Assembly (NCBI RefSeq): GCF_900156535.1
Contig: NZ_FTNV01000002.1
Span: 62,001-126,000 of the forward strand
DNA length: 64,000 bases
Source of the DNA: Roseovarius nanhaiticus
GTDB taxonomy: Bacteria > Pseudomonadota > Alphaproteobacteria > Rhodobacterales > Rhodobacteraceae
Direction: 5' to 3'
Shown: positions 1 through 64,000 of the stretch, in pieces
How positions within the stretch are numbered: the first letter of the stretch is position 1
Layout of the letters: each line of letters opens with the position of its first letter
Position numbers and translations under genes: made by a program
The notes under the pieces: generated by a model
Database searches by the model: none
What the model was told of the DNA's origin: nothing
The model's input: the letters and a program-made list of their open reading frames with translations, nothing else

Positions 1-1482
1 GAGAGAGCCGGAGTCGGACGAGGTCACGAAGAACACCACCACGAGGATGATCCCGATGGTCGAGGTGATCGTCGCCAATGGCAGCTGATCGAGCATGTAA
101 AAGAGCTTCAGCTCGAGCGAGGCTTCCTTGGCCGCCGTGTAGCCGTCATTGACGACCTGGCTGATGGCCGTACCGCCAAAGACACTCATCCACAGCACGC
201 AGACCAGGCTGGGGATCAGCAGCACGCAGATCAGGAATTCACGGACGCTGCGGCCCCGGCTGACGCGGGCGATGAACATGCCCACGAAGGGTGACCAGCT
301 GATCCACCAGGCCCAGTAGAATGCCGTCCAGCCTTGCACGAAGTTGGTATCGTCACGCCCGAACGGATTGCTGAGCGGGATGAGGTTTTGCAGATAGGCC
401 CAGAGGCTGTCCGCAAAGAAGGTCAGCAAGAAAATCGGACCGCCCACGATCAGGGTAAAGAGGAGCAGAAGGCCCGCAAGGCCCATGTTGATCTCCGACA
501 GCACCTTGACCCCGCCATCCAGACCGCGCGCCACCGAAATCAGCGCGATCGCGGTGATGCCCGTGATCAGCAGAACCAGCAGCGTGCTGCTATCCGCGAC
601 TCCCGATTCTTCGCTGTTGCCATAGGCGATGCCAAGGAAACTGCGCGTGCCTTCTGCGGCGTCGCCCGATCCGTAAAGGAAGGTCAGGCCCGATGCCGCT
701 TGCTCGGCGCCAAAGCCCAGCGATGTTGCCAGACCAAAGAGCGTGGCAAAAACGGCCAGCGTGTCGATGATATGGCCGGTCCAGCCCCAGACCCGCTCGC
801 CAAAGATGGGGTAGAACGCGCTACGCAGCGTCAGGGGCAGGCCCTTGTTGTAGCTGAACAGCGCCAGCGCCAACGCCACAACCGCATAGATCGCCCAAGG
901 GTGCAGACCCCAATGAAAGATCGTCGCCGCCATGCCAAGGCGCGTCGCTTCGGCCTCGGATGCCGCCGCGCCCAAGGGAGCCCAGTCGGTGCGCAGACCG
1001 TTTTCAACGCTTGTCCCGCCCAGCGAACTGCCGAAATGGCTCATGGGCTCGGACACGCCGAAGAACATGAGGCCAATGCCCATGCCCGCCGCGAAAAGCA
1101 TCGCAAACCAGCCGATGTAGCTGTAGTCGGGCGTCGCCTCGGTCCCGCCCAGCCGGATCGAGCCGTAGGGGCTGACGATCAGGAAGAGGCAGAAAATCAC
1201 AAAGATATTGGCGGCGCTGAGGAAAAACCAATCGAATGTCTTGGTCACGAAGTCGAACGACCATGAAAACATGGCATTCGCCTGATCCGGCAGCGCCAAC
1301 GCGAAAAATACGAAGGCGACAATAGAGATGCCGGCCATCGCAAAGACAGGGTTGTGAAAGTCCAGGCCGAAAGGCCCGATCTTCGTTTCGAAATTGTCCT
1401 GACCGATTTCGTAATCTGTTTCGATGATGTCGGAATTTCCTTCTGGAGCAGGTATTCCCTGATCGTCAACTGTGTCGACCAT
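1..1482 (-). CDS. BCCT-family osmolyte (betaine/choline/carnitine) transporter, 3' end cut by window edge
   Basis: Sodium- or proton-coupled uptake of quaternary ammonium compounds such as betaine, choline or DMSP across the inner membrane. Reading from the ATG at 1482, a cytoplasmic tail of about 45 residues is followed by many hydrophobic helices. BCCT hallmarks are seen: GMGIGLMFFGVSEP at residues 133-146, FHWGLHPWAIYAVVAL shortly after, the tryptophan-rich FYWAWWISWSPFVGMFIARVSRGR segment in the second half, and TSSDSGS at the very end of the visible part. The start has an AAGGA ribosome site 7 nt upstream. 494 codons are present and the gene runs off the left edge, so the C-terminus is unknown. 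Family assignment is firm; the substrate is not visible. Confidence 0.9.
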   Translation of the reverse strand, partial: MVDTVDDQGIPAPEGNSDIIETDYEIGQDNFETKIGPFGLDFHNPVFAMAGISIVAFVFFALALPDQANAMFSWSFDFVTKTFDWFFLSAANIFVIFCLFLIVSPYGSIRLGGTEATPDYSYIGWFAMLFAAGMGIGLMFFGVSEPMSHFGSSLGGTSVENGLRTDWAPLGAAASEAEATRLGMAATIFHWGLHPWAIYAVVALALALFSYNKGLPLTLRSAFYPIFGERVWGWTGHIIDTLAVFATLFGLATSLGFGAEQAASGLTFLYGSGDAAEGTRSFLGIAYGNSEESGVADSSTLLVLLITGITAIALISVARGLDGGVKVLSEINMGLAGLLLLFTLIVGGPIFLLTFFADSLWAYLQNLIPLSNPFGRDDTNFVQGWTAFYWAWWISWSPFVGMFIARVSRGRSVREFLICVLLIPSLVCVLWMSVFGGTAISQVVNDGYTAAKEASLELKLFYMLDQLPLATITSTIGIILVVVFFVTSSDSGSL

Positions 1483-1759
1483 GCGTTATCCTTTCCCTGG
1501 TGGCCATGCCCCGTCTGCGCAACCTGCGCCGTCCGGAACCGTGCCAACCGTTTCCTTTTTGCGCGCAGCAGTTTTTGCGCGATCTTGCCGTCTGAAGCTG
1601 TACGACCCAATGCCGCCCAGCTTCGACAGAGCGATATTCGCCTGAACCTTGACGACGAAGTAGAGTGGTACAGTAACAAGACATCACAGGGGATCGCAAC
1701 CAAAGCGGCACCGATCGGTCCAAAAGCGACCTCAGGCTGGCGCAGCGCGGCGTACCCAA

Positions 1760-1794
1760 AGGCCAAAAGACCCCACCAAGCATCCTTGGCGGGG
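1760..1794 (-). terminator. Rho-independent terminator after degQ
   Basis: A 10-bp stem (1771-1780 with 1785-1794, one G-T pair) closes a 4-nt loop and is followed on the minus strand by TCTTTT. It lies about 40 nt past the protease stop codon, so it probably ends the hflK-hflC-DUF2065-degQ transcript. The rest of the 350-bp gap 1483-1834 shows no convincing gene; it must hold the promoter of the BCCT gene. Confidence 0.7.
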
Positions 1795-1834
1795 GCCTCG
1801 TCCGAACCTGCAAGCGGTCAAAACCGGTGGGCGG

Positions 1835-3307
1835 TTACTCCTCGGACAGGGTCAGCGCGACAAAGCGCGGCTGCCCGTTCGAGCGCACCAACAGCAGGAT
1901 CGACTTGCGGCCCGCCTCGCGCGCGTCCTCGATGCGGCTTTCCAGCTCGGCAATGCTGGTCAGGGCTTGCTGGCCTGCCTCGGTGATCACGTCGCCCGCG
2001 CGCATGCCCTTTTCAAAGGCTTCAGAGACCTGATCGACATCCTGCACCACAAGGCCGGTTGCATCGCTGTCGAGCTCGAGCTGGCCGCGCAAATCGTCGT
2101 CCAGCGGCGCCAGCGTCATACCCATCAGAGTTTGGGGCTCGGGTGCGGCGTCGGGTGTGCTTTCGTCGCCCGAGGATCCACCTTCGGCCTCTTCGCGGCG
2201 GCCCAGCGTCACTTTCAGAGTCTTGGTGCCACCATCGCGAAAGACGACGACGCGGACGGTCTTGCCCACCTCGGTCTCGCCCACCTGGCGAACCAATTCG
2301 CGCGTGTCGGGCACCTTGACGCCGTCAAAGGAGGTGATGACATCACCCGCCATCATGCCTGCGTCCTTTGCGGGGCCCGGCGGGACATCCGTCACCAGTG
2401 CGCCTGCGGCTATATCGAGACCCATGGCCTCGGCAACATCCGGGGTCACATCCTGAATGCGCACGCCCAGCCAGCCGCGGCGCGTCTCGCCGAACTCCTG
2501 AAGCTGATCGACGACGCGGGTCACCACATTCGACGCCATCGAGAAACCGATACCGATCGAGCCGCCATTGGGGCTGAGGATCGCGGTATTTACCCCTACG
2601 ACCTTCCCATCCATGTCGAACAGCGGCCCCCCTGAATTGCCTTGGTTGATCGCCGCATCGGTCTGGATGTAATCGTCATACGTGCCCGAAAGCGCCCGGT
2701 TGCGCGCCGATACGATGCCCGCACTGACCGAGAAGCCCTGGCCCAGCGGATTGCCCATGGCGATCACCCAATCTCCGACGCGCGCCGTGTCACTGTCGCC
2801 AAAGCTGACGAAGGGAAGCGGATTATCCGCCTCGACCTTCAGAAGGGCGATGTCGGTCTTGGGGTCGGTGCCGATGACCGTGGCTTCCAGCTCGCCGCCC
2901 TCGTAGAACTCGATGATGATCTCATCCGCGCTTTCGATGACGTGGTTGTTGGTGACGATATAGCCATCCTCCGAGATCACGAAGCCCGAACCAAGCGCCG
3001 AACCGCGCCGCTGGCGCGGTGCGGGGGCGTCGTCATTACCCCGGTCTCGGAATTGGCGAAAGAGATCTTCCAGCGGCGAACCTTCGGGCACGATGGGCCC
3101 GGCGCCACGGCCATCGGCCACGGTCGTCGAGGTAGTGATGTTGACCACCGCGGGGCTGATCTTTTGCGCCAGATCGGCGAAGCTTTCGGGGCGGGCCTGT
3201 GCAGCCAGCGCCTGCGCCAGCACCAGTGCCGAAACCAGCATGGCCAGCGCCATCGCCTTGAAAGTCGCGGTATTCGGACGGGCCATCGCTGCGCTTTGGT
3301 GTCTCAA
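1835..3307 (-). CDS. degQ: Periplasmic Do-family serine protease (DegP/DegQ type)
   Basis: ATP-independent protease/chaperone that degrades misfolded envelope proteins. From the TTG at 3307: signal peptide about 1-37, trypsin-like domain with triad His122 (TNNHV), Asp152 (TDIALLK) and Ser225 (GNSGGP), PDZ1 about 265-360, acidic linker, PDZ2 about 385-490. Length (490) is normal for DegP/DegQ. The TTG is preceded by a good GAGGAG site 7 nt away, while the in-frame ATG at 3286 has none, so the TTG start is preferred despite the slightly long signal n-region. Downstream of hflK, hflC and a DUF2065 gene in the same direction; in alphaproteobacteria this set forms an envelope/membrane quality-control operon. 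The symbol degQ versus degP is by convention. Confidence 0.93.
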   Translation of the reverse strand: MRHQSAAMARPNTATFKAMALAMLVSALVLAQALAAQARPESFADLAQKISPAVVNITTSTTVADGRGAGPIVPEGSPLEDLFRQFRDRGNDDAPAPRQRRGSALGSGFVISEDGYIVTNNHVIESADEIIIEFYEGGELEATVIGTDPKTDIALLKVEADNPLPFVSFGDSDTARVGDWVIAMGNPLGQGFSVSAGIVSARNRALSGTYDDYIQTDAAINQGNSGGPLFDMDGKVVGVNTAILSPNGGSIGIGFSMASNVVTRVVDQLQEFGETRRGWLGVRIQDVTPDVAEAMGLDIAAGALVTDVPPGPAKDAGMMAGDVITSFDGVKVPDTRELVRQVGETEVGKTVRVVVFRDGGTKTLKVTLGRREEAEGGSSGDESTPDAAPEPQTLMGMTLAPLDDDLRGQLELDSDATGLVVQDVDQVSEAFEKGMRAGDVITEAGQQALTSIAELESRIEDAREAGRKSILLLVRSNGQPRFVALTLSEE

Positions 3308-3414
3308 GATCGTTCTCCTCGGTTGCGTTTCATCCTACGCCTTGACTGCGAGTGTAGGCACAGACGCGGCGAGTGCAAACGGTGATTGCATGCTTCACGT
3401 GAGCGTGACGCGCC

Positions 3415-3612
3415 TCATGCCCCCAGCGACTTGGCGATCCAAACGAGCGCGAGCCCCGCCGCAATCGCGGCGAGACCCATCAATCTGCGTGTCTCGTGCG
3501 GCATGGCACGCATCGCCTCCAACATCCGGTCCACGATGCCGGGGGCCAGTGCATAAATCAGCCCCTCAACGATCAGCACAAGGCCAAGCGCAAGCGCACC
3601 GGTCGCCAGCAT
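3415..3612 (-). CDS. DUF2065 small inner-membrane protein
   Basis: 65-residue protein with two hydrophobic helices separated by a short charged stretch (RMLEAMRAMPHETRR). Size, topology and place directly after hflC match the DUF2065 (YjeT-like) family, whose function is unknown. The ATG at 3612 overlaps the hflC stop as TGATG, giving translational coupling; a GTG one codon earlier (3615) is possible. Its position between hflC and the Do protease suggests a helper role in membrane protein quality control (inference). Confidence 0.85.
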   Translation of the reverse strand: MLATGALALGLVLIVEGLIYALAPGIVDRMLEAMRAMPHETRRLMGLAAIAAGLALVWIAKSLGA

Positions 3613-4697
3613 CACTCGGCTGCGGGTTGATCGTCGCCGGCAGTGCCGCCATTGGACAGCACACCGCTGGTTGACGCGCCCGAAGCCGCGTCCCCGCCTG
3701 TCCCTACATCCGCGCCATCCGTGCCGGCATCGGTTTCGGGCTCAGCCTCTGCGCCGCTGCTGCTCCCGGCGGTGACTGCTTGCGCGGCTTCCGCTGCTGC
3801 GGCCTGCCCGGCTGCACCCAAGGGCGGAACGGGCCCGCCGACCGAGTTGAAGTAGCTGAAGAAATCGCTGTCGGGCGACATCACGATGGAAGAGTTGCTG
3901 CCCTGCAGCGCGGCACGATAGGCATCCAGCGAGCGATAAAATTCAAAGAATTCCGCATCCGCACCAAAGGCTTCGTTGAAGATCGCGTTCGACAGGGCAT
4001 CCGCCTCGCCTCGGGTGATCTCGGCCTGACGGCGCGCATCCGACACCAGCTCGACCTGCGTCCGGTCGGCCTGCGCACGCACACGCTGCGCCGCCTCGTT
4101 ACCGCGCGCGATCTCGTCCGCCGCCTCGCGTTCACGCTCGGCCCGCATCCGGGCGAAGGTGGCGTCGAGGTTCTGCGCCGGAAGGTCGGTACGCTTCAGG
4201 CGCACGTCCACCACTTCGATGCCCAGCTCGCGCGCCTCTGAGATCGCGGCGTTGCGGATGCGCAGCATCAGCGCGGCACGGTCCGTGCTGAGGATGTCGT
4301 TAGAGCTGACCGAACCCAGAACTTCGCGGGTCCGCGAGCGCAGGATCGAGTCAAGCCGGCTCTCGGCAAAGGGGATACCCCCATCACCGACGGCCTCGCG
4401 GAAACGGCGCACATCCACGATGCGATAGCGCGCAAAGGCGTCCACGACGAGGCGCCGGTCATCCAGCGGTGTCACCTCGAGCGGGTCGATGTCCCGGCTC
4501 AGAATCCGGTCGTCATAGCGCACGACCTGCTGAATGAACGGGATCTTGAAGCCGAGACCCGGCTCTTCCTTTACGTCGATGATCTTGGAGAATTGCAGCA
4601 CCAGCGCGCTTTCGCGCTCGTCCACGATAAAGATGGACAGCATGCCGACGACACCGGCCACCGCGACTGCGGGAAGGATGAATGCGGATTTGCTCAT
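3612..4697 (-). CDS. hflC: HflC, SPFH/prohibitin-domain subunit of the HflKC complex
   Basis: Forms with HflK a large membrane cage, periplasm-facing in E. coli, that surrounds FtsH and modulates proteolysis of membrane proteins. One N-terminal transmembrane helix (about 5-22), then the SPFH domain (ERESALVLQFSKI, VVDAFARYRIVD) and a long charged coiled coil about 165-250 rich in Arg/Glu/Ala (ERERE, RAQADRTQVELV). The last 60 residues are a low-complexity Ala/Gly/Asp/Glu tail longer than in E. coli HflC. ATG at 4697 starts 1 nt past the hflK stop; longer in-frame extensions would run into hflK. 361 residues. Confidence 0.95.
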   Translation of the reverse strand: MSKSAFILPAVAVAGVVGMLSIFIVDERESALVLQFSKIIDVKEEPGLGFKIPFIQQVVRYDDRILSRDIDPLEVTPLDDRRLVVDAFARYRIVDVRRFREAVGDGGIPFAESRLDSILRSRTREVLGSVSSNDILSTDRAALMLRIRNAAISEARELGIEVVDVRLKRTDLPAQNLDATFARMRAEREREAADEIARGNEAAQRVRAQADRTQVELVSDARRQAEITRGEADALSNAIFNEAFGADAEFFEFYRSLDAYRAALQGSNSSIVMSPDSDFFSYFNSVGGPVPPLGAAGQAAAAEAAQAVTAGSSSGAEAEPETDAGTDGADVGTGGDAASGASTSGVLSNGGTAGDDQPAAE

Positions 4698-4698
4698 A

Positions 4699-5862
4699 TT
4701 ACTGGTTTCCCGAATTATTGCGCAGCTCATTGAGCGGCAGGTAGGGGACGACGCCTTGGTTGCCCGAGCTGTTCTGGTCGAGGATGATCTTGTCCATATC
4801 GCCCAGCACTTCCTCCATCGCCTCCAGATACAGACGCTTGCGTGTCACCTCGGGGGCCTTGGTGTATTCGCCCAGAACCGCGCTAAAGCGGCTGGCCTCA
4901 CCTTCGGCCTCGTTGACGACACGGGCGCGATAGCCTTCGGCCTCTTCCAGCGTCTGCGCTGCCTGACCGCGCGCTTCGGCGAGGATACGGGCGGCATAGG
5001 CATCAGCCTCTTTTTCGAGGCGGTCGCGCTGCTGCTCGGCGGCCTGCACTTCGCGGAAGGCGTCGATCACCTCTTGCGGGGGATCGGCCTTGTCAAAGTT
5101 GATACGGACCACGTTGATCCCGCTGGCGTAACTGTCGAGCGTGTTCTGGATCAGATCCTCAAGGCGCGAGGCGATGACACCCCGGTCGCGGTTGAGGATG
5201 GGCGCAAGCTGCGACTGCGCGATGATTTCACGCATGGCCGATTCCGACACGGCGCGGATCGTCGCGCGCGGGTCGCGCAGGTTGAATAGCAGCATGGCCG
5301 GATCATTGATGTTCCAAACCACCTGGAAGTCGATGTCGACGATATTCTCGTCGCCCGTCAGCATGAGACCAGCTTCGCCGCCGCGTCCGCCGACGCCGAT
5401 ATCTTCGCTTCGCTCGGACGTCACGACAACCTTCTCATACGTCACGAAGGGCCATGGCGCGAGATGCGGGCCCGAGCCGGTCGTGCGATGATACTCACCC
5501 AAGAACAACTCTACGGCGCGCTCTTCGGGCTTGACCGTATAGAAACTTGCAAAGAGCCAGAGCGCGACAACACCCAGAAGGCCGAGGATGACCATGCCAC
5601 GTGTGACGCGCGGGCCTTCGCCCCCGCCACTGCCGCCGGCACCGCCGCCGCCGCCACGACCGCCCATCAAAACGCGCAGCTGATCTTGGCCCTTGCGGAC
5701 CAGCTCATCGATTTCCGGCATCTGGCCGCTGCCGCCGGGCCGCCGCCCGCCGCGGTCGCCACCACTCTGGTCGCCACCATTTTGACCATTGCCCCGGCCA
5801 CCGCCCGAGCCTCCGCCCGAATTACCGCCGCCGCCCCACGGGCCGCCCGACTGTCCTGCCAT
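4699..5862 (-). CDS. hflK: HflK, SPFH-domain subunit of the HflKC complex
   Basis: Partner of HflC. Glycine-rich cytoplasmic N-terminus (residues 1-85, many GG/GGG runs), one transmembrane helix about 90-107, SPFH domain (TVKPEERAVELFLGEY at its start), then coiled coil with EAEGYRARVVNEAEGEASRF typical of HflK. 387 residues. Two ATGs are possible; the one at 5862 lies 9 nt after the AAGGGG ribosome site, whereas the earlier one at 5871 touches it, so 5862 is chosen. First gene of the operon. Confidence 0.95.
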   Translation of the reverse strand: MAGQSGGPWGGGGNSGGGSGGGRGNGQNGGDQSGGDRGGRRPGGSGQMPEIDELVRKGQDQLRVLMGGRGGGGGAGGSGGGEGPRVTRGMVILGLLGVVALWLFASFYTVKPEERAVELFLGEYHRTTGSGPHLAPWPFVTYEKVVVTSERSEDIGVGGRGGEAGLMLTGDENIVDIDFQVVWNINDPAMLLFNLRDPRATIRAVSESAMREIIAQSQLAPILNRDRGVIASRLEDLIQNTLDSYASGINVVRINFDKADPPQEVIDAFREVQAAEQQRDRLEKEADAYAARILAEARGQAAQTLEEAEGYRARVVNEAEGEASRFSAVLGEYTKAPEVTRKRLYLEAMEEVLGDMDKIILDQNSSGNQGVVPYLPLNELRNNSGNQ

Positions 5863-5993
5863 GAAGATCATCCCCTTGAAATTCCCTGGCCGCGGTGCTG
5901 TGGCACCGCCGCCCTTTGTAAACTGTATAGCGCAGCCCGGAATTCAACCCAAATCCGGCCAAGCGGCGCCGATAATCGACATTGCGCCCGGTC

Positions 5994-7349
5994 CTAGCCC
6001 GTGCGCACCGGCGCCTTCATCGTCACCAATTCTTCTGACATGGTGGGATGCACTGCGCAAACACGGTCGAAATCCTCTTTCGTGGCGCCCATCTTGACCG
6101 CGATCCCGGCCATCTGGATCATCTCGCCCGCGCCAGGCGCGACGATGTGACACCCCAAGACGCGGCGCGTCGCCTGGCTGACCACCAGCTTCATCAGCAC
6201 GCGGCCCGGGCTGCCGATAAAGGCGGTCTTCATCGGCCGGAACGAGGTACAATAGACTTCGATCGGCTCCAGATCGCGGGCGGCCTCCTCGCTGAGGCCG
6301 ACGGTGCCGATTTCGGGCTGGGTAAAGATGGCTGTCGGGATAAGGTCGTGATCCACCGGCGTCGGATTGCCTTTGAATACCGTTTCGACAAAGGCCATCC
6401 CCTCGCGGATGGCCACGGGCGTCAGGTTAACCCGGTCCGTCACATCGCCGATCGCGTAGATCGAGGGCACGGCCGTCTGGCTATACTCATCGACTTCGAT
6501 CTGGCCGTTCCGGCCAAGCCTTACGCCGAGATCCTCAAGGCCCAGATCCGCGCTGCTCGGCCTGCGGCCCGTGGCAAAGAACACCTTGTCGAACCGCTGC
6601 TCGGACCCGTTGGTCGGCTTGACCACATAGCCATCCCCATCGGACGCGATGTTCATGATATTGGTGCCCAGCTTCAGATTGATCCCGTTTTCGATCATGT
6701 CCTCGGCCACGAGGCCACGCGCCTCTTCGTCGAATCCGCGCAGGATCTGCGCGCCGCGGTAGAACTGGGTGACATTGACGCCAAGGCCGTTGAGGATGCA
6801 GGCAAATTCGCAAGCGATATAGCCGCCGCCGACCACGAGAATGCTGCGCGGCAACTGATCCAGATGGAAAATGTCATCGCTGACGATGCCATGCTCGGCG
6901 CCGGGCATGTCGGGCCGCACCGGCGCGCCGCCGGTCGCGATCAGGATATGCTTGGCGGTAAAGCTCTCGCCGGTCGAGAGGGTCACGGTATGCGCATCGC
7001 TGAGGCGCGCGCGGGCGTCGTAGGTCGTCACACCGCTGTTTTTCAAAAGGCCGCGATAGATCTCCTCCAGCCGGTCCAACTCGGAGTGCAGATGCGTGCG
7101 GAACGCGGTCCAGTCGAAACCACCGGAATGGACGGTCCAGCCGTAGGATTGCGCATTCTGGATCTCGGCGGGAAATTCACTGGCAAAGACCATCAGCTTT
7201 TTGGGCACGCAGCCGCGAATGACGCAGGTGCCGCCGTAACGGCTTTGCTCGGCCAGCGCGACGCTGGCCCCCGTCGCCGCCGCGACGCGCGCCGCGCGCA
7301 CCCCGCCCGAGCCGCCGCCGATCACGAAGAGATCATAGTCGAATGTCAT
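5994..7349 (-). CDS. gor: Glutathione-disulfide reductase
   Basis: Reduces oxidised glutathione with NADPH; soluble FAD homodimer. N-terminal FAD-binding GGGSGG (11-16), redox disulfide Cys42/Cys47 in GTCVIRGCVPKK, NADPH domain with VVGGGYIACEFA, second FAD motif YAIGDVTDR, and the C-terminal HPTMSEE active-site motif. The redox motif and the full 451-residue length fit class I glutathione reductase rather than lipoamide dehydrogenase or mercuric reductase. Stop of the upstream membrane-protein gene is at 7350, directly adjacent, and rpiA lies before that, so the three genes probably form one transcript. Confidence 0.94.
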   Translation of the reverse strand: MTFDYDLFVIGGGSGGVRAARVAAATGASVALAEQSRYGGTCVIRGCVPKKLMVFASEFPAEIQNAQSYGWTVHSGGFDWTAFRTHLHSELDRLEEIYRGLLKNSGVTTYDARARLSDAHTVTLSTGESFTAKHILIATGGAPVRPDMPGAEHGIVSDDIFHLDQLPRSILVVGGGYIACEFACILNGLGVNVTQFYRGAQILRGFDEEARGLVAEDMIENGINLKLGTNIMNIASDGDGYVVKPTNGSEQRFDKVFFATGRRPSSADLGLEDLGVRLGRNGQIEVDEYSQTAVPSIYAIGDVTDRVNLTPVAIREGMAFVETVFKGNPTPVDHDLIPTAIFTQPEIGTVGLSEEAARDLEPIEVYCTSFRPMKTAFIGSPGRVLMKLVVSQATRRVLGCHIVAPGAGEMIQMAGIAVKMGATKEDFDRVCAVHPTMSEELVTMKAPVRTG

Positions 7350-7865
7350 TCAGATGCCTTTCTGTTCCGTAGCGGCGACCCGCGCCTGCCCCATCGCCGC
7401 CTCGATACCGCCCAGCCGCTTTTCCAGGCCAGGCCGCCGCGCCATCAGCGCCGCGTGAAACCGTGCCGCCGCATCGGCGCCCATGACGCGCAGCGACACG
7501 ATGCCGAAGCGCTCCGCCTTGCCGACTTGAGCGGGCACGGCAAAGAGAACGCCCACCCGGTTCGCCGGATCAATCGTATGCGCGATCAGATCCTCCCAGG
7601 CAAAGCTCTGCACCTTGCCGAGATTGCCGGTCACCTCAACCGCGTCCGGCGTCATGCGCGCCACCCAGCGGCGCCGCAAGAGCGACACGGCGGTGAATAT
7701 CGCGCCCGAGGCGCAGAGTGCGCCGAAGAAAGCCCAGCCCACGCTGCCGCCATCCTGCCACAGCCATAGCGCCATACCCGCAGCCACCGAATAGGCGACG
7801 ATGTTGAACATCATCGCCGCGCGCCGTCTCGGCGCAATCGGGAAAATCTGGACGCCGTCATCCAT
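7350..7865 (-). CDS. Conserved small inner-membrane protein of unknown function
   Basis: 171 residues. Residues about 20-60 form two hydrophobic helices with a short loop (LWLWQDGGSVGWAF); the C-terminal 100 residues are soluble, mixed alpha/beta, with a pattern resembling membrane-attached PH-like domains (VEVTGNLGKVQSFAWEDLI). It sits between rpiA and gor, 6 nt after rpiA and touching gor. No known function; the link to sugar phosphate or redox metabolism is by position only. Confidence 0.75.
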   Translation of the reverse strand: MDDGVQIFPIAPRRRAAMMFNIVAYSVAAGMALWLWQDGGSVGWAFFGALCASGAIFTAVSLLRRRWVARMTPDAVEVTGNLGKVQSFAWEDLIAHTIDPANRVGVLFAVPAQVGKAERFGIVSLRVMGADAAARFHAALMARRPGLEKRLGGIEAAMGQARVAATEQKGI

Positions 7866-7871
7866 GCAGGG

Positions 7872-8660
7872 TCAATCCATCATATCCTTGAAAAGATTGT
7901 CGGATTCGACGAAATCCAGCCGGTCCTGCTCGACCGTGCCCTCGTTGATGTCACGGAGCACGACACGTCCGTCGCCATGGCCGATCACGACCACGTCGCA
8001 GATATCCACGAAAAGACCATTTTCAACGACGCCGGGGATTTGGTTCAGCACCATCGCCAGCTGGCGCGCGTTGCCGATACGGCCCAGATGCAGATCGAGG
8101 ATATGATTGCCCTCGTCGGTGACATAAGGATGATCGCCGTTCATGCGCAGCGTCACATCGCGGCCCAGCACGTCGACCGAAATCAGCATCTCCTCGATCA
8201 GGGCGCGGCTGGTTTGCCAGCCGAAGGGAATGACCTCGACCGGCAGGGGAAAGGCGCCCAGATGGCCCACTTCCTTGGCCGCGTCCGCGATCACGATCAT
8301 CTGGTCGCTGGCCGTGGCCACGATCTTTTCCTGCAGAAGCGCACCGCCGCCGCCCTTGATCAGATTGAGCTCACCGTCGAATTCGTCGGCGCCGTCGATC
8401 GTCAGGTCCAGCCACTTGGCTTCGTCGAGGCTGATCACCTCGATACCGACCTCACGCGCCAGTTCGGCTGTGCGGGTGGAGGTGGGCACGCCGCGGATCT
8501 TCAGCCCGTCCTCGCGCACCAGCTCCCCCAGGCAGCGCACCATCCAGGCAGCGGTTGATCCCGTGCCCAGACCGACGCGCATGCCGTCCTCGACATAATC
8601 GACCGCCTTCTTGGCGGCGACGAATTTGGCCTTGTCGATGGGCGACAATTGTCCGGTCAT
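7872..8660 (-). CDS. rpiA: Ribose-5-phosphate isomerase A
   Basis: Interconverts ribose 5-phosphate and ribulose 5-phosphate in the pentose phosphate pathway; cytoplasmic. Family motifs are all present: VGLGTGSTAAW near the N-terminus, the catalytic DGADE loop and KGGGGALLQEK. 262 residues from ATG 8660, slightly longer than E. coli RpiA (219) because of a C-terminal extension (FVDICDVVVIG...NLFKDMMD). An in-frame upstream TTG/ATG would add only seven non-conserved residues. First gene of a likely rpiA-(membrane protein)-gor unit. Confidence 0.95.
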   Translation of the reverse strand: MTGQLSPIDKAKFVAAKKAVDYVEDGMRVGLGTGSTAAWMVRCLGELVREDGLKIRGVPTSTRTAELAREVGIEVISLDEAKWLDLTIDGADEFDGELNLIKGGGGALLQEKIVATASDQMIVIADAAKEVGHLGAFPLPVEVIPFGWQTSRALIEEMLISVDVLGRDVTLRMNGDHPYVTDEGNHILDLHLGRIGNARQLAMVLNQIPGVVENGLFVDICDVVVIGHGDGRVVLRDINEGTVEQDRLDFVESDNLFKDMMD

Positions 8661-8788
8661 GGCAGCGACTCCCCGTAGCATCAGCGCATCCCGGTATAGG
8701 CACTAAGCCCATATGGTGCGAGAGGCAATCCGGGGCGCGCCGGGCTTTGCGCTTCTATCGGGGCGGGCGGCGTGTTTAACTTGGCCTC

Positions 8789-9475
8789 ATGAGCCTAATT
8801 CTGCATTACGCCCCCGACAATGCGTCGCTGATCGTGCGCCTCGCGCTCGAAGAGCTGGGCCTGCCGTATCAGACCCGCCTCGTCGACCGAGCGGCCCGCG
8901 CGCAAGAGGGCGCAGCCTACCGCGCGATCAACCCGCATGGCCTGATCCCCGCCATCGAGACGCCCCATGGCGCGATATTCGAGACGGCGGCGATCCTTTT
9001 GTGGCTCGATGAGCAGAAACCCGGACAGCTGTCGCCGATGCCCTGCGCGCAGGGGCGCGGAGATCACCTGAAATGGCTGCTCTTCATCGCCAATACGCTG
9101 CATCCTGCGCTGCGCATGACCTTCTACTCCGAAAAATATTGCCCAGGCTCCGAAGCCGCGCTGCGCGCCCACATGCGCGGGCAGATCCTGCAGTATCTGG
9201 CGCGGATCGAGGCGGCGGCGCGGGGGCCGTTCTTCGCCGGCGACGCGCCCGGCATGATCGACCTCTACCTCGCGCCGCTCTTGCGCTGGTGCGCGCTTTA
9301 TCCCGGCGGCGCGGATGGCGCGCTGGACCTCGCACCGTTTCCGGCGCTTCTGGCGATGTGCCGGACGCTGGAGCGGCGTCCCGCCGCGCAGCGCGCCGCG
9401 TTGGCCGAAGGGCTGGGCGCCGCCCCCTACAGCGCGCCCAGGCCGCCGAACCCACCCGAGGGCAGCGCGACATAA
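8789..9475 (+). CDS. Glutathione S-transferase family protein
   Basis: 228 residues with an N-terminal thioredoxin-like GST domain (SLILHYAPDNASLIVRLAL, then the cis-proline glutathione-binding segment GLIPAIETPHGAIFETAAILLWL around 50-75) and an all-helical C-terminal domain. The residues after the start (YAPDNAS) resemble Ser/Cys-type bacterial GSTs. Substrate unknown; detoxification or a thiol transfer role is inferred from the family. Stands divergently from rpiA with a 128-bp gap, and 97 bp before the next gene. Confidence 0.88.
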   Translation: MSLILHYAPDNASLIVRLALEELGLPYQTRLVDRAARAQEGAAYRAINPHGLIPAIETPHGAIFETAAILLWLDEQKPGQLSPMPCAQGRGDHLKWLLFIANTLHPALRMTFYSEKYCPGSEAALRAHMRGQILQYLARIEAAARGPFFAGDAPGMIDLYLAPLLRWCALYPGGADGALDLAPFPALLAMCRTLERRPAAQRAALAEGLGAAPYSAPRPPNPPEGSAT

Positions 9476-9572
9476 GCGCCGCGCCGATTGCATCTTGGGC
9501 GCGCTTGGGAAACTATCGGGTGGCCCGATGCGCCGATTTCCCGGCGCGGGCCACCCCCGGAGACGACCCCGC

Positions 9573-11261
9573 ATGAGTCCGCACCGCACCAGACGCCCCC
9601 TGCCCGATTGGCTGACCCGGCACGCCCGGCGATTGCGGCAAGGCGGCGCGGCGGCGGACTCGCCGGACCGGCGCGAATTCCTGGCCATGGCCAGCGCCTT
9701 TGGCGCCAGCAGCGCGGCGGCCTACGCCATGCTGGGCCTGCCTACCCCTGCCGCCGCGCAGCGGGCCGAGCCAGCGGCGAGCGGACCGGGCACCGGCACG
9801 GTGCGCATTCAGATGCTGGTGCGCGATATCGGCGATCCTCGCACGCTCGACTGGTTTCAGGCGGCGAATTTCACGCGCGGCTGGCTGGAATATCTCGTCA
9901 GCTACGAGAACGACGGCACGTTCCGTCCGCGCCTGCTCGAAGGCTGGCAGATCTCCGAGGATGCTTCGGAATATACGCTCATCGTCCGGCGGGGCGTCAC
10001 CTGGAACGACGGCAGCCAATTCACCGCCGCCGATGTCGTGCGCAATATCCGCCGCTGGTGCGACCGCACCGCGCCGGGCAATTCAATGGCGGGCCGCTTT
10101 GACGTGCTGATCGATCCGGCCACAGGCCAGGCACTGGAAGGCGCGATCAACCAGACCGGCAGCCATGAGGTCGTGCTGAGCCTACCGCGCCCCGACATCT
10201 CGCTGATTGCGGGTATGGCGGATTATCCCGCCGCCATCGTGCCCGAGGGATTTGACCCCGAAACGATGCTGGAAAACCCCATTGGCACCGGCCCTTACCT
10301 GCCAGAGACGCTCGAGCCGGGGCGCCGCGCGGTTCTGGTGCGCAATGATGCGCATGACTGGTGGGGCGCCGGGGACGGCGCTTGGATGGAGCGGATCGAG
10401 TTCATCGACACCGGGACGGACCCGCTGGCCGCCCTTGCCGCCGCAGAAGCCGGTCTGATCGACATGACTCACACGGTCGAAGGGACGTATCTTGATCCGT
10501 TCGAGGCGCTGGAGGATTGGCGCACCCACGACATTCGCACCGCCGCGACGGTGGTGATCCGCCCCAACCAGCTGGCCGAAGTCGATGGGCGCCGCCCTTA
10601 TGCGGACATCCGTGTGCGCCGCGCGCTGCAACTGGCGATGAGCAACGCCGTCCTGTTGGAGCTGGGCCATGCGGACAGGGGCGAGGTGGCCGAGAACCAT
10701 CACGTCTCGCCGCTGCACCCCGCCTATGCGCCGATGCCCGCGCCGGAATACGATCCGATGCAGGCGCGCCAGCTGATGATCAAGGCAGGCATGTATGACT
10801 TCGAGCATGAGCTGATCTCGATCGACGACAGCTGGCGGCGCAACACCGCCGACGCGGCCGAAGCCCTGCTGCTGGATGCGGGCATCAAGGTGCGCCGCCG
10901 CATCCTGCCCGGCCCGCTTTTCTGGGAGGGATGGGCGACACTTCCGTTCAGCGTCACCGATTGGGGGCATCGCCCGCTGGCGGTTCAGACCTATGCGCTG
11001 GCCTATCGTTCGGGCGAGCCCTGGAACGAGTTTGGCTGGTCCAATCCCGAATTCGACGCCCTGCTGAGCGACGCTTTGGCGACACTCGACATCGACGCAC
11101 GCCGCGCGATCATGGCCAAGCTGGAGGCGCTGGTGCGCGAGGACGCGGTCACGGTACAGCCCTATTGGCGCACGCTGACCAATCACACGCGAGAAGGGCT
11201 GGAGGGCGGCGCGCACCACATCGCGTTCGAGATTAGGCCCGCGGAATTGCGCTGGACCTGA
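9573..11261 (+). CDS. Tat-exported ABC-type solute-binding protein, family 5 (peptide/nickel type)
   Basis: 562 residues. A twin-arginine signal is visible (DRREFLAMASAFGASS, cleavage near PAAAQR), followed by a family-5 binding fold: WLEYLVSYENDG, VTWNDGSQFTAADVVRNIRRW, IGTGPY, and the C-terminal WSNPEFDALLSDA. Such proteins capture oligopeptides or metal chelates for an ABC importer. No permease or ATPase gene is adjacent, so it is an orphan here. Start chosen at ATG 9573 because it opens directly into the Tat signal; the open frame extends upstream to 9315 but that part overlaps the GST gene. Confidence 0.88.
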   Translation: MSPHRTRRPLPDWLTRHARRLRQGGAAADSPDRREFLAMASAFGASSAAAYAMLGLPTPAAAQRAEPAASGPGTGTVRIQMLVRDIGDPRTLDWFQAANFTRGWLEYLVSYENDGTFRPRLLEGWQISEDASEYTLIVRRGVTWNDGSQFTAADVVRNIRRWCDRTAPGNSMAGRFDVLIDPATGQALEGAINQTGSHEVVLSLPRPDISLIAGMADYPAAIVPEGFDPETMLENPIGTGPYLPETLEPGRRAVLVRNDAHDWWGAGDGAWMERIEFIDTGTDPLAALAAAEAGLIDMTHTVEGTYLDPFEALEDWRTHDIRTAATVVIRPNQLAEVDGRRPYADIRVRRALQLAMSNAVLLELGHADRGEVAENHHVSPLHPAYAPMPAPEYDPMQARQLMIKAGMYDFEHELISIDDSWRRNTADAAEALLLDAGIKVRRRILPGPLFWEGWATLPFSVTDWGHRPLAVQTYALAYRSGEPWNEFGWSNPEFDALLSDALATLDIDARRAIMAKLEALVREDAVTVQPYWRTLTNHTREGLEGGAHHIAFEIRPAELRWT

Positions 11262-11323
11262 GGCGCGACGGGGCGTAGGTGCCCACTGGGCCAAACGCGG
11301 CCCACAGCATTGAAAGCCCCGCC

Positions 11324-12547
11324 ATGCAACGTCCCGTCACACCTTTGCCGCTCACCGAATTCGTCATCATGCTGGCGATGATGATCTCGATCGTGGCGCT
11401 GTCGACCGACATGATGCTGCCCGGTCTGGCGACCATCGGGCATGATCTGGGCGTGGATGATCTCAATGATACACAACTCATCGTGTCCTCCCTCTTTCTC
11501 GGGTTCGCCTGCGGTCAGGCACTGGCCGGGCCGCTCTCGGATACGTTCGGGCGCAAGCCTGTGATCTACCTCGGATATGCGATTTTCATCCTCGGCTGTC
11601 TTTTGTCGCTGACCGCAACCAGCTGGACCGCGATGATCGCGGGGCGGGTGCTGCAAGGGCTGGGCGCGGCCAGCCCGCGCATCGTGTCCCTGGCCCTTGT
11701 GCGCGACGGATATGGCGGACGGGCGATGGCGCGCATCATGTCGATCGTCATGGCCGTGTTCGTTCTGGTGCCGACGATTGCACCTGCCCTCGGCCAAGGG
11801 GTGATCTGGCTTGCCGGCTGGCGCGCGACGTTTCTTGTGCTGATCGTGATGGCCCTGCTTGCGGGGCTGTGGTTCGCCCTGCGCCAGCCCGAAACCTTGC
11901 CACTGCACGAGCGCCGCCCCTTTTCAGCGCGCGCCATCGGGCGCGGCCTGCGCGAGATCCTGTGCAACCGCACCTCCATGGGCGCCACTATCGCGCTTGG
12001 GTTCATTTTTGGCGCATTTCTGGCCTATCTCAGCACCGCGCAGCAGGTCTATGAGGGTGTTTATGATGCCGGATCGCTCTTTGCGCTCTATTTCGGTATG
12101 GCGGCGCTTTCGATCGGGGGCGCCGCAGTCGCCAACTCCATGCTGGTGATGCGGCTTGGAATGCGTTTCCTGACGCGCTACGCGCTGATCGGCCTCATCG
12201 CGTTGGCGGCCCTTTTCGCGGTGCCTGCGCTGGCCTGGGGCGGGGTTCCACCGCTTGCGCTCTTCATCGGGTGGCTGATCGCGTCATTCTTCTGCGTCGG
12301 GCTTCTCTTTGGCAATCTCAACGCCCTCGCCATGGAGCCATTGGGCCATATGGCAGGCCTTGGCGCCGCATTGATTGGATCAGTGTCAAATTTCATCGCG
12401 CTGCCGATCTCCTATGTCATCGGGCATGCCTTCAACGGCACGGTCTATCCGCTTCTGGCAGGATTTGCCGTTGTCGGAGCGCTCGCACTCGCCGTGTTTC
12501 TGTGGGCCGAGCGTGGCACTACACCCGCGCCGCAAACTGGTGCATAA
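11324..12547 (+). CDS. MFS drug-resistance transporter, Bcr/CflA type
   Basis: 407 residues with 12 predicted transmembrane helices. N-terminal STDMMLPGLATIGHDLG and the loop 2-3 motif GPLSDTFGRKPV are typical of Bcr/CflA exporters (proton antiport of bicyclomycin, sulfonamides, chloramphenicol or other small molecules). ATG 11324 is preferred over an upstream GTG at 11279, since the sequence before it is not membrane-like. 62 bp after the binding-protein gene and 42 bp before serS; substrate unknown. Confidence 0.9.
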   Translation: MQRPVTPLPLTEFVIMLAMMISIVALSTDMMLPGLATIGHDLGVDDLNDTQLIVSSLFLGFACGQALAGPLSDTFGRKPVIYLGYAIFILGCLLSLTATSWTAMIAGRVLQGLGAASPRIVSLALVRDGYGGRAMARIMSIVMAVFVLVPTIAPALGQGVIWLAGWRATFLVLIVMALLAGLWFALRQPETLPLHERRPFSARAIGRGLREILCNRTSMGATIALGFIFGAFLAYLSTAQQVYEGVYDAGSLFALYFGMAALSIGGAAVANSMLVMRLGMRFLTRYALIGLIALAALFAVPALAWGGVPPLALFIGWLIASFFCVGLLFGNLNALAMEPLGHMAGLGAALIGSVSNFIALPISYVIGHAFNGTVYPLLAGFAVVGALALAVFLWAERGTTPAPQTGA

Positions 12548-12589
12548 CGTCACGCAAATTCCGATTCATCCCTCCGAGGAGCCCCCGCC

Positions 12590-13882
12590 ATGCATGACAT
12601 CCGCGCCATCCGCGAAAACCCTGCCGAGTTTGACGCGGCCCTGAGCCGCCGCAATGGCAAAGGGGCGTCGGACGCAATCCTCGCCCTCGACGAGGCGCGC
12701 CGCGCCAAGATCGCCGCCGCCGAGGGCGCGCAGGCCGAGCAGAACAAGGCCTCGAAGGAAGTGGGCGCGGCCAAGGCCAAGGGCGATGAGGCCGAATTCG
12801 AGCGCCTGCGCGCCCTTGTCGGCGAAAAGAAGGCAGAGGTCGCCCAAATGCAGACCGAGGCCAAGGAGCTGGACGCGCAGCTGACCGCGATGCTGATGGA
12901 GCTGCCGAACCTGCCCTTCGACGACGTGCCGGACGGCGCCGACGAGGCCGATAACGTCGAGCTGCGCCGCTGGGGCACGCCCGCCACCTACGACTTCACC
13001 CCGAAAGAGCATTACGAGCTGGCGGGCGTCATCCCCGGTATGGATTTCGAGGCGGGCGCGAAACTGTCTGGCACGCGCTTTGTGGTCCTTTCGGGCGCGG
13101 TCGCGCGGATCCACAGGGCACTGGCGCAGTTCATGCTGGACACGCATGTGGACGAGAACGGCCTCAGCGAGACATGGACCCCCGTGCTGGTGCGCGAAGA
13201 GATGATGTACGGCACCGGACAGCTGCCGAAATTCGGCGAGGACAGCTATCGCACCGATGATGGCTGGTGGCTGGTCCCGACCGCCGAGGTCACGCTGACG
13301 AACCTCGTCAATGGCGAGGTAGTCGAGCAATCCACCCTGCCCCGCCGCATGGTGGCGCATACGCAATGCTTCCGCTCCGAGGCCGGATCAGCGGGACGTG
13401 ACACATCCGGCATGCTGCGCCAACACCAGTTCGAGAAGGTCGAGATGGTCAGCATAACCCATCCCGATAGCAGCCGCGACGAGCTTGACCGCATGACGGG
13501 CTGCGCCGAGGGCATCCTGCAAAAGCTGGGCCTGCCTTACCGCACCATCGTGCTTTGCACCGGCGACATGGGCTTTGGCGCGCGGCGCACGCATGACATC
13601 GAGGTGTGGCTGCCCGGCCAAGACACCTACCGCGAGATCAGCTCGGTCTCGGTCTGCGGCGATTTTCAGGCGCGGCGCATGAATGCGCGGTTCAAGCCCG
13701 CGGATAGCGGCAAGCCGCAATTCGTGCATACGCTGAACGGCTCGGGTCTGGCCGTGGGCCGGTGCCTGATCGCGGTTCTGGAGAATGGCCAGCAAAAGGA
13801 CGGCGCCGTACGCCTGCCCGAGGCGCTGCACCCCTATATGGGTGGCAAGACCTTGCTCAGCGCGGATGGCCAGCTGGTCTGA
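12590..13882 (+). CDS. serS: Serine--tRNA ligase
   Basis: Charges tRNA-Ser (and tRNA-Sec where present). N-terminal long antiparallel coiled-coil arm (about 25-105, Ala/Lys/Glu-rich), then the class II catalytic domain: motif 2 [20 protein letters not shown] and motif 3 [16 protein letters not shown], with ELVPTAEV-like [11 protein letters not shown]. 430 residues, normal. GAGGAG ribosome site 8 nt before ATG 12590. Confidence 0.97.
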
Positions 13883-13906
13883 GCGACCCCGTATCCTCGG
13901 GGCCGG

Positions 13907-13932
13907 GAACCGCAGCCGTGCGGCGGCGGTTC
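13907..13932 (+). terminator. Possible terminator hairpin after serS
   Basis: Perfect 7-bp stem GAACCGC/GCGGTTC with an inner GCCG/CGGC pairing, preceded by a second small hairpin (CCCCG/CGGGG, 13887-13902). Only a weak T-run follows, so termination may be partial; the next gene starts 35 bp on. Confidence 0.4.
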
Positions 13933-13966
13933 TCATTCGACAGCTTTTCCAGTCAGGACATACCCC

Positions 13967-14671
13967 ATGCCCATCCTCGTCCTTCTCGCAACCATCGCCT
14001 TCGCGCTATCGCCGCTGCTTGCGCCCGATTTCGGCGGCTTCGATGCCGATCAATTCCCGATTTCGCAGGTCGATCCGCCGGTGCAGCCCGCAGGTTATGC
14101 CTTTGGCATCTGGGGGCTGATCTACCTGCTGCTGATCGCGGGCGCAGTCTATGGCCTCTGGCAGCGGCGGAGTGACGCCAGTTGGGCCGCGATGCGGGTG
14201 CCGCTTCTTGCGTCGCTGGTGGTGGGCACCGCATGGCTGCCCGTCGCCGTGACCAGCGCAATCTGGGCGACGGTGCTGATCTGGATCATGTGGGCCTTCG
14301 CCGTCTGGGCGGTGCTGCGGGCACCCGCGGGCAATGGGATCGATGCATGGCTGGGCCGCATGCCCGTCGCGCTCTATGCTGGCTGGCTGACCGCGGCCTC
14401 CTGCGTGTCGCTGGGCCTGATGGCCGCAGGGTACGGCCTGATGGGCCAAGCGCCCGCCGCGCTGATCGCGCTGGCGATCGCGCTGGTGCTGACGGTGCTG
14501 ATCGCGCGGCAGCGGCCTGATGCGTTCGGCTATCTGGCCGCAGTCATCTGGGCGCTGGTGGGCGTTTGCGTGCAGAACGCCCAAGGCGGGGCGATGCCGG
14601 TGCTGATCCTGGCCGCGGTCGGGGCTGCGGCCCTCGTCGCGCTCGGCGGACGCAATATCACTCGCACCTGA
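13967..14671 (+). CDS. TspO/MBR-related tryptophan-rich membrane protein
   Basis: 234 residues, about six hydrophobic helices, with the AGYAFGIWGLIYLLLIAG segment (residues about 45-62) that is diagnostic for the TspO-related family; a signal-like N-terminal helix precedes it. Longer than classical TspO (about 155 residues) and without its full set of tryptophans, so it is a family relative rather than a proven porphyrin/sterol-binding TspO. AGGA ribosome site before ATG 13967. Follows serS and ends 20 bp from the convergent der gene. Confidence 0.75.
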   Translation: MPILVLLATIAFALSPLLAPDFGGFDADQFPISQVDPPVQPAGYAFGIWGLIYLLLIAGAVYGLWQRRSDASWAAMRVPLLASLVVGTAWLPVAVTSAIWATVLIWIMWAFAVWAVLRAPAGNGIDAWLGRMPVALYAGWLTAASCVSLGLMAAGYGLMGQAPAALIALAIALVLTVLIARQRPDAFGYLAAVIWALVGVCVQNAQGGAMPVLILAAVGAAALVALGGRNITRT

Positions 14672-14691
14672 GCCGGGGCGCGGGCAGCGTC

Positions 14692-16146
14692 CTAGCTGCC
14701 CGGTTTGCCCAGATGCTTGCGCAATGCCGAGGGACCGGCCTTCTTGCGCGCCTTGTAGGGGTTCTTGTCGTTCTGGCTGCGCATATGCAGGCGGATCGGC
14801 GTACCCGGCATATCGAAATCGACGCGCAGGCCATTGACCAAATAGCGGGTATAGCTCTCGGGCAGCTTGTCGGGATGGCTGCACATCACGACAAAGCCGG
14901 GGGGCCGCGTCTTGGCCTGCGTCATGTAGCGCAGCTTGATGCGCTTGCCGCCCGGCGCGGGGGGCGGGTGCTGCTCGAGCATGCCCGTCAGCCAGCGGTT
15001 AAGCTGCGCCGTGCTGACGCGGCGGTTCCAAACGTCATGCGCCTTCTCGACAGCTGCGCGCAGCCTGTCCAACCCCTTGCCTGTCTTGGCCGAAACCGTG
15101 ACCATGGGCGTGCCGCGCAGCTGCGGCAGCAGACGCTCGAAGCTCTCGCGCAGATCACGCAGCTTTTGCTGCTTTTCCGGCTCGACGTCCCATTTGTTGA
15201 CAGCAACGACCACGGCGCGGCCCTCACGCTCGGCCAGATCGGCGATGCGCAGATCCTGCTGCTCGAACGGGATCGCAGCATCCAGAAGGACGATCACGAC
15301 CTCCGCGAATTTCACCGCGCGCAGACCGTCTCCAACGCTCAACTTCTCCAGCTTTTCCAGCACGCGGGCCTTTTTGCGCATGCCCGCCGTGTCGAAAATG
15401 CGGGTGTGGAGCCCGTCCCACTCGATCTGAAGCGAGATGGCGTCGCGCGTGATGCCGGCCTCGGGGCCGGTCAGCAGGCGCTCTTCGCCGAGGATCTTGT
15501 TGATCAGGGTGGATTTCCCGGCATTCGGGCGGCCGACCACGGCGATCTGCAGCGGCTTTTTCGCGGTCGGCACACGGGGCGCGTCGACATCGCCCTCCTC
15601 GTCCACAGCCACGTCGGTCTCGGGCGCGTCGTGCTTGGCGCGTTCCTCGAACCCGTCTGCAAGCGGCATCAGAACGGAATAGAGATCATTCAGACCCTCG
15701 CCATGTTCCGCGGACAGACGGATCGGCTCGCCCAGACCCAAGCCATAGGCCTCGATCACACCACCATCGGCGGCGGAGCCTTCAGCCTTGTTGGCGGCAA
15801 GGATCACATGCTTGGACCGCTTGCGTAGAATATCGGCAAAGACCTCGTCAGTCGGCGTCACACCAGTGCGGGCGTCGATCATGAAAAGGCAGATATCGGC
15901 CATGTCCACCGCGCGCTCGGTCAGCTTGCGCATGCGGCCTTGCAACGATTCGTCCGTCGCCTCCTCGAGACCGGCAGTGTCGATCACGGTAAAGCGCAGA
16001 TCGCCCAGACGCGCGGCGCCTTCGCGCAGGTCGCGTGTGACGCCCGGCTGGTCATCGACCAGCGCCAGACGCTTGCCCACAAGGCGGTTGAACAGCGTGG
16101 ATTTGCCCACATTGGGGCGCCCCACGATAGCGAGGCTGAAAGTCAT
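14692..16146 (-). CDS. der: Ribosome biogenesis GTPase Der (EngA)
   Basis: Double GTPase that acts in 50S ribosome assembly. Two G domains in tandem: G1 motifs GRPNVGKS (residues 8-15) and GRPNAGKS (about 210), with NKAEGS/NKWDV as the two NKxD-type specificity motifs, and a C-terminal KH-like domain (INRWL-type segment LNRWLTGML...[14 protein letters not shown]). 484 residues, normal. Divergent TTG one codon earlier is ignored in favour of ATG 16146. Downstream of bamB and the YfgM-like gene, the same neighbourhood as in E. coli. Confidence 0.96.
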
Positions 16147-16194
16147 CAAAGTGCTCCGAGACGGATCAAGCCGCCCTCTTAGTGCAATACGGCG

Positions 16195-17577
16195 TCAGCG
16201 GAAAGCGTGCAGTTGCCCATTCGTGCCGACCACGTACAGAACGCCGCCCGCGACCACCGGATTGGTCGTCGCGCCGCCGGGTACCTCGACGCGGCCGCGC
16301 AGCGCACCATTGACCGGATCAAAGAACCGCAGGAAGCCGTCATTCGAGGCGACCACCAGCTGACCACCGGCCATGACGGGGCCGTAATGCGCGAAGACCT
16401 CGGCCTGACGCTTGGGCTTGGACTTGACGAAAAGGGGCAGCTTGGTGCCCCAGACGCGACTGCCATCGCCCGCGTCGAGGCGCACCAGCTCGTTCTTGTC
16501 CGAGACGAGGAAGACCGAATCCGCAGTCGGCCAAACGGGGCTCATCGGGCCCTCATTGGCGGTCCAGATCCGTTCGCCGTTGGCAATGCTCAGAGCGGCC
16601 ATGCGGCCCGACTGATTGCCCACATAGACGCGGTCGCCGTAAATCACCGGATCGCCCGTGATGTCTGTCACGCGGCTTTGCGCCAGGCCGTCGCGCTGGC
16701 CCGCGATTGCCGCATCCCAAAGACGCAGACCGCCCTTGCGGAACGCGCCCTGCACCTCGCCCGAGCCGAAGGCAAAGATCGCGTATTTATCCGATACCGC
16801 TGGCGCGGGGCCGCCGAGCACGTTGTTGATATTGGGCGCCGCCGTCAGCTGCCATTCGATCCGGCCAGTATCCGTATCCAGCGCCCAGGCGGTGCCGTCG
16901 CCTGCCACCACGTAAACGAGCTTGCCATAAACGCTGGGCGATGCGGTCGCCGTTTCCATCAGCTCCTGCTCCCACAGGACGCCGCCTGTGGCGGGGTCAA
17001 GTGCGGTCAGGCGGCCAAAGCCGGAGGACGCAAAGAGTTTGCCGTCGCCATAAGCGAGGCCGCCACCGCTGCCGTCCGAAGGCGAATCGGTGCCCGGCAC
17101 AAGACTGGAGGTCCAGAGCGTCGCCCCATTCGGCGCCGTGGCGCTGACCGTGGCAAGCGCGTCCATTGCAAAGATCCGCCCGCCTGCAACCACCGGGTCA
17201 GCGGTGACGCGGCGGCGCGCGCCGTCGCCCGCGCCGATCGCGCTGGACCACACAAGGCTGGGCGCGGTTGACAGTGCGGGATGTGCCGGGCGGGATGCGG
17301 GAGATCCGATGCGCTGCGTCCATTCGGCATTCGCGCTGGCACGCGGAAGGCTGACGGGGGCGGCGCGGTTTGGCCCGGCAGCACCGACAACCTCGGTCGC
17401 AGCCGCTTCGGCCTGATCCGTCTTGAGAACCTCACGCAGGCCCTCGCGCTTGCCCGGCAGGATAGGGTCCGGTTCAGAACAGGCAGCCACAAGGGCCAGC
17501 ATTGACAGAAGGCTCAGCGCCTTGGCGCGCGAAGATCCAAGTCGCAGGATCATGGAAGTCTGTTTCGCCGCATGCAT
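16195..17577 (-). CDS. bamB: BamB-like outer-membrane assembly lipoprotein (PQQ-type beta-propeller)
   Basis: Scaffold lipoprotein of the BAM complex that inserts beta-barrels into the outer membrane. Lipoprotein signal with lipobox LALVAAC (Cys33 if the ATG at 17577 is used; an ATG at 17553 would shorten the n-region by 8). After a linker, repeated PQQ-like blades are seen (AVDPATGGVLWEQEL-like LDPATGGVLWEQ, LDTDTGRIEWQLTA, LSIANGERIWTA, LDAGDGSRVWGTKL, FFDPVNGALRG). 460 residues. Lies between the YfgM-like TPR gene and der, a conserved order that supports the name. Confidence 0.9.
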   Translation of the reverse strand: MHAAKQTSMILRLGSSRAKALSLLSMLALVAACSEPDPILPGKREGLREVLKTDQAEAAATEVVGAAGPNRAAPVSLPRASANAEWTQRIGSPASRPAHPALSTAPSLVWSSAIGAGDGARRRVTADPVVAGGRIFAMDALATVSATAPNGATLWTSSLVPGTDSPSDGSGGGLAYGDGKLFASSGFGRLTALDPATGGVLWEQELMETATASPSVYGKLVYVVAGDGTAWALDTDTGRIEWQLTAAPNINNVLGGPAPAVSDKYAIFAFGSGEVQGAFRKGGLRLWDAAIAGQRDGLAQSRVTDITGDPVIYGDRVYVGNQSGRMAALSIANGERIWTANEGPMSPVWPTADSVFLVSDKNELVRLDAGDGSRVWGTKLPLFVKSKPKRQAEVFAHYGPVMAGGQLVVASNDGFLRFFDPVNGALRGRVEVPGGATTNPVVAGGVLYVVGTNGQLHAFR

Positions 17578-17654
17578 GTCGTGTCGTCCCCAATTTCCGT
17601 TCGCGCCTCTTACGGCACCTGACCGGGGCCGCTCAGCACACGCGCAGCGCCGGC

Positions 17655-18383
17655 TTATTCGCCGCCCTCTGCCGTTCCTGCATCCACCGCGCCTACCGCT
17701 GCGTCGCCGGGCACACTGGCCTCGGTGCCGCCCGGCAATTGTGGCTCACCGCCCAGCGCCACAATCACTTGTGTCGCACGGCGACGCAAGCCCGGCGTCG
17801 CGCCCGCATCGGCGGAAATCGCGTTCATGCGCTCGATGGCTCCGGCCTCGTTGCCGGTTTCGATGTCCAGATAGGCCAACTGCTCTTCGGCCAGAAGTCG
17901 GATCACACCGCCGCCCAGCGCCAGATCTTCAAGGCGCGCGCGCCGGGTCTCCGCGTCCATTCCGCCCTCTTCGATCATCACCGCCTTCAGCGTTGCGATC
18001 TGGCGATAAACCAGAGGGATGTCGCTCATTTGAGCAATGCCCATCAGCCGTTCGGCGGCGCCCGCCGGGTCATCTTCCAGCGCCTCGGCGGCGGCCATCA
18101 TCTGCAAAATCGCGGCGCTGCCCGGACCGGCGGGCGTCACGGCGTCCAGCGCCTCCGCGCGGTCGCCGCGCTCTTCGGTTTCCAGCGCGGCCAGCATCGC
18201 GTCGCCCAGCGCCTCGGCGCTCGCGCGCTCCTGCGCCTTGCGCCATTCGTTATAGGCAGCGCCGCCCACGATCAGCAGAACCAGCACAACGGCGATCCAG
18301 CCATAACGGCGCATGAGGCCGAAAAGACGGTCGCGGCGGACCTCTTCGCTCACCTCTTCGATGAAACTGTCAGAATTGCTCAC
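17655..18383 (-). CDS. YfgM-like membrane-anchored TPR protein
   Basis: 242 residues from GTG 18383. Cytoplasmic N-terminus (SFIEEVSEEVRRDRLF), one transmembrane helix about 24-43 (RYGWIAVVLVLLIVGGAAY), then a periplasmic alpha-helical TPR-like region and an Ala/Gly/Glu-rich C-terminus. This matches the YfgM/TPR_21 family, linked in E. coli to the SecYEG translocon and periplasmic chaperones. Upstream in-frame codons to 18821 overlap the promoter region of the divergent efflux operon and lack coding character. First gene of the YfgM-BamB-Der set. Confidence 0.85.
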   Translation of the reverse strand: MSNSDSFIEEVSEEVRRDRLFGLMRRYGWIAVVLVLLIVGGAAYNEWRKAQERASAEALGDAMLAALETEERGDRAEALDAVTPAGPGSAAILQMMAAAEALEDDPAGAAERLMGIAQMSDIPLVYRQIATLKAVMIEEGGMDAETRRARLEDLALGGGVIRLLAEEQLAYLDIETGNEAGAIERMNAISADAGATPGLRRRATQVIVALGGEPQLPGGTEASVPGDAAVGAVDAGTAEGGE

Positions 18384-18676
18384 GGGAGGGGCGCCTGCCT
18401 TGCCTTGCTGCGGTTTTCCCCCTCTTAGCGGTTCGTACCGCGCGTGCCAAGGCCCGCTGGCCCGGCTATATTGCGCGCGCGGCAGGCCGAACTGCGCGCA
18501 GGCACCAAGAAAATAAATCTGAACTCGCGGGTTTAGCGTATAGTGTTCACCACGGAACGGGCACGGCACGGTCGTGCGGCGCGGCGCGAATGACAAATGA
18601 CGAACGCGCGCAAATGCGCTAAGAGCGCGCCAGGCGGTAGTGGACTGGCCCCGAGATGGGCATGAGAAGGACTGGC

Positions 18677-19993
18677 ATGAGACTGTTTTCGATCCTGGCC
18701 GCGGTGGTGGCTGCGCTGCTGATTTATGCCTTCGTTTTTGAAAGGGATCGTCTGACGGCCTCGCTGGGCATGGTGGATACGGCCGAAACACAAGCGGACA
18801 CCACCGACACAAGCGGCGCACCCGAGGCGGACGGAACCGAAGGCACCGATGGCGCCGACGAAACCAGCGCAGCTATCGGCGTGGTTGCCGTTCACAGCCG
18901 GGCCGAGATGATCGACAATGCCGTGATCGTGCGGGGCCAGACCGAAGCGCAGCGACAAGTCGACGCCCGCGCCGAAACCTCGGGCCGCGTGATATCCGAG
19001 CCATTGCGCAAAGGCGCCTTCGTCGAGGCGGGCCAGATCATGTGCGAGCTGGATCCCGGCACCCGCAAGGCCGCGCTGGCCGAAGCCGAGGCACGCCGCG
19101 CCGAGGCCGAGGCGCGCATCCCCGAGGCCGAAGCGCGACTGGCCGAGGCGCAGGCGCGGCTGGCCGAGGCCGAGATCAACGATACCGCTGCATCGCGCCT
19201 CAGCGAGAGCGGCTTTGCCTCGGACACGCGCGTTGCGGGCACGCGGGCCGCGCTGAGCGCGGGCAAGGCGGCGGTGGAGGCCGCGAAATCCGGCCTCGAC
19301 GCCGCGCGCACCGGCATCCAGAGCGCCGCCGCCGGCGTCGCCGCCGCACGCGAAGAGCTGGAGCGTCTCAAGATCGCGGCGCCGTTTGCGGGATTGCTGG
19401 AATCGGACACCGCCGAGCTGGGCAGCCTTCTGCAGCCGGGCGCGCTCTGCGCGACGGTCATTCAGCTGGATCCGATCAAACTGGTCGGTTTTGTGCCCGA
19501 AACCGCGGTGGACCGGATCGAGACCGGCAGCATGGCGCGCGCACAGCTCGTCTCGGGGCGCGAGGTGACGGGCCAGGTCAGCTTTCTGTCGCGCTCGGCC
19601 GATCCCGAAACGCGCACGTTTCGCGTCGAGGTGACGGTACCCAATCCCGACCTCGCGCTGCGCGATGGTCAGACTGCCGAAATTGCCATCGCCTCCGAGG
19701 GGACCTCGGCGCATCTGTTGCCGCAATCCGCGCTGACCCTGAACGATAATGGCGTGCTGGGTGTGCGTATCGTCAGCGAAACGGATGAGGGCGCACGCGC
19801 CGAGTTCGTGGCCGTGACCCTCTTGCGCGATACGCCGAATGGCATCTGGGTGGCGGGACTACCCGAGGCCGCCGACGTCATCGTCATCGGGCAGGAATAC
19901 GTCATCGACGGCGTGCCCGTCGCCGCAACCTTCCGCGAAGACAAGGCCGGCGGCGCCCTCACCGAGGCGCCCCGGACAGAGGCGATCCAATGA
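18677..19993 (+). CDS. RND efflux periplasmic adaptor (membrane fusion protein)
   Basis: Links an RND pump to an outer-membrane channel. N-terminal anchor helix (about 3-18), acidic Thr/Asp/Glu-rich spacer 35-70, biotinyl-lipoyl half-domains (ETSGRVISEPLRKGAFVEAGQ and IAAPFAGLLESDTAELGSLLQPG), between them a long helical hairpin rich in Ala/Glu/Arg with heptad-like EAEARRAEAEARIPEAEARL repeats, then beta-barrel and membrane-proximal domains. Of three nearby ATGs, 18677 has the best ribosome site (GAGAAGG, 6 nt). Overlaps the pump gene by 4 nt (ATGA). No outer-membrane channel gene is present in the window. Confidence 0.92.
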   Translation: MRLFSILAAVVAALLIYAFVFERDRLTASLGMVDTAETQADTTDTSGAPEADGTEGTDGADETSAAIGVVAVHSRAEMIDNAVIVRGQTEAQRQVDARAETSGRVISEPLRKGAFVEAGQIMCELDPGTRKAALAEAEARRAEAEARIPEAEARLAEAQARLAEAEINDTAASRLSESGFASDTRVAGTRAALSAGKAAVEAAKSGLDAARTGIQSAAAGVAAAREELERLKIAAPFAGLLESDTAELGSLLQPGALCATVIQLDPIKLVGFVPETAVDRIETGSMARAQLVSGREVTGQVSFLSRSADPETRTFRVEVTVPNPDLALRDGQTAEIAIASEGTSAHLLPQSALTLNDNGVLGVRIVSETDEGARAEFVAVTLLRDTPNGIWVAGLPEAADVIVIGQEYVIDGVPVAATFREDKAGGALTEAPRTEAIQ

Positions 19994-22900
19994 CCGGCCT
20001 CGTCGATTGGGCCGCCAGCCGCGCGCGCATGGTTCTGGCCTTTATCGTGCTCAGCCTCATGGCGGGCGCGTTGGCCTATACCGGCCTGCCCAAGGAGGGC
20101 GAGCCCGATATCGAGATCCCCGCCCTCTTCGTGTCGGTCCCCTTTCCCGGCATTTCCGCAGAGGATAGCGAAAAGCTGCTGGTCAAGGTCATGGAGACCG
20201 AGCTGAGCGATCTGGACGGGCTCAAGGACATGAGCGGCACCGCGTCCGAGAATTTTGCCGGCATCGCGCTGGAATTCGAGTTTGGCTGGGACAAGACCGC
20301 CATCATGGCAGATGTGCGCGACGCGATGAACGCCGCCGAGGCCAAGTTTCCCTCAGGCGCCGAGAAATACACGCTGACCGAGATCAACTTCAGCGAATTC
20401 CCGATCATCATCGTCAACCTCACTGGCGACGTGCCCGAGCGAACGATGGCACAGGTGGCGGACGATCTGCAGGACCGGCTGGAAGGGTTGGAGCCCATTC
20501 TGGAAGCCGGCATCGCGGGCAAACGCGACGAGATGGTCGAGGTCCTGATCGACCCTCTGCGCCTTGAATCCTACGACGTGACAGCGGGTGATCTGATCAA
20601 CGCAGTCAGCAACAACAACCTGCTCATCGCCGCAGGCGAGGTGCGCACCGCGGGCGGCGCCTTTTCGGTCAAGATCCCCTCCTCCTTCGACGACACGCGC
20701 GATATCTACGCCCTGCCCGTGAAGGTAAACGGCGACCGCGTGGTGACGCTTGGGAATGTGGCGCGCATCAATCTGACCTTCGAGGATCGCGCCGGCACCG
20801 CGCGCTTCAACTCCGAGACTTCGGTCGCGCTGCAGGTCGTCAAGCGCAAGGGCTTCAACATCATCGACACCGCCGCACTGGTGCGCGAAACGGTCGCCGA
20901 GGCGAGTGACGCGTGGCCCGACGGCCTCAAGGCCGCGGTCGAGGTGGGCACCTCGAACGATCAGTCACGCATCGTCGCCTCGATGGTCACGCAACTGGAA
21001 GGATCGGTGCTGACCGCTATCGCGCTGGTCATGATCGTGATGCTGGCCACCTTGGGTGTGCGCCCCGCGCTGCTTGTCGGATTTGCGATTCCTACATCGT
21101 TTCTCATCTGTTTTGCACTGATGGGGGTCATGGGCATTACAATTTCGAACATGGTGATGTTCGGTCTCATTCTGGCCGTGGGCATGCTGGTCGATGGCGC
21201 GATCGTCGTTGTGGAATACGCCGACCGGCGGATGGAGGAGGGCGCGGGGCCGATGACGGCCTATGTCGAGGCGGCCAAACGGATGTTCTGGCCCGTTGTG
21301 AGCTCGACCGCGACGACGCTTTGCGCGTTCCTGCCCATGCTCTTCTGGCCGGGCGTGCCGGGGCAGTTCATGGGCATGCTGCCGGTCACGCTGATCTTCG
21401 TGTTGTCGGCCTCGCTGCTGGTGGCGCTGGTCTACCTGCCCGTTCTGGGCGGCGTCACCGGACGGCTGGAGAATTGGATCAACGCGCGGCTCGACCAGAT
21501 CGCGGGCGGCTGGTGGCTTTTGCATCTCGCGCTTTTCCCGCTGGCGGCGGGCGCCGTCGTGGCGGCGGGCACCGCAGTGCCGCTGTTGCTGGCGCAGATC
21601 GGCAGCGTCATTGGAGGCATCGACCGCAGCGAAATCATCGGCTCGGTCATCCCGTCACTGGCGGGCGCCTTCGCGCTTTGCACTGTCGCGGCGCTCATGG
21701 CGGCGCTCGGCGTTGCGGGCATTACGGCGATCCTCCTGGGCGCGGCGGCGCTCTGGCGCAGGGCGCGTCTCGGCCTTGGCTGGCTGCGCCGCCGCGCGCT
21801 ACCCCAGGCGCTGCAACGGCGCCCCGCCCCGGTGCGCTCGGGCTATCGTCGCAGTCCCTTCGGCTGGTTCATCCACGCCATCGTCGGCAATCCGGTCATG
21901 CCGCTGGTGTCCTTCGGGGTGATCTTTGTCATCGTCGGCACGACGCTGTTCTACTATATGCAAAACAACAACGGCACCGAGTTCTTTGTCGAATCCGAGC
22001 CCGAGCAGGCCATCGTCTATGTCCGCGCGCGCGGCAACCTCTCGATCGAGCAGAAGGACGATCTGGTATCCCAAGTCGAGGATATCGTGCTCGCGCAAAA
22101 AGGCGTCGCCTCGGCCTTCGCCTTTGCCGGTGATGGCGGCCTCAACAACAACACCGGCGGCGCGACACCGCCGCTCGACACGATCGGGCAGGTTCAGTTC
22201 GAGACAACCCCCTGGGACGAGCGCGGCACCGTCACCGATCCGTGGCTTTGGGGCCTCTGGGACCGCAAAATCAGCGATCCCTCGATCGACGGCGACGAGA
22301 TCATCCAAGAGCTGGAAGCCAAGCTGGCCCGCATTCCGGGCATCAAGACCGAGATTCTGGGTCAGACCGGTGGTCCCGCCTCGGCGAAACCGGTGCATTT
22401 GCGCCTGTCGGGCGACAATTGGGTGGACTTGCAGGCCGCCACCCGCATGGCGCGCGCCAAGTTCGAGGAAACCCGCGGCCTGACCCTTATCGAAGACACG
22501 CTGCCCCTGCCCGGCATCGACTGGCAGATCGACGTCGATGTCGAGCGCGCAGGCCAATTCGGTGCCGATGTGGCCACCGTGGGCGCGATGGTTCAGCTGG
22601 TCACGCGCGGCCTGATGCTGGGCGAGATGCGCGTGCCCTCCTCTGACGAGGAGATCGACATACGCGTGCGCCTGCCAGAAGAGGACCGCGTGCTCAGTAC
22701 GCTCGACACGCTGAAGGTCCGTACGAATGACGGGCTTGTGCCGCTGTCGAACTTTATCACGCGCCAACCGGTGCCCAAGCTGGCGCAGATCGACCGTATC
22801 GACCAGCAGCGCTATTTCGACGTGAAAGCAGGGGTGGCCACCGGCCTCACGACCCCCGCCGCGGAGGGCGGCACGCGCGACGTTCCCATCACCGCAAACG

Positions 22901-23826
22901 AACGGATCGAAGGGCTGACGAAATGGCTCGAGTCGGGCGCGCTACCGGCCTCGGTCAGTTACGAATGGACCGGTGATCAGGAAGAGCAGGAGGAATCCGG
23001 TGCGTTCCTGATGAAGGCCTTCGCCGGTGCGCTCGGCCTTATGTTCATTATCCTGCTGGCGCAGTTCAACAGCGTCTACAACGCCGTGCTGGTCCTGCTG
23101 GCCGTGGTGCTGAGCACCACGGGCGTTTTGATTGGCATGCTGGTCATGGGGCAGACCTTTTCGATCATCATGACCGGGACGGGCATCGTCGCGCTGGCGG
23201 GGATCGTGGTGAACAATAACATCGTTCTCATTGATACTTATCAGGAATTCAGCCGTTACATGCCCCGCGATGAGGCGATTACGCGCACCGCAGAGGCGCG
23301 TATCCGCCCCGTGCTGCTGACCACCGTGACCACGATGGCGGGCCTCGCGCCCATGATGTTCGGCCTCAGCCTCGATTTCGTGAATGGCGGCTACAGCTTT
23401 GACAGCCCAACCGCGCTTTGGTGGAAACAGCTGGCCACCGCCGTCGTCTTTGGCCTTGGCATCGCGACGGTTCTGACGCTGGTCTTCACACCCTCGATGC
23501 TGGCGCTGCGCGTTTGGCTCGGCACCTATGCGGGCTGGCTGGCGCGGGCGCTGGCGGCGCTTTCGATGGGCCGGGCCAGCCGCGCCGCGCGCGACTGGTC
23601 ATTGGAACGCGCGGCGCGCCGTGTCCGGGCGCCCGAAATCATCTGGGACGACGGCAGCGCGGCCATGCCGCAAAGCGGCTATATGGAAATCGAAGGCAGC
23701 GATCTGGAGCTGAGTGATCTCAAGCGCATTATCTCGGTGCGCAGCGATTCCGATGACGAGGACGCGGGCAATGAAGAGGACGGCTCGGGCCGCCCCCCTT
23801 CCAGCCCGCTGCGCGCAGCGGAGTAG
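19990..23826 (+). CDS. RND efflux pump, inner-membrane subunit, enlarged
   Basis: Proton-driven tripartite efflux pump of the AcrB/HAE superfamily. Start ATGA overlaps the adaptor stop. N-terminal helix, porter domain (GLPKEGEPDIEIPALFVSVPFPG), TM2-6 block with VGMLVDGAIVVVEYADR, second porter block, TM8-12 with GIVALAGIVVNNNIVLIDTYQE. 1278 residues against about 1040 usually: an extra segment of about 140 residues with two to three hydrophobic helices lies between the two halves (about 490-630), and an acidic tail of about 100 residues follows the last helix (DSDDEDAGNEEDGS). Substrate unknown. Both halves contain the expected motifs, so it should be functional. Confidence 0.93.
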   Translation: MTGLVDWAASRARMVLAFIVLSLMAGALAYTGLPKEGEPDIEIPALFVSVPFPGISAEDSEKLLVKVMETELSDLDGLKDMSGTASENFAGIALEFEFGWDKTAIMADVRDAMNAAEAKFPSGAEKYTLTEINFSEFPIIIVNLTGDVPERTMAQVADDLQDRLEGLEPILEAGIAGKRDEMVEVLIDPLRLESYDVTAGDLINAVSNNNLLIAAGEVRTAGGAFSVKIPSSFDDTRDIYALPVKVNGDRVVTLGNVARINLTFEDRAGTARFNSETSVALQVVKRKGFNIIDTAALVRETVAEASDAWPDGLKAAVEVGTSNDQSRIVASMVTQLEGSVLTAIALVMIVMLATLGVRPALLVGFAIPTSFLICFALMGVMGITISNMVMFGLILAVGMLVDGAIVVVEYADRRMEEGAGPMTAYVEAAKRMFWPVVSSTATTLCAFLPMLFWPGVPGQFMGMLPVTLIFVLSASLLVALVYLPVLGGVTGRLENWINARLDQIAGGWWLLHLALFPLAAGAVVAAGTAVPLLLAQIGSVIGGIDRSEIIGSVIPSLAGAFALCTVAALMAALGVAGITAILLGAAALWRRARLGLGWLRRRALPQALQRRPAPVRSGYRRSPFGWFIHAIVGNPVMPLVSFGVIFVIVGTTLFYYMQNNNGTEFFVESEPEQAIVYVRARGNLSIEQKDDLVSQVEDIVLAQKGVASAFAFAGDGGLNNNTGGATPPLDTIGQVQFETTPWDERGTVTDPWLWGLWDRKISDPSIDGDEIIQELEAKLARIPGIKTEILGQTGGPASAKPVHLRLSGDNWVDLQAATRMARAKFEETRGLTLIEDTLPLPGIDWQIDVDVERAGQFGADVATVGAMVQLVTRGLMLGEMRVPSSDEEIDIRVRLPEEDRVLSTLDTLKVRTNDGLVPLSNFITRQPVPKLAQIDRIDQQRYFDVKAGVATGLTTPAAEGGTRDVPITANERIEGLTKWLESGALPASVSYEWTGDQEEQEESGAFLMKAFAGALGLMFIILLAQFNSVYNAVLVLLAVVLSTTGVLIGMLVMGQTFSIIMTGTGIVALAGIVVNNNIVLIDTYQEFSRYMPRDEAITRTAEARIRPVLLTTVTTMAGLAPMMFGLSLDFVNGGYSFDSPTALWWKQLATAVVFGLGIATVLTLVFTPSMLALRVWLGTYAGWLARALAALSMGRASRAARDWSLERAARRVRAPEIIWDDGSAAMPQSGYMEIEGSDLELSDLKRIISVRSDSDDEDAGNEEDGSGRPPSSPLRAAE

Positions 23827-23839
23827 CAATCCGGCGCGG

Positions 23840-24181
23840 CTATTCGCCCCGCGCGCGCTCGGCCTCGCTCAGCGCGTGCCACCACTCTGCATAGCTGCTG
23901 TTCTTGGGGTGAAACCCGCCCTCGTCGGGCGCGCCATCATCCCACCAGACGGGGCCGCGCTCGCCAAGCCTGCGCTTGGCCGCATCGACACCTGCCCGCG
24001 CCTCAGCCTCCGCATCGGCATCGTCTCCGGCCAGTTGCACCGCGCGGCGCGCCTTCATCAACGCCTTGACTGCCGCGCGCCGCGCACTGTCATCGAGGGA
24101 TGGATCTGTGCAGCGCCAGAGCCGTCCGCGCGAGACGAAATACCGCCCGTCCGGCGTCTGCGGATAATCCTGTTGCGGCAT
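23840..24181 (-). CDS. Conserved hypothetical soluble protein
   Basis: 113 residues, charged, no signal or membrane segment; Trp- and Arg-rich start (DGRYFVSRGRLWRCTDPSLD) and a helical Ala/Arg/Asp centre. Its ATG overlaps the stop of the upstream ABC exporter as TGATG, so it is translated with it. Function unknown; association with the transporter is by coupling only. Ends 13 bp from the convergent RND pump gene. Confidence 0.7.
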   Translation of the reverse strand: MPQQDYPQTPDGRYFVSRGRLWRCTDPSLDDSARRAAVKALMKARRAVQLAGDDADAEAEARAGVDAAKRRLGERGPVWWDDGAPDEGGFHPKNSSYAEWWHALSEAERARGE

Positions 24182-26001
24182 CAGGCGGCCTCATCCGATT
24201 GCTGGCGATACCACAGCCCCGCGTAGCGGCCATCCTTCTCCAGAAGGTCCGCATGGCTGCCCTGCTCGACGATGCGGCCATCGTCCAGCACGACGATCCT
24301 GTCGGCATCCGCGACGGTGCTCAGCCGGTGGGCAATGATCAGCACCGTGCGTCCCTGACTGGCGCGCGCCAAAGCGCCTTGGATATCCCGCTCGGTCGCT
24401 GTATCCAGCGCGCTTGTCGCCTCGTCCAGCAGCAATATGGGCGGGTTCTTGAGCAGCGTGCGCGCGATGCCGACGCGCTGCTTCTCCCCGCCCGAAAGCT
24501 TGAGCCCCCGCTCGCCCACTGTCGTGTCGTAACCGTCCGGCAATGAGGAGATGAAATCGTGGATCGACGCCGCCTTGGCCGCCTCGATCACCTCATCCTG
24601 CGTTGCGCCACCTTTGCCATAGGCGATGTTGTAGCCGATGGTATCGTTGAAGAGGACAGTATCCTGCGGCACAACGCCGATGGCGTCATGCAGGCTGCGC
24701 TGCGTGACATCGCGCACGTCCTGCCCGTCGATGCACAGCGCGCCGGCGCTGACATCGTAGAAGCGGAACAGGAGCCGCCCGATGGTCGACTTGCCAGACC
24801 CGGTGGGGCCGACAATGGCCACTGTCTCGCCCGGCTTTGCGGTCAGGGTGATCCCCTTGAGGATCTCGCGCTCCGGGTCGTAGCCGAAATGCACGTCCCG
24901 CAGCTCGATCTTGCCGCCCGAGACGTCCAGCGGCTGCGCACCATCCGCCTCGGTCACGTCCGGCGCCTGGTCCAGCAGGCCGAACATTTCGCCCATATCC
25001 ACCAGCGCCTGACGGATCTCGCGGTAGACGGTGCCAAGGAAATTGAGCGGCATGGTAATCTGGATCATGTAGGCGTTGACCATGACGAAATCGCCTACGG
25101 TCAGACTGCCGTTCTGCACGCCAATGGCGGCCATGACCATCACGATCACAAGGCCCGAGGTGATCAGGAACGCCTGACCGAAATTGAGGAACGAAAGCGA
25201 ATAGGAGGTGCGCACGGCGGCACGCTCGTACCCCTCCATGGCGATATCGTAGCGGGCGGCCTCGCGGTCTTCGGCGCCGAAATACTTGACGGTCTCGTAG
25301 TTCAGCAGGCTGTCGATGGCCTTCTGGTTGGCGTCCGTATCGCTGTCATTCATCTGGCGGCGCAGCTTGACGCGCCATTCGGTCACCTTGAACGTGAAGG
25401 CGACATAGAGCGCGATGACCACCACCACGACGAAAAGATACCAGAAGTCGAAAGCGGCCCAAAGGACGATGCCGACGAGGAAAAGCTCGAGGATAAGCGG
25501 GAAGATCGAGAAGATGAGGAAGCGCAGAAGGAAATCGACGCCTTTGACGCCCCGCTCGATGATGCGGCTGAGCCCGCCGGTCTTGCGCGTGATGTGATAG
25601 CGCATCGACATGCGGTGAATGTGCCGGAAGGTGCGCAGCGCCACCTTGCGCAGCGCGCGCTGGCCAACGGGTGCAAAAAGCGCGTCGCGCAGTTGTTGCA
25701 GGCCGGTATTCATCAGGCGCGCCATGCCGTAGGCCACCGTCAGGCCAATGGCGCCCGCGCCCAATGTCCAGGCGGCGTCCGCCGTTCCCTCGCCCGAAAG
25801 CGTGTCGACTGCGGCCTTGTAGAAAAAAGGCGTAGCGACCGCGATCAGCTTGGCCGCGACCAGCGCGACCAATGCCAGGACCACCCGCCGCTTGACCCAG
25901 CCCCCGCCCTCCTTGGGCCAGATATACGGCGCAACGCGGATGATGGTGGCCCAGCCGGAGGCGGACGTCTCTTCGCTGTCGGTGGGCGGTGATTGGCGCA
26001 T
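24181..26001 (-). CDS. ABC exporter of the Atm1/HMT1 type (fused permease-ATPase)
   Basis: 606 residues. Six-helix permease domain with the Atm1-type segment ITRKTGGLSRIIERGVKG, followed by an ATPase with Walker A GPTGSGKS, Q-loop, signature LSGGEKQR, Walker B ILLLDEATSALD and H-loop IAHRLSTV. The family exports glutathione-derived sulfur or metal-glutathione conjugates (mitochondrial Atm1, bacterial NaAtm1); the substrate here is not shown. ATG 26001 with an AGGGA site 5 nt upstream is chosen; frame extension upstream is not membrane- or family-like. Followed by a coupled 113-residue gene. Confidence 0.93.
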   Translation of the reverse strand: MRQSPPTDSEETSASGWATIIRVAPYIWPKEGGGWVKRRVVLALVALVAAKLIAVATPFFYKAAVDTLSGEGTADAAWTLGAGAIGLTVAYGMARLMNTGLQQLRDALFAPVGQRALRKVALRTFRHIHRMSMRYHITRKTGGLSRIIERGVKGVDFLLRFLIFSIFPLILELFLVGIVLWAAFDFWYLFVVVVVIALYVAFTFKVTEWRVKLRRQMNDSDTDANQKAIDSLLNYETVKYFGAEDREAARYDIAMEGYERAAVRTSYSLSFLNFGQAFLITSGLVIVMVMAAIGVQNGSLTVGDFVMVNAYMIQITMPLNFLGTVYREIRQALVDMGEMFGLLDQAPDVTEADGAQPLDVSGGKIELRDVHFGYDPEREILKGITLTAKPGETVAIVGPTGSGKSTIGRLLFRFYDVSAGALCIDGQDVRDVTQRSLHDAIGVVPQDTVLFNDTIGYNIAYGKGGATQDEVIEAAKAASIHDFISSLPDGYDTTVGERGLKLSGGEKQRVGIARTLLKNPPILLLDEATSALDTATERDIQGALARASQGRTVLIIAHRLSTVADADRIVVLDDGRIVEQGSHADLLEKDGRYAGLWYRQQSDEAA

Positions 26002-26107
26002 GAAAATCCCTGGCGTGATGCAAGAGGTCACATTTAGGCCGGTCAGGCCGGGATATCCAGAGACGGCTCGCAAAGCGTCAGGCGATAGGCCCGGCACGCA
26101 TGGCTGA

Positions 26108-26134
26108 ATTTGAATATTTGCGGAACAATGAAAG
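26108..26134 (+). repeat. Dispersed 27-bp intergenic element, copy 1
   Basis: 27 bp ending 2 bp past the stop of the LysM gene (minus strand). It matches 23 of 27 positions of the copy at 34472-34498; the shared core is ATTT..GGAACAATGAAAG. See findings. Confidence 0.6.
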
Positions 26135-26136
26135 TG

Positions 26137-27564
26137 CTACTCGGGCAGTTCGAACACCTGGCCGGGATAGATGAGGTCCGGATCGCGAATGCGGTCCGAA
26201 TTGGCCTCGAATACGCGCACGTAAAGGATCCCCTCGCCATAGGTCTCGCGCGAGATGGCCCAAAGCGTATTGCCGGGCTGAACGGTAATGGCGCGGATCG
26301 GCTGTGCCAGTTGCACACTGTCTGTGATACCCGCCCCGGTCTGCGCCGGATCTGCGCCGGACACGCTGATCTCCTGCTCTGCCGATAGCTCGGCCAGCAG
26401 GGCGCGGTCCTCGCGTTTGAATGGCGTCTCGACGCGGCTGGTGACGGCGCCGTCCTGGCTGACCTCGTCGATGCGCAGCGTGTAGATACCGGTATCGACC
26501 TGCGGCAGATCAGTGCGCCATGTGCCGGCTTCGGTGATGCGCGACGTGGTGACAGGCGTGTTGTCCAGATAGACCCGCACAAACCCGCGCCCCACCGCCC
26601 GGCCTGCAAGCTGCACCTCGCCCGTGCTGGAATAGCCGATCGTATCGAGCGCGACCGACGACATGACCTGCGGTTTGGCGGCGCGCGACGCGGGCTGCAT
26701 GACGCTTACACCTTCGGCATCCGCCAGAAGGACTGTCGGTGTTTGGTCCGCACTCGGCGGACTGCCAAGGACCGGCTCTTCTCCAGGAGGCGTGCTGGCC
26801 TCTGCACTCTGGGGATTGAGGGGGCCGCCGGCGACGTCGCGGGGCGCTTGCGGCGCGGCAGCGGCCTTGGCCAGATCGGGGGCAGTCCGGCCTGCAGCAC
26901 TGACCGGGGGATCCGCTTCGCCAGGCAGGTCTTGGGGTGCCGCCTGGTCGGTCCCGGCGCCCGCGCGGGTGGTGGCCTTTCGGACACCTGGTGCGGCGCC
27001 GCCGGTCGCCTTCGCAACATTCGCGGCAGGGCTGGGTGCGATGATGATCTCTGTCTCGCCGCGAATGGATGCGCCGTATTCGGGCGCACTCATCTCCAAG
27101 GTCAGGATCCGCGGCTGATCGCTGGAGGGTACGTCGACGAATTGGGCGAACGCACCGTCACCACCGGGCGCCGCCGTGGCCAGCGGCGCACCATCGAGAA
27201 GGAGCGTGACCTGCCAACCCGGCGCGGCGCGGCCAGCGACCATCGCACTGCCATCCGCCTCGAGCCGGAAGATGTCGATGCGAGGCGCCTCGGGGACGGG
27301 CTTCGGCGCAACCTCTTCCGTGCGGGCGGCAGGTTCGGCCTCTGCAATGATATCCTTCTGGGACGCGCCGCTTACCTCGGCCTCAAGCGTCTTTTGGTCC
27401 GAGACCTCGTCAATCGGGGCTTTCTGCTCGGCACGGCTGGGGACGTCACTCGTGCTTTGCGGCCCGATTACGCCCCCCATATAGAGCCCGCCAACAACTG
27501 CCACGGCCAGAAGTGCGGCAGCGCTTACCCAGAAAGCAGAGCCTGCGTTGGCGTTGATGCGCAT
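26137..27564 (-). CDS. Membrane-anchored LysM protein with Ig-like domains
   Basis: 475 residues. One N-terminal transmembrane helix (about 12-33), then a Pro/Ala-rich stretch, a beta domain about 95-185 (IFRLEADGSAMVAGRAAPGW, VTLLLDGAPLATA), a long disordered Ala/Pro region, a second related domain (GYSSTGEVQLAGRAVGRGFVRVYLD) and a C-terminal LysM (ITVQPGNTLWAISRETYG ... YPGQVFELPE). LysM binds peptidoglycan, so the protein probably spans the periplasm from inner membrane to the wall. ATG 27564 opens directly into the transmembrane helix. Role unknown; common in Rhodobacterales. Confidence 0.87.
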   Translation of the reverse strand: MRINANAGSAFWVSAAALLAVAVVGGLYMGGVIGPQSTSDVPSRAEQKAPIDEVSDQKTLEAEVSGASQKDIIAEAEPAARTEEVAPKPVPEAPRIDIFRLEADGSAMVAGRAAPGWQVTLLLDGAPLATAAPGGDGAFAQFVDVPSSDQPRILTLEMSAPEYGASIRGETEIIIAPSPAANVAKATGGAAPGVRKATTRAGAGTDQAAPQDLPGEADPPVSAAGRTAPDLAKAAAAPQAPRDVAGGPLNPQSAEASTPPGEEPVLGSPPSADQTPTVLLADAEGVSVMQPASRAAKPQVMSSVALDTIGYSSTGEVQLAGRAVGRGFVRVYLDNTPVTTSRITEAGTWRTDLPQVDTGIYTLRIDEVSQDGAVTSRVETPFKREDRALLAELSAEQEISVSGADPAQTGAGITDSVQLAQPIRAITVQPGNTLWAISRETYGEGILYVRVFEANSDRIRDPDLIYPGQVFELPE

Positions 27565-27779
27565 TTTCAGACGTCCTCTTCCCCAAATTTCAAGGCGCCA
27601 CCGCGCGCAGGCCACCAAGGCCAATGCTGGCGCCGGCTGTCGCCTGTGGCGGCCCGCATCTGGCGTGCGGGTCCGCTGCGACAACGACGCAGGCGGGCGC
27701 GGTGCCGCGCAGCTTGATAGAGCGTAGCAACATGGCATACACGCGTCAAAACACTCCGCCGCGAAAGGATGTCCCTGCC

Positions 27780-28352
27780 ATGACCCGCCTGTCCATCTGT
27801 GTCTTTTGCGGCGCACGCGAGGGCGCGCGCCCGGCCTACGGCGCTGCCGCCGATAGGCTGGGAGAAGGAATCGCGCGTGCAGGATGGCGGCTTGTCTATG
27901 GCGCGGGTGATGTCGGGCTGATGGGCCGCTGCGCGCGTGCGGCGCAAGCAGAGGGCGGCGAGCTGCTGGGCGTCATCCCGCAGCACCTCGTGGGCCGCGA
28001 GACGCGGGCCGATATGGGCGACACCCGTATTGTTACCGAGACGATGCATGAGCGTAAGAAAGTGATGTTCATGAATTGCGACGCCATCGCGCTCCTTCCC
28101 GGCGGCGGCGGATCGCTGGACGAGCTCTTCGAGGTGCTGACATGGCGCCAGCTGGGCCTGCATACCAAGCCGGTCGTCCTGATCGACGTAGACGGATATT
28201 GGCGGCCGCTCATCGCCCTGCTCGAGCATGTGGTCGCCGAGGGATTTGCCGGTGATGACCTGTCCGGTGGCTATACGGTGGTTCCGGATGTGGACGCCGC
28301 CCTTGATGCCTTGCGCGCGGCACGGCCGCGGCGCCATGACGAGGCGGTGTAG
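27780..28352 (+). CDS. LOG family protein (nucleoside 5'-monophosphate phosphoribohydrolase)
   Basis: 190 residues with a Rossmann-like fold: VYGAGDVGLMG and the lysine-decarboxylase-like motif PGGGGSLDELFE (family consensus PGGxGTxxE, here Ser for Thr, a mild change). LOG enzymes release cytokinin-type bases or other bases from nucleotide monophosphates; the in vivo substrate in bacteria is usually unknown. ATG 27780 has an AAGGA site 10 nt upstream. Its 3' end overlaps the convergent rarD gene by 82 bp. Confidence 0.88.
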   Translation: MTRLSICVFCGAREGARPAYGAAADRLGEGIARAGWRLVYGAGDVGLMGRCARAAQAEGGELLGVIPQHLVGRETRADMGDTRIVTETMHERKKVMFMNCDAIALLPGGGGSLDELFEVLTWRQLGLHTKPVVLIDVDGYWRPLIALLEHVVAEGFAGDDLSGGYTVVPDVDAALDALRAARPRRHDEAV

Positions 28353-29188
28353 ATCGCAAGCGCTGTCCAGATCAGACCAAAGGCAATGGCATGCCACAAA
28401 GTGAAAACCTCCCGGAAGATCAGCGTTGCGACCAGGAACTGGAGCGTCGGATTGAGGTATTGCACCAGGCCGATCGTGGCCAGCGACACCCGGCGCGTTG
28501 CGTAGGAAAAGAGGATCAGCGGGATTGACGTGATGATACCCGCAAAGATCAGCAGCCCTGTCGTGATGAAATTGGCACCGAAATGGCCGGTGCCCTGCAA
28601 CTGGATCACGACCAGCCAAGCGGCCGCGAACGGTGACAGCAGCGCCACCTCGGCCGTGACGGACACAATGGGACCGGTATCGAGGCTCTTCTTGACCACG
28701 CCATATGCGGCAAAGGAGAAGGCCAGGATCAGCGCGACCCAAGGCGCCACCTGCAAACCCACTGACAGGATGACAACTGCCAAGGTCGCAAGCCCGACCG
28801 ATATCATCTGCGGTCTGTTCAATTTTTCACGGTAGAAAAGCGCGCCCGCCAGAACCGCGGTCAGCGGGAAAATGTAGTACCCCATCGACGCCTCGGTCGC
28901 GTAACCGAAAAGGATGGACGAGATGAAGACGAACCAGTTGATCGAGATCATCAGCGCGGCGATGGCGACGATGCCAAAGGTGCGCGGCGTCGCTATCGCA
29001 CGGGGCAAGGCGCGTAAGCGGCCTTGGAAGGCGAGTACCAGCAGAAAAAACAAAAATGCCCAAAGGGTACGATGCACGAGGATTTCCAAGGGCGGAACAT
29101 GGTCGAGCAGCTTGTAATAGACACCAGACAAGCCCCAGACGACGCAGGCACCGATCATGGCAAGAACGCCCTTGGCTTCTTCGGTCAT
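28271..29188 (-). CDS. rarD: RarD-type EamA-family membrane transporter
   Basis: 305 residues, ten hydrophobic helices. N-terminal KGVLAMIGACVVWGLSGVYYK and HRTLWAF, plus WFVFISSILFGYATEASMGYYIFPL, are typical of RarD (named from chloramphenicol resistance; substrate unproven). ATG 29188 follows the family start. The C-terminal tail (basic, Ala/Arg/Ser-rich) reads into the LOG gene on the other strand. Confidence 0.9.
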   Translation of the reverse strand: MTEEAKGVLAMIGACVVWGLSGVYYKLLDHVPPLEILVHRTLWAFLFFLLVLAFQGRLRALPRAIATPRTFGIVAIAALMISINWFVFISSILFGYATEASMGYYIFPLTAVLAGALFYREKLNRPQMISVGLATLAVVILSVGLQVAPWVALILAFSFAAYGVVKKSLDTGPIVSVTAEVALLSPFAAAWLVVIQLQGTGHFGANFITTGLLIFAGIITSIPLILFSYATRRVSLATIGLVQYLNPTLQFLVATLIFREVFTLWHAIAFGLIWTALAIYTASSWRRGRAARKASRAASTSGTTV

Positions 29189-29259
29189 ATCCACTGCCCT
29201 TTCCGCGCGACCCCCGAATTGCTTAGCCGAGCGGGCACCGCTTAGGAAGGGCATAGAAG

Positions 29260-29291
29260 GCCGGGCGCATGAGGGTCCTCACGCGCCCGGC
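29260..29291 (-). terminator. Terminator-like hairpin after the host-attachment gene
   Basis: Stem GCCGGGCGC/GCGCCCGGC (9 bp) with an inner GAGG/CCTC stem, 5 nt beyond the stop at 29297. The T-run is weak (CCTTCTATG on the minus strand), so it may be a 3'-end stabiliser or partial terminator. Confidence 0.5.
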
Positions 29292-29296
29292 ATGGC

Positions 29297-29752
29297 TCAC
29301 ATCTCTGCAAGCTCGTCCTTGATCATCTGCTCGACCTTGTCGAGCGGGTGGTTCGTCAGATCCTTGTCGATCTCTGCGATGATTTTGCTTTGTACTTCTT
29401 TATGCAATTCACCGCGCAGCGCGCCCAAGGTCTTGGCGGCTGCGACAATCACGATGCGGTCAAACTTGCCGGAATGCGCCTGCTTGTAGAGGCGATCAGC
29501 AAGGTCCGAGGCAAAACGCTCTTTCGCCAACTCATGCCAATCGGTGTCATCAAAGGCAGAGCGGTGCCCAACCCCGTCGTCCTTCATCCGTCCGGGCCGA
29601 TTGGCCGATTGGTCGATATCCTTGGGGTTGTCCTGCTCGTCGATGCGGACGACATTCAGATCGGGCGCCTGCGCATCGCCATCGTTGCGCAGGAAGAGCG
29701 CCTTTTCACCGTCGCAGATCAAGACCCACGTGCCTGGTTTCAATTCGGCCAT
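29297..29752 (-). CDS. Host-attachment-like protein (Host_attach family)
   Basis: 151 residues resembling proteins annotated as required for attachment to host cells, a family related to the baeRF/eRF1-like fold: N-terminal WVLICDGEKALFLRN and a C-terminal helical part (SKIIAEIDKDLTNHPLDKVEQMI) after IVIVAAAKTLGALR. Molecular role is unclear. A GAGGAGG ribosome site lies inside the end of the upstream 73-residue gene, whose stop is directly adjacent, so the two are co-translated. Confidence 0.82.
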   Translation of the reverse strand: MAELKPGTWVLICDGEKALFLRNDGDAQAPDLNVVRIDEQDNPKDIDQSANRPGRMKDDGVGHRSAFDDTDWHELAKERFASDLADRLYKQAHSGKFDRIVIVAAAKTLGALRGELHKEVQSKIIAEIDKDLTNHPLDKVEQMIKDELAEM

Positions 29753-29974
29753 TTAGCTATCCTCCTCGGGTGCGTGACCCGTTTCGCGGCTGTCTTGCCC
29801 GGTGACCCGGGTGGCCCCTGCGGGCTTTTCCTTGGCGCGTTTTTCTTCGTCGCGGGTTGCGACGCGGCGCTCGATATCGCCGCCTTTGCGGCCCGATTGT
29901 GAAATATCGGCAGCCTCGCCGATGATTTCCTCAGTTTCGCGGTGTCCATCCTTGGAGCGGTGACGCTCGGCCAT
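29753..29974 (-). CDS. Small charged hypothetical protein
   Basis: 73 residues, very hydrophilic (Arg, Glu, Lys, Asp, Gly), probably disordered. An excellent AAGGAGG site stands 5 nt before ATG 29974 and the stop touches the host-attachment gene, which supports a real gene. No known function. Confidence 0.65.
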   Translation of the reverse strand: MAERHRSKDGHRETEEIIGEAADISQSGRKGGDIERRVATRDEEKRAKEKPAGATRVTGQDSRETGHAPEEDS

Positions 29975-30061
29975 GGTGTCCTCCTTTTGCGTTGTTCGCT
30001 GTGGGGAAAACGGCGGGGCACTGGCCCCGGTTCCGACGGCGCGCCCTATTAAGTACGAGAA

Positions 30062-30091
30062 AGCCCCCGGCGGGGTGATCCACCGGGGGCT
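30062..30091 (-). terminator. Terminator hairpin after sodB
   Basis: Perfect 9-bp stem AGCCCCCGG/CCGGGGGCT with a 12-nt loop, 25 nt beyond the sodB stop, then TTTCT on the minus strand. Confidence 0.6.
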
Positions 30092-30115
30092 ATATTTCAG
30101 AGGTCTGCGCCAAGC

Positions 30116-30715
30116 TTACATGCGGCTTGCGACGTTTTCCCAGTTGACCAACTTGTTCAGGAAGTTGTCCAAGTAAGCCGGGCGCTTGTTGCGGAAGTCG
30201 ATGTAGTAGGAATGCTCCCACACGTCGCAACCCAGCAAAGCTGTCTGGCCGAAACAGACGGGGTTCACGCCGTTCTCGGTCTTGGTGACCTTGAGGCTGC
30301 CATCCGTATCCTTGACCAGCCAAGCCCAGCCTGAGCCGAACTGACCTGCGCCAGCGGCCGCAAATGCCTTCTTGAAATCATCGACGCTGCCAAAACTCTC
30401 TTTCAGGGCGTTCTCGACCTCGGAGGGCATCTTGCTGTCGCCGGGGCTCATCATTTCCCAAAACTGGTTGTGGTTCCAAAGCTGGCTGATGTTGTTGAAG
30501 ATCCCGGATTGTGCCACGGCATTCTTGTCGTAGGTGCCCTTGATGATCTCCTCGAGGGACTTGCCCTCCCACTCGGTGCCCGAGATCGCCTTGTTGCCAT
30601 TGTCGACATAGGCCTTGTGGTGGATGTCGTGGTGGTATTCCAGCGTCTCGCGGCTCATGCCGTTATCGGCCAGCGCGTCGTGGGAATATGGAAGATCGGG
30701 AAGTTGGAATGTCAT
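30116..30715 (-). CDS. sodB: Iron superoxide dismutase
   Basis: Converts superoxide to oxygen and hydrogen peroxide in the cytoplasm. Metal ligands His28, His82, Asp164 and His168 (DVWEHSYY) are in place; AGAGQFGSGWAWLV is the usual Fe/Mn SOD signature, and the overall form resembles Fe-SODs. Metal choice cannot be proven from sequence. 199 residues from ATG 30715 with an AAGGGG site 8 nt upstream. Lies after the sarcosine oxidase operon, whose enzyme releases hydrogen peroxide, but has its own 146-bp gap. Confidence 0.95.
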   Translation of the reverse strand: MTFQLPDLPYSHDALADNGMSRETLEYHHDIHHKAYVDNGNKAISGTEWEGKSLEEIIKGTYDKNAVAQSGIFNNISQLWNHNQFWEMMSPGDSKMPSEVENALKESFGSVDDFKKAFAAAGAGQFGSGWAWLVKDTDGSLKVTKTENGVNPVCFGQTALLGCDVWEHSYYIDFRNKRPAYLDNFLNKLVNWENVASRM

Positions 30716-30861
30716 GGGTGGATCCCCTTCTGAAATGAAAAACTCTGTGGCCACCAAATGGTAGCCTTGGGGGGAGAACGTCAAGGGCGCGGTGCAGGTT
30801 CCTGCGCCGCGCCCCATCAGTTAGATCACCCGGCGGGATATCGCCCGCCAATGGCGCATTT

Positions 30862-31434
30862 TCAGAGGTAACGCACTTCACTGCCGGGCGCCGCGGCCCC
30901 CTTGAGCAGGTCGAACACATACTGCGCGACCGAGCGGAAGCAGACGACGCGCGCCTCGCCTTCGCCCGCCATCCAGACAGCGGCGGCCACCTGCGCCATC
31001 CGCGAGCGGCGGAACTGGCCCGGTTTGAACGCCTCGGGGCTGAAATCCACCGGCATCAGCTTGGCCAGGGCCTCGCGCACCAGCGCGTCCTCACCGGCAA
31101 TGCTGAACATGCAGCGCGCGTCCGACACATCGACTGCCAGATGATGCACGCCGCCAAGGCCCGAGGCGATCTCGTCCAGTTTGGTCTTAACCTGCGGATA
31201 GGGCACGACGATCAGCAATTCGTCCGGCGACATCCACGCTGTATTGCCGCCATCGCTGACATTGATCTGCCCCGGTCCGGGCATCTCGCCGCCAATCGCG
31301 CCAAAGACACCTTTCTTGAACTGGGAGGCCGAGAGATCGCCGCGCAGGGTGATCATGCCCTGCAGACCCATGTCGCGGATCTGGACAAAGCCTTGCGCAC
31401 TGGCGCCGTTCAAGGCGCTGACTGTATTAGACAT
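30862..31434 (-). CDS. soxG: Sarcosine oxidase gamma subunit
   Basis: Smallest folate/GcvT-like subunit of heterotetrameric sarcosine oxidase, which oxidises sarcosine to glycine, with the methyl group passed to tetrahydrofolate. 190 residues; family features include GQINVSDGGNTAWMSPDELL and FSPEAFKPGQFRRSRMAQV. ATG 31434 overlaps the 3' end of soxA by 8 nt, the usual coupling in sox operons. Confidence 0.93.
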   Translation of the reverse strand: MSNTVSALNGASAQGFVQIRDMGLQGMITLRGDLSASQFKKGVFGAIGGEMPGPGQINVSDGGNTAWMSPDELLIVVPYPQVKTKLDEIASGLGGVHHLAVDVSDARCMFSIAGEDALVREALAKLMPVDFSPEAFKPGQFRRSRMAQVAAAVWMAGEGEARVVCFRSVAQYVFDLLKGAAAPGSEVRYL

Positions 31435-34400
31435 TCTGCTTCTCCCCTTCGCGGTCAAAGAAGACCGGATCGACGATCTTGGCCCGCATCACCGTTCCAT
31501 CGACGCGCGGAAACTCCAGCACCTCGCCCATCCGGTCCGGCCCGTTCAGCACGAGGCCCATGGCAATCCCGCGGTCCAGCGTGGGCGAATGGTAGGTCGA
31601 GGTGACCCGCCCTTGCGTCTCGCGCTGGCCGTTGTCGTTGGTGCCCTCGGCGGTCGCATAGGCGCCATCGGGCAGCACCTTGCCATCCACCGTCTCAAGC
31701 CCGACCAGCTTCCAACGCTTGGGATCGGTCATGTGGCTGCGCGCCTGCGCCCGCTTGCCGATATAGTCTTCCTTCTTCTTGGAAATGGCCCAGTCAAGGC
31801 CCAGATCCTGCGGGATGACGGTGCCGTCGGTCTCGTCCCCGATCATGATAAAGCCCTTCTCGGCCCGCATGATATGCAGCGCCTCGGTGCCGTAGGGCGT
31901 GATATTGGCCGTCTGCCCCGCCGCCAGCAGCGCATCCCAGAGCGCGCGGCCCTCGGACGCCTTGACGGCGATCTCGTAGCTCAGCTCGCCCGAGAAGGAG
32001 ATGCGATAGACCCGCGCCTGCATGCCCGCAAGCGTGATATCGGTCCACGCCATGAAGGGCAGCGCCTCGGCGCTGATATCATCGGTGGTCAGCTTTTGCA
32101 GCGTCTCGCGTGCCTTGGGGCCGACCACGGCGATTTGGGCGTATTGCTCGGTCAGGTTGGCGACATAGACGTTCCAATCCCACCACTCGGTCTGAAGCCA
32201 TTCCTCCATGTGACCATGGATGCTGTCGGCGCCGCCCGTGGTGGTGTGGCACAAGAACGCGTCTTCACCCACACGCGCAACAACGCCGTCATCCACAAGA
32301 AAGCCGTTCTCGCTGCACATAAGACCATAGCGGCAACGACCCACTTTCAACGTGCTCATCATGTTGGTGTAGAGCATGTCGAGGAATTTGCCCGCATCCG
32401 GCCCCTTGACCAAGAGCTTGCCCAGGGTCGAGGCGTCCAGCATGCCAAGGCTCTGGCGCGTCGCCTTGACCTCGCGCGCAACGGCCTCTTCGATCGTCTC
32501 GGGGCCGCGCTGGTAGGTATAGGGGCGGCGCCACTGGCCCACGGGCTCGAAATAGGCGCCGTTTTCCACATGCCAGTCATAGAGCGGCGTGCGGCGGATC
32601 GGCTGGAACCGCTCGTCGCGCGCCTCGCCCGCGATGGAGGCCATCGAGATGGGCGTGTAGGGCGGGCGGAACGTGGTCGTGCCAGTCTGCGGGATAGGTT
32701 GACCCAAAGCATCAGAAAGGATCGCGAGACCGTTGATGTTGCTCAGCTTTCCCTGATCCGTCGCCATGCCGAGCGTCGTGTAGCGCTTGGCATGCTCGAC
32801 AGACTCGAAGCCTTCCTGCGCGGCCAGCTGCACGTCGGACACTTTGACATCGTTCTGATAATCCAGCCACGCCTTCTGCCGCTTGGCGATGCCCGCACCC
32901 TGCGGCATCATCCAGACGGGGGCCATCGGCGCCTCGTCTTCGGCCCCGGCCTCGGGCGCCTTGGGCGCGTCGCCCTTGTGACCTGCGGCCTTGGCGGCCT
33001 TGGCACCGGCGGCGACCGCGTCGCTCAGGATTTCGGACAGGCGATACGCACCATTCGCCGCGCCTGCGGGCGTGACGAACGCCTCGCCATCGGCGCCCGT
33101 GGGCGCCTTGTTCGAATCGGGACGGAAGGCGGCGCTCGCCTCGTCCCATGTCAGCTTGCCGCCGCAATGGGACCAAAGATGCACCACCGGCGACCAGCCG
33201 CCCGACATGGCGACCACATCGCAGGCGATCTCTTCCAGCACGGCGCCTTCACCGGCCTGGCTACAGACGCCGACGCCGGTCACGCGCTTGCCGCCCTGAA
33301 CGGACGAGATGCCGTGGCCCATCAGGACACGGATGCCCATGGATTTCGCCTGTGCCATCAGCGCGCTATCCTGCGCCGTCACCCGCGCATCGAGGATCAC
33401 AGGCACGTCCAGGCCGTTTTCCTTGAGCGTGATCGCGGTGCGGTAGGCGTCGTCATTGTTGGTGACCACAACCGTGCGATCCCCGATGGAGACGCCGTAA
33501 TCCACCACATAATCCCGCACGGCCGACGCCAGCATGACGCCCGGAATGTCGTTACCCGCAAAGCTGAGCGGGCGTTCGATGGCACCCGTGGCCGTAACAA
33601 TCTGCCCGGCGCGGATGCGCCAGAGGCGATGGCGCGGGCCGGCCGCCTTGGGGTCGTGATCGGTGCAGCGCTCGTAGCCCAGAACATAGCCGTGGTCATA
33701 GACGCCCGCGCCCATCATGCGGTTGCGCAAGGTGACGTTGTCCATCGCCTCGAGATCGGCGACGAGGCCGTCGATATACTCGGCCACAGGCTTGCCATCG
33801 ACGGTGCCGCCATCTACGGGCGCACGGCCGCCCCAATGCGCCGTCTGCTCGATCAGCATGACCTTGGCCCCGGTCGTCGCGGCCGCATGAGCCGCTTGCA
33901 AACCCGCGATACCGCCGCCGATGACCAGCACGTCGCAGAATGCGTAGAAATGCTCGTATGTGTCGTTGTCGCGCTGATCGGGCGCGGCGCCAAGACCCGC
34001 CGATTTGCGAATGATCGGCTCATACACGTGCTTCCACAAGGGACGTGGATGGATGAACATCTTGTAGTAGAAGCCCGCGGGCAAGAAACGCGCCAGCTTG
34101 GTGTTGATCGCGCCTACGTCGAACTCGAGGCTCGGCCAGTGGTTCTGGCTGGCGCAGGTCAGACCGTCGAAAAGCTCGGTCGTGGTGACGCGCTGGTTCG
34201 GCTCAAAGCTGGCGCCGCTGCCCATGCCGACAAGGCCATTCGGCTCTTCGGCGCCAGAGGCGACCACGCCGCGCGGGCGGTGATACTTGAACGAGCGGCC
34301 CATCAGCATCTGGTCATTGGCCAGAAGCGCCGAGGCGATCGTGTCGCCAGCAAAGCCCTTGAACCGCTTGCCGTTGAAGGTGAAATCCATCCGGCGCGCC

Positions 34401-34441
34401 TTGTCGATCAGGCGGCCGCCATTTGCCAGACGTGTGCTCAT
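31427..34441 (-). CDS. soxA: Sarcosine oxidase alpha subunit
   Basis: 1004 residues, the size expected. N-terminal Fer2_4-like domain (FTFNGKRFKGFAGDTIASALL), NAD-binding domain (VLVIGGGIAGLQAAHAAATTGAKV), then a C-terminal aminomethyltransferase (GcvT-like) half with LDASTLGKLLVKGPDA and ISFSGELSYEIAVKA that binds tetrahydrofolate. ATG 34441 chosen because family proteins begin MSTRLxxGGR; an upstream in-frame start would cross the intergenic repeat. Catalysis happens with SoxB. Confidence 0.96.
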   Translation of the reverse strand: MSTRLANGGRLIDKARRMDFTFNGKRFKGFAGDTIASALLANDQMLMGRSFKYHRPRGVVASGAEEPNGLVGMGSGASFEPNQRVTTTELFDGLTCASQNHWPSLEFDVGAINTKLARFLPAGFYYKMFIHPRPLWKHVYEPIIRKSAGLGAAPDQRDNDTYEHFYAFCDVLVIGGGIAGLQAAHAAATTGAKVMLIEQTAHWGGRAPVDGGTVDGKPVAEYIDGLVADLEAMDNVTLRNRMMGAGVYDHGYVLGYERCTDHDPKAAGPRHRLWRIRAGQIVTATGAIERPLSFAGNDIPGVMLASAVRDYVVDYGVSIGDRTVVVTNNDDAYRTAITLKENGLDVPVILDARVTAQDSALMAQAKSMGIRVLMGHGISSVQGGKRVTGVGVCSQAGEGAVLEEIACDVVAMSGGWSPVVHLWSHCGGKLTWDEASAAFRPDSNKAPTGADGEAFVTPAGAANGAYRLSEILSDAVAAGAKAAKAAGHKGDAPKAPEAGAEDEAPMAPVWMMPQGAGIAKRQKAWLDYQNDVKVSDVQLAAQEGFESVEHAKRYTTLGMATDQGKLSNINGLAILSDALGQPIPQTGTTTFRPPYTPISMASIAGEARDERFQPIRRTPLYDWHVENGAYFEPVGQWRRPYTYQRGPETIEEAVAREVKATRQSLGMLDASTLGKLLVKGPDAGKFLDMLYTNMMSTLKVGRCRYGLMCSENGFLVDDGVVARVGEDAFLCHTTTGGADSIHGHMEEWLQTEWWDWNVYVANLTEQYAQIAVVGPKARETLQKLTTDDISAEALPFMAWTDITLAGMQARVYRISFSGELSYEIAVKASEGRALWDALLAAGQTANITPYGTEALHIMRAEKGFIMIGDETDGTVIPQDLGLDWAISKKKEDYIGKRAQARSHMTDPKRWKLVGLETVDGKVLPDGAYATAEGTNDNGQRETQGRVTSTYHSPTLDRGIAMGLVLNGPDRMGEVLEFPRVDGTVMRAKIVDPVFFDREGEKQNV

Positions 34442-34471
34442 GCCCGTGCCTCCGCGCGTGTGATTGACGCC

Positions 34472-34498
34472 GTTTGAGTATTTTTGGAACAATGAAAG
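34472..34498 (+). repeat. Dispersed 27-bp intergenic element, copy 2
   Basis: Lies between soxD and soxA, ending 1 bp past the soxD stop (minus strand). 23 of 27 positions match the copy at 26108-26134. Confidence 0.6.
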
Positions 34499-34499
34499 G

Positions 34500-34829
34500 T
34501 CATGAGAACTCCCTCCAGGACCAGCCGGGCCGCTTGGCGGTGATGGCGTCCTTGATTTCCTGTGGCGGCTCGGTCGTCTGCGCCGAATACGTGCCGTAGA
34601 TTTCCAGCGTCACCGTATCGCGCGCCGCGTGAAACCACTTGCCGCAGCCGTTATTGTGGCGCCAACGCTCCAGGTGGACGCCCTTGGGGTTCACCTTGGA
34701 AAAAAGGTAGTCGTGGAACTCCTGCTCGGACGAGCCGGGGCCATGGCGCTTGAGATGCGCCTCGCCGCCGCCGTGGAATTCGGTCTCCTCGCCGGTCACG
34801 CCGCAGCAGGGGCAGGTCAGGATCAGCAT
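34500..34829 (-). CDS. soxD: Sarcosine oxidase delta subunit
   Basis: 109-residue zinc-binding subunit. CPCCG near the N-terminus and the later His/Cys (RWRHNNGCGKWFHAARD) are the metal-binding signature of SoxD; LEIYGTYSAQ is also conserved. Third in gene order soxB-soxD-soxA-soxG on the minus strand. Confidence 0.95.
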   Translation of the reverse strand: MLILTCPCCGVTGEETEFHGGGEAHLKRHGPGSSEQEFHDYLFSKVNPKGVHLERWRHNNGCGKWFHAARDTVTLEIYGTYSAQTTEPPQEIKDAITAKRPGWSWREFS

Positions 34830-34855
34830 GTCGTATCTCCGGATGTCTGGGTGCG

Positions 34856-34899
34856 CAGAGTTTTCGAAAACTCTGAACAGAATTCTTCGAAGAATTTTG
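34856..34899. repeat. Two adjacent perfect palindromes between soxB and soxD
   Basis: First palindrome: CAGAGTTTTCGAAAACTCTG, 20 bp, 34856-34875. Second: AATTCTTCGAAGAATT, 16 bp, 34881-34896, extendable by CA/TG with one mismatch to 34878-34899. Both have TTCGAA at the centre and lie in the 82-bp gap inside the operon, so the mRNA would carry two stable hairpins between soxB and soxD. Confidence 0.85.
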
Positions 34900-34911
34900 G
34901 AGGGTGGATCA

Positions 34912-36156
34912 TCAATGTGCCACCCCTGCCGCGACGCTCTCGTCGATGAAGCGGCCCTCGTGGAAGCGGTTGAGGCCGAACGCGTCGGTCAGCGGCGAAT
35001 GGCCCTTGGCCATCAGCTCGGCCATGGCCCAGCCCGAGCCGGGGATCGCCTTGAAGCCACCGGTGCCCCAGCCGCAGTTGACGAAGACACCGTCCACGGG
35101 CGTTTTCGACAGGATCGGCGAGCGGTCGCCTGTCACGTCCACGATGCCACCCCATTGCCGCAGCATCTTGAGGCGCGCGATCATCGGGAAGGTCTCGACC
35201 AGGGCGCGCACCGTTTCCTCGATATGATGGAAGGCGCCGCGCTGGGTGTAGTTATTGTAACCGTCGGTGCCGCCGCCGATCACCATCTCGCCCTTGTCGG
35301 ACTGGCTCATGTAGCCGTGCACGGTATTGGCCATGACAACCACGTCCATGCAGGGTTTGATCGGCTCGCTGACGAGGGCCTGAAGAGACACACTTTCGAT
35401 CGGCATGCGGAAGCCCGCCATATCGGCAAGATGGCCCGAATGGCCTGCAACGACCATGCCAAGCTTGTCACAGCCAATGGTGCCGCGGTTGGTGTTGACG
35501 CCCGTCACCTTGCCGTTCGACTGCTCGATCCCCGTGACCTCGCATTTCTGGATGACATGCATGCCCATGTCCGAACAAGCCCGCGCATAGCCCCAGGCCA
35601 CCGCATCGTGACGTGCGGTCCCGGCCCGTGCCTGCCACAGCGCGCCAAGCACCGGATAACGTGGCCCGTCGATATTGATGATCGGCACCAGCTGTTTGAC
35701 CCGCTCGGGGCCGATGAATTCGGTCTTGACCCCCTGCAGCGCGTTTGCGTGTGCGGTACGCTCGTAGCCGCGCACCTCATGCTGGGTCTGGGCCAGCATC
35801 ATGCAGCCACGCGGGGAAAACATGACGTTATAGTTCAGATCCTGGCTCATCGTCTCGTAAAGCGAGCGGGATTTTTCGTAAATCGCGGCCGAGGGATCCT
35901 GCAAATAGTTCGAGCGGATGATGGTCGTGTTGCGGCCCGTGTTGCCGCCGCCCAGCCAGCCCTTCTCCAGAATTGCGACATTGGTAATGCCGAAATTCTT
36001 GCCAAGGTAATAGGCGGTTGCCAGGCCATGACCGCCCGCGCCGATGATGATCACGTCATATTTCTTCTTGGGCTCGGGCGATGCCCAGGCGCGCTCCCAC
36101 CCTGTGTGGTTGCGAAGCGCCTCACGGGCGACGGCGAAGGCAGAATAGCGTTTCAT
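34912..36156 (-). CDS. soxB: Sarcosine oxidase beta subunit (FAD-dependent)
   Basis: Flavin subunit that oxidises sarcosine. N-terminal FAD motif VIIIGAGGHGLATAYYLGK (residues about 34-52), then TGRNTTIIRSNYL with the characteristic segment for sarcosine oxidase beta, and C-terminal CGWGTGGFKAIPGSGW. 414 residues, normal. First gene of soxBDAG; divergent from ccmI across a 268-bp gap that should hold both promoters. Confidence 0.96.
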   Translation of the reverse strand: MKRYSAFAVAREALRNHTGWERAWASPEPKKKYDVIIIGAGGHGLATAYYLGKNFGITNVAILEKGWLGGGNTGRNTTIIRSNYLQDPSAAIYEKSRSLYETMSQDLNYNVMFSPRGCMMLAQTQHEVRGYERTAHANALQGVKTEFIGPERVKQLVPIINIDGPRYPVLGALWQARAGTARHDAVAWGYARACSDMGMHVIQKCEVTGIEQSNGKVTGVNTNRGTIGCDKLGMVVAGHSGHLADMAGFRMPIESVSLQALVSEPIKPCMDVVVMANTVHGYMSQSDKGEMVIGGGTDGYNNYTQRGAFHHIEETVRALVETFPMIARLKMLRQWGGIVDVTGDRSPILSKTPVDGVFVNCGWGTGGFKAIPGSGWAMAELMAKGHSPLTDAFGLNRFHEGRFIDESVAAGVAH

Positions 36157-36424
36157 GCGCGGTCTCACTCTGGATGGATTCGCTTGGATGCGCGGATTAC
36201 ATAGCATATGGGCGCGTCGCGCTCTCAACAACATACACGGTGCGGCGCAGAGTATGCAGTTTGCGACAATGCGCGCGGCGCAGCCTTGGGATCAGGCGGA
36301 TGCGACAACATGCAGCGGCCCATAGGTGCCTCGCTTGTCGTCTCAAAAGCGGCTCGGCCCCCTTCCCCCCTTTCGCATGTAGCGCCGCGCCGCTATGTGA
36401 ACTGGGATATTCGGGAGGGACGCC

Positions 36425-37699
36425 ATGACATTCTGGATCGTCGCGACACTGCTGGCCCTCGGGGCGGGTGCGCTGATCGCCGCTGCCCTGCTGCGCGGTC
36501 GCGCCAGTGCCGCGCCGCCCGCCGCCTATGACCTCGAGATTTACCGCGTCCAACTGGCGGGCGTCGACAAGGATCTGGCGCGCGGCGTCATCACCCAAAC
36601 CGAGGCGGGCCGCCTGCGCGCCGAGGTGTCGCGCCGCATTCTGGCCGCCGATGCGCAGCTGCGCGCGCATGGCGCCGATGGCGGCCAGCCGCGCGGCGCG
36701 GGACGTGTCATGGCGGCGTTTCTGGTGATTGCGGTGGGCGCGGGCACGATCTTTGGCTACTGGCAGTTGGGCGCGCCCGGCTATCCTGACCAGCCGCGCG
36801 GCGCGCGCCTCGCGGCATCGGACGCCGAGCGCGCGAACCGGCTAAGCCAGGCCGAGGCCGAAGAGCGCTTTGGCCCCAAGGATGCGGCCATCACCCCGCC
36901 CGAGGATTTCGCCCAGCTGATGGTGCAGTTGCGCGCGGCGGTCGAGCAGCGCCCGGATGATGTGCGCGGTCTCGCCCTTCTGGCCCGAAACGAGGCGAGC
37001 CTTGGCAATACCGGGGCCGCGCAGCGCGCGCAGGAGCGTCTGATCGCCGCCAAGGGCGACGATGTGCTGGCCGCCGATCATGCTTTTCTGGCCGATCTGA
37101 TGATCACTGCGGCGGGGGGATATGTCTCGGCAGAGGCCGAGGCGAGCCTGCGCGCCGCGCTTGCCATCGACCCGGCCCAGCCCGAGGCACGCTACTACCT
37201 CGGCGTCTACTTCGCCCAGGTAGACAGGGCGGATGCCGCGTTCCGCACGTGGGAGAAACTTCTGAGCGAGAGCCCCCCCGACGCGGTCTGGGTTGCGCCG
37301 CTACGCGGCCAGATCGAGGAGGTCGCAGAGCGCGCGGGTATCAATTACACCCTGCCCCCGCAGGCGCAGGCTGATCTGACCGCGCCGCGCGGCCCCTCCG
37401 CCGATGATATCGAAGCCGCAAGCGAGATGACCGAGGCCGAGCGCCAGACTTTCGTGCGCAGCATGGTCGACGGTCTGCTGGCGCGGCTGGCCAGTGAGGG
37501 CGGCCCGCCGCAGGATTGGGCCCGGCTTATTGTTGCGCTCGGTGTCATCGGCGAGACAGAGCGCGCCGCCGCCATTCTGGACGAGGCGCGCGGCACCTTC
37601 GCCGAAGATGCCGAGGCGATGGCCTTGCTGGACGGCGCTGCCGAGCGCGCGGGATTGCCCCCCGCTGGCGCGGCGCCCGCCACAGGCACCGCTGAATGA
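36425..37699 (+). CDS. ccmI: Cytochrome c biogenesis protein CcmI
   Basis: Presents apocytochrome c to the heme ligation complex. Two transmembrane helices (about 3-23 and 94-113) with a cytoplasmic loop carrying YDLEIYRVQLAGVDKDLARGV, then a large periplasmic TPR domain (QPEARYYLGVYFAQVDRADAAFRTWEKLL). 424 residues. GGGAGGG ribosome site before ATG 36425. Overlaps ruvX by 4 nt (ATGA). Confidence 0.93.
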   Translation: MTFWIVATLLALGAGALIAAALLRGRASAAPPAAYDLEIYRVQLAGVDKDLARGVITQTEAGRLRAEVSRRILAADAQLRAHGADGGQPRGAGRVMAAFLVIAVGAGTIFGYWQLGAPGYPDQPRGARLAASDAERANRLSQAEAEERFGPKDAAITPPEDFAQLMVQLRAAVEQRPDDVRGLALLARNEASLGNTGAAQRAQERLIAAKGDDVLAADHAFLADLMITAAGGYVSAEAEASLRAALAIDPAQPEARYYLGVYFAQVDRADAAFRTWEKLLSESPPDAVWVAPLRGQIEEVAERAGINYTLPPQAQADLTAPRGPSADDIEAASEMTEAERQTFVRSMVDGLLARLASEGGPPQDWARLIVALGVIGETERAAAILDEARGTFAEDAEAMALLDGAAERAGLPPAGAAPATGTAE

Positions 37700-38181
37700 T
37701 CCACGAGGACATCACCGACTTCGCCGCCGCCCTGCCGCCGATGCGCGCGCTCATGGGCCTTGACCTGGGCGACAAGACAATCGGCGTCGCCGTATCGGAC
37801 GGGCTGTGGTCGGTGGCCAGCCCGCTCGAGACGGTGAAGCGTCGCAAATTCACCCTCGATGCCGCGCGCCTGTGCGAGCTGATCGCGGCGCGCCAGGTAG
37901 GCGGGCTGATCCTGGGTCTGCCGCGCAACATGGACGGAAGCGAAGGGCCGCGCTGCCAATCCACGCGCGCCTTTGCCCGCAACCTCAGCCGCCTGCCGGA
38001 TCTGGTGGACTTGCCCATCGGCTATTGGGACGAGCGTTTGTCGACCGTGGCCGCCGAAAGGGCGCTGCTCGAGGCGGATACGTCTCGCAAACGTCGCGCC
38101 GAGAGGATCGACAACATTGCGGCCTCATATATCCTTCAAGGGGTTCTGGACCGTTTGGGACATATGAGGGCGGCGCTATGA
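37696..38181 (+). CDS. ruvX: RuvX/YqgF pre-16S rRNA nuclease
   Basis: RNase H-fold protein, first called a putative Holliday junction resolvase and now linked to 16S rRNA 5'-end processing. GLDLGDKTIGVAVSD (catalytic Asp), GLPRNMDGSEG and YWDERLSTVAAER are family motifs. 161 residues. Coupled at both ends: ATGA with ccmI and ATGATG with the next gene. Confidence 0.94.
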   Translation: MIHEDITDFAAALPPMRALMGLDLGDKTIGVAVSDGLWSVASPLETVKRRKFTLDAARLCELIAARQVGGLILGLPRNMDGSEGPRCQSTRAFARNLSRLPDLVDLPIGYWDERLSTVAAERALLEADTSRKRRAERIDNIAASYILQGVLDRLGHMRAAL

Positions 38182-38438
38182 TGGACGCAAGCGATACACC
38201 GGAAGATCCGGTCTGGAGCCGCGATGAAGTGCAATCGCCGTGTATTCGCGTCTGCGTTGTGCATCCTGAGGCGCGCATCTGCACCGGATGCCTGCGCAGT
38301 ATCGACGAGATCACTCGCTGGTCCCGCATGACGAATGATCAGCGCAGTCAGGTCATGGACGAATTGCCGGATCGCGCCGGACTTTTGCGCAAACGGCGCG
38401 GCGGGCGCGCCGCCCGGCTCACGCGCGGCGAAGGCTAG
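38178..38438 (+). CDS. DUF1289 domain protein
   Basis: 86 residues with SPCIRVCVVHPEARICTGCLRSIDEI, the Cys-rich DUF1289 signature (CxxxC...CxxC), probably metal-binding, followed by RWSRMTNDQR and a basic tail. Function unknown. ATG 38178 overlaps the ruvX stop; third gene of the ccmI-ruvX-DUF1289 unit. Confidence 0.88.
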   Translation: MMDASDTPEDPVWSRDEVQSPCIRVCVVHPEARICTGCLRSIDEITRWSRMTNDQRSQVMDELPDRAGLLRKRRGGRAARLTRGEG

Positions 38439-38465
38439 GCACGCCCGCCCGCCATGCCGCCCCGG

Positions 38466-38849
38466 TCACTCGGGCTGCGCGTTACAGGTCAAAGGCTCCG
38501 CATCGCCCAGCTCGTCGGTCAGGATCGCCTCATCACCTTTGCTGTGCCAATCCAGCGCACCCGAGACATACCGCGCCCCCGAACCCGCGACGACGCCGGC
38601 AAAAATCAGAACTTCGCCTTTCAGCGGGATCAGCGCGAGGCTGTTGGACCCGGCAGTCACATAGCGCACCACCAATTCGCTGCCGTCGGTGCACGTGTAG
38701 GGCACGGCTGTCAGCGATCCGTCCGGCCCCAAATCGAGCGCAAGGGTAAGATCGGCCTGCGCAGCGGCTGCACCGCCGCTGAAGACCGCGGCCAGCGATG
38801 CAAGTGTGAGCGCTTTGGCGCGGCGTTTGAAATCGAGGTTTCTATCCAT
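38466..38849 (-). CDS. MliC-like lysozyme inhibitor, secreted
   Basis: 127 residues, signal peptide about 1-30 (LTLASLAAVFSGGAAAAQA), then an MliC-type domain: YTCTDGSELVVRYV...SLALIPLKGEVLIFAGVVAGSGARYVSG...W..KGDEAIL. MliC/PliC proteins block C-type lysozyme by inserting conserved residues in its active site. ATG 38849 is 9 nt after AGG; an in-frame ATG three codons earlier is possible. Single gene between convergent and co-oriented neighbours. Confidence 0.85.
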   Translation of the reverse strand: MDRNLDFKRRAKALTLASLAAVFSGGAAAAQADLTLALDLGPDGSLTAVPYTCTDGSELVVRYVTAGSNSLALIPLKGEVLIFAGVVAGSGARYVSGALDWHSKGDEAILTDELGDAEPLTCNAQPE

Positions 38850-38958
38850 GAGTCGCATCCTATCAGTGAGTTGGCCGCACGCTATCGACGCGTCGCAGTG
38901 TCGGCAAGCGCAGCTTGGCGCAGACCTGCGATGATCTGCCATTCGCCTGCGATCTGCG

Positions 38959-39750
38959 TCAGGGCGCGCACAGCCAATCATCGCCCGAGCCTCTGAACTC
39001 CGGCCTGAAATAGGCGATCATGCGGCCCTCGGGCGGCGCCTCGGCCCCCGCCTCCCACGGGGCAACCCCGTGCAGCGCAAGCCGGTGAACAAGGATCGCC
39101 TCTCCCGGCCGAGCGGCCAGAGGCACGCGCCTGCAGCGGTCAAAGACGTCGCGGCGCGCGGCCTTGTAGACCTCGGTCAGATCGACATCGCCCCACTTTT
39201 CGGACGGCGTATCCGCCAGCGCCTCCGCGAAGGCGGCGCGCATGATCTCGTGACTGCCCTCCCAGACGGTCAGCGGACTGGCGCCGGCGCCCGCTTCGGT
39301 CAGGGGCAAGCCCAGAATATAGGCGTGGCGCTCTTTCAGCATGCGGAGGCGGTCCGGGCCGATGGCCAGAAGCCCGTCCACATGCGCCGCATCGCGCCGC
39401 TGGCGATAGCGAAAGGCGGCTTCGCCCTCGCCCTTGCGCGGCTGAGGATAGCCCGGCCAGGTGACCGAGACCTGTCCAGCATGCAGCGGCAGATCACCGT
39501 AGAGCCGCCGCGCCAGATCGTATCCCGGCCCGGTCAGAGGACCGCTGCCCGCGACGGAACCATCAGCATCGTTGGGCAAGGTATCAACGCCCACGAACCA
39601 CGTGCCGCCGCATTGCAGCCACTCTGCGCGATGCGCAGGCTCGGCCATACGGATCAGTGCCGCCGCCTTGGCCGCCTCGGCCCACCGCGCGAGTCCGGCA
39701 TCATGGGCAAACCGCGTCCACCCCGCAGATTGCAGGGCACCTTCTACCAT
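38959..39750 (-). CDS. Phytanoyl-CoA dioxygenase-like Fe(II)/2-oxoglutarate enzyme (tentative)
   Basis: 263 residues. The metal triad of the family can be proposed: HVD (in AAHVDGLLAIGPDR) as HxD and a distal His in LVHRLALHGVAPW, followed by an Arg (EGRMIAYFRPEF) that could bind 2-oxoglutarate. No other strong motif, so the family is a guess. ATG 39750 overlaps the end of the TSUP permease gene by 7 nt. Substrate unknown. Confidence 0.55.
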   Translation of the reverse strand: MVEGALQSAGWTRFAHDAGLARWAEAAKAAALIRMAEPAHRAEWLQCGGTWFVGVDTLPNDADGSVAGSGPLTGPGYDLARRLYGDLPLHAGQVSVTWPGYPQPRKGEGEAAFRYRQRRDAAHVDGLLAIGPDRLRMLKERHAYILGLPLTEAGAGASPLTVWEGSHEIMRAAFAEALADTPSEKWGDVDLTEVYKAARRDVFDRCRRVPLAARPGEAILVHRLALHGVAPWEAGAEAPPEGRMIAYFRPEFRGSGDDWLCAP

Positions 39751-40568
39751 CCCACCGCCTTGCGCAGCATGTTGAGCGCGATCAGCGTCAGGAAGACACC
39801 GAATATCCGCTTGAGCGGTTTCGGATCCATCGCATGGGCCAGCCGCGCGCCCAGCGGCGCGGTGATCAGCGTCATGGCGATGACGATCAGGAAGGCGGGG
39901 CCGTTCACAGCGCCCAGCGTGAAGGGCGGGCGCCCCTCGGCGCCGACATTCAGCATCAGAAAGCCGATGACCGACGGCACCGCAATGGCTGCGCCGAACC
40001 CTGCCGCCGTCGCGACCGCGCGGTGAATGGGCACGGCATGCAGGCTCATTAGCGGCACGCCGAAGCTGCCACCGCCGATGCCCATCAGGACCGACAGGAA
40101 ACCGACCACAGGCGATACGAGCGCCCGGCGCCACCCGCCCGGCATCGCCGCGCCCAGCCGCCAATGCGCGCGCCCAAAGGTCATGTAGATGCCCACGGCA
40201 AATGCCAGAATGCCGAAGATGCCCTGCAGCGTCGCGGATCTGAGGCCCGCCGCCACGACGACACCCAAAACCGCCCCCAGCGCGATGCCCGGCGCCCAGC
40301 GGCGAAGGATGTCCCAATCGACGGCCCCGCGGCGGTGATGCGCCAGAACCGACCGCACAGACGTCACGATGATGGTCGCCAGCGAGGTGGCAAGGCACAC
40401 CTGCATCAATTGCGGCCCGCCATAGCCTAGCGTGGTGAAGGCATAGAAAAACGCGGGCACAAGGATGATACCGCCCCCCACGCCCAAGAGCCCGGCCAGA
40501 ACACCCGCAAAGGCCCCGATGGCCAGCAGCATGGCGGTCATCGCCATCAAAAGGGAGGGATCTGGCAT
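39744..40568 (-). CDS. TSUP-family permease (TauE/SafE sulfite exporter type)
   Basis: 274 residues, about eight hydrophobic helices, with AGLLGVGGGIILVPAFFYA at the N-terminus and the inverted copy SVLMGIGGGSFGVPLMSLH in the second half, which is the TSUP repeat. The family exports organosulfonate products or sulfite; substrate here is unknown. Coupled to the downstream dioxygenase-like gene, so the pair may handle one compound. Confidence 0.9.
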   Translation of the reverse strand: MPDPSLLMAMTAMLLAIGAFAGVLAGLLGVGGGIILVPAFFYAFTTLGYGGPQLMQVCLATSLATIIVTSVRSVLAHHRRGAVDWDILRRWAPGIALGAVLGVVVAAGLRSATLQGIFGILAFAVGIYMTFGRAHWRLGAAMPGGWRRALVSPVVGFLSVLMGIGGGSFGVPLMSLHAVPIHRAVATAAGFGAAIAVPSVIGFLMLNVGAEGRPPFTLGAVNGPAFLIVIAMTLITAPLGARLAHAMDPKPLKRIFGVFLTLIALNMLRKAVGW

Positions 40569-40620
40569 GGGTCTAGGTCCTTGGCTGACGGCCGCTCTGG
40601 CGCCGTTGTGTTTGGCCGGA

Positions 40621-41655
40621 CTAGACCGGGTTTGCCGCAGGGGTGCAATCGGAATTGGCCGCCTCCTGCGCCTCGGTGACTTGCGCCAGCGCCTGCGCGA
40701 TCAGCTCGGGCCCCGCGCCGGGCAGATGCGCGCCCTCCGACAGCATGCGCCGCCACGCCCGCGCACCGGGACGCCCGGTAAAAAGCCCCAGCATATGGCG
40801 TGTGATCTGACCCAACCGCCCGCCTTGGGCCAGATGCGCCTCGGCATAGTCCATCATGGCGCGCGCCGCGTCCTCGGGGGTGCTGTCCGGCGTATCCGCA
40901 CCAAAGATGCGCCGGTCGGCAGCGCAGAGGATCTGTGCGGGCGCGTGATAGGCCGCGCGTCCGATCATGACGCCATCCATGCCCGCCGCCAGATGCGCCT
41001 CGGCGGCGTCCAGACTGTCAATTCCGCCATTGACTGACAGATGCAGCGCGGGAAACGCCTCTTTCATGCGGTGGACCAGCGGGTAGTCAAGCGGAGGGAT
41101 ATCGCGGTTTTCCTTCGGGCTCAGCCCCTGCAGCCACGCCATACGCGCGTGGATCGCCATGCGCGTGACGCCCGAGGCCGCAACGCGCTCTATGAAGTCC
41201 GGCAGGACCACGTGTGGATCCTGATCGTCCACCCCGATGCGGCATTTCACCGTGACCGGCAGATCCGTCACCGCGCGCATCGCGGCACAGCATTCGGCGA
41301 CCAGATCGGGCGATTTCATCAGCACGGCGCCAAATGTGCCCGACTGCACCCGGTCACTGGGGCAGCCCACGTTGAGATTGATCTCGCGGTAGCCTGCCTC
41401 TGCACCCAGCCTTGTAGCCTCTGCCAGCTCCGCCGGATCCGAGCCGCCAAGCTGCAGCGCCACGGGATGCTCCGCCGCCCCGTGATCCAGAAGGTGCACC
41501 GCCCCGCCACGCACCAGCGCCGGCGCGGTGACCATCTCGGTGTATAGCAGCGCATGACGACTGAGCAGACGGTGCAGATGCCGGCAATGGCGGTCCGTCC
41601 AGTCCATCATCGGGGCGACAGAAAGCCGAGAAGAAGCATTTACGTTTAATTTCAT
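40621..41655 (-). CDS. dusA: tRNA-dihydrouridine synthase A
   Basis: Reduces uridines in the D-loop of tRNA with FMN and NADPH. LSVAPMMDWTDRHCR at the start, catalytic Cys98 in NLNVGCPSDRVQSG, KCRIGVDDQD, and NGGIDSLDAA / GVMIGRAAY for FMN phosphate are DusA signatures. 344 residues from ATG 41655, which matches the family start (MKLN...SARLSVAPMMDWTD); an upstream ATG at 41682 adds nine residues. Confidence 0.95.
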   Translation of the reverse strand: MKLNVNASSRLSVAPMMDWTDRHCRHLHRLLSRHALLYTEMVTAPALVRGGAVHLLDHGAAEHPVALQLGGSDPAELAEATRLGAEAGYREINLNVGCPSDRVQSGTFGAVLMKSPDLVAECCAAMRAVTDLPVTVKCRIGVDDQDPHVVLPDFIERVAASGVTRMAIHARMAWLQGLSPKENRDIPPLDYPLVHRMKEAFPALHLSVNGGIDSLDAAEAHLAAGMDGVMIGRAAYHAPAQILCAADRRIFGADTPDSTPEDAARAMMDYAEAHLAQGGRLGQITRHMLGLFTGRPGARAWRRMLSEGAHLPGAGPELIAQALAQVTEAQEAANSDCTPAANPV

Positions 41656-41920
41656 ATACCTAAACAAATCCTCGACCGACATCCAAAGATTGGGATTTCA
41701 TTGGGCTCCCAGGGTTTTCCTCGGTCTCTATGGAATTTCCGACATCGCTTGCGCCCGAGTACCAACATCTGGCGCGCGCGTCACCTCCGAACCAGAGCTT
41801 CGCCACGCTCACGCTGCGCATCCCGGCGTGGAACCACAGTAACTTACCCCACTCGACCGGTTTCCGGCCAGATCGGAACGCCCCCAAAATTTTCGAAAGT
41901 CAGCGAAAGAGGAGACCGTG

Positions 41921-42172
41921 ATGCCTCACAAAATCCGTGTGGACTTCTCAACTCTACCTTCTAACGATGCTTCGTCGATCTCTCGTTACATCCTGCGCCC
42001 TACTCGGCACCTTGGGCCGCCATGCTTGCGAGAGTTCTCGTCCATCTCGAACTCAGAGTTGATACCTTTCCTGTCGATCAACCAGTCTAGACGACGGGGG
42101 CCTTGCCTCAACAGGGCTTTGTCGGCCAGACTGGCCACGATCAGGACCCAAAATTGCAAGAGACCGTCATGA
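41921..42172 (+). CDS. Possible small ORF coupled to the next secreted-protein gene
   Basis: 83 codons from ATG 41921, which has an AGAGGAG site 6 nt upstream; the stop overlaps the start of the next gene (ATGATG). The product is basic and Ser/Pro/Leu/Arg-rich with no recognised domain. Third-position GC is clearly below that of neighbouring genes, so it may be non-coding or transferred. The rest of the 41656-42168 gap shows no gene. Confidence 0.35.
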   Translation: MPHKIRVDFSTLPSNDASSISRYILRPTRHLGPPCLREFSSISNSELIPFLSINQSRRRGPCLNRALSARLATIRTQNCKRPS

Positions 42173-42786
42173 TGAAAATCGTTCTTCTTCCGGCCTGTTT
42201 TGTACTCGCTTCCGTTCATGCGCTGGCTGCGCAGACAATATCGCTGGACGAGCTAAAAGCGCAGATCGAACAGAAAGTCTCTAGCGAGGACGAATTCCGA
42301 ACGCTGCTCAATGATCCGGATCCGGCCCGCAGCATTGCGGCGATGGAACTCATGATGGCATCGGGCGATCCCGGCCTCGAGCGTATGGCACGCGAATTCG
42401 GTGTCTTCAGCAGTGATCCTGTGGTTCGGCGTTTGGCCATCGAGGCATGGTTGAAATCCGGTCCTGTGTTGAACATCACCTATGACGGCTCGGGCACGGA
42501 AAGCGCCTATTTCAAGAGTTATTTTCAGAACAACAAAGGTTCGGTCGACGGAGACAAGCGGGGTTTCACGAGCTTTCCCATCAATGGGTATGATGAGGCG
42601 AATGACTGTTACGTCTATGCCGCAGGCAACGCTTGCGCGATGCGCATCACGGATGTCGGGCCATCCGTTTTTCTATCGGATTCCTGGTCGCCGCTCACGC
42701 TTGGCGAGGACGGCTACATGAGAGGTCAGACAAATCTTTATCGTGTAGACGAGCCCATTCCGATCGAAATACCGGTGACGGACTAG
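42169..42786 (+). CDS. Secreted protein of unknown function
   Basis: 205 residues. Signal peptide (KIVLLPACFVLASVHALAAQ), then about 60 mostly helical residues (LDELKAQIEQKVSSEDEFRTLL, a HEAT/Armadillo-like pattern DPDPARSIAAMELMM ... SDPVVRRLAIEAWL) and a beta-rich C-terminal part with two cysteines (DCYVYAAGNACAM). No known family. Convergent with the trypsin-like gene 14 bp away. Opens the accessory block. Confidence 0.65.
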   Translation: MMKIVLLPACFVLASVHALAAQTISLDELKAQIEQKVSSEDEFRTLLNDPDPARSIAAMELMMASGDPGLERMAREFGVFSSDPVVRRLAIEAWLKSGPVLNITYDGSGTESAYFKSYFQNNKGSVDGDKRGFTSFPINGYDEANDCYVYAAGNACAMRITDVGPSVFLSDSWSPLTLGEDGYMRGQTNLYRVDEPIPIEIPVTD

Positions 42787-42799
42787 ACGCCGACGCGCT

Positions 42800-43849
42800 T
42801 CATTCAAATACAATCTGCTGGATACCGACGGGCCCGGGCGCATCGGCGCTGTAGATGCTGACGCTGATGCGCCGCACGCGTGTCCCGATTGCACGAGGTC
42901 CGGTATCCAGAATGCCGTCGCTGCCCATCTGCCCTGACCAGAAGGTGCGCATACGGCCAGTCTTTGCACCTGAAACGGCGATCCGGACGCGCAGCGGCAT
43001 CGCATAATCTGCGTCCGGATCAGACTTTATCCTCACCCGGGCCAGATCAGCGGCAGACTCCCCTGGTACCTGGAACTCCATTTCGACAACGCCCTCTGGC
43101 TGAAACACGAATGTCCCTTCCTCGCGCAGAAGATTTTCCGGGCCTGAATTTGCGTCCACGGGCAGGACGCCAACTTCTTCCAGAGCGACTTCAAAACCGG
43201 TGGCCTGGCGAACTGGCGCCAGCTCGGCGTCGCGGGCAAAGACCGCGCCGCGATCGCCAAGCCAACGGTTCAGGTTCATGGCCACTTCCTCGATCCGGAT
43301 GAACCGGGCATGGTCCGCGGAATCGGACTGGATCGCCATGCCAACAGGGCGGTCGTTCTGAAACAGGAATGCGCCGCTCATTCCCTCGGGGACCGTCCCC
43401 TGATCGACATTTGCCTCAATGAAGAGGTATCCGATATCGGCAATGCGCACCTGAAGACGGGCTATCTCTCCTTTTGGCAACAGATACTCCATGTCGGCCG
43501 TGTGCCTTGCGGGGCTGATGCCGGCGGCGTTCTGGAGGCTTGCCGTGCAGCGGGCCGCGACATCGCCGCGCGCCACCGCCACGGCCAGGTCCAGACCATC
43601 CCAGAATGGCGCATATGCATCTGCCGTCCCGGTGACGACAGGAGCTGCGGTGCTCAAGCGGATTTTGGGAAAGAGACCTCGCACATGGCGCGGCATCGCG
43701 ACGTAACAGGAGCCCGCGTAGCGGAACATGTAACCATGCCCCACTTCGCCCTCCCCATTTTCAATCGCGACCGTCTGCGCATTTGCCACTGGATCGAAAA
43801 AGGCGATCAGGGTTATGATCGAGATTAAAAAGCGATGGATTGCCGTCAT
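42800..43849 (-). CDS. Secreted trypsin-like serine protease family protein
   Basis: 349 residues. Signal peptide about 1-24 (cleavage near VANAQ). A chymotrypsin-fold domain is suggested by a spaced triad: His55 (AMPRHVRG), Asp87 (GLDLAVAV) and Ser158 (EGMSGAFLF), with VGMAIQSD as the usual strand after the Ser loop. A second beta domain of about 150 residues follows (VEMEFQVPGESAADLARVRI). The triad is intact but the flanking consensus is loose, so either an active protease or a relative. ATG 43849 overlaps the start codon of the divergent gene. Confidence 0.65.
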   Translation of the reverse strand: MTAIHRFLISIITLIAFFDPVANAQTVAIENGEGEVGHGYMFRYAGSCYVAMPRHVRGLFPKIRLSTAAPVVTGTADAYAPFWDGLDLAVAVARGDVAARCTASLQNAAGISPARHTADMEYLLPKGEIARLQVRIADIGYLFIEANVDQGTVPEGMSGAFLFQNDRPVGMAIQSDSADHARFIRIEEVAMNLNRWLGDRGAVFARDAELAPVRQATGFEVALEEVGVLPVDANSGPENLLREEGTFVFQPEGVVEMEFQVPGESAADLARVRIKSDPDADYAMPLRVRIAVSGAKTGRMRTFWSGQMGSDGILDTGPRAIGTRVRRISVSIYSADAPGPVGIQQIVFE

Positions 43850-44582
43850 GTCCAACCCATTTCGATTGTCTCTAATCTTGGGCCTGCTTTTAGCGCCTTG
43901 TGTCAACGCGCAACAGACCGATGACGCGATCTTCGTCAATCAGGCGAGCAATTTCAACGTAACTGTTCGCCAGACGGCGGAAATATCAGGCGCCCGTGTT
44001 CTGGGGGTGCTGCGTGCGCGGCATACATATGGCGACCGGCCCGAACTCTATGCGCATGTGCCCAGCGATTGGAAGGGTGCGTTTTGCGCACGGCTGGTCA
44101 CCGCGGACGGGTTTCTCGAGGCGACGGGAACCTACGACACGCAAGGTCGCACCGGCAGTTTTCACCGACTGGAATTCGGGTCCGACCAACAAAGCAATCG
44201 GGCATGGATGGACCGTTTACGCGATCTGCCGATCGACTCGGTTGCGATACGGGTGCGCGCAGGCGCGTGTGACGCCCCCGCCGGGCCTGATACCGTTGCG
44301 TTCTGGAACATGCCACCCAGCGGTGCCGGAGCCGAGCCGGCGAAACTCTACTTCAACTCGCTGCGCGCCAGCGATGTCATCCTTTATCAGGGCGACGCCG
44401 CAAAACCGGTGAAGTGCTCGATGATACGGACGGGCCTGCGCAAGGCGTATGACACGATTTGTCCGATCGAGGGCATGGCGGGGGCCGAGGGTCTTCCGAT
44501 GGAGATCAAACTCTTCGCGCTTCGCAATGGCGATGTCGATCCTCCGGTCATCTTTTCGCTGCATGGTCTGCCGCGCCCGTGA
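43848..44582 (+). CDS. Secreted protein of unknown function
   Basis: 244 residues from ATG 43848 (an upstream ATG at 43815 has a better ribosome site, AGGG). Signal peptide about 1-22 (LSLILGLLLAPCVNAQ). The mature protein is beta-rich with five cysteines (AFCARL, GACDAP, KCSMI, TICPI) that could form disulfides. No recognised family. First gene of a three-gene operon: stop overlaps the next start as GTGA. Confidence 0.65.
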   Translation: MSNPFRLSLILGLLLAPCVNAQQTDDAIFVNQASNFNVTVRQTAEISGARVLGVLRARHTYGDRPELYAHVPSDWKGAFCARLVTADGFLEATGTYDTQGRTGSFHRLEFGSDQQSNRAWMDRLRDLPIDSVAIRVRAGACDAPAGPDTVAFWNMPPSGAGAEPAKLYFNSLRASDVILYQGDAAKPVKCSMIRTGLRKAYDTICPIEGMAGAEGLPMEIKLFALRNGDVDPPVIFSLHGLPRP

Positions 44583-45544
44583 TCAGCCGCGCTGGCATAT
44601 ATCGCGCGCGCCGGATCTCTGGGCTGGCGGGCGCGTTGCTCACACCGTTATGCCTCGTTTTTGTTCTCGTCGCAGTGATCCTGTCGGCACATCGGCAGCA
44701 TTCGATCGTTCTGGGCGCCGAGACGACGTCGCTCGATATCATGTTTTCAGCGGGCGAAAATTACTGGCGGGTCGATGGGCCGGTGGAGCTGTGCCAATTC
44801 GGCGCGATGGGTGCGGGCGTGCGGAACGCCGAATTTGCCTGTGGCCCACCGCTATTCAAACGTACCGAGATCCGCGGCTTCGAGGTGAAATGGACGGAGG
44901 GTGCGTCGCTCAGGCTCTATGCCGACTACACCGGCGAGCTGCGCATCTTCATGGATAACGCGCCTGCGCGCTTCGAAGATATCGATGGCACGCCGTATGA
45001 GGTGCCTCCGGGCAGTTTCGTCAAGATGGGTCCAGATACTGCACGCAAGGCAGGGCTCTTCGCCTTCCTCGGCACGGCCTCCATGGGCCGGCCGGCCGGA
45101 CCAAACGAGACCAATTTCATCTACGACGGCAGTTACGAGGTTCGGCTGCCGGTGAACCGCTGGCTCTTTTTCGGATCGGACCGCGACGTGACCATCAAGA
45201 GCGGCGCGCTGGTGCGAGGGCACACGGCGTCGATAATGAAGGACGCCAAAAACGGTCCGGTGCTTGCCGAAGGGTTTGGTCATGTCGCTCTTGATCGCCG
45301 GGACACGGGCGACTACGCGCTTTCGGCGGTTTTCGTCGCCGCAAAGGACAAGACCCATCTGGAAGTGCAGCAATGGGGCCGAAGTTCCCCGGTTGTGGTC
45401 CGGCCAAATTGGATTGACGTGACCCTGAACAGCCCATTCATTCTGGGCTTTCTTGCCATCGCCGCTCTGGCACTCTCCGGTGCGCAGGTCTTCTACGATG
45501 CACTGGAGGCGCTGCTCGACTCCGATGACAAGCCCAGGACATGA
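44579..45544 (+). CDS. Membrane protein of unknown function with large periplasmic part
   Basis: 321 residues from GTG 44579 (GTGA overlap with the upstream stop). Transmembrane helix about 15-35, about 240 residues of beta-rich soluble domain, then a second helix near the C-terminus (FILGFLAIAALALSGAQVFY) and a short cytoplasmic tail. No known motif. Overlaps the lipase gene as ATGA, so translated together with it. Confidence 0.68.
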   Translation: MISRAGIYRARRISGLAGALLTPLCLVFVLVAVILSAHRQHSIVLGAETTSLDIMFSAGENYWRVDGPVELCQFGAMGAGVRNAEFACGPPLFKRTEIRGFEVKWTEGASLRLYADYTGELRIFMDNAPARFEDIDGTPYEVPPGSFVKMGPDTARKAGLFAFLGTASMGRPAGPNETNFIYDGSYEVRLPVNRWLFFGSDRDVTIKSGALVRGHTASIMKDAKNGPVLAEGFGHVALDRRDTGDYALSAVFVAAKDKTHLEVQQWGRSSPVVVRPNWIDVTLNSPFILGFLAIAALALSGAQVFYDALEALLDSDDKPRT

Positions 45545-46437
45545 TTTCTGCGCGCCCAGATCTTTGCGACGCTGCCGCTTGCGCTGCGGCAGCGGTGTAT
45601 CAGGATCGCCCGGTCGGAGCAGCCATCCCCCGGCTGCCCGGATATCACATTTTCGACTGTTTTGACTGCTCGACGGGACAGACGGGTTTCCAGGCCGCGC
45701 TGCTGCGCTGCGCGGCAACCGAAACGGCAATCGTTGCGTTTCGAGGCTCGGACGAGCATCTGGACCTGGCGGCGGGCATCAATCTCGGGCTCTGCCAATA
45801 CGGCGCAAATCGGGACAATCTGCTGGATGCAGTGACGTCGTTGCATGCATCTCATGTTCTGGTGTGCGGGCATTCTCTGGGCGGGGCGCTGGCGCAGTAC
45901 TTCGCTTATGATCTGATGGCGAAAAAGAAGGTGTCCGCTCAACGCGCGTTATCTCTTGTGACGTTCAACGGCGTCGGCGGTGTGGCGGGGCTGATGCGTC
46001 TTCACGGGAGTATTGATCCCGAGATGCGGGCAAAGCTCGAAACCGTCCATTTCGCGCATCCGGACGATATCGTTGTGGATATCGGCGGAAATCTGGGCTC
46101 GCAAATCCATCTACTGCCGGATGCCGACCCGGCTCCTGCGCCACTTCTCAAATGCCACGGGATGGATAATTTTCTGCCGGCGCAGGACGGTCAATCTCGA
46201 CTGACCGGACTTGCGGCAAGGCCGGACCGGCCGCTTCGTCTGGACCGCACCGCAGATCTTATCGGCCCGGAGCTTCAGCTTCTTATTCTGGAATGGATGG
46301 GCGGCCGCCGGGCATCCGCCACATTCAGGTTCCTGCGCTTGCTTCCGCGTATTCCGTCCGATGAAAGACGAGATGCCCTCAGGCTCATTTCGGCGCTGTC
46401 ACCGGTCCGCCCGAATTGGCGCGCCGTTGAACACTAA
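45541..46437 (+). CDS. Class-3 lipase / alpha-beta hydrolase
   Basis: 298 residues. Lipase_3 signature: oxyanion strand IVAFRGSDEHLDL (about 64-76), nucleophile elbow CGHSLGGALAQYF with Ser112, Asp175/176 in HPDDIVVDIGG and His206 in KCHGMDNFL. No signal peptide, so cytoplasmic or dependent on its membrane partner. Hydrolysis of a lipid ester is the family activity; substrate unknown. Last gene of the 43.8-46.4 kb operon, whose other two products are exported. Confidence 0.85.
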   Translation: MISARPDLCDAAACAAAAVYQDRPVGAAIPRLPGYHIFDCFDCSTGQTGFQAALLRCAATETAIVAFRGSDEHLDLAAGINLGLCQYGANRDNLLDAVTSLHASHVLVCGHSLGGALAQYFAYDLMAKKKVSAQRALSLVTFNGVGGVAGLMRLHGSIDPEMRAKLETVHFAHPDDIVVDIGGNLGSQIHLLPDADPAPAPLLKCHGMDNFLPAQDGQSRLTGLAARPDRPLRLDRTADLIGPELQLLILEWMGGRRASATFRFLRLLPRIPSDERRDALRLISALSPVRPNWRAVEH

Positions 46438-46505
46438 GCCGGTGCCGGGCGATGATCCGTTTGCGCCCCGTTTCCTGACGTTTGCCCTTCACAAGGCCAA
46501 GATTC

Positions 46506-49500
46506 TCAGAACTCGATCTCGAAATCTTCTGCGGCAGGCTCCTTTGGGGAAAGCGCGATTTGCGCTTGCTCGAGCCGGTCAAAATCCATGAGGATCACGC
46601 TAAAGCCTGAATGCCCGCTCGAGGCGTGCCTCTCTTCCATGTAGCTCAGCACCTCGCCGCAGCCTTCATACATGCCCGCGATGCTCTCGGGGAAATCCGG
46701 CATGCCCATCCTGTGGGCCGCCCCCTGAAAGTGCTGAAACCGCGTCTCGCCGCCATCTGCCGGAACCAGCCGCTGCTGGGCCTGCATGCCGAATGGCATG
46801 ACATAGCAATGCTCTCTGGGGGCGTTCCAGCCGCGCAACTCTTCTCCGGGTGTGACGAAATCCGGCTCTCCGTATTTTTCGGCCAGGGCGGCCACGATAC
46901 GGTCGTAGGGCAGCACGCCATCCGTCAGAACCATGCGGCGCATTATTCCGACGACTTTGCCGTCCGGCGCCCATGAGGCCAGCGTCAGCGCCTCCGTGCC
47001 GTTGCGCCTCAAGTAAACGCGCTGGTAGCCAAGCGCGCGCTGCGCAGCAGTTGCAGTCTCGCCCGGCGCAATCGATGTCGCGAACTCGGCGTCTATATCG
47101 TCGAATTCCGAGAGGACTGCAGCCGCGTCTTCCATGTCCTGGCCAGTCGCTATGCCCAGAAGATCGTACTTGGCCTCGCCGTCATCCTCCACCGTGATTT
47201 CCGGCCACTGGGCGGTGGCTTTTGGCGCGGGCGTGGCCGTGGCCGTGGCCGTGGCCGTGGATGGCTGGATAATCGCCTGTGCCGCGGCAAGCTGGTTGGG
47301 GTCCGCCTCGGTCACATTCTCCTCGCCCGACGCCGCCACGGGTTCGGACATGTCCGGCGCCTCCGGCTCGGTTTTTGCCTGCGTCGCCAGGAGGGGCCGC
47401 AAAGTGCCGTCGCTGATCTCGATCCGCGCGCCCGCCGCATCCCCCTTTAGAACGAGGCCATCCACGCGGCCTGCGCCCTCCACGCTCTCGACGGAGGTCA
47501 AGGTAAAGTCGATATGCGCGGCGATTGCATCTCTCGCAGAGCGACCTTCGTGAAGCGCGTCCTCGAGCACCAGCGCGGTCATCGCGCTTGTGCAGTGGTC
47601 GTCCGTCGCGTGGGGCCGGGTGTGCGAGATCGCATATCGCCGCGGAACCATGATCGGTCCTTCGCGCTCGCGCAGAAGCTGCGCAAGCTGGTTCTGATCC
47701 TCGCGCAGCGACGGGACCGCGGCCATGAGCTCTTGGGACATATGCCCGTACGCCTCGACAAATGCGCCGCAGGTGCGATCGGCATTCGCCATGATCCGCG
47801 CCGTGAAATCCTGCCCCAGCGCAGCGGCCTTGGCTTCGAGCCAGGATCGGCTCATCACGCGGTGGCGTGTCACCCACACCGTGTCCGGCAGAGGCTGCTC
47901 CGCATCGAAGAGGGACGGGCCCGGCACGTCGACATGGCGATCCGCCCAAGCGGCCGAGAGCAGAAGAGGCAGCCTTTCGTCCGTCGGCGTATAGCCGCCT
48001 CGGATCGCCAGAAGGTCGGCGACATGAGATGTCACCTGCAACCGGCGTTCGCTGAGGCCTGCAAATTCCTTCGCGTCGAACCTCCGGGTGATCCGCTCTT
48101 CGGCCCGTGCGTTCGCCTCACCGAACTGCCGTTCACCAAGGATCCGGGGCAAGTTGTTCTCGTCCTGCGTGTAGAACACTATCCGCTCCGGACGGACCAG
48201 AAGCGACACCTGATGCGCGCGCGACTGCGGCCTCGCTGCGGTTTCGGGCGTCAGCTCGGCAAGAAACATGATGTTGCGCGAACGCTGCTCGGCTATGAAA
48301 CGCGCGGTCGCCTGATCCATTTCCAGTGGCTCAAACGGGGTCGGGCCGACAAGGTTTATCGTCACCTGCAACCCGCCATGGCCTGCGCGGATGTTCAATG
48401 CGTCATGGCGAAACGCAAAGGTGCCCTTCTCGAGATCGTAAGTGTCCAGCGCAACACCGCTGCGGATGACAAGTGGATTGTCTGCCCCGGCACGCAATTG
48501 CGCGATCGTGGCTTGCGTGATTGCGGGCGCGTCGAACTCGTTGGCCTGCTGGACCTCCGGCATGAGGCTGGCAACGGTCTCGAAGCCACCCTCTCCGAGA
48601 AGTCGCGCAACATGGCCCGCGATAGCAATCCGGTCCGACGCCTCGGCGTCCGCCACCCTGCGCGCAAGATCGGATGCGACCGGAGTGGGCCGCTCTGCCG
48701 GGGACTGAGGGGCGGCGATGAGCATCTCTTCGACCGGAAAGGACATCACCTCCCACTCGAGGTTCGGGCCGGCATAGATACCTACACGCCGCAGCGTTCC
48801 CTGCCCGGTCTGCATCGCGCTGTTGCGGGGACTGCCAAACGCTTGCTCGACGTCTGACGTGTCCACGGAATAGTCGAAATTGGCCCACCAGACCAACCGC
48901 ACCAAGCGGTCCTGTGACATCTGGCGCAAGGCGCGCGCCTGATCGGTCGGGATCCGGATCTCTTCGGGCAGGTTGCCGAACCGCTCGGCGGAGGCAAGCC
49001 CCGCTTCGCGGCCATCAGTGGGAAGATCAACGACACGGTACTGCTGTTCGGAGAGGTTGCCCTGAATTGGAAAGCTCTCTTTGTCGAAATCATACTGACC
49101 GAGCGTCAGGACGACGCTGTGGCGCACCTGGACGGGCCAGGTCGGTGCCTGGGACAGAATTGAGTTGTAGTAGCGCTCGAAGAAGACCCGCTTGGCGTCA
49201 CGTCGGACGAATTCATCCGGAAAGGGATCTGACACGCGGCGCGCATCGGTCACCATAAGGGCAATGTTGGACCGCCCATAGCGAGGCTGCCCGAAAAAGC
49301 TTCGGTGATCGGTTTCCGACAGCAGGCCCTGAGCCACACCGATAAAGCCATTGCCTTCGCGGGGCACATCGGGATTCTGGCCCAGCCAGGCCAGCGCGGT
49401 GAACCGCCCCCACGCCGCCTCATGACCGCGCGCTGCGGGCAGTGGTACATCCAGCGCCTCGCCAGCAAGCGGCAGACCGAGGGATTGCGCCAGCGCAAGG

Positions 49501-51212
49501 GCGCTCTGCCCGCCTTCAACTTGCGCACCCCCATCACCCAACTGCCAGCGATAGACCGGATCGCTGCCGTGTTCGAGCGGCATGATCGAGCGGCGACGAC
49601 TGTCCTGTGCCACGAAATGCAATTCAGCGCGCTGCGGCTCGAGAGTGGCCGGGACACCGCGCGATGTGGGTTGTTGTGCGAACGCCTCTACGCTCTCATC
49701 CCGCCCGATGCGCGTGATCCGCCCCCAGATCACGATCCGGGGCTGATTGCCTTGTGTATTCTCTTCGGCAACGCGGTCGATGAAGGCCGCAGCCTCGGAC
49801 CGTTCGATGGCAAGCGGGCTGGAAATCTCGCTTGGCAATGTCACGACCATCGATCCGATCGGATAAGGCCGGGCGCTCAGGATCAATTGTGATGCGCCCC
49901 CGGTCAGCTCGAGCCCCGAGCCTTCCACGAAATCACGGGGCCGCGCGTGCAGATAGAGCGTCACGTCAATCGGATCCTCGGGCGTCACCGATCTGGCGGT
50001 CTCTGCTTCTTGCAACAGCGCAGTGCGCAGGGCCGCGCGGGAATCTTCCTTTTCAATCGGGTTCAAGGCGTTGAAAACACGGTCGGCGGGATCAGACTCG
50101 GCATTCTGCAATCGCCGGATGGCATCGAGAACATCGGTGTCGTCAAGCACGGAAGGATCTCGCTTGATCGCCAGCAGGGCAAGTCGGCGCGCGAGGCCTT
50201 CGGGCGCATCCACCAGTGTGCTTTGGTCGAAATGCGCGCGCGGCCCGGCCGGAATGGGAGCGTCATTTGAGGTGATTGATTGCGGCAAGAAACTGCCGGA
50301 ATTGTTTGTCCCAGGTTGCCCGCTCAACGCGAATTGGCTGCCAGACGGGATCGGCTCGACCGTGCCTCCGAGGGCATGAACGCGCACCCTCATACTGTGC
50401 GTGAGGCACTCCGCATCATCACGGCAAGCGTCCCGGCTCCGGAGCCAGGCCGACTGGTCGGCAGGGCGCCCACTTGACTTCCACGCCCTTGCAACAGCGC
50501 GGTCGAGCGCCGCGAGCGAGGGGTTGGCGCAGATCGCGATCTCGGTCGGGGTCTGGGCACGGCGACAGTCAAAGCTCGGCCCCGGGTCAGGCGCACCACC
50601 AGTCAACAGCACCAGTTCCGAGCGCGTCAGCGTCCCGGTGGGCGCTGTGCCGATACTGTTTTGGAACGCGGCAATGGCCGATCGCGTGCGCTGACCGGGT
50701 TGGCCATCGACCGGGCCTGCATCAAAGCCTCTCGCGTTGAGCGCCGATTGAATGCCGCGCGCCGCTTGTGCCAACTCCGCAGGGCTTAAACGCGTATCGC
50801 CGGGGGTGGCCGGTGACAATCCAGCGACATCCACGGTCACATGAGACGGCGTCGTGCCCTGCCCCCAGACCTGAACCTGTAACTTAACGGCCGAGCCTGA
50901 CCGAAGTGCCGCCTGCGCTGCGGGGGATATGCCGCCGCGTGCCACAAGGGACGGCATCCGCGCGCGCATCTCGCGGCTTTGGAAAAGCCCGTCGATTGTG
51001 TCGCCGGGCTGCTGCATGCCGAAACGGTGCACATTGGCACGATCCTGGGTCAGGATCGCTGCCGGATCGGACAGAACCGCCCCCGAAGAATTACGCAGAT
51101 CTACGTTCCCAATCTCGGCGACATAGCTCTCGATCAAGGATTGTGAGAGCACCGGGGAGACCAGCGCCGCAAATACCGCCGCGAACGCGGCCGTCCACTT
51201 TCGAGCGATCAT
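46506..51212 (-). CDS. Giant secreted protein with peptidoglycan-binding and LprI-like domains
   Basis: 1568 residues. Signal peptide 1-23 (ALVSPVLSQ); PG_binding_1 domain about 143-205 (IQSALNARGFDAGPVDGQPG ... AIAAFQNSIG); LprI/DUF1311-like Cys-rich domain about 213-282 (FDCRRAQTPTEIAICANPSL, ACRDDAEC) of the lysozyme-inhibitor kind; then over 1000 residues unlike any family I recognise, with a loosely duplicated beta unit (SSPLAIERSEAAAFI near 465 and FEPLEMDQATARFI near 990, and YDFDKESFPIQ / YDLEKGTFAFR); a Thr-Ala tract; a Cys-containing C-terminal domain. ATG overlaps the stop of the M15 peptidase gene (ATGA). Converges with the lipase operon. Confidence 0.85.
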   Translation of the reverse strand: MIARKWTAAFAAVFAALVSPVLSQSLIESYVAEIGNVDLRNSSGAVLSDPAAILTQDRANVHRFGMQQPGDTIDGLFQSREMRARMPSLVARGGISPAAQAALRSGSAVKLQVQVWGQGTTPSHVTVDVAGLSPATPGDTRLSPAELAQAARGIQSALNARGFDAGPVDGQPGQRTRSAIAAFQNSIGTAPTGTLTRSELVLLTGGAPDPGPSFDCRRAQTPTEIAICANPSLAALDRAVARAWKSSGRPADQSAWLRSRDACRDDAECLTHSMRVRVHALGGTVEPIPSGSQFALSGQPGTNNSGSFLPQSITSNDAPIPAGPRAHFDQSTLVDAPEGLARRLALLAIKRDPSVLDDTDVLDAIRRLQNAESDPADRVFNALNPIEKEDSRAALRTALLQEAETARSVTPEDPIDVTLYLHARPRDFVEGSGLELTGGASQLILSARPYPIGSMVVTLPSEISSPLAIERSEAAAFIDRVAEENTQGNQPRIVIWGRITRIGRDESVEAFAQQPTSRGVPATLEPQRAELHFVAQDSRRRSIMPLEHGSDPVYRWQLGDGGAQVEGGQSALALAQSLGLPLAGEALDVPLPAARGHEAAWGRFTALAWLGQNPDVPREGNGFIGVAQGLLSETDHRSFFGQPRYGRSNIALMVTDARRVSDPFPDEFVRRDAKRVFFERYYNSILSQAPTWPVQVRHSVVLTLGQYDFDKESFPIQGNLSEQQYRVVDLPTDGREAGLASAERFGNLPEEIRIPTDQARALRQMSQDRLVRLVWWANFDYSVDTSDVEQAFGSPRNSAMQTGQGTLRRVGIYAGPNLEWEVMSFPVEEMLIAAPQSPAERPTPVASDLARRVADAEASDRIAIAGHVARLLGEGGFETVASLMPEVQQANEFDAPAITQATIAQLRAGADNPLVIRSGVALDTYDLEKGTFAFRHDALNIRAGHGGLQVTINLVGPTPFEPLEMDQATARFIAEQRSRNIMFLAELTPETAARPQSRAHQVSLLVRPERIVFYTQDENNLPRILGERQFGEANARAEERITRRFDAKEFAGLSERRLQVTSHVADLLAIRGGYTPTDERLPLLLSAAWADRHVDVPGPSLFDAEQPLPDTVWVTRHRVMSRSWLEAKAAALGQDFTARIMANADRTCGAFVEAYGHMSQELMAAVPSLREDQNQLAQLLREREGPIMVPRRYAISHTRPHATDDHCTSAMTALVLEDALHEGRSARDAIAAHIDFTLTSVESVEGAGRVDGLVLKGDAAGARIEISDGTLRPLLATQAKTEPEAPDMSEPVAASGEENVTEADPNQLAAAQAIIQPSTATATATATPAPKATAQWPEITVEDDGEAKYDLLGIATGQDMEDAAAVLSEFDDIDAEFATSIAPGETATAAQRALGYQRVYLRRNGTEALTLASWAPDGKVVGIMRRMVLTDGVLPYDRIVAALAEKYGEPDFVTPGEELRGWNAPREHCYVMPFGMQAQQRLVPADGGETRFQHFQGAAHRMGMPDFPESIAGMYEGCGEVLSYMEERHASSGHSGFSVILMDFDRLEQAQIALSPKEPAAEDFEIEF
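47232..47260. repeat. Hexamer tandem repeat inside the giant gene
   Basis: Four perfect CGTGGC copies plus a partial fifth, coding for an alternating Thr-Ala tract before the C-terminal domain. A copy-number change would keep the frame and only change linker length. Confidence 0.85.
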
Positions 51213-52060
51213 TGTCCGGCTCCTTCCATCAATCTGCTGTAGAGGATCAATTCGGGTCGATATTCGAAATGCATGCCGTCAAAATGGTGCCACTTGCCGC
51301 CCCAGATGAAGCCGCGACGCTCCATCGCTTCGACCAGCGCCCAAGGCACCTTGTTTTCATAAGTACCGACTGCGCCTTCGGTCGCGCCGGACCAGCGCCA
51401 ATAGCCGCCAATCGCTGCGTTCACGTCGACAGCTATGCCGTAGGAATGTGCACTCAGGCGGTCTGTGCCCGCGATGCGTCGCCAGTTGTAGCTTCCCCCG
51501 ACATCCCGAAAGAGCGGCGCAATCTCGGCGGCACCAAGATCCAGATCCGCAACGGCGACGGCAAGTTGGCAGGCAACGCCGTGTCGGCGCGTGACACGAA
51601 ACCGGGCGGGACCGGCAGCGACCGTTTCGAGATCTTGCTCTACCGCGCCGGCGGTTTCGCCGTAGAGCAGCCCGAAAAAGCGTTCGCTTCGCGCGCGACC
51701 GGGATCATAAAATGGCGCCAACCGCAAATCCAGATTGCGCGACAGGGGATACAGGATGGCGAACTGATCACCGATTGTCGGCGTCTCGATAATTTGCCTG
51801 GCCGGACGCGATGTGGGGCCGTCCACGGAGATTACCGCTCCGCGATATGACATCCGCGGCGACGGCGCTGTTTGGAGGTCTGCCTCTGGATACGCGACGC
51901 TGATTGCCACTTGCCAGGGCGTTTGCCAGGACGCGGCGGGCAGAGGCTCTTGCAGGAAGTCACGGGGCGCGCAGCCCTGAGACACTGCAGGGCCATCGGG
52001 AACACCCACCAAAACCATCAGGGCAACGGCCCCGAGCACTCTCGCAAACGACTGTTCCAA
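51209..52060 (-). CDS. M15-type D,D-carboxypeptidase / endolysin-like peptidase, secreted
   Basis: 283 residues from TTG 52060, which opens a plausible signal peptide (RVLGAVALMVLVGVPDGPAVSQG). The C-terminal third holds the M15/VanY metal site: His205 and Asp212 in SAHSYGIAVDV and His264 in GMHFEY, with GGKWHHFD. The family cleaves peptidoglycan stem peptides or crosslinks. The open frame extends to 52177 but that part looks non-coding. Coupled to the 1568-residue protein by ATGA. Confidence 0.8.
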   Translation of the reverse strand: MEQSFARVLGAVALMVLVGVPDGPAVSQGCAPRDFLQEPLPAASWQTPWQVAISVAYPEADLQTAPSPRMSYRGAVISVDGPTSRPARQIIETPTIGDQFAILYPLSRNLDLRLAPFYDPGRARSERFFGLLYGETAGAVEQDLETVAAGPARFRVTRRHGVACQLAVAVADLDLGAAEIAPLFRDVGGSYNWRRIAGTDRLSAHSYGIAVDVNAAIGGYWRWSGATEGAVGTYENKVPWALVEAMERRGFIWGGKWHHFDGMHFEYRPELILYSRLMEGAGQ

Positions 52061-53161
52061 TGTCCTGTTCGCCCTGATTGAAGCGAGCAGGTATGCCCGC
52101 GCGAAGGTCGAGGAATTGAAGGATCGACTCAAACTACTTTGGTGATGATATTGCAAAGAAGGATTCAAAAGCCACAAATCTTTAAATTATGCAGCTTCAG
52201 GGAGAGTGCAGTATCAATGGCTTCGACTTGCCGTACCTGGGTTTCGTCGTGCCGCCTGTGGGCGCCCGCTGCCATAAATATGGGACGATCCATTCGGTGC
52301 GGACACGCTACTTTACCTCGGCTGCTTCCGTTCGGCTCAGTGCAAGTCCGCGCAAAAAGTCCTTGGCCCGCTCGGACCAGGGAAGGCGATCCAGCATAGG
52401 ATGAGACCTTTGGACTTGGGACTGTGAGGAATGCTTTGGTGAACTCATGGATAACAATACCATCCCAAAGACCGCCCCTCTCGGCCTTTGCAATGGCCGG
52501 CCTTCGGCTTGCAGCCAGGCTGGCAGCTTTACAAAAAATTTGGATATTCTTTGCGCAAGACGTGTCTAATCACCTCAGCGCCGTGCGTCATCAATGCTGT
52601 CGCTGGATACGCCAATCAAACCCCAGCGATCGATGCCCCAGCGACCAAAGCGCGGCCTGAGACGCCATCGGGGATCACCACTACTGCACTATGCGAGGTG
52701 TTCGGGTCCCGCATGCGGTTACCGGTGGTTATGGTTTGTCTCGGTCTCAGCACCTTGGCTGTCCTGAACAATGTCCAGACAGCCTCAGCGGGCACAGATT
52801 GGCTGGCTTACGCTCTTCTCTTTCCTGACTTACAGATCACCGTGATGATCCTCCGGCGCTCGATTGCGCCATTCAGGGGCGGATCGCCCCCCTCTCCCAT
52901 CCTCGTGCTGCTCTCGGCGGCGTTCCATTTATTTTCAGCGGGGACCACTGCCACCCTATCCCTTGGTCGCCGTCCTTTTGAGATGGGCTACGGAATGGCA
53001 TATCTGACAATCGTTCCACGGCCACAAACGGCGCCCAACCGGACGACTGCACCCTCGCGGGCGCCGAGACCCTGAGCGAACAAAGAGCCATTGAATGCGC
53101 CGCGCGGGCGGGCGATACCTTGGGCCATGACACAAGCGTTCCAGACCCCGCGCGCCACCCG
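52061..53161. other. 1.1-kb stretch without a convincing gene, lower GC
   Basis: Visibly richer in A+T than the flanks, with many short ORFs on both strands and no family match. The longest plus-strand frame (52488-53075) could contain a 120-residue membrane-like ORF from ATG 52713, but codon use is not typical and no ribosome site is clear. It must carry the promoter of the M15/giant operon. Possibly remnant of an inserted or decayed gene. Confidence 0.5.
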
Positions 53162-54118
53162 ATGAACAAGACCCCAAGCATACGGCGCTACACGCCAGAT
53201 GATGCCGAGGCGTGGAACGCTTTCGTTGCGGCCTCCGGCAACGGCACATTCCTGCATGATCGCGGCTTTATGGAGTATCACGCGGACCGGTTCACCGATC
53301 ATTCACTCGTCGTAGAGGCGGAAGGCGTCATCGTGGCGCTACTGCCCGCAAACCGCGACGGATGCGTCCTTAAATCCCATGGCGGACTGACCTACGGAGG
53401 CCTGATTACCGGCCCGTCCATGTCGGCGGCCCTGATGGTGGACATCATCGCAGCGCTGCGCGAGGCGCTGATTGCCGAAGGTTTTGAGCGTCTGATTTAC
53501 AAGGCGATCCCGCATATCTTCCATCGCTACCCCGCTGAACAGGACGTCTATGCGCTGATCCAGCAGGGCGCCCAGCTGTCGCAAGTTGACCTGTCATCGG
53601 CGGTGTCCCTCGGCCACGCGCCCAAAATGTCCAAGTCCAAACGCCAGGGCGCGACCCGTGCGCGCAAGGCCGGGCTGGAGCCGCGCGAGAGCGATGATTT
53701 CGCCGGGTTCTGGGAAATGCTGACCGCCCGGCTGAGCGACGCGCATGATGCCGCGCCCACGCACACTCTCGATGAAATCACGCTGCTCCGCGCGCGCTTT
53801 CCGGACCGTATCCGGCTTTACGTAGCCGACGGCGCGGCGGGGGCCGAGGGCGGTGTGGTGGTCTTCGACTGCGGCGGCGCGGTGCATGTACAATACATGG
53901 CGACGACGGATGCGGGGCGGCAGAACGGCGCGCTCGACCTGATTGTCGCGCATCTGCTGGCCGAGGTTTACGCAGACCGCGTCTGGCTCAATTTCGGCAT
54001 TTCGACAACAGATGCCGGGCGCATCCTCAATACCGGCCTTGCCCGGCAAAAGGAAATGTTCGGCGCCCGCAGCGTTCTTTTCACCCAGTACAACTGGGAT
54101 CTGCGCCAGACCAGCTAG
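53162..54118 (+). CDS. GNAT/FemAB-like acyltransferase
   Basis: 318 residues. N-terminal RRYTPDDAEAWNAFVAASGNGTFLHDRGFMEYH and the C-terminal half (HVQYMATTDAGRQNGALDLIVAHLL ... VWLNFGISTTDAGRILNTGLARQKEMFGA) match the GNAT/FemAB-like fold used for acyl or aminoacyl transfer onto sugars, peptidoglycan or O-antigen precursors. No signal peptide. ATG 53162 fits the family start better than a TTG upstream. Followed closely by a 111-residue ORF. Confidence 0.8.
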   Translation: MNKTPSIRRYTPDDAEAWNAFVAASGNGTFLHDRGFMEYHADRFTDHSLVVEAEGVIVALLPANRDGCVLKSHGGLTYGGLITGPSMSAALMVDIIAALREALIAEGFERLIYKAIPHIFHRYPAEQDVYALIQQGAQLSQVDLSSAVSLGHAPKMSKSKRQGATRARKAGLEPRESDDFAGFWEMLTARLSDAHDAAPTHTLDEITLLRARFPDRIRLYVADGAAGAEGGVVVFDCGGAVHVQYMATTDAGRQNGALDLIVAHLLAEVYADRVWLNFGISTTDAGRILNTGLARQKEMFGARSVLFTQYNWDLRQTS

Positions 54119-54126
54119 GTCTTGCG

Positions 54127-54462
54127 GTGATCGCGCCCTTGCCGCAGATGATCCGCTCCTTGCAGCTATGCGCTGCCGCATCCTTCCGCGCGCCGGAGGG
54201 CGAATCTATTTCCCCGGTTCCAAACCAGTTAAGCGCGCGCGAGCGCACCAATGTGGCAAAGCTTTCGTTGGCGATATACGCACCGCGATCTCGCAAATGC
54301 GCCTGCGCCGCTCAGCAACGGCTTTTTGAATGCGCCGTGCGGGCTCTGGCTCGGGTGCGCCTCGAATCGGCGCGCCCCATGGCCGGCCTCTCGCACGATG
54401 ATCTTGCGGAGACGTTGCGCGTGGCCGCGCGGGCAATCCGCATAGGTTCTTTGCAATCCTAG
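54127..54462 (+). CDS. Small hypothetical protein downstream of the GNAT gene
   Basis: 111 residues from GTG 54127 (ATG at 54148 also possible). GC-rich third positions like its neighbours support coding. The C-terminal half is helical and charged (RLFECAVRALARVRLESARPM, DDLAETLRVAARAIRIG). No recognised family; 8 bp after the GNAT stop, so probably in its transcript. Confidence 0.45.
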   Translation: MIAPLPQMIRSLQLCAAASFRAPEGESISPVPNQLSARERTNVAKLSLAIYAPRSRKCACAAQQRLFECAVRALARVRLESARPMAGLSHDDLAETLRVAARAIRIGSLQS

Positions 54463-54616
54463 GGTTTATGTAAAATTGCGACACACGCAGTTTTGTGGTA
54501 GCGTTATCACGAGATTGTTCTTCCGCATCCTCGGACTTTAGCGCGTCCCCAGATGCGACCCGCCAAGGTCAGGCCTTGCAACTGCCGGGCATCTGTCGCT
54601 GCACTGGGAGTTGCCG

Positions 54617-57600
54617 ATGCATTCGTTGAACTTCGCCACGAAAGAAGAGCTGGCGCGCGCCGGCCTCGCGCCGCCCGATATCGACATTTTCAACGAACTG
54701 CGCACCCGGCACGGCGAGTTGACCTCGGCCATGTTCGAAACTCCGCCAGACGGGATGAGCGAGCGCGGCGCGCTGATCCTGCTCGAGATGTTCAGCGGTG
54801 GCGACGCTGTGGACGCCCGGATGACCCGCCTCGCCCTGACGCTATCACCGGCGCCTCCCATTCCCAGCCGCGAGACGGCCACGCTCACCCTGTCCTACAA
54901 TAGCGATATCGACCGCGAATTTCGCACACTTGCCTTCGACATCACGCTGCGGGGCCCCAGCGATCTGAACGTCTACGACATCAGCCACGACCATATAATC
55001 GAGGCCGAGGTCCAGACAGAAGACGGCAACACCCTCATGTCGCGAACCGCGATGCGTGATCCGGCCAATCTGGACAGCGACGGGCTGATGGCAAGCTGGA
55101 CGCTCAGCCCCGGACTGCGCCCCGGCGAGCGTTGGGATCAGGATGGCGCCGAGATCTATGCACGCCTCCAGATCGAGACGCGCGAGAGGCGCGTGGCAGA
55201 GCCCGTCGATGCCGGCCCGCCTACCCGGATCCACCGCTCCGGGCGCTATCAGGTTCTGGGGCAGCCACAGTTCCGCTTTGACGGCTATACGCTTGCCATC
55301 GGGTTTCCCGGCGATGCACTTTTTGACGACCTCGGGTCGATCTTCACCGCGCCGAACCAGTCCAGCTTTGCACTGCTGAACCCTGTCGATCCCAAGCTTG
55401 ATGCCATCCGCCAGCGCCTCTCGTTCGAGCCAGCCAGCCTCGATTTCGAAGGCATGTTCGAGCTGGGCCCGCTCATGCGCGAAGGTGTGACGGCGCCCGG
55501 CTGGGTCTGGATGCTGTCGGGCCCCGACATCATGATCGGTTACGAGCCTGACGCCGATTTTTACGCGCCGCGCCCGGACTTGGTCATCACCCTGCCCGCC
55601 CGCGGCGCCGTCTCGGATGGCGGCGGCACGCCCTTCAACGTGACCGAGAAAAGCCTGCTGGACCGGCCCGAGCTATTTGCCGGTGATCCCGGCGTCAATT
55701 GCCGCCCGTTCGATCAGCCGGGCCGCATCCTGGGCGAGCGGCGGTTCTCGACCGCGCTGCGCGTGACGCAGCCCTATGTCGCAGAGTCCAAACAGACGAC
55801 CATATTCCCCACCGATGTGACCGAGCGGCCGGTGGATTATCCCCGCTCCGCCGCCGATGACGCACGCGAGATCGACTATGACAGCGACCCGCGCGCACTC
55901 TATCAGGCCAAGACCGTCACCTACGGTCACATCATCGAAACGGCAGTGCGCTATCGGTCCAATGGCTACAGCCTTGGCGACATCGCCTATTCGCTGACAC
56001 TGGCGCCGCGGCAAAAGCGGCAGATCGTCAAGATGGACTACATGCGCCGCGAGTCCGCCATGCGGATCGAAGACACGGTCTCCGATGACCAGGTCGCGGA
56101 CGAAACCGAGCGCACGCGCAGCTACGACAACGCGGTCGAGGCATCGCTGGACGAATGGGCGCGCGGCCGCTCGCGGGCGTCCACCACATCGGCGGCGGCT
56201 GGCATGGGCTTTGCCATGCCAGGCTTCGTCGCGGGTGGCGGCGTGGCCTCTTCGACATCCAGCAGCTCTTCGTCGCAGGAGGGCGGGCGCCGCACGGCGG
56301 CCAGCGAGACACAGGACCTGCGCGATTCCATTCGCCGCTGGGGCGAATCCGTCCGCTCGATGCAAAGTACCGTCATCACCGAGAACGAGCAGAGCGAGAG
56401 CATTCAAGGCGTCTCGGAGGTCATCCAGAACATCAATTACACGCGCTCGCTGTCGGTCATCTACTACGAAATCCTGCGCCACCTGCGCATCGACACCGAG
56501 ATCGCGGGAGTCAGCGAATGCCTCTACGTCCCGCTTCCGGTGCGTGACTTCACCGACACACGCATCCGGCGTTACCGCGATGTACTGCGCCGCTACGCGC
56601 GCGGCTATTGGGAGAAGCTGGCCTTTCGCCATCTCGACCATTTGCCCGATGATCTGGACAACAGCGACCTGCCCGAGGGGCGGCGCGCTGATCAGCCCCT
56701 GTCATCTCTGTCGGGATCGCTCTGGGTACGGATCGGCCTTGGCATGCCTGGCGAGGGCGAGGTCGCCGACGCCATCGCCGCCGCCACTGACAAGACCCTT
56801 ACCGAAGAGACCATCGGGTCGATCTATCAAAAGGCGTTCAGCGTTTTTGCACCCTATCTGGGCAGACCCGTCTCGACCCTCATCACCAAGAAATTCGCCG
56901 CATCGCCGGCCGAGCGCAATCGTTACTTCCAATCCGAAATCGCGCCCAACATGGCGCGCCGCTATATTGACGAACTGGTGCTGCTGGATGCCGATGACAA
57001 ACCGCTGAGCGCCGATTTCACCATGGCCTCATCCTACCGCTTCGGCAGTGTGTTGCGTGTCGATTTTACCGTCGACCTGGGCGAGGAAGACCTGAGCCGC
57101 GCGGATCTCGAGAAGCTGACCGTGCGCCTGAATGACAAATTCATTCCCGAAAGCGAGGGCGCCACGCCCGAACGCACGCTGCCCAAAAATTCATTTTTCA
57201 CCGTCACGCGCGCGTCACTGCGCTATGCCAATGACCTCTACGAGGCGTCCGCCAGCTCCGACAAGGGCGAGCGCGACCTGGTCTCGGGCGATGGCGGCGA
57301 GGCGGATCCCTCGGGCGCGCTCCTGACCTTCCGGCTCAGCTGGGCGGATCGGCGCAATATCCGCGACTTGGTTGCGGAAGCATACAAGAGCTTTACGGCG
57401 CGCCTCGCCGCGCGTCCGTTTTTCTATCACAAGGCGATCTGGTGGAACATGGACCGGGACGAGCTCTTTACCCTGCTCGACGGCTACGCCATTTCGCGCG
57501 ACGATCCGCGCAGCCTGGCCTCGGTGATCCAGCATCGGCCGCTGGGCATCGTGGGCAATTCGCTGGTGTTTCGCACGACCAGCGACACACCTCTGGATCC

Positions 57601-59908
57601 GATGTTCGATAGTTTCGACACGCTCAAGAACCATTATGTTGCGGGGCTGCGCCCGACCGATCCGATGCGCATCAGCCTGCCGACCGATGGGCTTTATGCG
57701 CGCGCGCATCTGGATGGCTGCGTCGCCGCCGAGGAACATAACGGCAGTTTTGAATGGGTCTTCGACAATGTCGAACCCGAGCTGGCGGGCCTGCCCGACA
57801 GCATCTTTGACCAGCGCCGCGCCGAGCCTGCGAACCTCACCCCCAGCGCCTTCCCCACGCCCATCATAAACCTTCAGAACGCGCCGCAGGCGCCGGGCGT
57901 GTCGGGCCTCGACGGCGTGTTGGGCGCGGTCCAGAATGCGGGCGCCTTCCGCGACATGGCGGGCCTTGCCGGCACGCAGGAAAACGTGCGTGCGGGTCTT
58001 GCCGCTTCGACGGGTCTGGCCACCGCCTTTGGCGGCATGGCCCTGCAAGGCGCGTTGGCGCAGATGGAATCGGACGCCAAGGCAGGCACCAACCTGAAGG
58101 CGATGATGGACGCGCTGAAGCAGGGTGTCGAAAAAGGTGTACTGACGGCCGATGGAGCAGCGGGCGCAGGCCAAGCCATGGCCGACCGCCTGGCCGCCGG
58201 GCAGGACGAAGCGCAAAAACAGCACGAGCGCGACACCGAAAAAGCGGCGCTTGGCGGCAAAGGCGGCGGCGAGGTCACGACCACCGGCAAGGACGGCACG
58301 CGCTCCGTCAAGAAGAACCCCGAGCCCGCAGAGGAACCCGGCAAGGCGCCCGCCAAACCGTCCAAGCCTGTCGGCCATGTCAAATGGTTGCCGCGCGGCG
58401 ACGGGCGGCAGGATCTGCTGCTTTACAATTTCAAGGTCGGCGATCTGACGCCTGCGTTGCACCCCGACCATATCGCCGCCCTGCGCGCCATCTCGGTTCA
58501 GATCAAGGGCGTCGAAGACATCGAGGCGATCGAGGGCCGCGCCAGCGCCACCAAATCGAAAACGGATGACCCCGAGGAAAAGAACGAGGATCTGTCCATC
58601 GCCCGCATGGAATTGGTCTGGATCGAATTGATGCGCTACGCGCTGGCGCCTCAGAGCAATATCGACAAGCAGAAATATCTGTCGGACGACGATCCCATCC
58701 GCGCGCGCTACACCGCCGAGCTTTCAGGTATCGACGATGGTGTCGGCGATGAGGACCCCGTGGAGCGCAGCGTGTTTGTCAAACTCGCCCGCAAGGTGGA
58801 CCCGAAACCCAAACCAAAGCCCGTGCCCGAAATTCCCGACGGCTTCGACATCCCCGAGATCACCTGTGTCGGGCACACGCTGAATATCGGCGACGACATC
58901 ACCATCGTTGTGCAGAACAACACGTTCATTCAGAACAACACCAAGATTGTCGGTGGCGATGACCTCTCGGGCCTTACCGTGCAAAGTGCCGATGGCAATA
59001 CCGGCAACATCGTCATCGGCAGCCCCGGCGCCGAGGTCGAGATGACAGCGACACTGCCCACCGACACGCCCGGCAAAACGCCCGAGGTATCGGTCGACGC
59101 CGCCCCGACCCGCTTGTGGCATATCGACATCTCGCAGCCCCGCGTCAGCGGCGCCTCGCCCGACGAGCTTTTGGACCAGCTGGAGGCGCTTCTGCGCGCG
59201 GCGGCCAATGTGGCGGACACGACGCCCAGCGCCGAGATGTCCATCGGCATTCCCGGTGTCGGCGAGGTGAAACTGAGTGAAATCAACGGCCCAAAGACCA
59301 TCCTGACGTTCTTCTCCGAAGTGGCGACGGCGGTGATCGGCCAAGGCAGCATGGTGCGCAAGACCCTACGCGGCCTCATGACCGGCACCGTGGAAGTGGA
59401 TGTGCGCATCCATGCGCGCCCCGCCTCGGCGCCGGACCGAACGGACAAATGGATTGGCCGCACCTTCACCCTGTCTGGCCCAGGCACCTATTACGCGCGC
59501 GAGGTCGAGAACCCGACCGCGACCATCGAGGGCGTGCGCAAGTTCAAGTATGAGACCGCGTCGGCACATCGCCTCAGCGATTGGGAGTTCCTGCCCGCGC
59601 TCAGTACCGCGCAACTGAAATTCAAGAACGGCTCGCTGCCACAGGATATCCTCGATCTGGCGTCATTCCTGAGCGAGCTTTTGAGCCTCGTACGCCGTAG
59701 CGACATGCCAAGCGGGCTTGATGTGGTGGAGAGCGAGATCGAGGCGTTCATATCAAAGATCGACTTCGTCTCGCGCTTCATCGGGCACACGGAAGATTTC
59801 GTGTTCAAGCCAAGCGGCGAGATCGAGGAGCGCGCGAACGACATCACCGTCGGCCGCTCGGTCACCATGTTCGACCTGCCGAGCGGCAGTTTCCGGGCCA
59901 AGACATAA
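54617..59908 (+). CDS. Giant protein with OmpA-like domain, unknown function
   Basis: 1763 residues from ATG 54617 (GGGAG site 6 nt upstream). No signal peptide. Several beta-rich segments about 1-430; a block YGHIIETAVRYRSNGYSLGDIAYSLTLA at about 436-463 leading to KRQIVKMDYMRR; Gly/Ser linker about 535-560 with a Ser run; helical part; hydrophobic Gly/Ala segment about 1090-1170; then an OmpA/MotB-like domain about 1266-1392 (LLLYNFKVGDLTPALHPDHIAALRAI, NEDLSIARMELVWIELM, DPVERSVFVKLARKV), a Lys-Pro linker, and a beta C-terminus with NNTFIQNNTKIV. A promoter-like pair TTGCGA-17-TAGCGT lies at 54476-54504. Function unknown. Confidence 0.82.
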   Translation: MHSLNFATKEELARAGLAPPDIDIFNELRTRHGELTSAMFETPPDGMSERGALILLEMFSGGDAVDARMTRLALTLSPAPPIPSRETATLTLSYNSDIDREFRTLAFDITLRGPSDLNVYDISHDHIIEAEVQTEDGNTLMSRTAMRDPANLDSDGLMASWTLSPGLRPGERWDQDGAEIYARLQIETRERRVAEPVDAGPPTRIHRSGRYQVLGQPQFRFDGYTLAIGFPGDALFDDLGSIFTAPNQSSFALLNPVDPKLDAIRQRLSFEPASLDFEGMFELGPLMREGVTAPGWVWMLSGPDIMIGYEPDADFYAPRPDLVITLPARGAVSDGGGTPFNVTEKSLLDRPELFAGDPGVNCRPFDQPGRILGERRFSTALRVTQPYVAESKQTTIFPTDVTERPVDYPRSAADDAREIDYDSDPRALYQAKTVTYGHIIETAVRYRSNGYSLGDIAYSLTLAPRQKRQIVKMDYMRRESAMRIEDTVSDDQVADETERTRSYDNAVEASLDEWARGRSRASTTSAAAGMGFAMPGFVAGGGVASSTSSSSSSQEGGRRTAASETQDLRDSIRRWGESVRSMQSTVITENEQSESIQGVSEVIQNINYTRSLSVIYYEILRHLRIDTEIAGVSECLYVPLPVRDFTDTRIRRYRDVLRRYARGYWEKLAFRHLDHLPDDLDNSDLPEGRRADQPLSSLSGSLWVRIGLGMPGEGEVADAIAAATDKTLTEETIGSIYQKAFSVFAPYLGRPVSTLITKKFAASPAERNRYFQSEIAPNMARRYIDELVLLDADDKPLSADFTMASSYRFGSVLRVDFTVDLGEEDLSRADLEKLTVRLNDKFIPESEGATPERTLPKNSFFTVTRASLRYANDLYEASASSDKGERDLVSGDGGEADPSGALLTFRLSWADRRNIRDLVAEAYKSFTARLAARPFFYHKAIWWNMDRDELFTLLDGYAISRDDPRSLASVIQHRPLGIVGNSLVFRTTSDTPLDPMFDSFDTLKNHYVAGLRPTDPMRISLPTDGLYARAHLDGCVAAEEHNGSFEWVFDNVEPELAGLPDSIFDQRRAEPANLTPSAFPTPIINLQNAPQAPGVSGLDGVLGAVQNAGAFRDMAGLAGTQENVRAGLAASTGLATAFGGMALQGALAQMESDAKAGTNLKAMMDALKQGVEKGVLTADGAAGAGQAMADRLAAGQDEAQKQHERDTEKAALGGKGGGEVTTTGKDGTRSVKKNPEPAEEPGKAPAKPSKPVGHVKWLPRGDGRQDLLLYNFKVGDLTPALHPDHIAALRAISVQIKGVEDIEAIEGRASATKSKTDDPEEKNEDLSIARMELVWIELMRYALAPQSNIDKQKYLSDDDPIRARYTAELSGIDDGVGDEDPVERSVFVKLARKVDPKPKPKPVPEIPDGFDIPEITCVGHTLNIGDDITIVVQNNTFIQNNTKIVGGDDLSGLTVQSADGNTGNIVIGSPGAEVEMTATLPTDTPGKTPEVSVDAAPTRLWHIDISQPRVSGASPDELLDQLEALLRAAANVADTTPSAEMSIGIPGVGEVKLSEINGPKTILTFFSEVATAVIGQGSMVRKTLRGLMTGTVEVDVRIHARPASAPDRTDKWIGRTFTLSGPGTYYAREVENPTATIEGVRKFKYETASAHRLSDWEFLPALSTAQLKFKNGSLPQDILDLASFLSELLSLVRRSDMPSGLDVVESEIEAFISKIDFVSRFIGHTEDFVFKPSGEIEERANDITVGRSVTMFDLPSGSFRAKT

Positions 59909-59918
59909 CGTACGCCAT

Positions 59919-60839
59919 CTACACGCGTAACGCCGCCAGCGCCGCGTCCAGAACGCCGTCCGAATGGCGGTCCATCATCAGCATGTGCGAGCCGCCGGGC
60001 GCGACCGCATGCGCCGTGTCGATCAACTGCGCACCCGGAACGGCGCTCGCCATTTCGGACCAGCGCACTGCACGGGCGCGCCACTCATCCGAGCAGTCCA
60101 GATGATCGCCTTGCACGATCACCGGCCTGCATGTGGCGAGGGTTGCAGGGTCTGCCGGAAAGGCCGACGGCTCGACCGCGACCAGTCCCTCGACCAGATC
60201 CGGGCGCAAGGCGGCGGCGTCGAAGACCGTCTCGGACCCTTGGGAATGGCAGATCACCAGCGCGGGCCCGGTCCGCTCCAGCACCGCCAGCAGTGCCGCC
60301 AGATGCACCGGCGCGGTACCCAACCAGCGCGGCACAAAGCGGCGCCCGAACGCCTCCAGCGCCTCCACCGGAAATTGCTGTGGGGCATAGGCGGCGCGCG
60401 CGCCAAACCCGTCTTCGGGTCCAAAGCGAAAGAGATTCCACGCCTCTTGCAGGCTGCGCAGGATCGGCGCACCCGGCATATGGGCGGGCGCAAACCCGGC
60501 GCGGCCGCGCTCGGGCAGATCGACCACATGCACCGCCCGCCCCGCGTCCAGAAGGCGATGCAGCCAGCCAGGCCGGCCGTCGGGCGTCGTCTCCCAGCAA
60601 CTGCCCGCCATGCCGCCGCCATGCACCAGAACCACGGGCGCGCCGCGTGCCGCCATGGGCACGAAATACTGCACATAGGCGGCATTGATCGCGAAATCGC
60701 CGCGCGGGTCGTAGCGGTAGCTGGCATCGCGCGTGAAAGCGATGTCGCGCGGTGCGCCCTCGCTCACCCGCGCGACGCTGCCACCCGCCCAGTAGCTGCC
60801 GAAATCGCCGAGAGAATAGACCATGCCCGGCTCTTTCAC
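59919..60839 (-). CDS. Alpha/beta hydrolase, TRAP-operon associated
   Basis: 306 residues. Oxyanion HGGGMAGSCWE, nucleophile elbow ICHSQGSE (Ser in HSQG), acid in GDHLD and catalytic His in GGSHMLMMD. No signal peptide. GTG 60839 overlaps the dctP stop as GTGA; the ATG at 60824 is the alternative. Last gene of the TRAP operon, so it likely acts on the imported compound, for example an ester or lactone. Confidence 0.85.
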   Translation of the reverse strand: MKEPGMVYSLGDFGSYWAGGSVARVSEGAPRDIAFTRDASYRYDPRGDFAINAAYVQYFVPMAARGAPVVLVHGGGMAGSCWETTPDGRPGWLHRLLDAGRAVHVVDLPERGRAGFAPAHMPGAPILRSLQEAWNLFRFGPEDGFGARAAYAPQQFPVEALEAFGRRFVPRWLGTAPVHLAALLAVLERTGPALVICHSQGSETVFDAAALRPDLVEGLVAVEPSAFPADPATLATCRPVIVQGDHLDCSDEWRARAVRWSEMASAVPGAQLIDTAHAVAPGGSHMLMMDRHSDGVLDAALAALRV

Positions 60840-61858
60840 TCCAGCCGGTTCAGATCCTGATACTCGTCATAGGCCGCGCTAAAGCTGCGATAGCTGTCCA
60901 TCACGCGTGCGAACATCGAATCGGCCTCGGATTGCTCGGCATAGACCTCTTCGGTGGCGCTGCGCAGCGCGCTCAGCACCTCTTCGGGGAAGCGTCGCAC
61001 CTCGACGCCATTCTCGCGGAACGCATCGAGGTATACCCGCTGTCCCACCACGGCGGTGCCGATGGTCCAGAGGTTCAGATCCATGCAGGCTGTCTCGATT
61101 GCCTTGCGGTGCTGGTCCGGCAGCCCGTCCCACATATCCTTGTTCATGTAGAACTCGATTAAGCCCGAAGGCTGGTGCCATCCGGGGAAATAGTAATTCT
61201 TGGCCACCTTGTCGAAGCCCAGCAGCCGGTCGACCATGGGGAAGCTCAGCTCGGTCGCGTCGAGCCGCCCGGTTTCCAGCGCGGTGGAAATCTCGCCCGC
61301 TGGCAGGCTCATGGCATTTGCGCCCAACTTGGACAGGATGGCACCCCCCAGTCCGCCGATGCGAATGTTGAGGCCTTGCAGATCCTCGGGCGCGTTGATC
61401 TCTTTCGTGTACCAGCCGCCCGCCTCCGAGATGATGACGCCGCAGGGCATGGGCACCACGTTGAAGGGCGCGTAGATCTCGCGCCACAGCTCCAGCCCGC
61501 CGCCGTGATGCACCCATGAGACGTATTTGATTGCATCGGGGCCAAAGGGCATGGAGCCGAATAGCGCGGCGGCGGGCGCACGGCCCGCGGCATATGCGGC
61601 AAAGCTCATTCCTGCCGGGATCGCGCCCGCGCCCACATTGTCGAAGATCTCGAAGGCGGGCGACAGCTCGCCATCGCCCAGATGGATGAAATTCACCTCG
61701 CCATTCGTGAGAGTCGAGACCGTCTGGGCAAAGCGGTCAATGCCGGGGCCGAGGACCGGCAACCCTTTGGCGAAGGCCGATTGCAGGTTGTAATCGGCAG
61801 CGTTGGCGCCGGTGATGCCGAGCGCCGCGAGGGCCGCCCCAAGGATCAGGGTCTTCAT
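60836..61858 (-). CDS. dctP: TRAP transporter solute-binding protein (DctP, TakP-like)
   Basis: 340 residues; signal peptide ILGAALAALGITGANAA. The mature protein fits the TRAP family closest to 2-oxoacid binders such as TakP: GGWYTKEINAPEDLQGLNIRI, PAGEISTALETGRLDATE and YYFPGWHQPSG. Captures substrate in the periplasm and hands it to DctQM. GGAGA ribosome site before ATG 61858. Ligand class is inferred from family only. Confidence 0.92.
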   Translation of the reverse strand: MKTLILGAALAALGITGANAADYNLQSAFAKGLPVLGPGIDRFAQTVSTLTNGEVNFIHLGDGELSPAFEIFDNVGAGAIPAGMSFAAYAAGRAPAAALFGSMPFGPDAIKYVSWVHHGGGLELWREIYAPFNVVPMPCGVIISEAGGWYTKEINAPEDLQGLNIRIGGLGGAILSKLGANAMSLPAGEISTALETGRLDATELSFPMVDRLLGFDKVAKNYYFPGWHQPSGLIEFYMNKDMWDGLPDQHRKAIETACMDLNLWTIGTAVVGQRVYLDAFRENGVEVRRFPEEVLSALRSATEEVYAEQSEADSMFARVMDSYRSFSAAYDEYQDLNRLE

Positions 61859-61884
61859 GGTCTTTCTCCCCATTATTGGCCCCG

Positions 61885-63204
61885 TCAGATGAGGCCCGTG
61901 ATCAGCCAGGGGAATGCCATGAGCAGCCCCAACGCGAATAGTTGCAACGCGATGAACGGAATGACACCACGATAAATCTCGCGCGTCTGCAGTTGATCGC
62001 CAGCGGCGCCGCGCAGATAGAACAGCGCGAAGCCGAAGGGCGGCGTCAGGAACGAGGTCTGCAGATTCACCGCCACCAGAATGCCGAACCATATAAGCAG
62101 CGGCTGGCCGGTCAGGCCGTTGCCGAACTCCAGCCCCGCGATGACGGGCGCGAAAATCGGGATCAGGATCAAAGTGATCTCCAGCCAATCGAGCACGAAG
62201 CCCAGAACGAAGATCGCGCCCATGACCACCAGCAATACGGTCCACGGGTTGTCCCCGAAGAGGCTCAGCGCGCTCCGGATCATCGCGTCGCCGCCGACGC
62301 CTTTGAACACGGCGGAAAAGCAGGTAGCGCCCACGATGACCATCAGCACCACGCAGGTCGCCATCACGGTATCGCGTGCGGCGGCCATGATGACGCCCGT
62401 ATCGAAGCGGCGATAGAGTGCGGTGACCAGGATGGCGCCCAGCGCGCCCAGCCCGCTCGCCTCGGTCGGCGTCGCCAGCCCGCCGATGATCGAGCCAAGA
62501 ACGCAGATCACGAGGATCAGCAGCGGCGCCACATCCATCAATGTGCGCCCGACGCCCGCGATCAGCCCCAAGGCCGGCCCCTTGGGCGCACGCGGCAGGC
62601 CGCGCGCGCGCCAGATGATGTAGATGCCGTATAGCGCAACCAGCAAAAGGCCCGGCCCGATAGCCCCGGCGAACATATCGGGCACCGGCGTCTGAAGCTG
62701 GTCCCCGAGGATGATCAGCATCACCGAGGGCGGGATGAGGATGGCCAGCGTCCCGCTGGCCGCGATCAGCCCCGCGCCGGTCGCCTTGTCATACCCCACC
62801 TCGGCCATGCGCGGCAGGGCAAGCAGCGCGAGCAGGACCACGCTGGCCCCAACCACGCCCGAGGACGCGGCCAAGAGAACGCCGATCACCAGAACAGCCA
62901 CGCCCATGCCCGCCGCTGTCCCGCCCAGCGCCCGCTGCGCGCCTTTCAGAGCCCGCTCGGCGACGCCGGATTTCTCCAGGATCAGCCCCATGAAGATGAA
63001 CATCGGGATCGCGACGAGGAGCCAGTTGGTCAGCACATTGGCATAGATCCGGCTGACGATCAGGTTGAAGAACGCTGTCGGCAAGGGCGAGATCAAAATG
63101 AAGATCGCCGAGGCGCCCGCCAGCACGAAGGCCACGCGATAGCCCGCAAGGATACCGCCCAGCGTCAACAGCGCCATCGCCAGAGGCAGGGCGATTTCGC
63201 TCAC
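61885..63204 (-). CDS. dctM: TRAP transporter large permease (DctM)
   Basis: 439 residues, about twelve hydrophobic helices; ATGAGLIAASGTLAILIPPSV and QTSFLTPPFGFALFYLRG are DctM signatures. Sodium-coupled uptake with DctQ and DctP. GTG 63204 overlaps the dctQ stop as GTGA, the usual arrangement. Confidence 0.94.
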   Translation of the reverse strand: MSEIALPLAMALLTLGGILAGYRVAFVLAGASAIFILISPLPTAFFNLIVSRIYANVLTNWLLVAIPMFIFMGLILEKSGVAERALKGAQRALGGTAAGMGVAVLVIGVLLAASSGVVGASVVLLALLALPRMAEVGYDKATGAGLIAASGTLAILIPPSVMLIILGDQLQTPVPDMFAGAIGPGLLLVALYGIYIIWRARGLPRAPKGPALGLIAGVGRTLMDVAPLLILVICVLGSIIGGLATPTEASGLGALGAILVTALYRRFDTGVIMAAARDTVMATCVVLMVIVGATCFSAVFKGVGGDAMIRSALSLFGDNPWTVLLVVMGAIFVLGFVLDWLEITLILIPIFAPVIAGLEFGNGLTGQPLLIWFGILVAVNLQTSFLTPPFGFALFYLRGAAGDQLQTREIYRGVIPFIALQLFALGLLMAFPWLITGLI

Positions 63205-63746
63205 CCGCGCACCAGCGCAACGGCAAGGCGCAGGCTCTCGATCAGCGCCGCGGCGGCGAGCAGGCCGAGGCCCAGAGGCAGCATCGCCTTGATCAGCCAC
63301 AGATCATTCAGCCCCCCGCTGGCCGAGCCTTCGCCCGCGCGCCACGCGCGCTGCCAGAACGAGACCGAACCGGGGATCGCCATGATAAGGAACGGTGCCG
63401 CAAAGACCAGATTGCCGATCAGATCGACGGTGTATCGCAGCTTTGGCCGATAGCCGTCATACAGAAAATCGACCCGCACATGGCGGTCGCGCAGCCACAC
63501 GAGACCCGCGGGCAAGAGTGCAATGATCGCCAGCAGATGCCATTGCAGATCGAGAAGCGAATTCAGGGTAATCCCCCTGCCTAGCCATGCCACGGGCGCG
63601 TCGAACATCACCAGAGGATTGAGGTCGAAAAAGCTGGCCACGACCTGCACCGCGATGGCCAGCATGAGCACGATCAGCAGCACGGCAAAGCCGTTCAGCA
63701 CCGCACGCTCCAGCCGCGCGATCCCTGCCAGCGATAAGGCTGTCAT
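63201..63746 (-). CDS. dctQ: TRAP transporter small permease (DctQ)
   Basis: 181 residues with four helices; WHLLAIIALLPAGLVWLRDRHVRVDFLYD is the DctQ signature. First gene of dctQ-dctM-dctP-hydrolase. ATG 63746. Confidence 0.93.
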   Translation of the reverse strand: MTALSLAGIARLERAVLNGFAVLLIVLMLAIAVQVVASFFDLNPLVMFDAPVAWLGRGITLNSLLDLQWHLLAIIALLPAGLVWLRDRHVRVDFLYDGYRPKLRYTVDLIGNLVFAAPFLIMAIPGSVSFWQRAWRAGEGSASGGLNDLWLIKAMLPLGLGLLAAAALIESLRLAVALVRG

Positions 63747-63822
63747 GGCCGTCCTCCCTCAATCTGCTCCTTCGCCTTTTTCCAAAGGCGCTATGGAAAA
63801 GCCTAGCAATACTTCGCTCCGT

Positions 63823-63840
63823 ATAGAACGTTTATTCTAT
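63823..63840. promoter_or_regulatory. Operator-like dyad between TRAP operon and regulator
   Basis: ATAGAA-N6-TTCTAT, a perfect 6-bp inverted repeat centred 15 bp before the divergent regulator gene and 77 bp before dctQ. Size and place fit a winged-helix repressor site controlling both genes. Confidence 0.5.
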
Positions 63841-63855
63841 GGTAGGGATGGCCAC

Positions 63856-64000
63856 ATGAAACTGATCGACATTCCGGATGATACGCCCCTGCCCGTTGCT
63901 CATCGGCTGGCCCGTCTCACGATCTTCTGGTCTGAGCCGCGCCTGCGCCGGGCCGAATGGGCCATGCTGGTCTGCCTCGCCAGCCATGATGGCCTGCACG
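63856..64000 (+). CDS. Probable MarR-like regulator, 5' part only
   Basis: First 48 residues from ATG 63856. RLTIFWSEPRLRRAEWAMLVCLASHDGL resembles the start of MarR-type winged-helix proteins. Divergent from the TRAP operon, so it may control it. Cut by the window edge; the DNA-binding helix is not visible, so the family is tentative. Confidence 0.5.
   Translation, partial: MKLIDIPDDTPLPVAHRLARLTIFWSEPRLRRAEWAMLVCLASHDGLH

Follow-up and report, generated by a model that had tools for sequence, protein, structure and literature searches.

A stretch of 64,000 nucleotides from Roseovarius nanhaiticus (contig NZ_FTNV01000002.1, positions 62,001 to 126,000; hereafter the window) contains a run of seven genes at 42-52 kb, most of which encode exported proteins, and the question raised by this locus is whether these genes constitute one system or are separate units placed side by side. 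The original prediction took all seven as an undescribed envelope-remodelling, defence or antagonism module, in which hydrolases are accompanied by "matching protective domains". An undescribed envelope system is indeed present in this accessory block, but its extent and logic are different from those predicted: namely, the conserved system is a quartet of genes encoding a trypsin-like protease and three further proteins, called here U1, opA and opB.

Genes of the locus

All seven predicted open reading frames are present where they had been placed, with overlaps as described from the coordinates. The features are as follows.

42169-42786, + strand: U1, an exported protein of about 205 amino acids; core member 1, beside the protease in nearly all of 36 genomes
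42800-43849, - strand: exported S1 trypsin-fold protease with a C-terminal discoidin/F5-8C-like domain; core member 2
43847-43850, no strand: CATG palindrome in the sequence, with the start codons of the divergent protease and opA
43848-44582, + strand: opA, an exported protein of about 244 amino acids with four invariant Cys residues; core member 3
44579-45544, + strand: opB, an inner-membrane protein with an invariant Cys pair (AlphaFold model, alignment); core member 4
45541-46437, + strand: class-3 lipase (Pfam Lipase_3), a local passenger
46506-51212, - strand: an exported protein of 1568 amino acids with PG_binding_1 and LprI-like domains (Pfam, relatives), called here the giant
51209-52177, - strand: M15 peptidase (Pfam Peptidase_M15_4), partner of the giant

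Four bases are common to opA and opB (GTGA, 44579-44582), to opB and the lipase gene (ATGA, 45541-45544) and to the M15 and giant genes (ATGA, 51209-51212); the listed reading frame of M15 begins at TTG, and its likely start is nearer 52066. When the sequences were read for a hydrophobic export signal or membrane helix at the N-terminus, six of the seven proteins were found to have one, as had been predicted, and the lipase was the exception. GC content is 0.58 at 42-44 kb versus about 0.64 in the surroundings. In ten relatives of the same genus, furthermore, the ccmI-tauE-dusA backbone is largely kept and no gene of the block is found after dusA; the block is therefore accessory.

A conserved quartet of genes

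U1, the protease, opA and opB were found together in 36 distinct genomes, as counted once duplicate records had been removed, and the quartet was complete in 36/36. The order of U1 forward, protease reverse, and opA and opB forward is retained in 34 of these genomes; the remaining two are rearranged, with opA-opB-protease and a convergent U1 in G112 and with U1 displaced beyond opB in G349. The linkage thus outlasts rearrangement, which argues for function. Searches starting from single members led to the same result: opB gave six other genomes, each with all four genes together at unrelated sites; a search of the taxonomic family with the protease, covering 395 genomes, gave the window's own and another 13, and a search of the taxonomic class gave four genomes more than had already been found, all with the quartet. 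The 20 named loci obtained by scanning 84,980 species genomes with U1 were also all complete. In addition, opB was detected in 23/24 protease-positive genomes, the exception being the G112 copy that is too divergent for the threshold used, and in 0/35 protease-negative ones. The first four genes are hence one unit, and the remaining genes of the block are separate neighbours.

Hosts of the quartet include Roseovarius, many other Rhodobacterales and a rhizobium, together with a plasmid of Tistrella and plasmid pC of Cereibacter sphaeroides 2.4.1. Eight plasmid records carry it, namely Tistrella mobilis pTM2 and seven plasmids of Cereibacter sphaeroides, each about 105 kb long, pC of strain 2.4.1 among them. 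The pC genes of the quartet are DQL45_RS22020, RS22025, RS23585 and RS22035. No phage record with the quartet was found when the phage collection was searched with the protease, and the quartet proteins had no PHROG match; a phage origin was accordingly rejected. We also noticed that U1 occurs as an orphan, without the other three partners, in G245 and G247 (U1-like sequences at L106 2586-3401 and L107 7070-7717), so that U1 is not strictly bound to them. Two or three copies of U1 are present in L041, L058, L062, L063, L064, L092 and L094, and the copies are in tandem in several loci.

All four genes are under purifying selection, with a dN/dS of 0.08-0.10 for each of them between the window and G056. 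Comparing the distance matrices of the families with one another gave correlations with r of 0.75-0.87, a level reached in 0/2000 permutations and due in part to the shared history of a linked block. Protease copies within the one genus are down to 27% identical, whereas the protease of the Tistrella family is up to 51% identical to one copy of that genus, by which horizontal transfer is indicated. Transfer is also backed by the plasmid copies in Cereibacter and Tistrella and by the dip in GC content. These comparisons indicate that the quartet moves horizontally as a unit among many alphaproteobacteria.

The protease and opA genes are divergent, and their start codons fall within one CATG in the window. 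In a comparison of 33 loci (the window and 32 others), the relative antisense frame of the two genes is identical in 29, and 22 would allow a common CATG; these loci are related to each other, so that the counts are not independent, and the start codons were set by eye and with a simple hydropathy score. Such an arrangement leaves no intergenic space for ordinary promoters, and each promoter is thus probably located inside the opposite gene.

Lipase, M15 peptidase and giant

The lipase is supported by a match to Lipase_3 (PF01764; 34.2 bits versus a cut-off of 22) and by a GHSLGG motif. It had no counterpart in any other Rhodobacteraceae genome of the sample, which comprised 100 relatives and 218 genomes of the family; the one distant match, with 28% identity, was in G098 of another family. 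The lipase is also absent from the other quartet loci and is a local passenger outside the conserved system.

M15 and PG_binding_1, like the lipase domain, score over their Pfam cut-offs as predicted (Peptidase_M15_4, PF13539, 70.3 bits versus 25; PG_binding_1 of the giant, 34.6 bits versus 23), but the LprI-like domain of the giant (PF07007) falls below its cut-off with 15.7 bits versus 22; the homologous stretch in L094 passes the same cut-off with 24.5 bits. Full-length relatives of the giant were found in 2/119 other genomes (G050 and G067, 67-68% identity), in both of which M15 immediately precedes the giant and no other gene of the block is close by. The M15 partner is 64-66% identical in L021 and L023, and the pair in G050 is about 0.56 Mb away from the quartet. 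M15 and the giant are therefore a second, separate pair, seen in three genomes of the same genus. Pieces of a relative of the giant, with about 41% identity, were also noticed in G185 without M15, and the relative with 37-41% identity at L105 5246-10095 is spread over at least three reading frames and is possibly decayed. Residues 1-146 of the giant (window 50773-51212, - strand) represent an N-terminus of about 140 residues that recurs as small proteins in many genomes of the same genus, in tandem in G004 and G013; this unnamed exported domain family is mostly found without the rest of the giant.

Past opB, the window has the lipase, L065 and L066 have PG-binding proteins, and L094 has a PG_binding-LprI protein. 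In C. sphaeroides (L057/L099), a co-directional run past opB comprises two small genes of unknown kind and the gene of an exported caspase (Peptidase_C14, 92.4 bits; region L099 3458-5903). A variable cargo past opB was nonetheless rejected as a rule, because most loci have nothing co-directional and close there. As a separate observation, a protein of 1628 amino acids with a PAN domain and an alpha-2-macroglobulin-like region, recognized by eye from its YGCTEQ thioester motif, is encoded about 0.85 kb past opB in L061; alpha-2-macroglobulin-like proteins trap proteases. In the window, a FemAB/GNAT-like protein (53165-54118, + strand; Acetyltransf_6, 23.6 bits, with pepcterm_femAB under its cut-off) lies between M15 and a protein of 1763 amino acids (54617-59908, + strand). 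The latter lacks an obvious export signal, is unmatched in Pfam, NCBIfam, PHROGs and PADLOC and was found in no other of the 100 relatives searched.

These results bear on two wider readings of the locus. That the whole block at 42-52 kb is one envelope-remodelling module, as originally proposed, would be in line with the common location and with the four-base gene overlaps including that of opB and the lipase gene; however, linkage elsewhere is limited to the first four genes, the lipase is found only here, M15 and the giant have other neighbours, and quartets elsewhere are without all three. The prediction had itself suggested following the lipase, M15, the trypsin-like protein and the giant across genomes and had named scattered homologues as evidence against a common set; the lipase and the M15-giant pair do part from the quartet, the former being confined to its own genome and the latter standing as a pair of its own in G050 and G067. 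A conserved unit of seven genes was hence rejected, the single-module reading is highly improbable, and the idea of hydrolases accompanied by matching protective domains is unsupported. A narrower version would regard the PG-binding giant, with M15, as an optional fifth partner that targets the quartet to peptidoglycan. A PG-binding protein is near the quartet in a minority of loci (the window, L065, L066, L068 and L094), and G000, G304, G120, G224 and L094 encode a PG_binding_1 protein no more than a few kb away from it; the PG_binding-LprI protein of L094, which is 33% identical to the giant over 249 amino acids, starts 55 bp past opB. With mostly 7-13 PG_binding_1 matches per genome, about 0.7 such neighbours were estimated to be expected in 24 genomes, versus 4 seen. 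This excess is suggestive only; three of the PG_binding neighbours belong to one related quartet subclade, the M15-giant pair has no quartet beside it in G050 and G067, and most quartets are without such a neighbour, so that a fifth partner of this kind is unlikely.

Anatomy of the quartet proteins

The protease has its catalytic triad (H55/D87/S158) and a Cys pair (C48/C101) invariant in 20/20 and 21/21 aligned sequences, the latter being the modelling set. AlphaFold modelling, which covered the protease and opB, gave a trypsin/DegS-type fold with a pLDDT of 87. In Foldseek, the model matched V8, Esp, DegS, DegP and MucD with a probability of 1.00, and the TM(target) against DegS, DegP and MucD was up to 0.70; the best single fold match was 6pym, and 1qy6 was also matched (V8/Esp, 12-13% identity). 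Its C-terminal domain matched discoidin/F5-8C structures with a probability of 1.00 and CBM/F5-8C sequences weakly. No match was obtained in Pfam, including that for a PDZ domain, or in NCBIfam, PADLOC and PHROGs. The prediction of a trypsin-like protein with an intact triad nevertheless agrees with the fold and the invariant triad, although Pfam is silent. From its export signal and Cys pair, the protease is predicted to be active in the periplasm.

U1 has a HEAT-like helical N-terminus, whose profile matches designed HEAT-like repeats with an E-value of 1e-4, and an invariant Cys pair (C147 and C156) in the C-terminal half of its alignment. The opB model (pLDDT 86, pTM 0.78) begins and ends with a transmembrane helix, and the periplasmic domain enclosed by the two is beta-rich. 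It has no meaningful fold match in the PDB or among viral proteins; hits to viral proteins and to botulinum receptor-binding domains, with a TM of about 0.1, were discarded as noise. U1, opA and opB belong to no family in Pfam, NCBIfam, PHROG or PADLOC. Each of the four families has an N-terminal signal or membrane helix, and these features together with the invariant Cys pairs fit an oxidising periplasm, in which the quartet products are thus likely to be located.

A putative periplasmic protease complex and its alternatives

We consider, with a probability of roughly 60%, that the quartet is a horizontally mobile envelope cassette whose products act as a membrane-tethered periplasmic protease complex, the complex itself being suggested by the gene linkage. 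All four products would act in the periplasm, tethered to the inner membrane: opB, with its two transmembrane helices and beta-rich periplasmic domain, would be the anchor, and opA, translationally coupled to opB, would be its soluble bound partner. The protease would be the effector and may bind a surface ligand through its discoidin-like domain, and U1 might use its HEAT-like face to hold or inhibit the protease as long as no target or stress is present.

More specific readings are also conceivable. As a tentative possibility, the quartet would be a new self-contained conflict or surveillance system of the envelope, spread by plasmids among alphaproteobacteria, in which opB and opA form an inner-membrane sensor of new fold that licenses the exported trypsin and U1 proteins serve as its dedicated HEAT-like inhibitors. 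The protease could instead be a toxin that works within the envelope of neighbouring cells, with U1 as the periplasmic immunity protein and with opA and opB presenting or retaining the toxin. Duplication of U1 two- or threefold in seven loci and its orphan state in two genomes are often the case for immunity genes, and U1 adjoins the protease in all loci except G349; these differences in copy number and the orphans do no more than suggest toxin neutralisation, however, and toxin-immunity is quite unlikely given that no trafficking domain, secretion-system link or variable toxin tip was found, that the protease is one conserved family and that the four genes are under similar constraint. Envelope defence, with the cassette degrading proteins of phages, transfer agents or bacteriocins at the envelope, would suit the patchy, mobile and plasmid-borne distribution and yet appears distinctly unlikely: the flanks, judged by eye, hold mainly genes of metabolism, transposases or phage-like fragments instead of known defence genes, the quartet was not found in phages, and a known defence family was rejected since none of the nine proteins searched matched a family in PADLOC-DB 2.0.0 (0 families).

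Comparison with known systems and significance

As an exported trypsin-fold protease with a His-Asp-Ser triad and with Foldseek matches to DegS, DegP and MucD, the quartet protease resembles the HtrA family (DegS-DegP; S1C) and may work like HtrA. It has, however, a discoidin-like domain and no PDZ domain and should hence not be classed as an HtrA member; the quartet also has three dedicated partner families, contains no sigma or anti-sigma gene and is accessory, not core. Staphylococcal V8/Esp glutamyl endopeptidases (S1B) give the best single fold match and likewise have no PDZ domain, but the quartet protease is only 12-13% identical to them, has the extra C-terminal domain and is in a quite different gene context. 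Trypsin-like peptidases in mobile multi-gene bacterial systems are known from CARD-NLR/LypABC (PMC13236601) and from nuclease-protease pairs (PMC12799240), which are cytosolic immune systems with ATPase/NLR and nuclease partners, respectively; neither paper mentions the periplasm or signal peptides. In contrast, the quartet is exported and has no NLR/ATPase or nuclease partner, as no Pfam, NCBIfam or PHROG family was recognised in U1, opA or opB. Trypsin domains also occur in accessory conflict systems that are NTP-dependent according to the title of the report (PMC7159879), whereas the quartet has no recognisable NTPase. In the literature searched, with subscription papers and preprints outside its scope, no description of such a cassette was found.

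In conclusion, the quartet is rated as an S1 protease system of the envelope that comes with three new families of partners. One mobile package joins a trypsin-type enzyme to three families without a database match, and the opB domain, modelled with confidence, resembles no known fold. If the function is defence or antagonism, the quartet would represent a periplasmic proteolytic type absent from the catalogues searched. Since Cereibacter sphaeroides 2.4.1, a standard strain in the laboratory, carries the quartet on plasmid pC, the envelope role is directly testable in this organism.

Follow-up and report, generated by a model that had tools for sequence, protein, structure and literature searches.

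Bacteria have to keep their own wall-cutting enzymes in check, and most of the restraints described so far are small adaptors, investigated in E. coli. Among envelope proteins with an LprI domain, ScwA of Salmonella possesses this domain without an MliC domain, gives no protection against lysozyme and is linked to changed levels of several peptidoglycan hydrolases (PMC7933661). Among peptidases of the M15_C type, EndoT5 binds zinc through H66, D73 and H133, with D130 as the catalytic residue (PMC10487532).

The locus described here lies in a 64,000-nucleotide stretch of Roseovarius nanhaiticus DNA, the whole of which is referred to as the window. On its reverse strand, a gene for a predicted M15 peptidase is followed by a gene for a very large protein, referred to below as the giant protein (Table 1). 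The stop codon of the former and the start codon of the latter overlap by 4 bp (ATGA), with a Shine-Dalgarno-like GGAAGGAG preceding them. An alternative upstream start of the peptidase gene, TTG at 52177, is possible.

Table 1. Features of the giant protein and of the adjacent peptidase gene (positions in the window)
Feature	Residues	Position	Strand	Basis
Giant protein gene	1568 aa, ATG start	46506..51212	-	Coding signal; dN/dS
Signal peptide	1-23	51144..51212	-	Hydrophobic segment 9-27; inferred from sequence
Ndom	24-132	50817..51143	-	Unnamed domain; stand-alone secreted protein near M15 peptidases elsewhere
PG_binding_1 domain	146-204	50601..50777	-	Pfam E=2.2e-8; local profile
LprI (DUF1311)-type domain	209-286 (Cys 216, 228, 263, 269)	50355..50588	-	Pfam below cut-off; relatives 18-26 bits
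Module U1	326-560	49533..50237	-	Profiles; two copies in relative L048
Module U2	598-848	48669..49421	-	hhalign vs U3 96%, vs U1 67%
Module U3	850-1045	48078..48665	-	Profiles; hhalign
Region U4	1050-1275	47388..48065	-	No detectable relation to U1-U3
C-terminal domain CT	1335-1568	46509..47210	-	Common to most giant relatives
M15 peptidase gene	276 aa from GTG	51209..52039	-	Pfam M15_4 E=2e-19; homolog alignment; junction

The ORF of the giant protein was retained by a codon-usage gene caller against every overlapping frame. Orthologs were identified in three other genomes, namely G068, G033 (Pelagivirga sediminicola) and G427 (Primorskyibacter sedentarius), with 63-68% identity over their length, that of G033 ending early near a contig end. 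Comparison of ortholog with ortholog gave dN/dS values of 0.06-0.43 by domain, synonymous sites being saturated in one of these comparisons. The ORF is a true protein-coding gene under purifying selection. Its product has a hydrophobic N-terminus with a plausible signal-peptidase site at its end, and a Kyte-Doolittle scan of the whole protein revealed no second hydrophobic segment above 1.2. The ORF, the signal peptide and the Pfam match thus all agree with the first-pass annotation, made from the window alone, which had described a secreted protein of this length with a PG_binding_1 domain. Its further claim, that over 1000 residues are unrecognisable, also holds: beyond residue ~290, nothing above threshold was found in Pfam, NCBIfam or PDB sequences. 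AlphaFold models had mean pLDDT values of 35.9 (residues 24-845) and 33.6 (residues 830-1568), most likely due to the shallow alignments of three rows each, and at this very low confidence the secondary structure is mixed alpha/beta, the first-pass annotation having suggested repeated beta modules. No relatives were found among the viral contigs searched, PADLOC gave no hits and a literature search found no paper on this architecture.

The PG_binding_1 domain (PF01471) was matched at residues 154-198 (34.6 bits against a cut-off of 23), and the orthologs likewise exceed this gathering cut-off. The LprI domain (PF07007) was matched at residues 216-288 with 15.7 bits against a cut-off of 22 (E=0.02), which is not significant alone. 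Among relatives of the same layout, one scores 26.4 bits, clearly above the cut-off, with others at 21.3, 21.3 and 18.2 bits, and a further relative scores 22.5 bits in a truncated version and 21.7 bits when complete. As these relatives lie near or over the cut-off and retain the four cysteines, an LprI-type domain is accepted here, with the caveat that the match in the giant protein itself is sub-threshold. Of the two N-terminal domains previously held to be recognisable, PG_binding_1 therefore stands on its own match, and LprI stands through its relatives and cysteines. No MliC domain was matched in the giant protein by Pfam at E<=1.

A weak internal duplication had also been proposed from a pair of motifs, which were located at residues 463-478 and 960-973 (the second having been placed near 990). 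Plain self-BLAST revealed no repeat, nor did hhalign with only the three close orthologs. The duplication became apparent with profiles made for three regions from diverged relatives (strict inclusion, with E below 1e-3 for a set scaled to 10,000 sequences), for which no reversed or shuffled decoy ever appeared at E=1. The U3 profile recruited the U2-region sequences of relatives L047 (E=8e-5) and L051 (E=2.5e-5). By hhalign, U2 and U3 were related with 96% probability (E=1.9e-9, 128 columns) and U1 and U2 with 67% probability (E=5e-5, 109 columns), reversed-profile controls reaching at most 0.3%. Relative L048 carries U1 doubled in tandem. On these profile comparisons, U1, U2 and U3 are three homologous modules, with the two motifs at equivalent places in U1 and U3; the pair noticed at first is a genuine trace of this homology, the middle copy U2 having been overlooked. 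Neither profiles nor hhalign detected a relationship of U4 to U1-U3, and PDB searches with the U profiles gave no match. Across the aligned U modules, F, Y, D and A are the only nearly invariant residues.

Architectures of the relatives were obtained by mapping the domain and module profiles onto each sequence. Where the giant protein of the window has the order Ndom-PGB-LprI-U1-U2-U3-U4-CT (PGB being PG_binding_1), the relatives were found to have PGB-PGB-LprI-U1-U2-U3 (L047), LprI-U1-U1-U3-U4-CT with the start missing (L048), D2-LprI-U2-U3-CT (L051), PGB-LprI-U2-U3 (L053), Ndom-D2-U2-U3-CT (L083), Ndom-D2-LprI (L084) and Ndom-U2-U3-CT (L151). A giant protein encoded on a plasmid of Paracoccus seriniphilus retains Ndom-PGB-LprI and U3-CT with a different middle. 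In these layouts the middle modules of the fused forms are swapped, with Ndom, CT and the peptidase partner mostly retained. Giant partner proteins span 1000-1670 aa. Three relatives (L047, L056 and L081) look frameshifted or truncated, for which assembly errors are possible; this suggests that the system may be dispensable.

With regard to the peptidase, an alignment of 18 homologs showed the active-site residues H198, D205, D254 and H257 to be invariant or nearly so, with the motifs H-x6-D and D-x2-H conserved throughout. These motifs correspond to the zinc ligands and catalytic aspartate of EndoT5, and the gene product is thus expected to be a periplasmic M15_C-type L,D-endopeptidase. The best PDB matches were weak (E=0.13-0.14) and spanned the active site, residues 196-260 being aligned to LysB4 (6akv) and to the L-alanyl-D-glutamate peptidase 2vo9. 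The peptidase homologs bear Sec-like signal peptides of their own.

The part of the giant protein most tightly tied to this peptidase is Ndom, which the first-pass annotation did not identify. No above-threshold match to it was found in Pfam, NCBIfam or PHROGs, and a PDB search with its profile gave no match. Elsewhere it also exists as stand-alone secreted proteins of 125-140 aa, or as doubles of ~240 aa. Among 394 genomes sampled from the family of the window organism, each from a different genus, Ndom was found in 67, the giant-linked M15 subfamily in 20 and both in 16. Ndom is thus present in 16 of the 20 genera with the M15 subfamily and in 51 of the 374 without it (Fisher P=2.7e-10, a value that is indicative as the genomes are related). 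The two were found by coordinates to be neighbours, within ~0.5 kb, in 12 of the 16 pair-bearing genomes, with Ndom stand-alone or fused and in several relative orientations; random placement would give such adjacency in about 0.001 of cases per genome. The order of peptidase then giant protein, with overlapping or abutting genes, is shared by four close orthologous loci whose surroundings differ. The same two-gene order occurs on the Paracoccus seriniphilus plasmid (WP_089345587.1, the M15 peptidase, and WP_089345588.1) and in L151, from another alphaproteobacterial family, with Ndom convergent with an M15 peptidase of 38% identity in L152, from a further family of the class. Adjacency across varied surroundings, orientations and two further families points to selection on the Ndom-M15 pair. 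Co-occurrence, adjacency and gene overlap together make the coupling to a wall peptidase, claimed from the window, a conserved pairing much stronger than one window could reveal. Outside the family Ndom is rare (three genomes in a 337-genome class sample, and some rhizobial plasmids). The partner is absent, nearby or altogether, at 8 of the 18 M15 homolog loci and in 51 Ndom-bearing genera, which indicates that neither is strictly dependent on the other.

Several observations were made on the surroundings of these genes, where neighbours were called with a custom gene caller and some boundaries may be off. The genes at 42169-46437 and 51209-52039 have a GC3 of 0.63-0.72, compared to about 0.80 for the window, and this low-GC3 run around the pair suggests acquired DNA. 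Three genes at 43815-46437 (+) abut or overlap, encoding two secreted or membrane proteins of unknown nature and a Lipase_3/Mbeg1-like hydrolase. At 54617-59908 (+), a 1763-aa protein without Pfam, NCBIfam or PADLOC match is encoded near the giant gene; it is not found beside the pair in other genomes. The Paracoccus seriniphilus operon (L157; NZ_CP067131.1, 105619-110282) lies on a 449-kb plasmid of the cultured strain DSM 14827. At L156 (3181-7598), an M15 peptidase homolog stands beside two proteins that start with a caspase-like 'ALVIGN' motif (identified by eye), one of which has two LprI-type domains. In 12 of the loci examined (L128-L134, L140-L142, L057 and L058), with varying wider surroundings, a stand-alone Ndom gene and a gene of the DUF218 (SanA/ElyC-like) type were found to be convergent, a second association of Ndom with an envelope enzyme.

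The travelling of Ndom with M15 across related bacteria suggests that the giant protein keeps the enzyme at the wall or controls it there. The explanation that we favour, to which we give about an even chance, is that the giant protein is a peptidoglycan-tethered partner which localises or restrains the predicted L,D-endopeptidase, the two genes forming one unit. It is based on the architecture, the module homology, the gene overlap, the conserved association and the intact active-site motif, and ScwA, an LprI-domain protein linked to hydrolase levels, also speaks for it. Against it count the loci and genomes in which one partner occurs without the other, the many stand-alone Ndom genes that face a DUF218 gene instead, and the relatives that look frameshifted or truncated. 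The peptidase would be a periplasmic zinc enzyme cutting peptidoglycan stem peptides, and the giant protein its dedicated periplasmic partner, presumably in physical contact with it. Ndom would be the part working with the peptidase, by docking or by restraint, and it may inhibit the enzyme, activate it or only localise it. Attachment of the giant protein to the sacculus would come from PG_binding_1, along with the LprI-type domain, and the U modules together with CT may serve as an extended arm or scaffold of variable make-up. In this way the peptidase would be kept at particular places in the wall, or confined to them; in other genera, stand-alone Ndom may fulfil this role with no arm attached. 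Most economically, Ndom would act on M15 or together with it, and fusion to modules for wall binding and scaffolding would bring that action to the wall.

Specialised wall endopeptidases make gaps for large cell-envelope machines, and the giant protein might accordingly be a structural element, such as a wall tether or surface filament, with M15 opening gaps in the sacculus for its placement or passage. Its size and modularity, its peptidoglycan-binding domain, variable middle and signal peptide without a membrane anchor would fit this, as would a dedicated wall enzyme encoded next to it. However, it is Ndom that is most strongly linked to the peptidase, and at many loci Ndom stands by itself as a protein of 125-240 aa without any giant part; the conserved unit, moreover, has no adjacent secretion genes or outer-membrane partner. 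Such a role is considered unlikely. There is a slim chance that the unassigned modules have an enzymatic activity of their own, on the wall or on a polymer, and that M15 merely works in the same pathway. More than 1000 residues without assignment leave room for one, but the modules differ or are swapped among relatives with the same partner, are duplicated, and possess no invariant polar cluster when aligned.

Two further explanations, lysozyme inhibition and type VI secretion (T6SS) immunity, are poorly supported. That the giant protein shields the cell from host or predator lysozyme is suggested by an LprI-like domain with four cysteines, the Pfam family taking its name from M. tuberculosis LprI. 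Against this, the domain is sub-threshold here and unaccompanied by an MliC hit, ScwA with LprI and no MliC confers no lysozyme resistance (PMC7933661), and conservation follows Ndom and M15, the M15-linked giants L083 and L151 being without LprI. The earlier equation of this domain with a lysozyme inhibitor is thus not upheld, and this role is highly improbable. In an antibacterial effector/immunity pair, M15 would act as the toxin after secretion, and immunity in the periplasm would be provided by Ndom (or LprI). In line with this are the combination of an enzyme with a partner that has a signal peptide, the many genomes with orphan Ndom genes, and the proposal elsewhere of LprI proteins as T6SS immunity (PMC12135965, PMC8867033). 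A T6SS sheath gene (PF05591), however, is absent from the window's genome (G000) and the three ortholog-bearing genomes (G068, G033, G427) and present in only 3 of the 16 pair-bearing genomes, the peptidase homologs have signal peptides of their own, and an immunity protein of 1568 aa would be odd; we regard such a pair as very unlikely.

If the favoured explanation of a wall-tethered partner is true, this would be a new arrangement by which Alphaproteobacteria control where the wall is cut, in which the partner is either a tiny domain or part of a modular protein of 1000-1670 aa. Ndom, unnamed in Pfam, NCBIfam and PHROGs yet present in 67 of 394 genomes of the family, would gain a testable role. 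More tentatively, and less likely than not, the loci may represent a so far unnamed alphaproteobacterial, partly plasmid-borne wall-remodelling system of two parts in which Ndom is the cognate controller of M15_C enzymes, grafted onto interchangeable giant scaffolds by which lineages aim the enzyme at different envelope sites.

Comparison to described families and systems revealed both likenesses and differences. DUF4852 (PF16144), on which a literature search found no paper, is matched in the giant protein below threshold (E=0.02), and weak matches recur over a YDF motif in U2/U3-type modules (15.3-16.7 bits against a cut-off of 22.8), never at the cut-off; this similarity is a lead only, membership being without support on these scores. 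The upstream M15 shares its zinc and catalytic motif (H-x6-D ... D-x2-H) with the M15_C peptidases EndoT5, 2vo9 and LysB4 (6akv). It differs from the phage endolysins in that it is predicted to be periplasmic, is encoded on chromosomes or plasmids and has ~160 additional N-terminal aa, its PDB match being weak (E=0.13). Like the giant protein, ScwA is a soluble periplasmic protein with an LprI domain and four cysteines and is linked to the levels of peptidoglycan-cleaving enzymes; unlike it, ScwA is of 275 aa, LprI is the only domain reported in it, and neither PG_binding_1 nor an operon with a dedicated peptidase is described (PMC7933661). The LbcA-CtpA system of Pseudomonas likewise has an envelope binding partner of a dedicated peptidase involved in wall homeostasis; LbcA, however, is reported to be a large lipoprotein, and CtpA to control wall hydrolases by degrading these proteins, whereas the partner of the giant protein is a predicted peptidoglycan endopeptidase (PMC11021448, PMC8764530).
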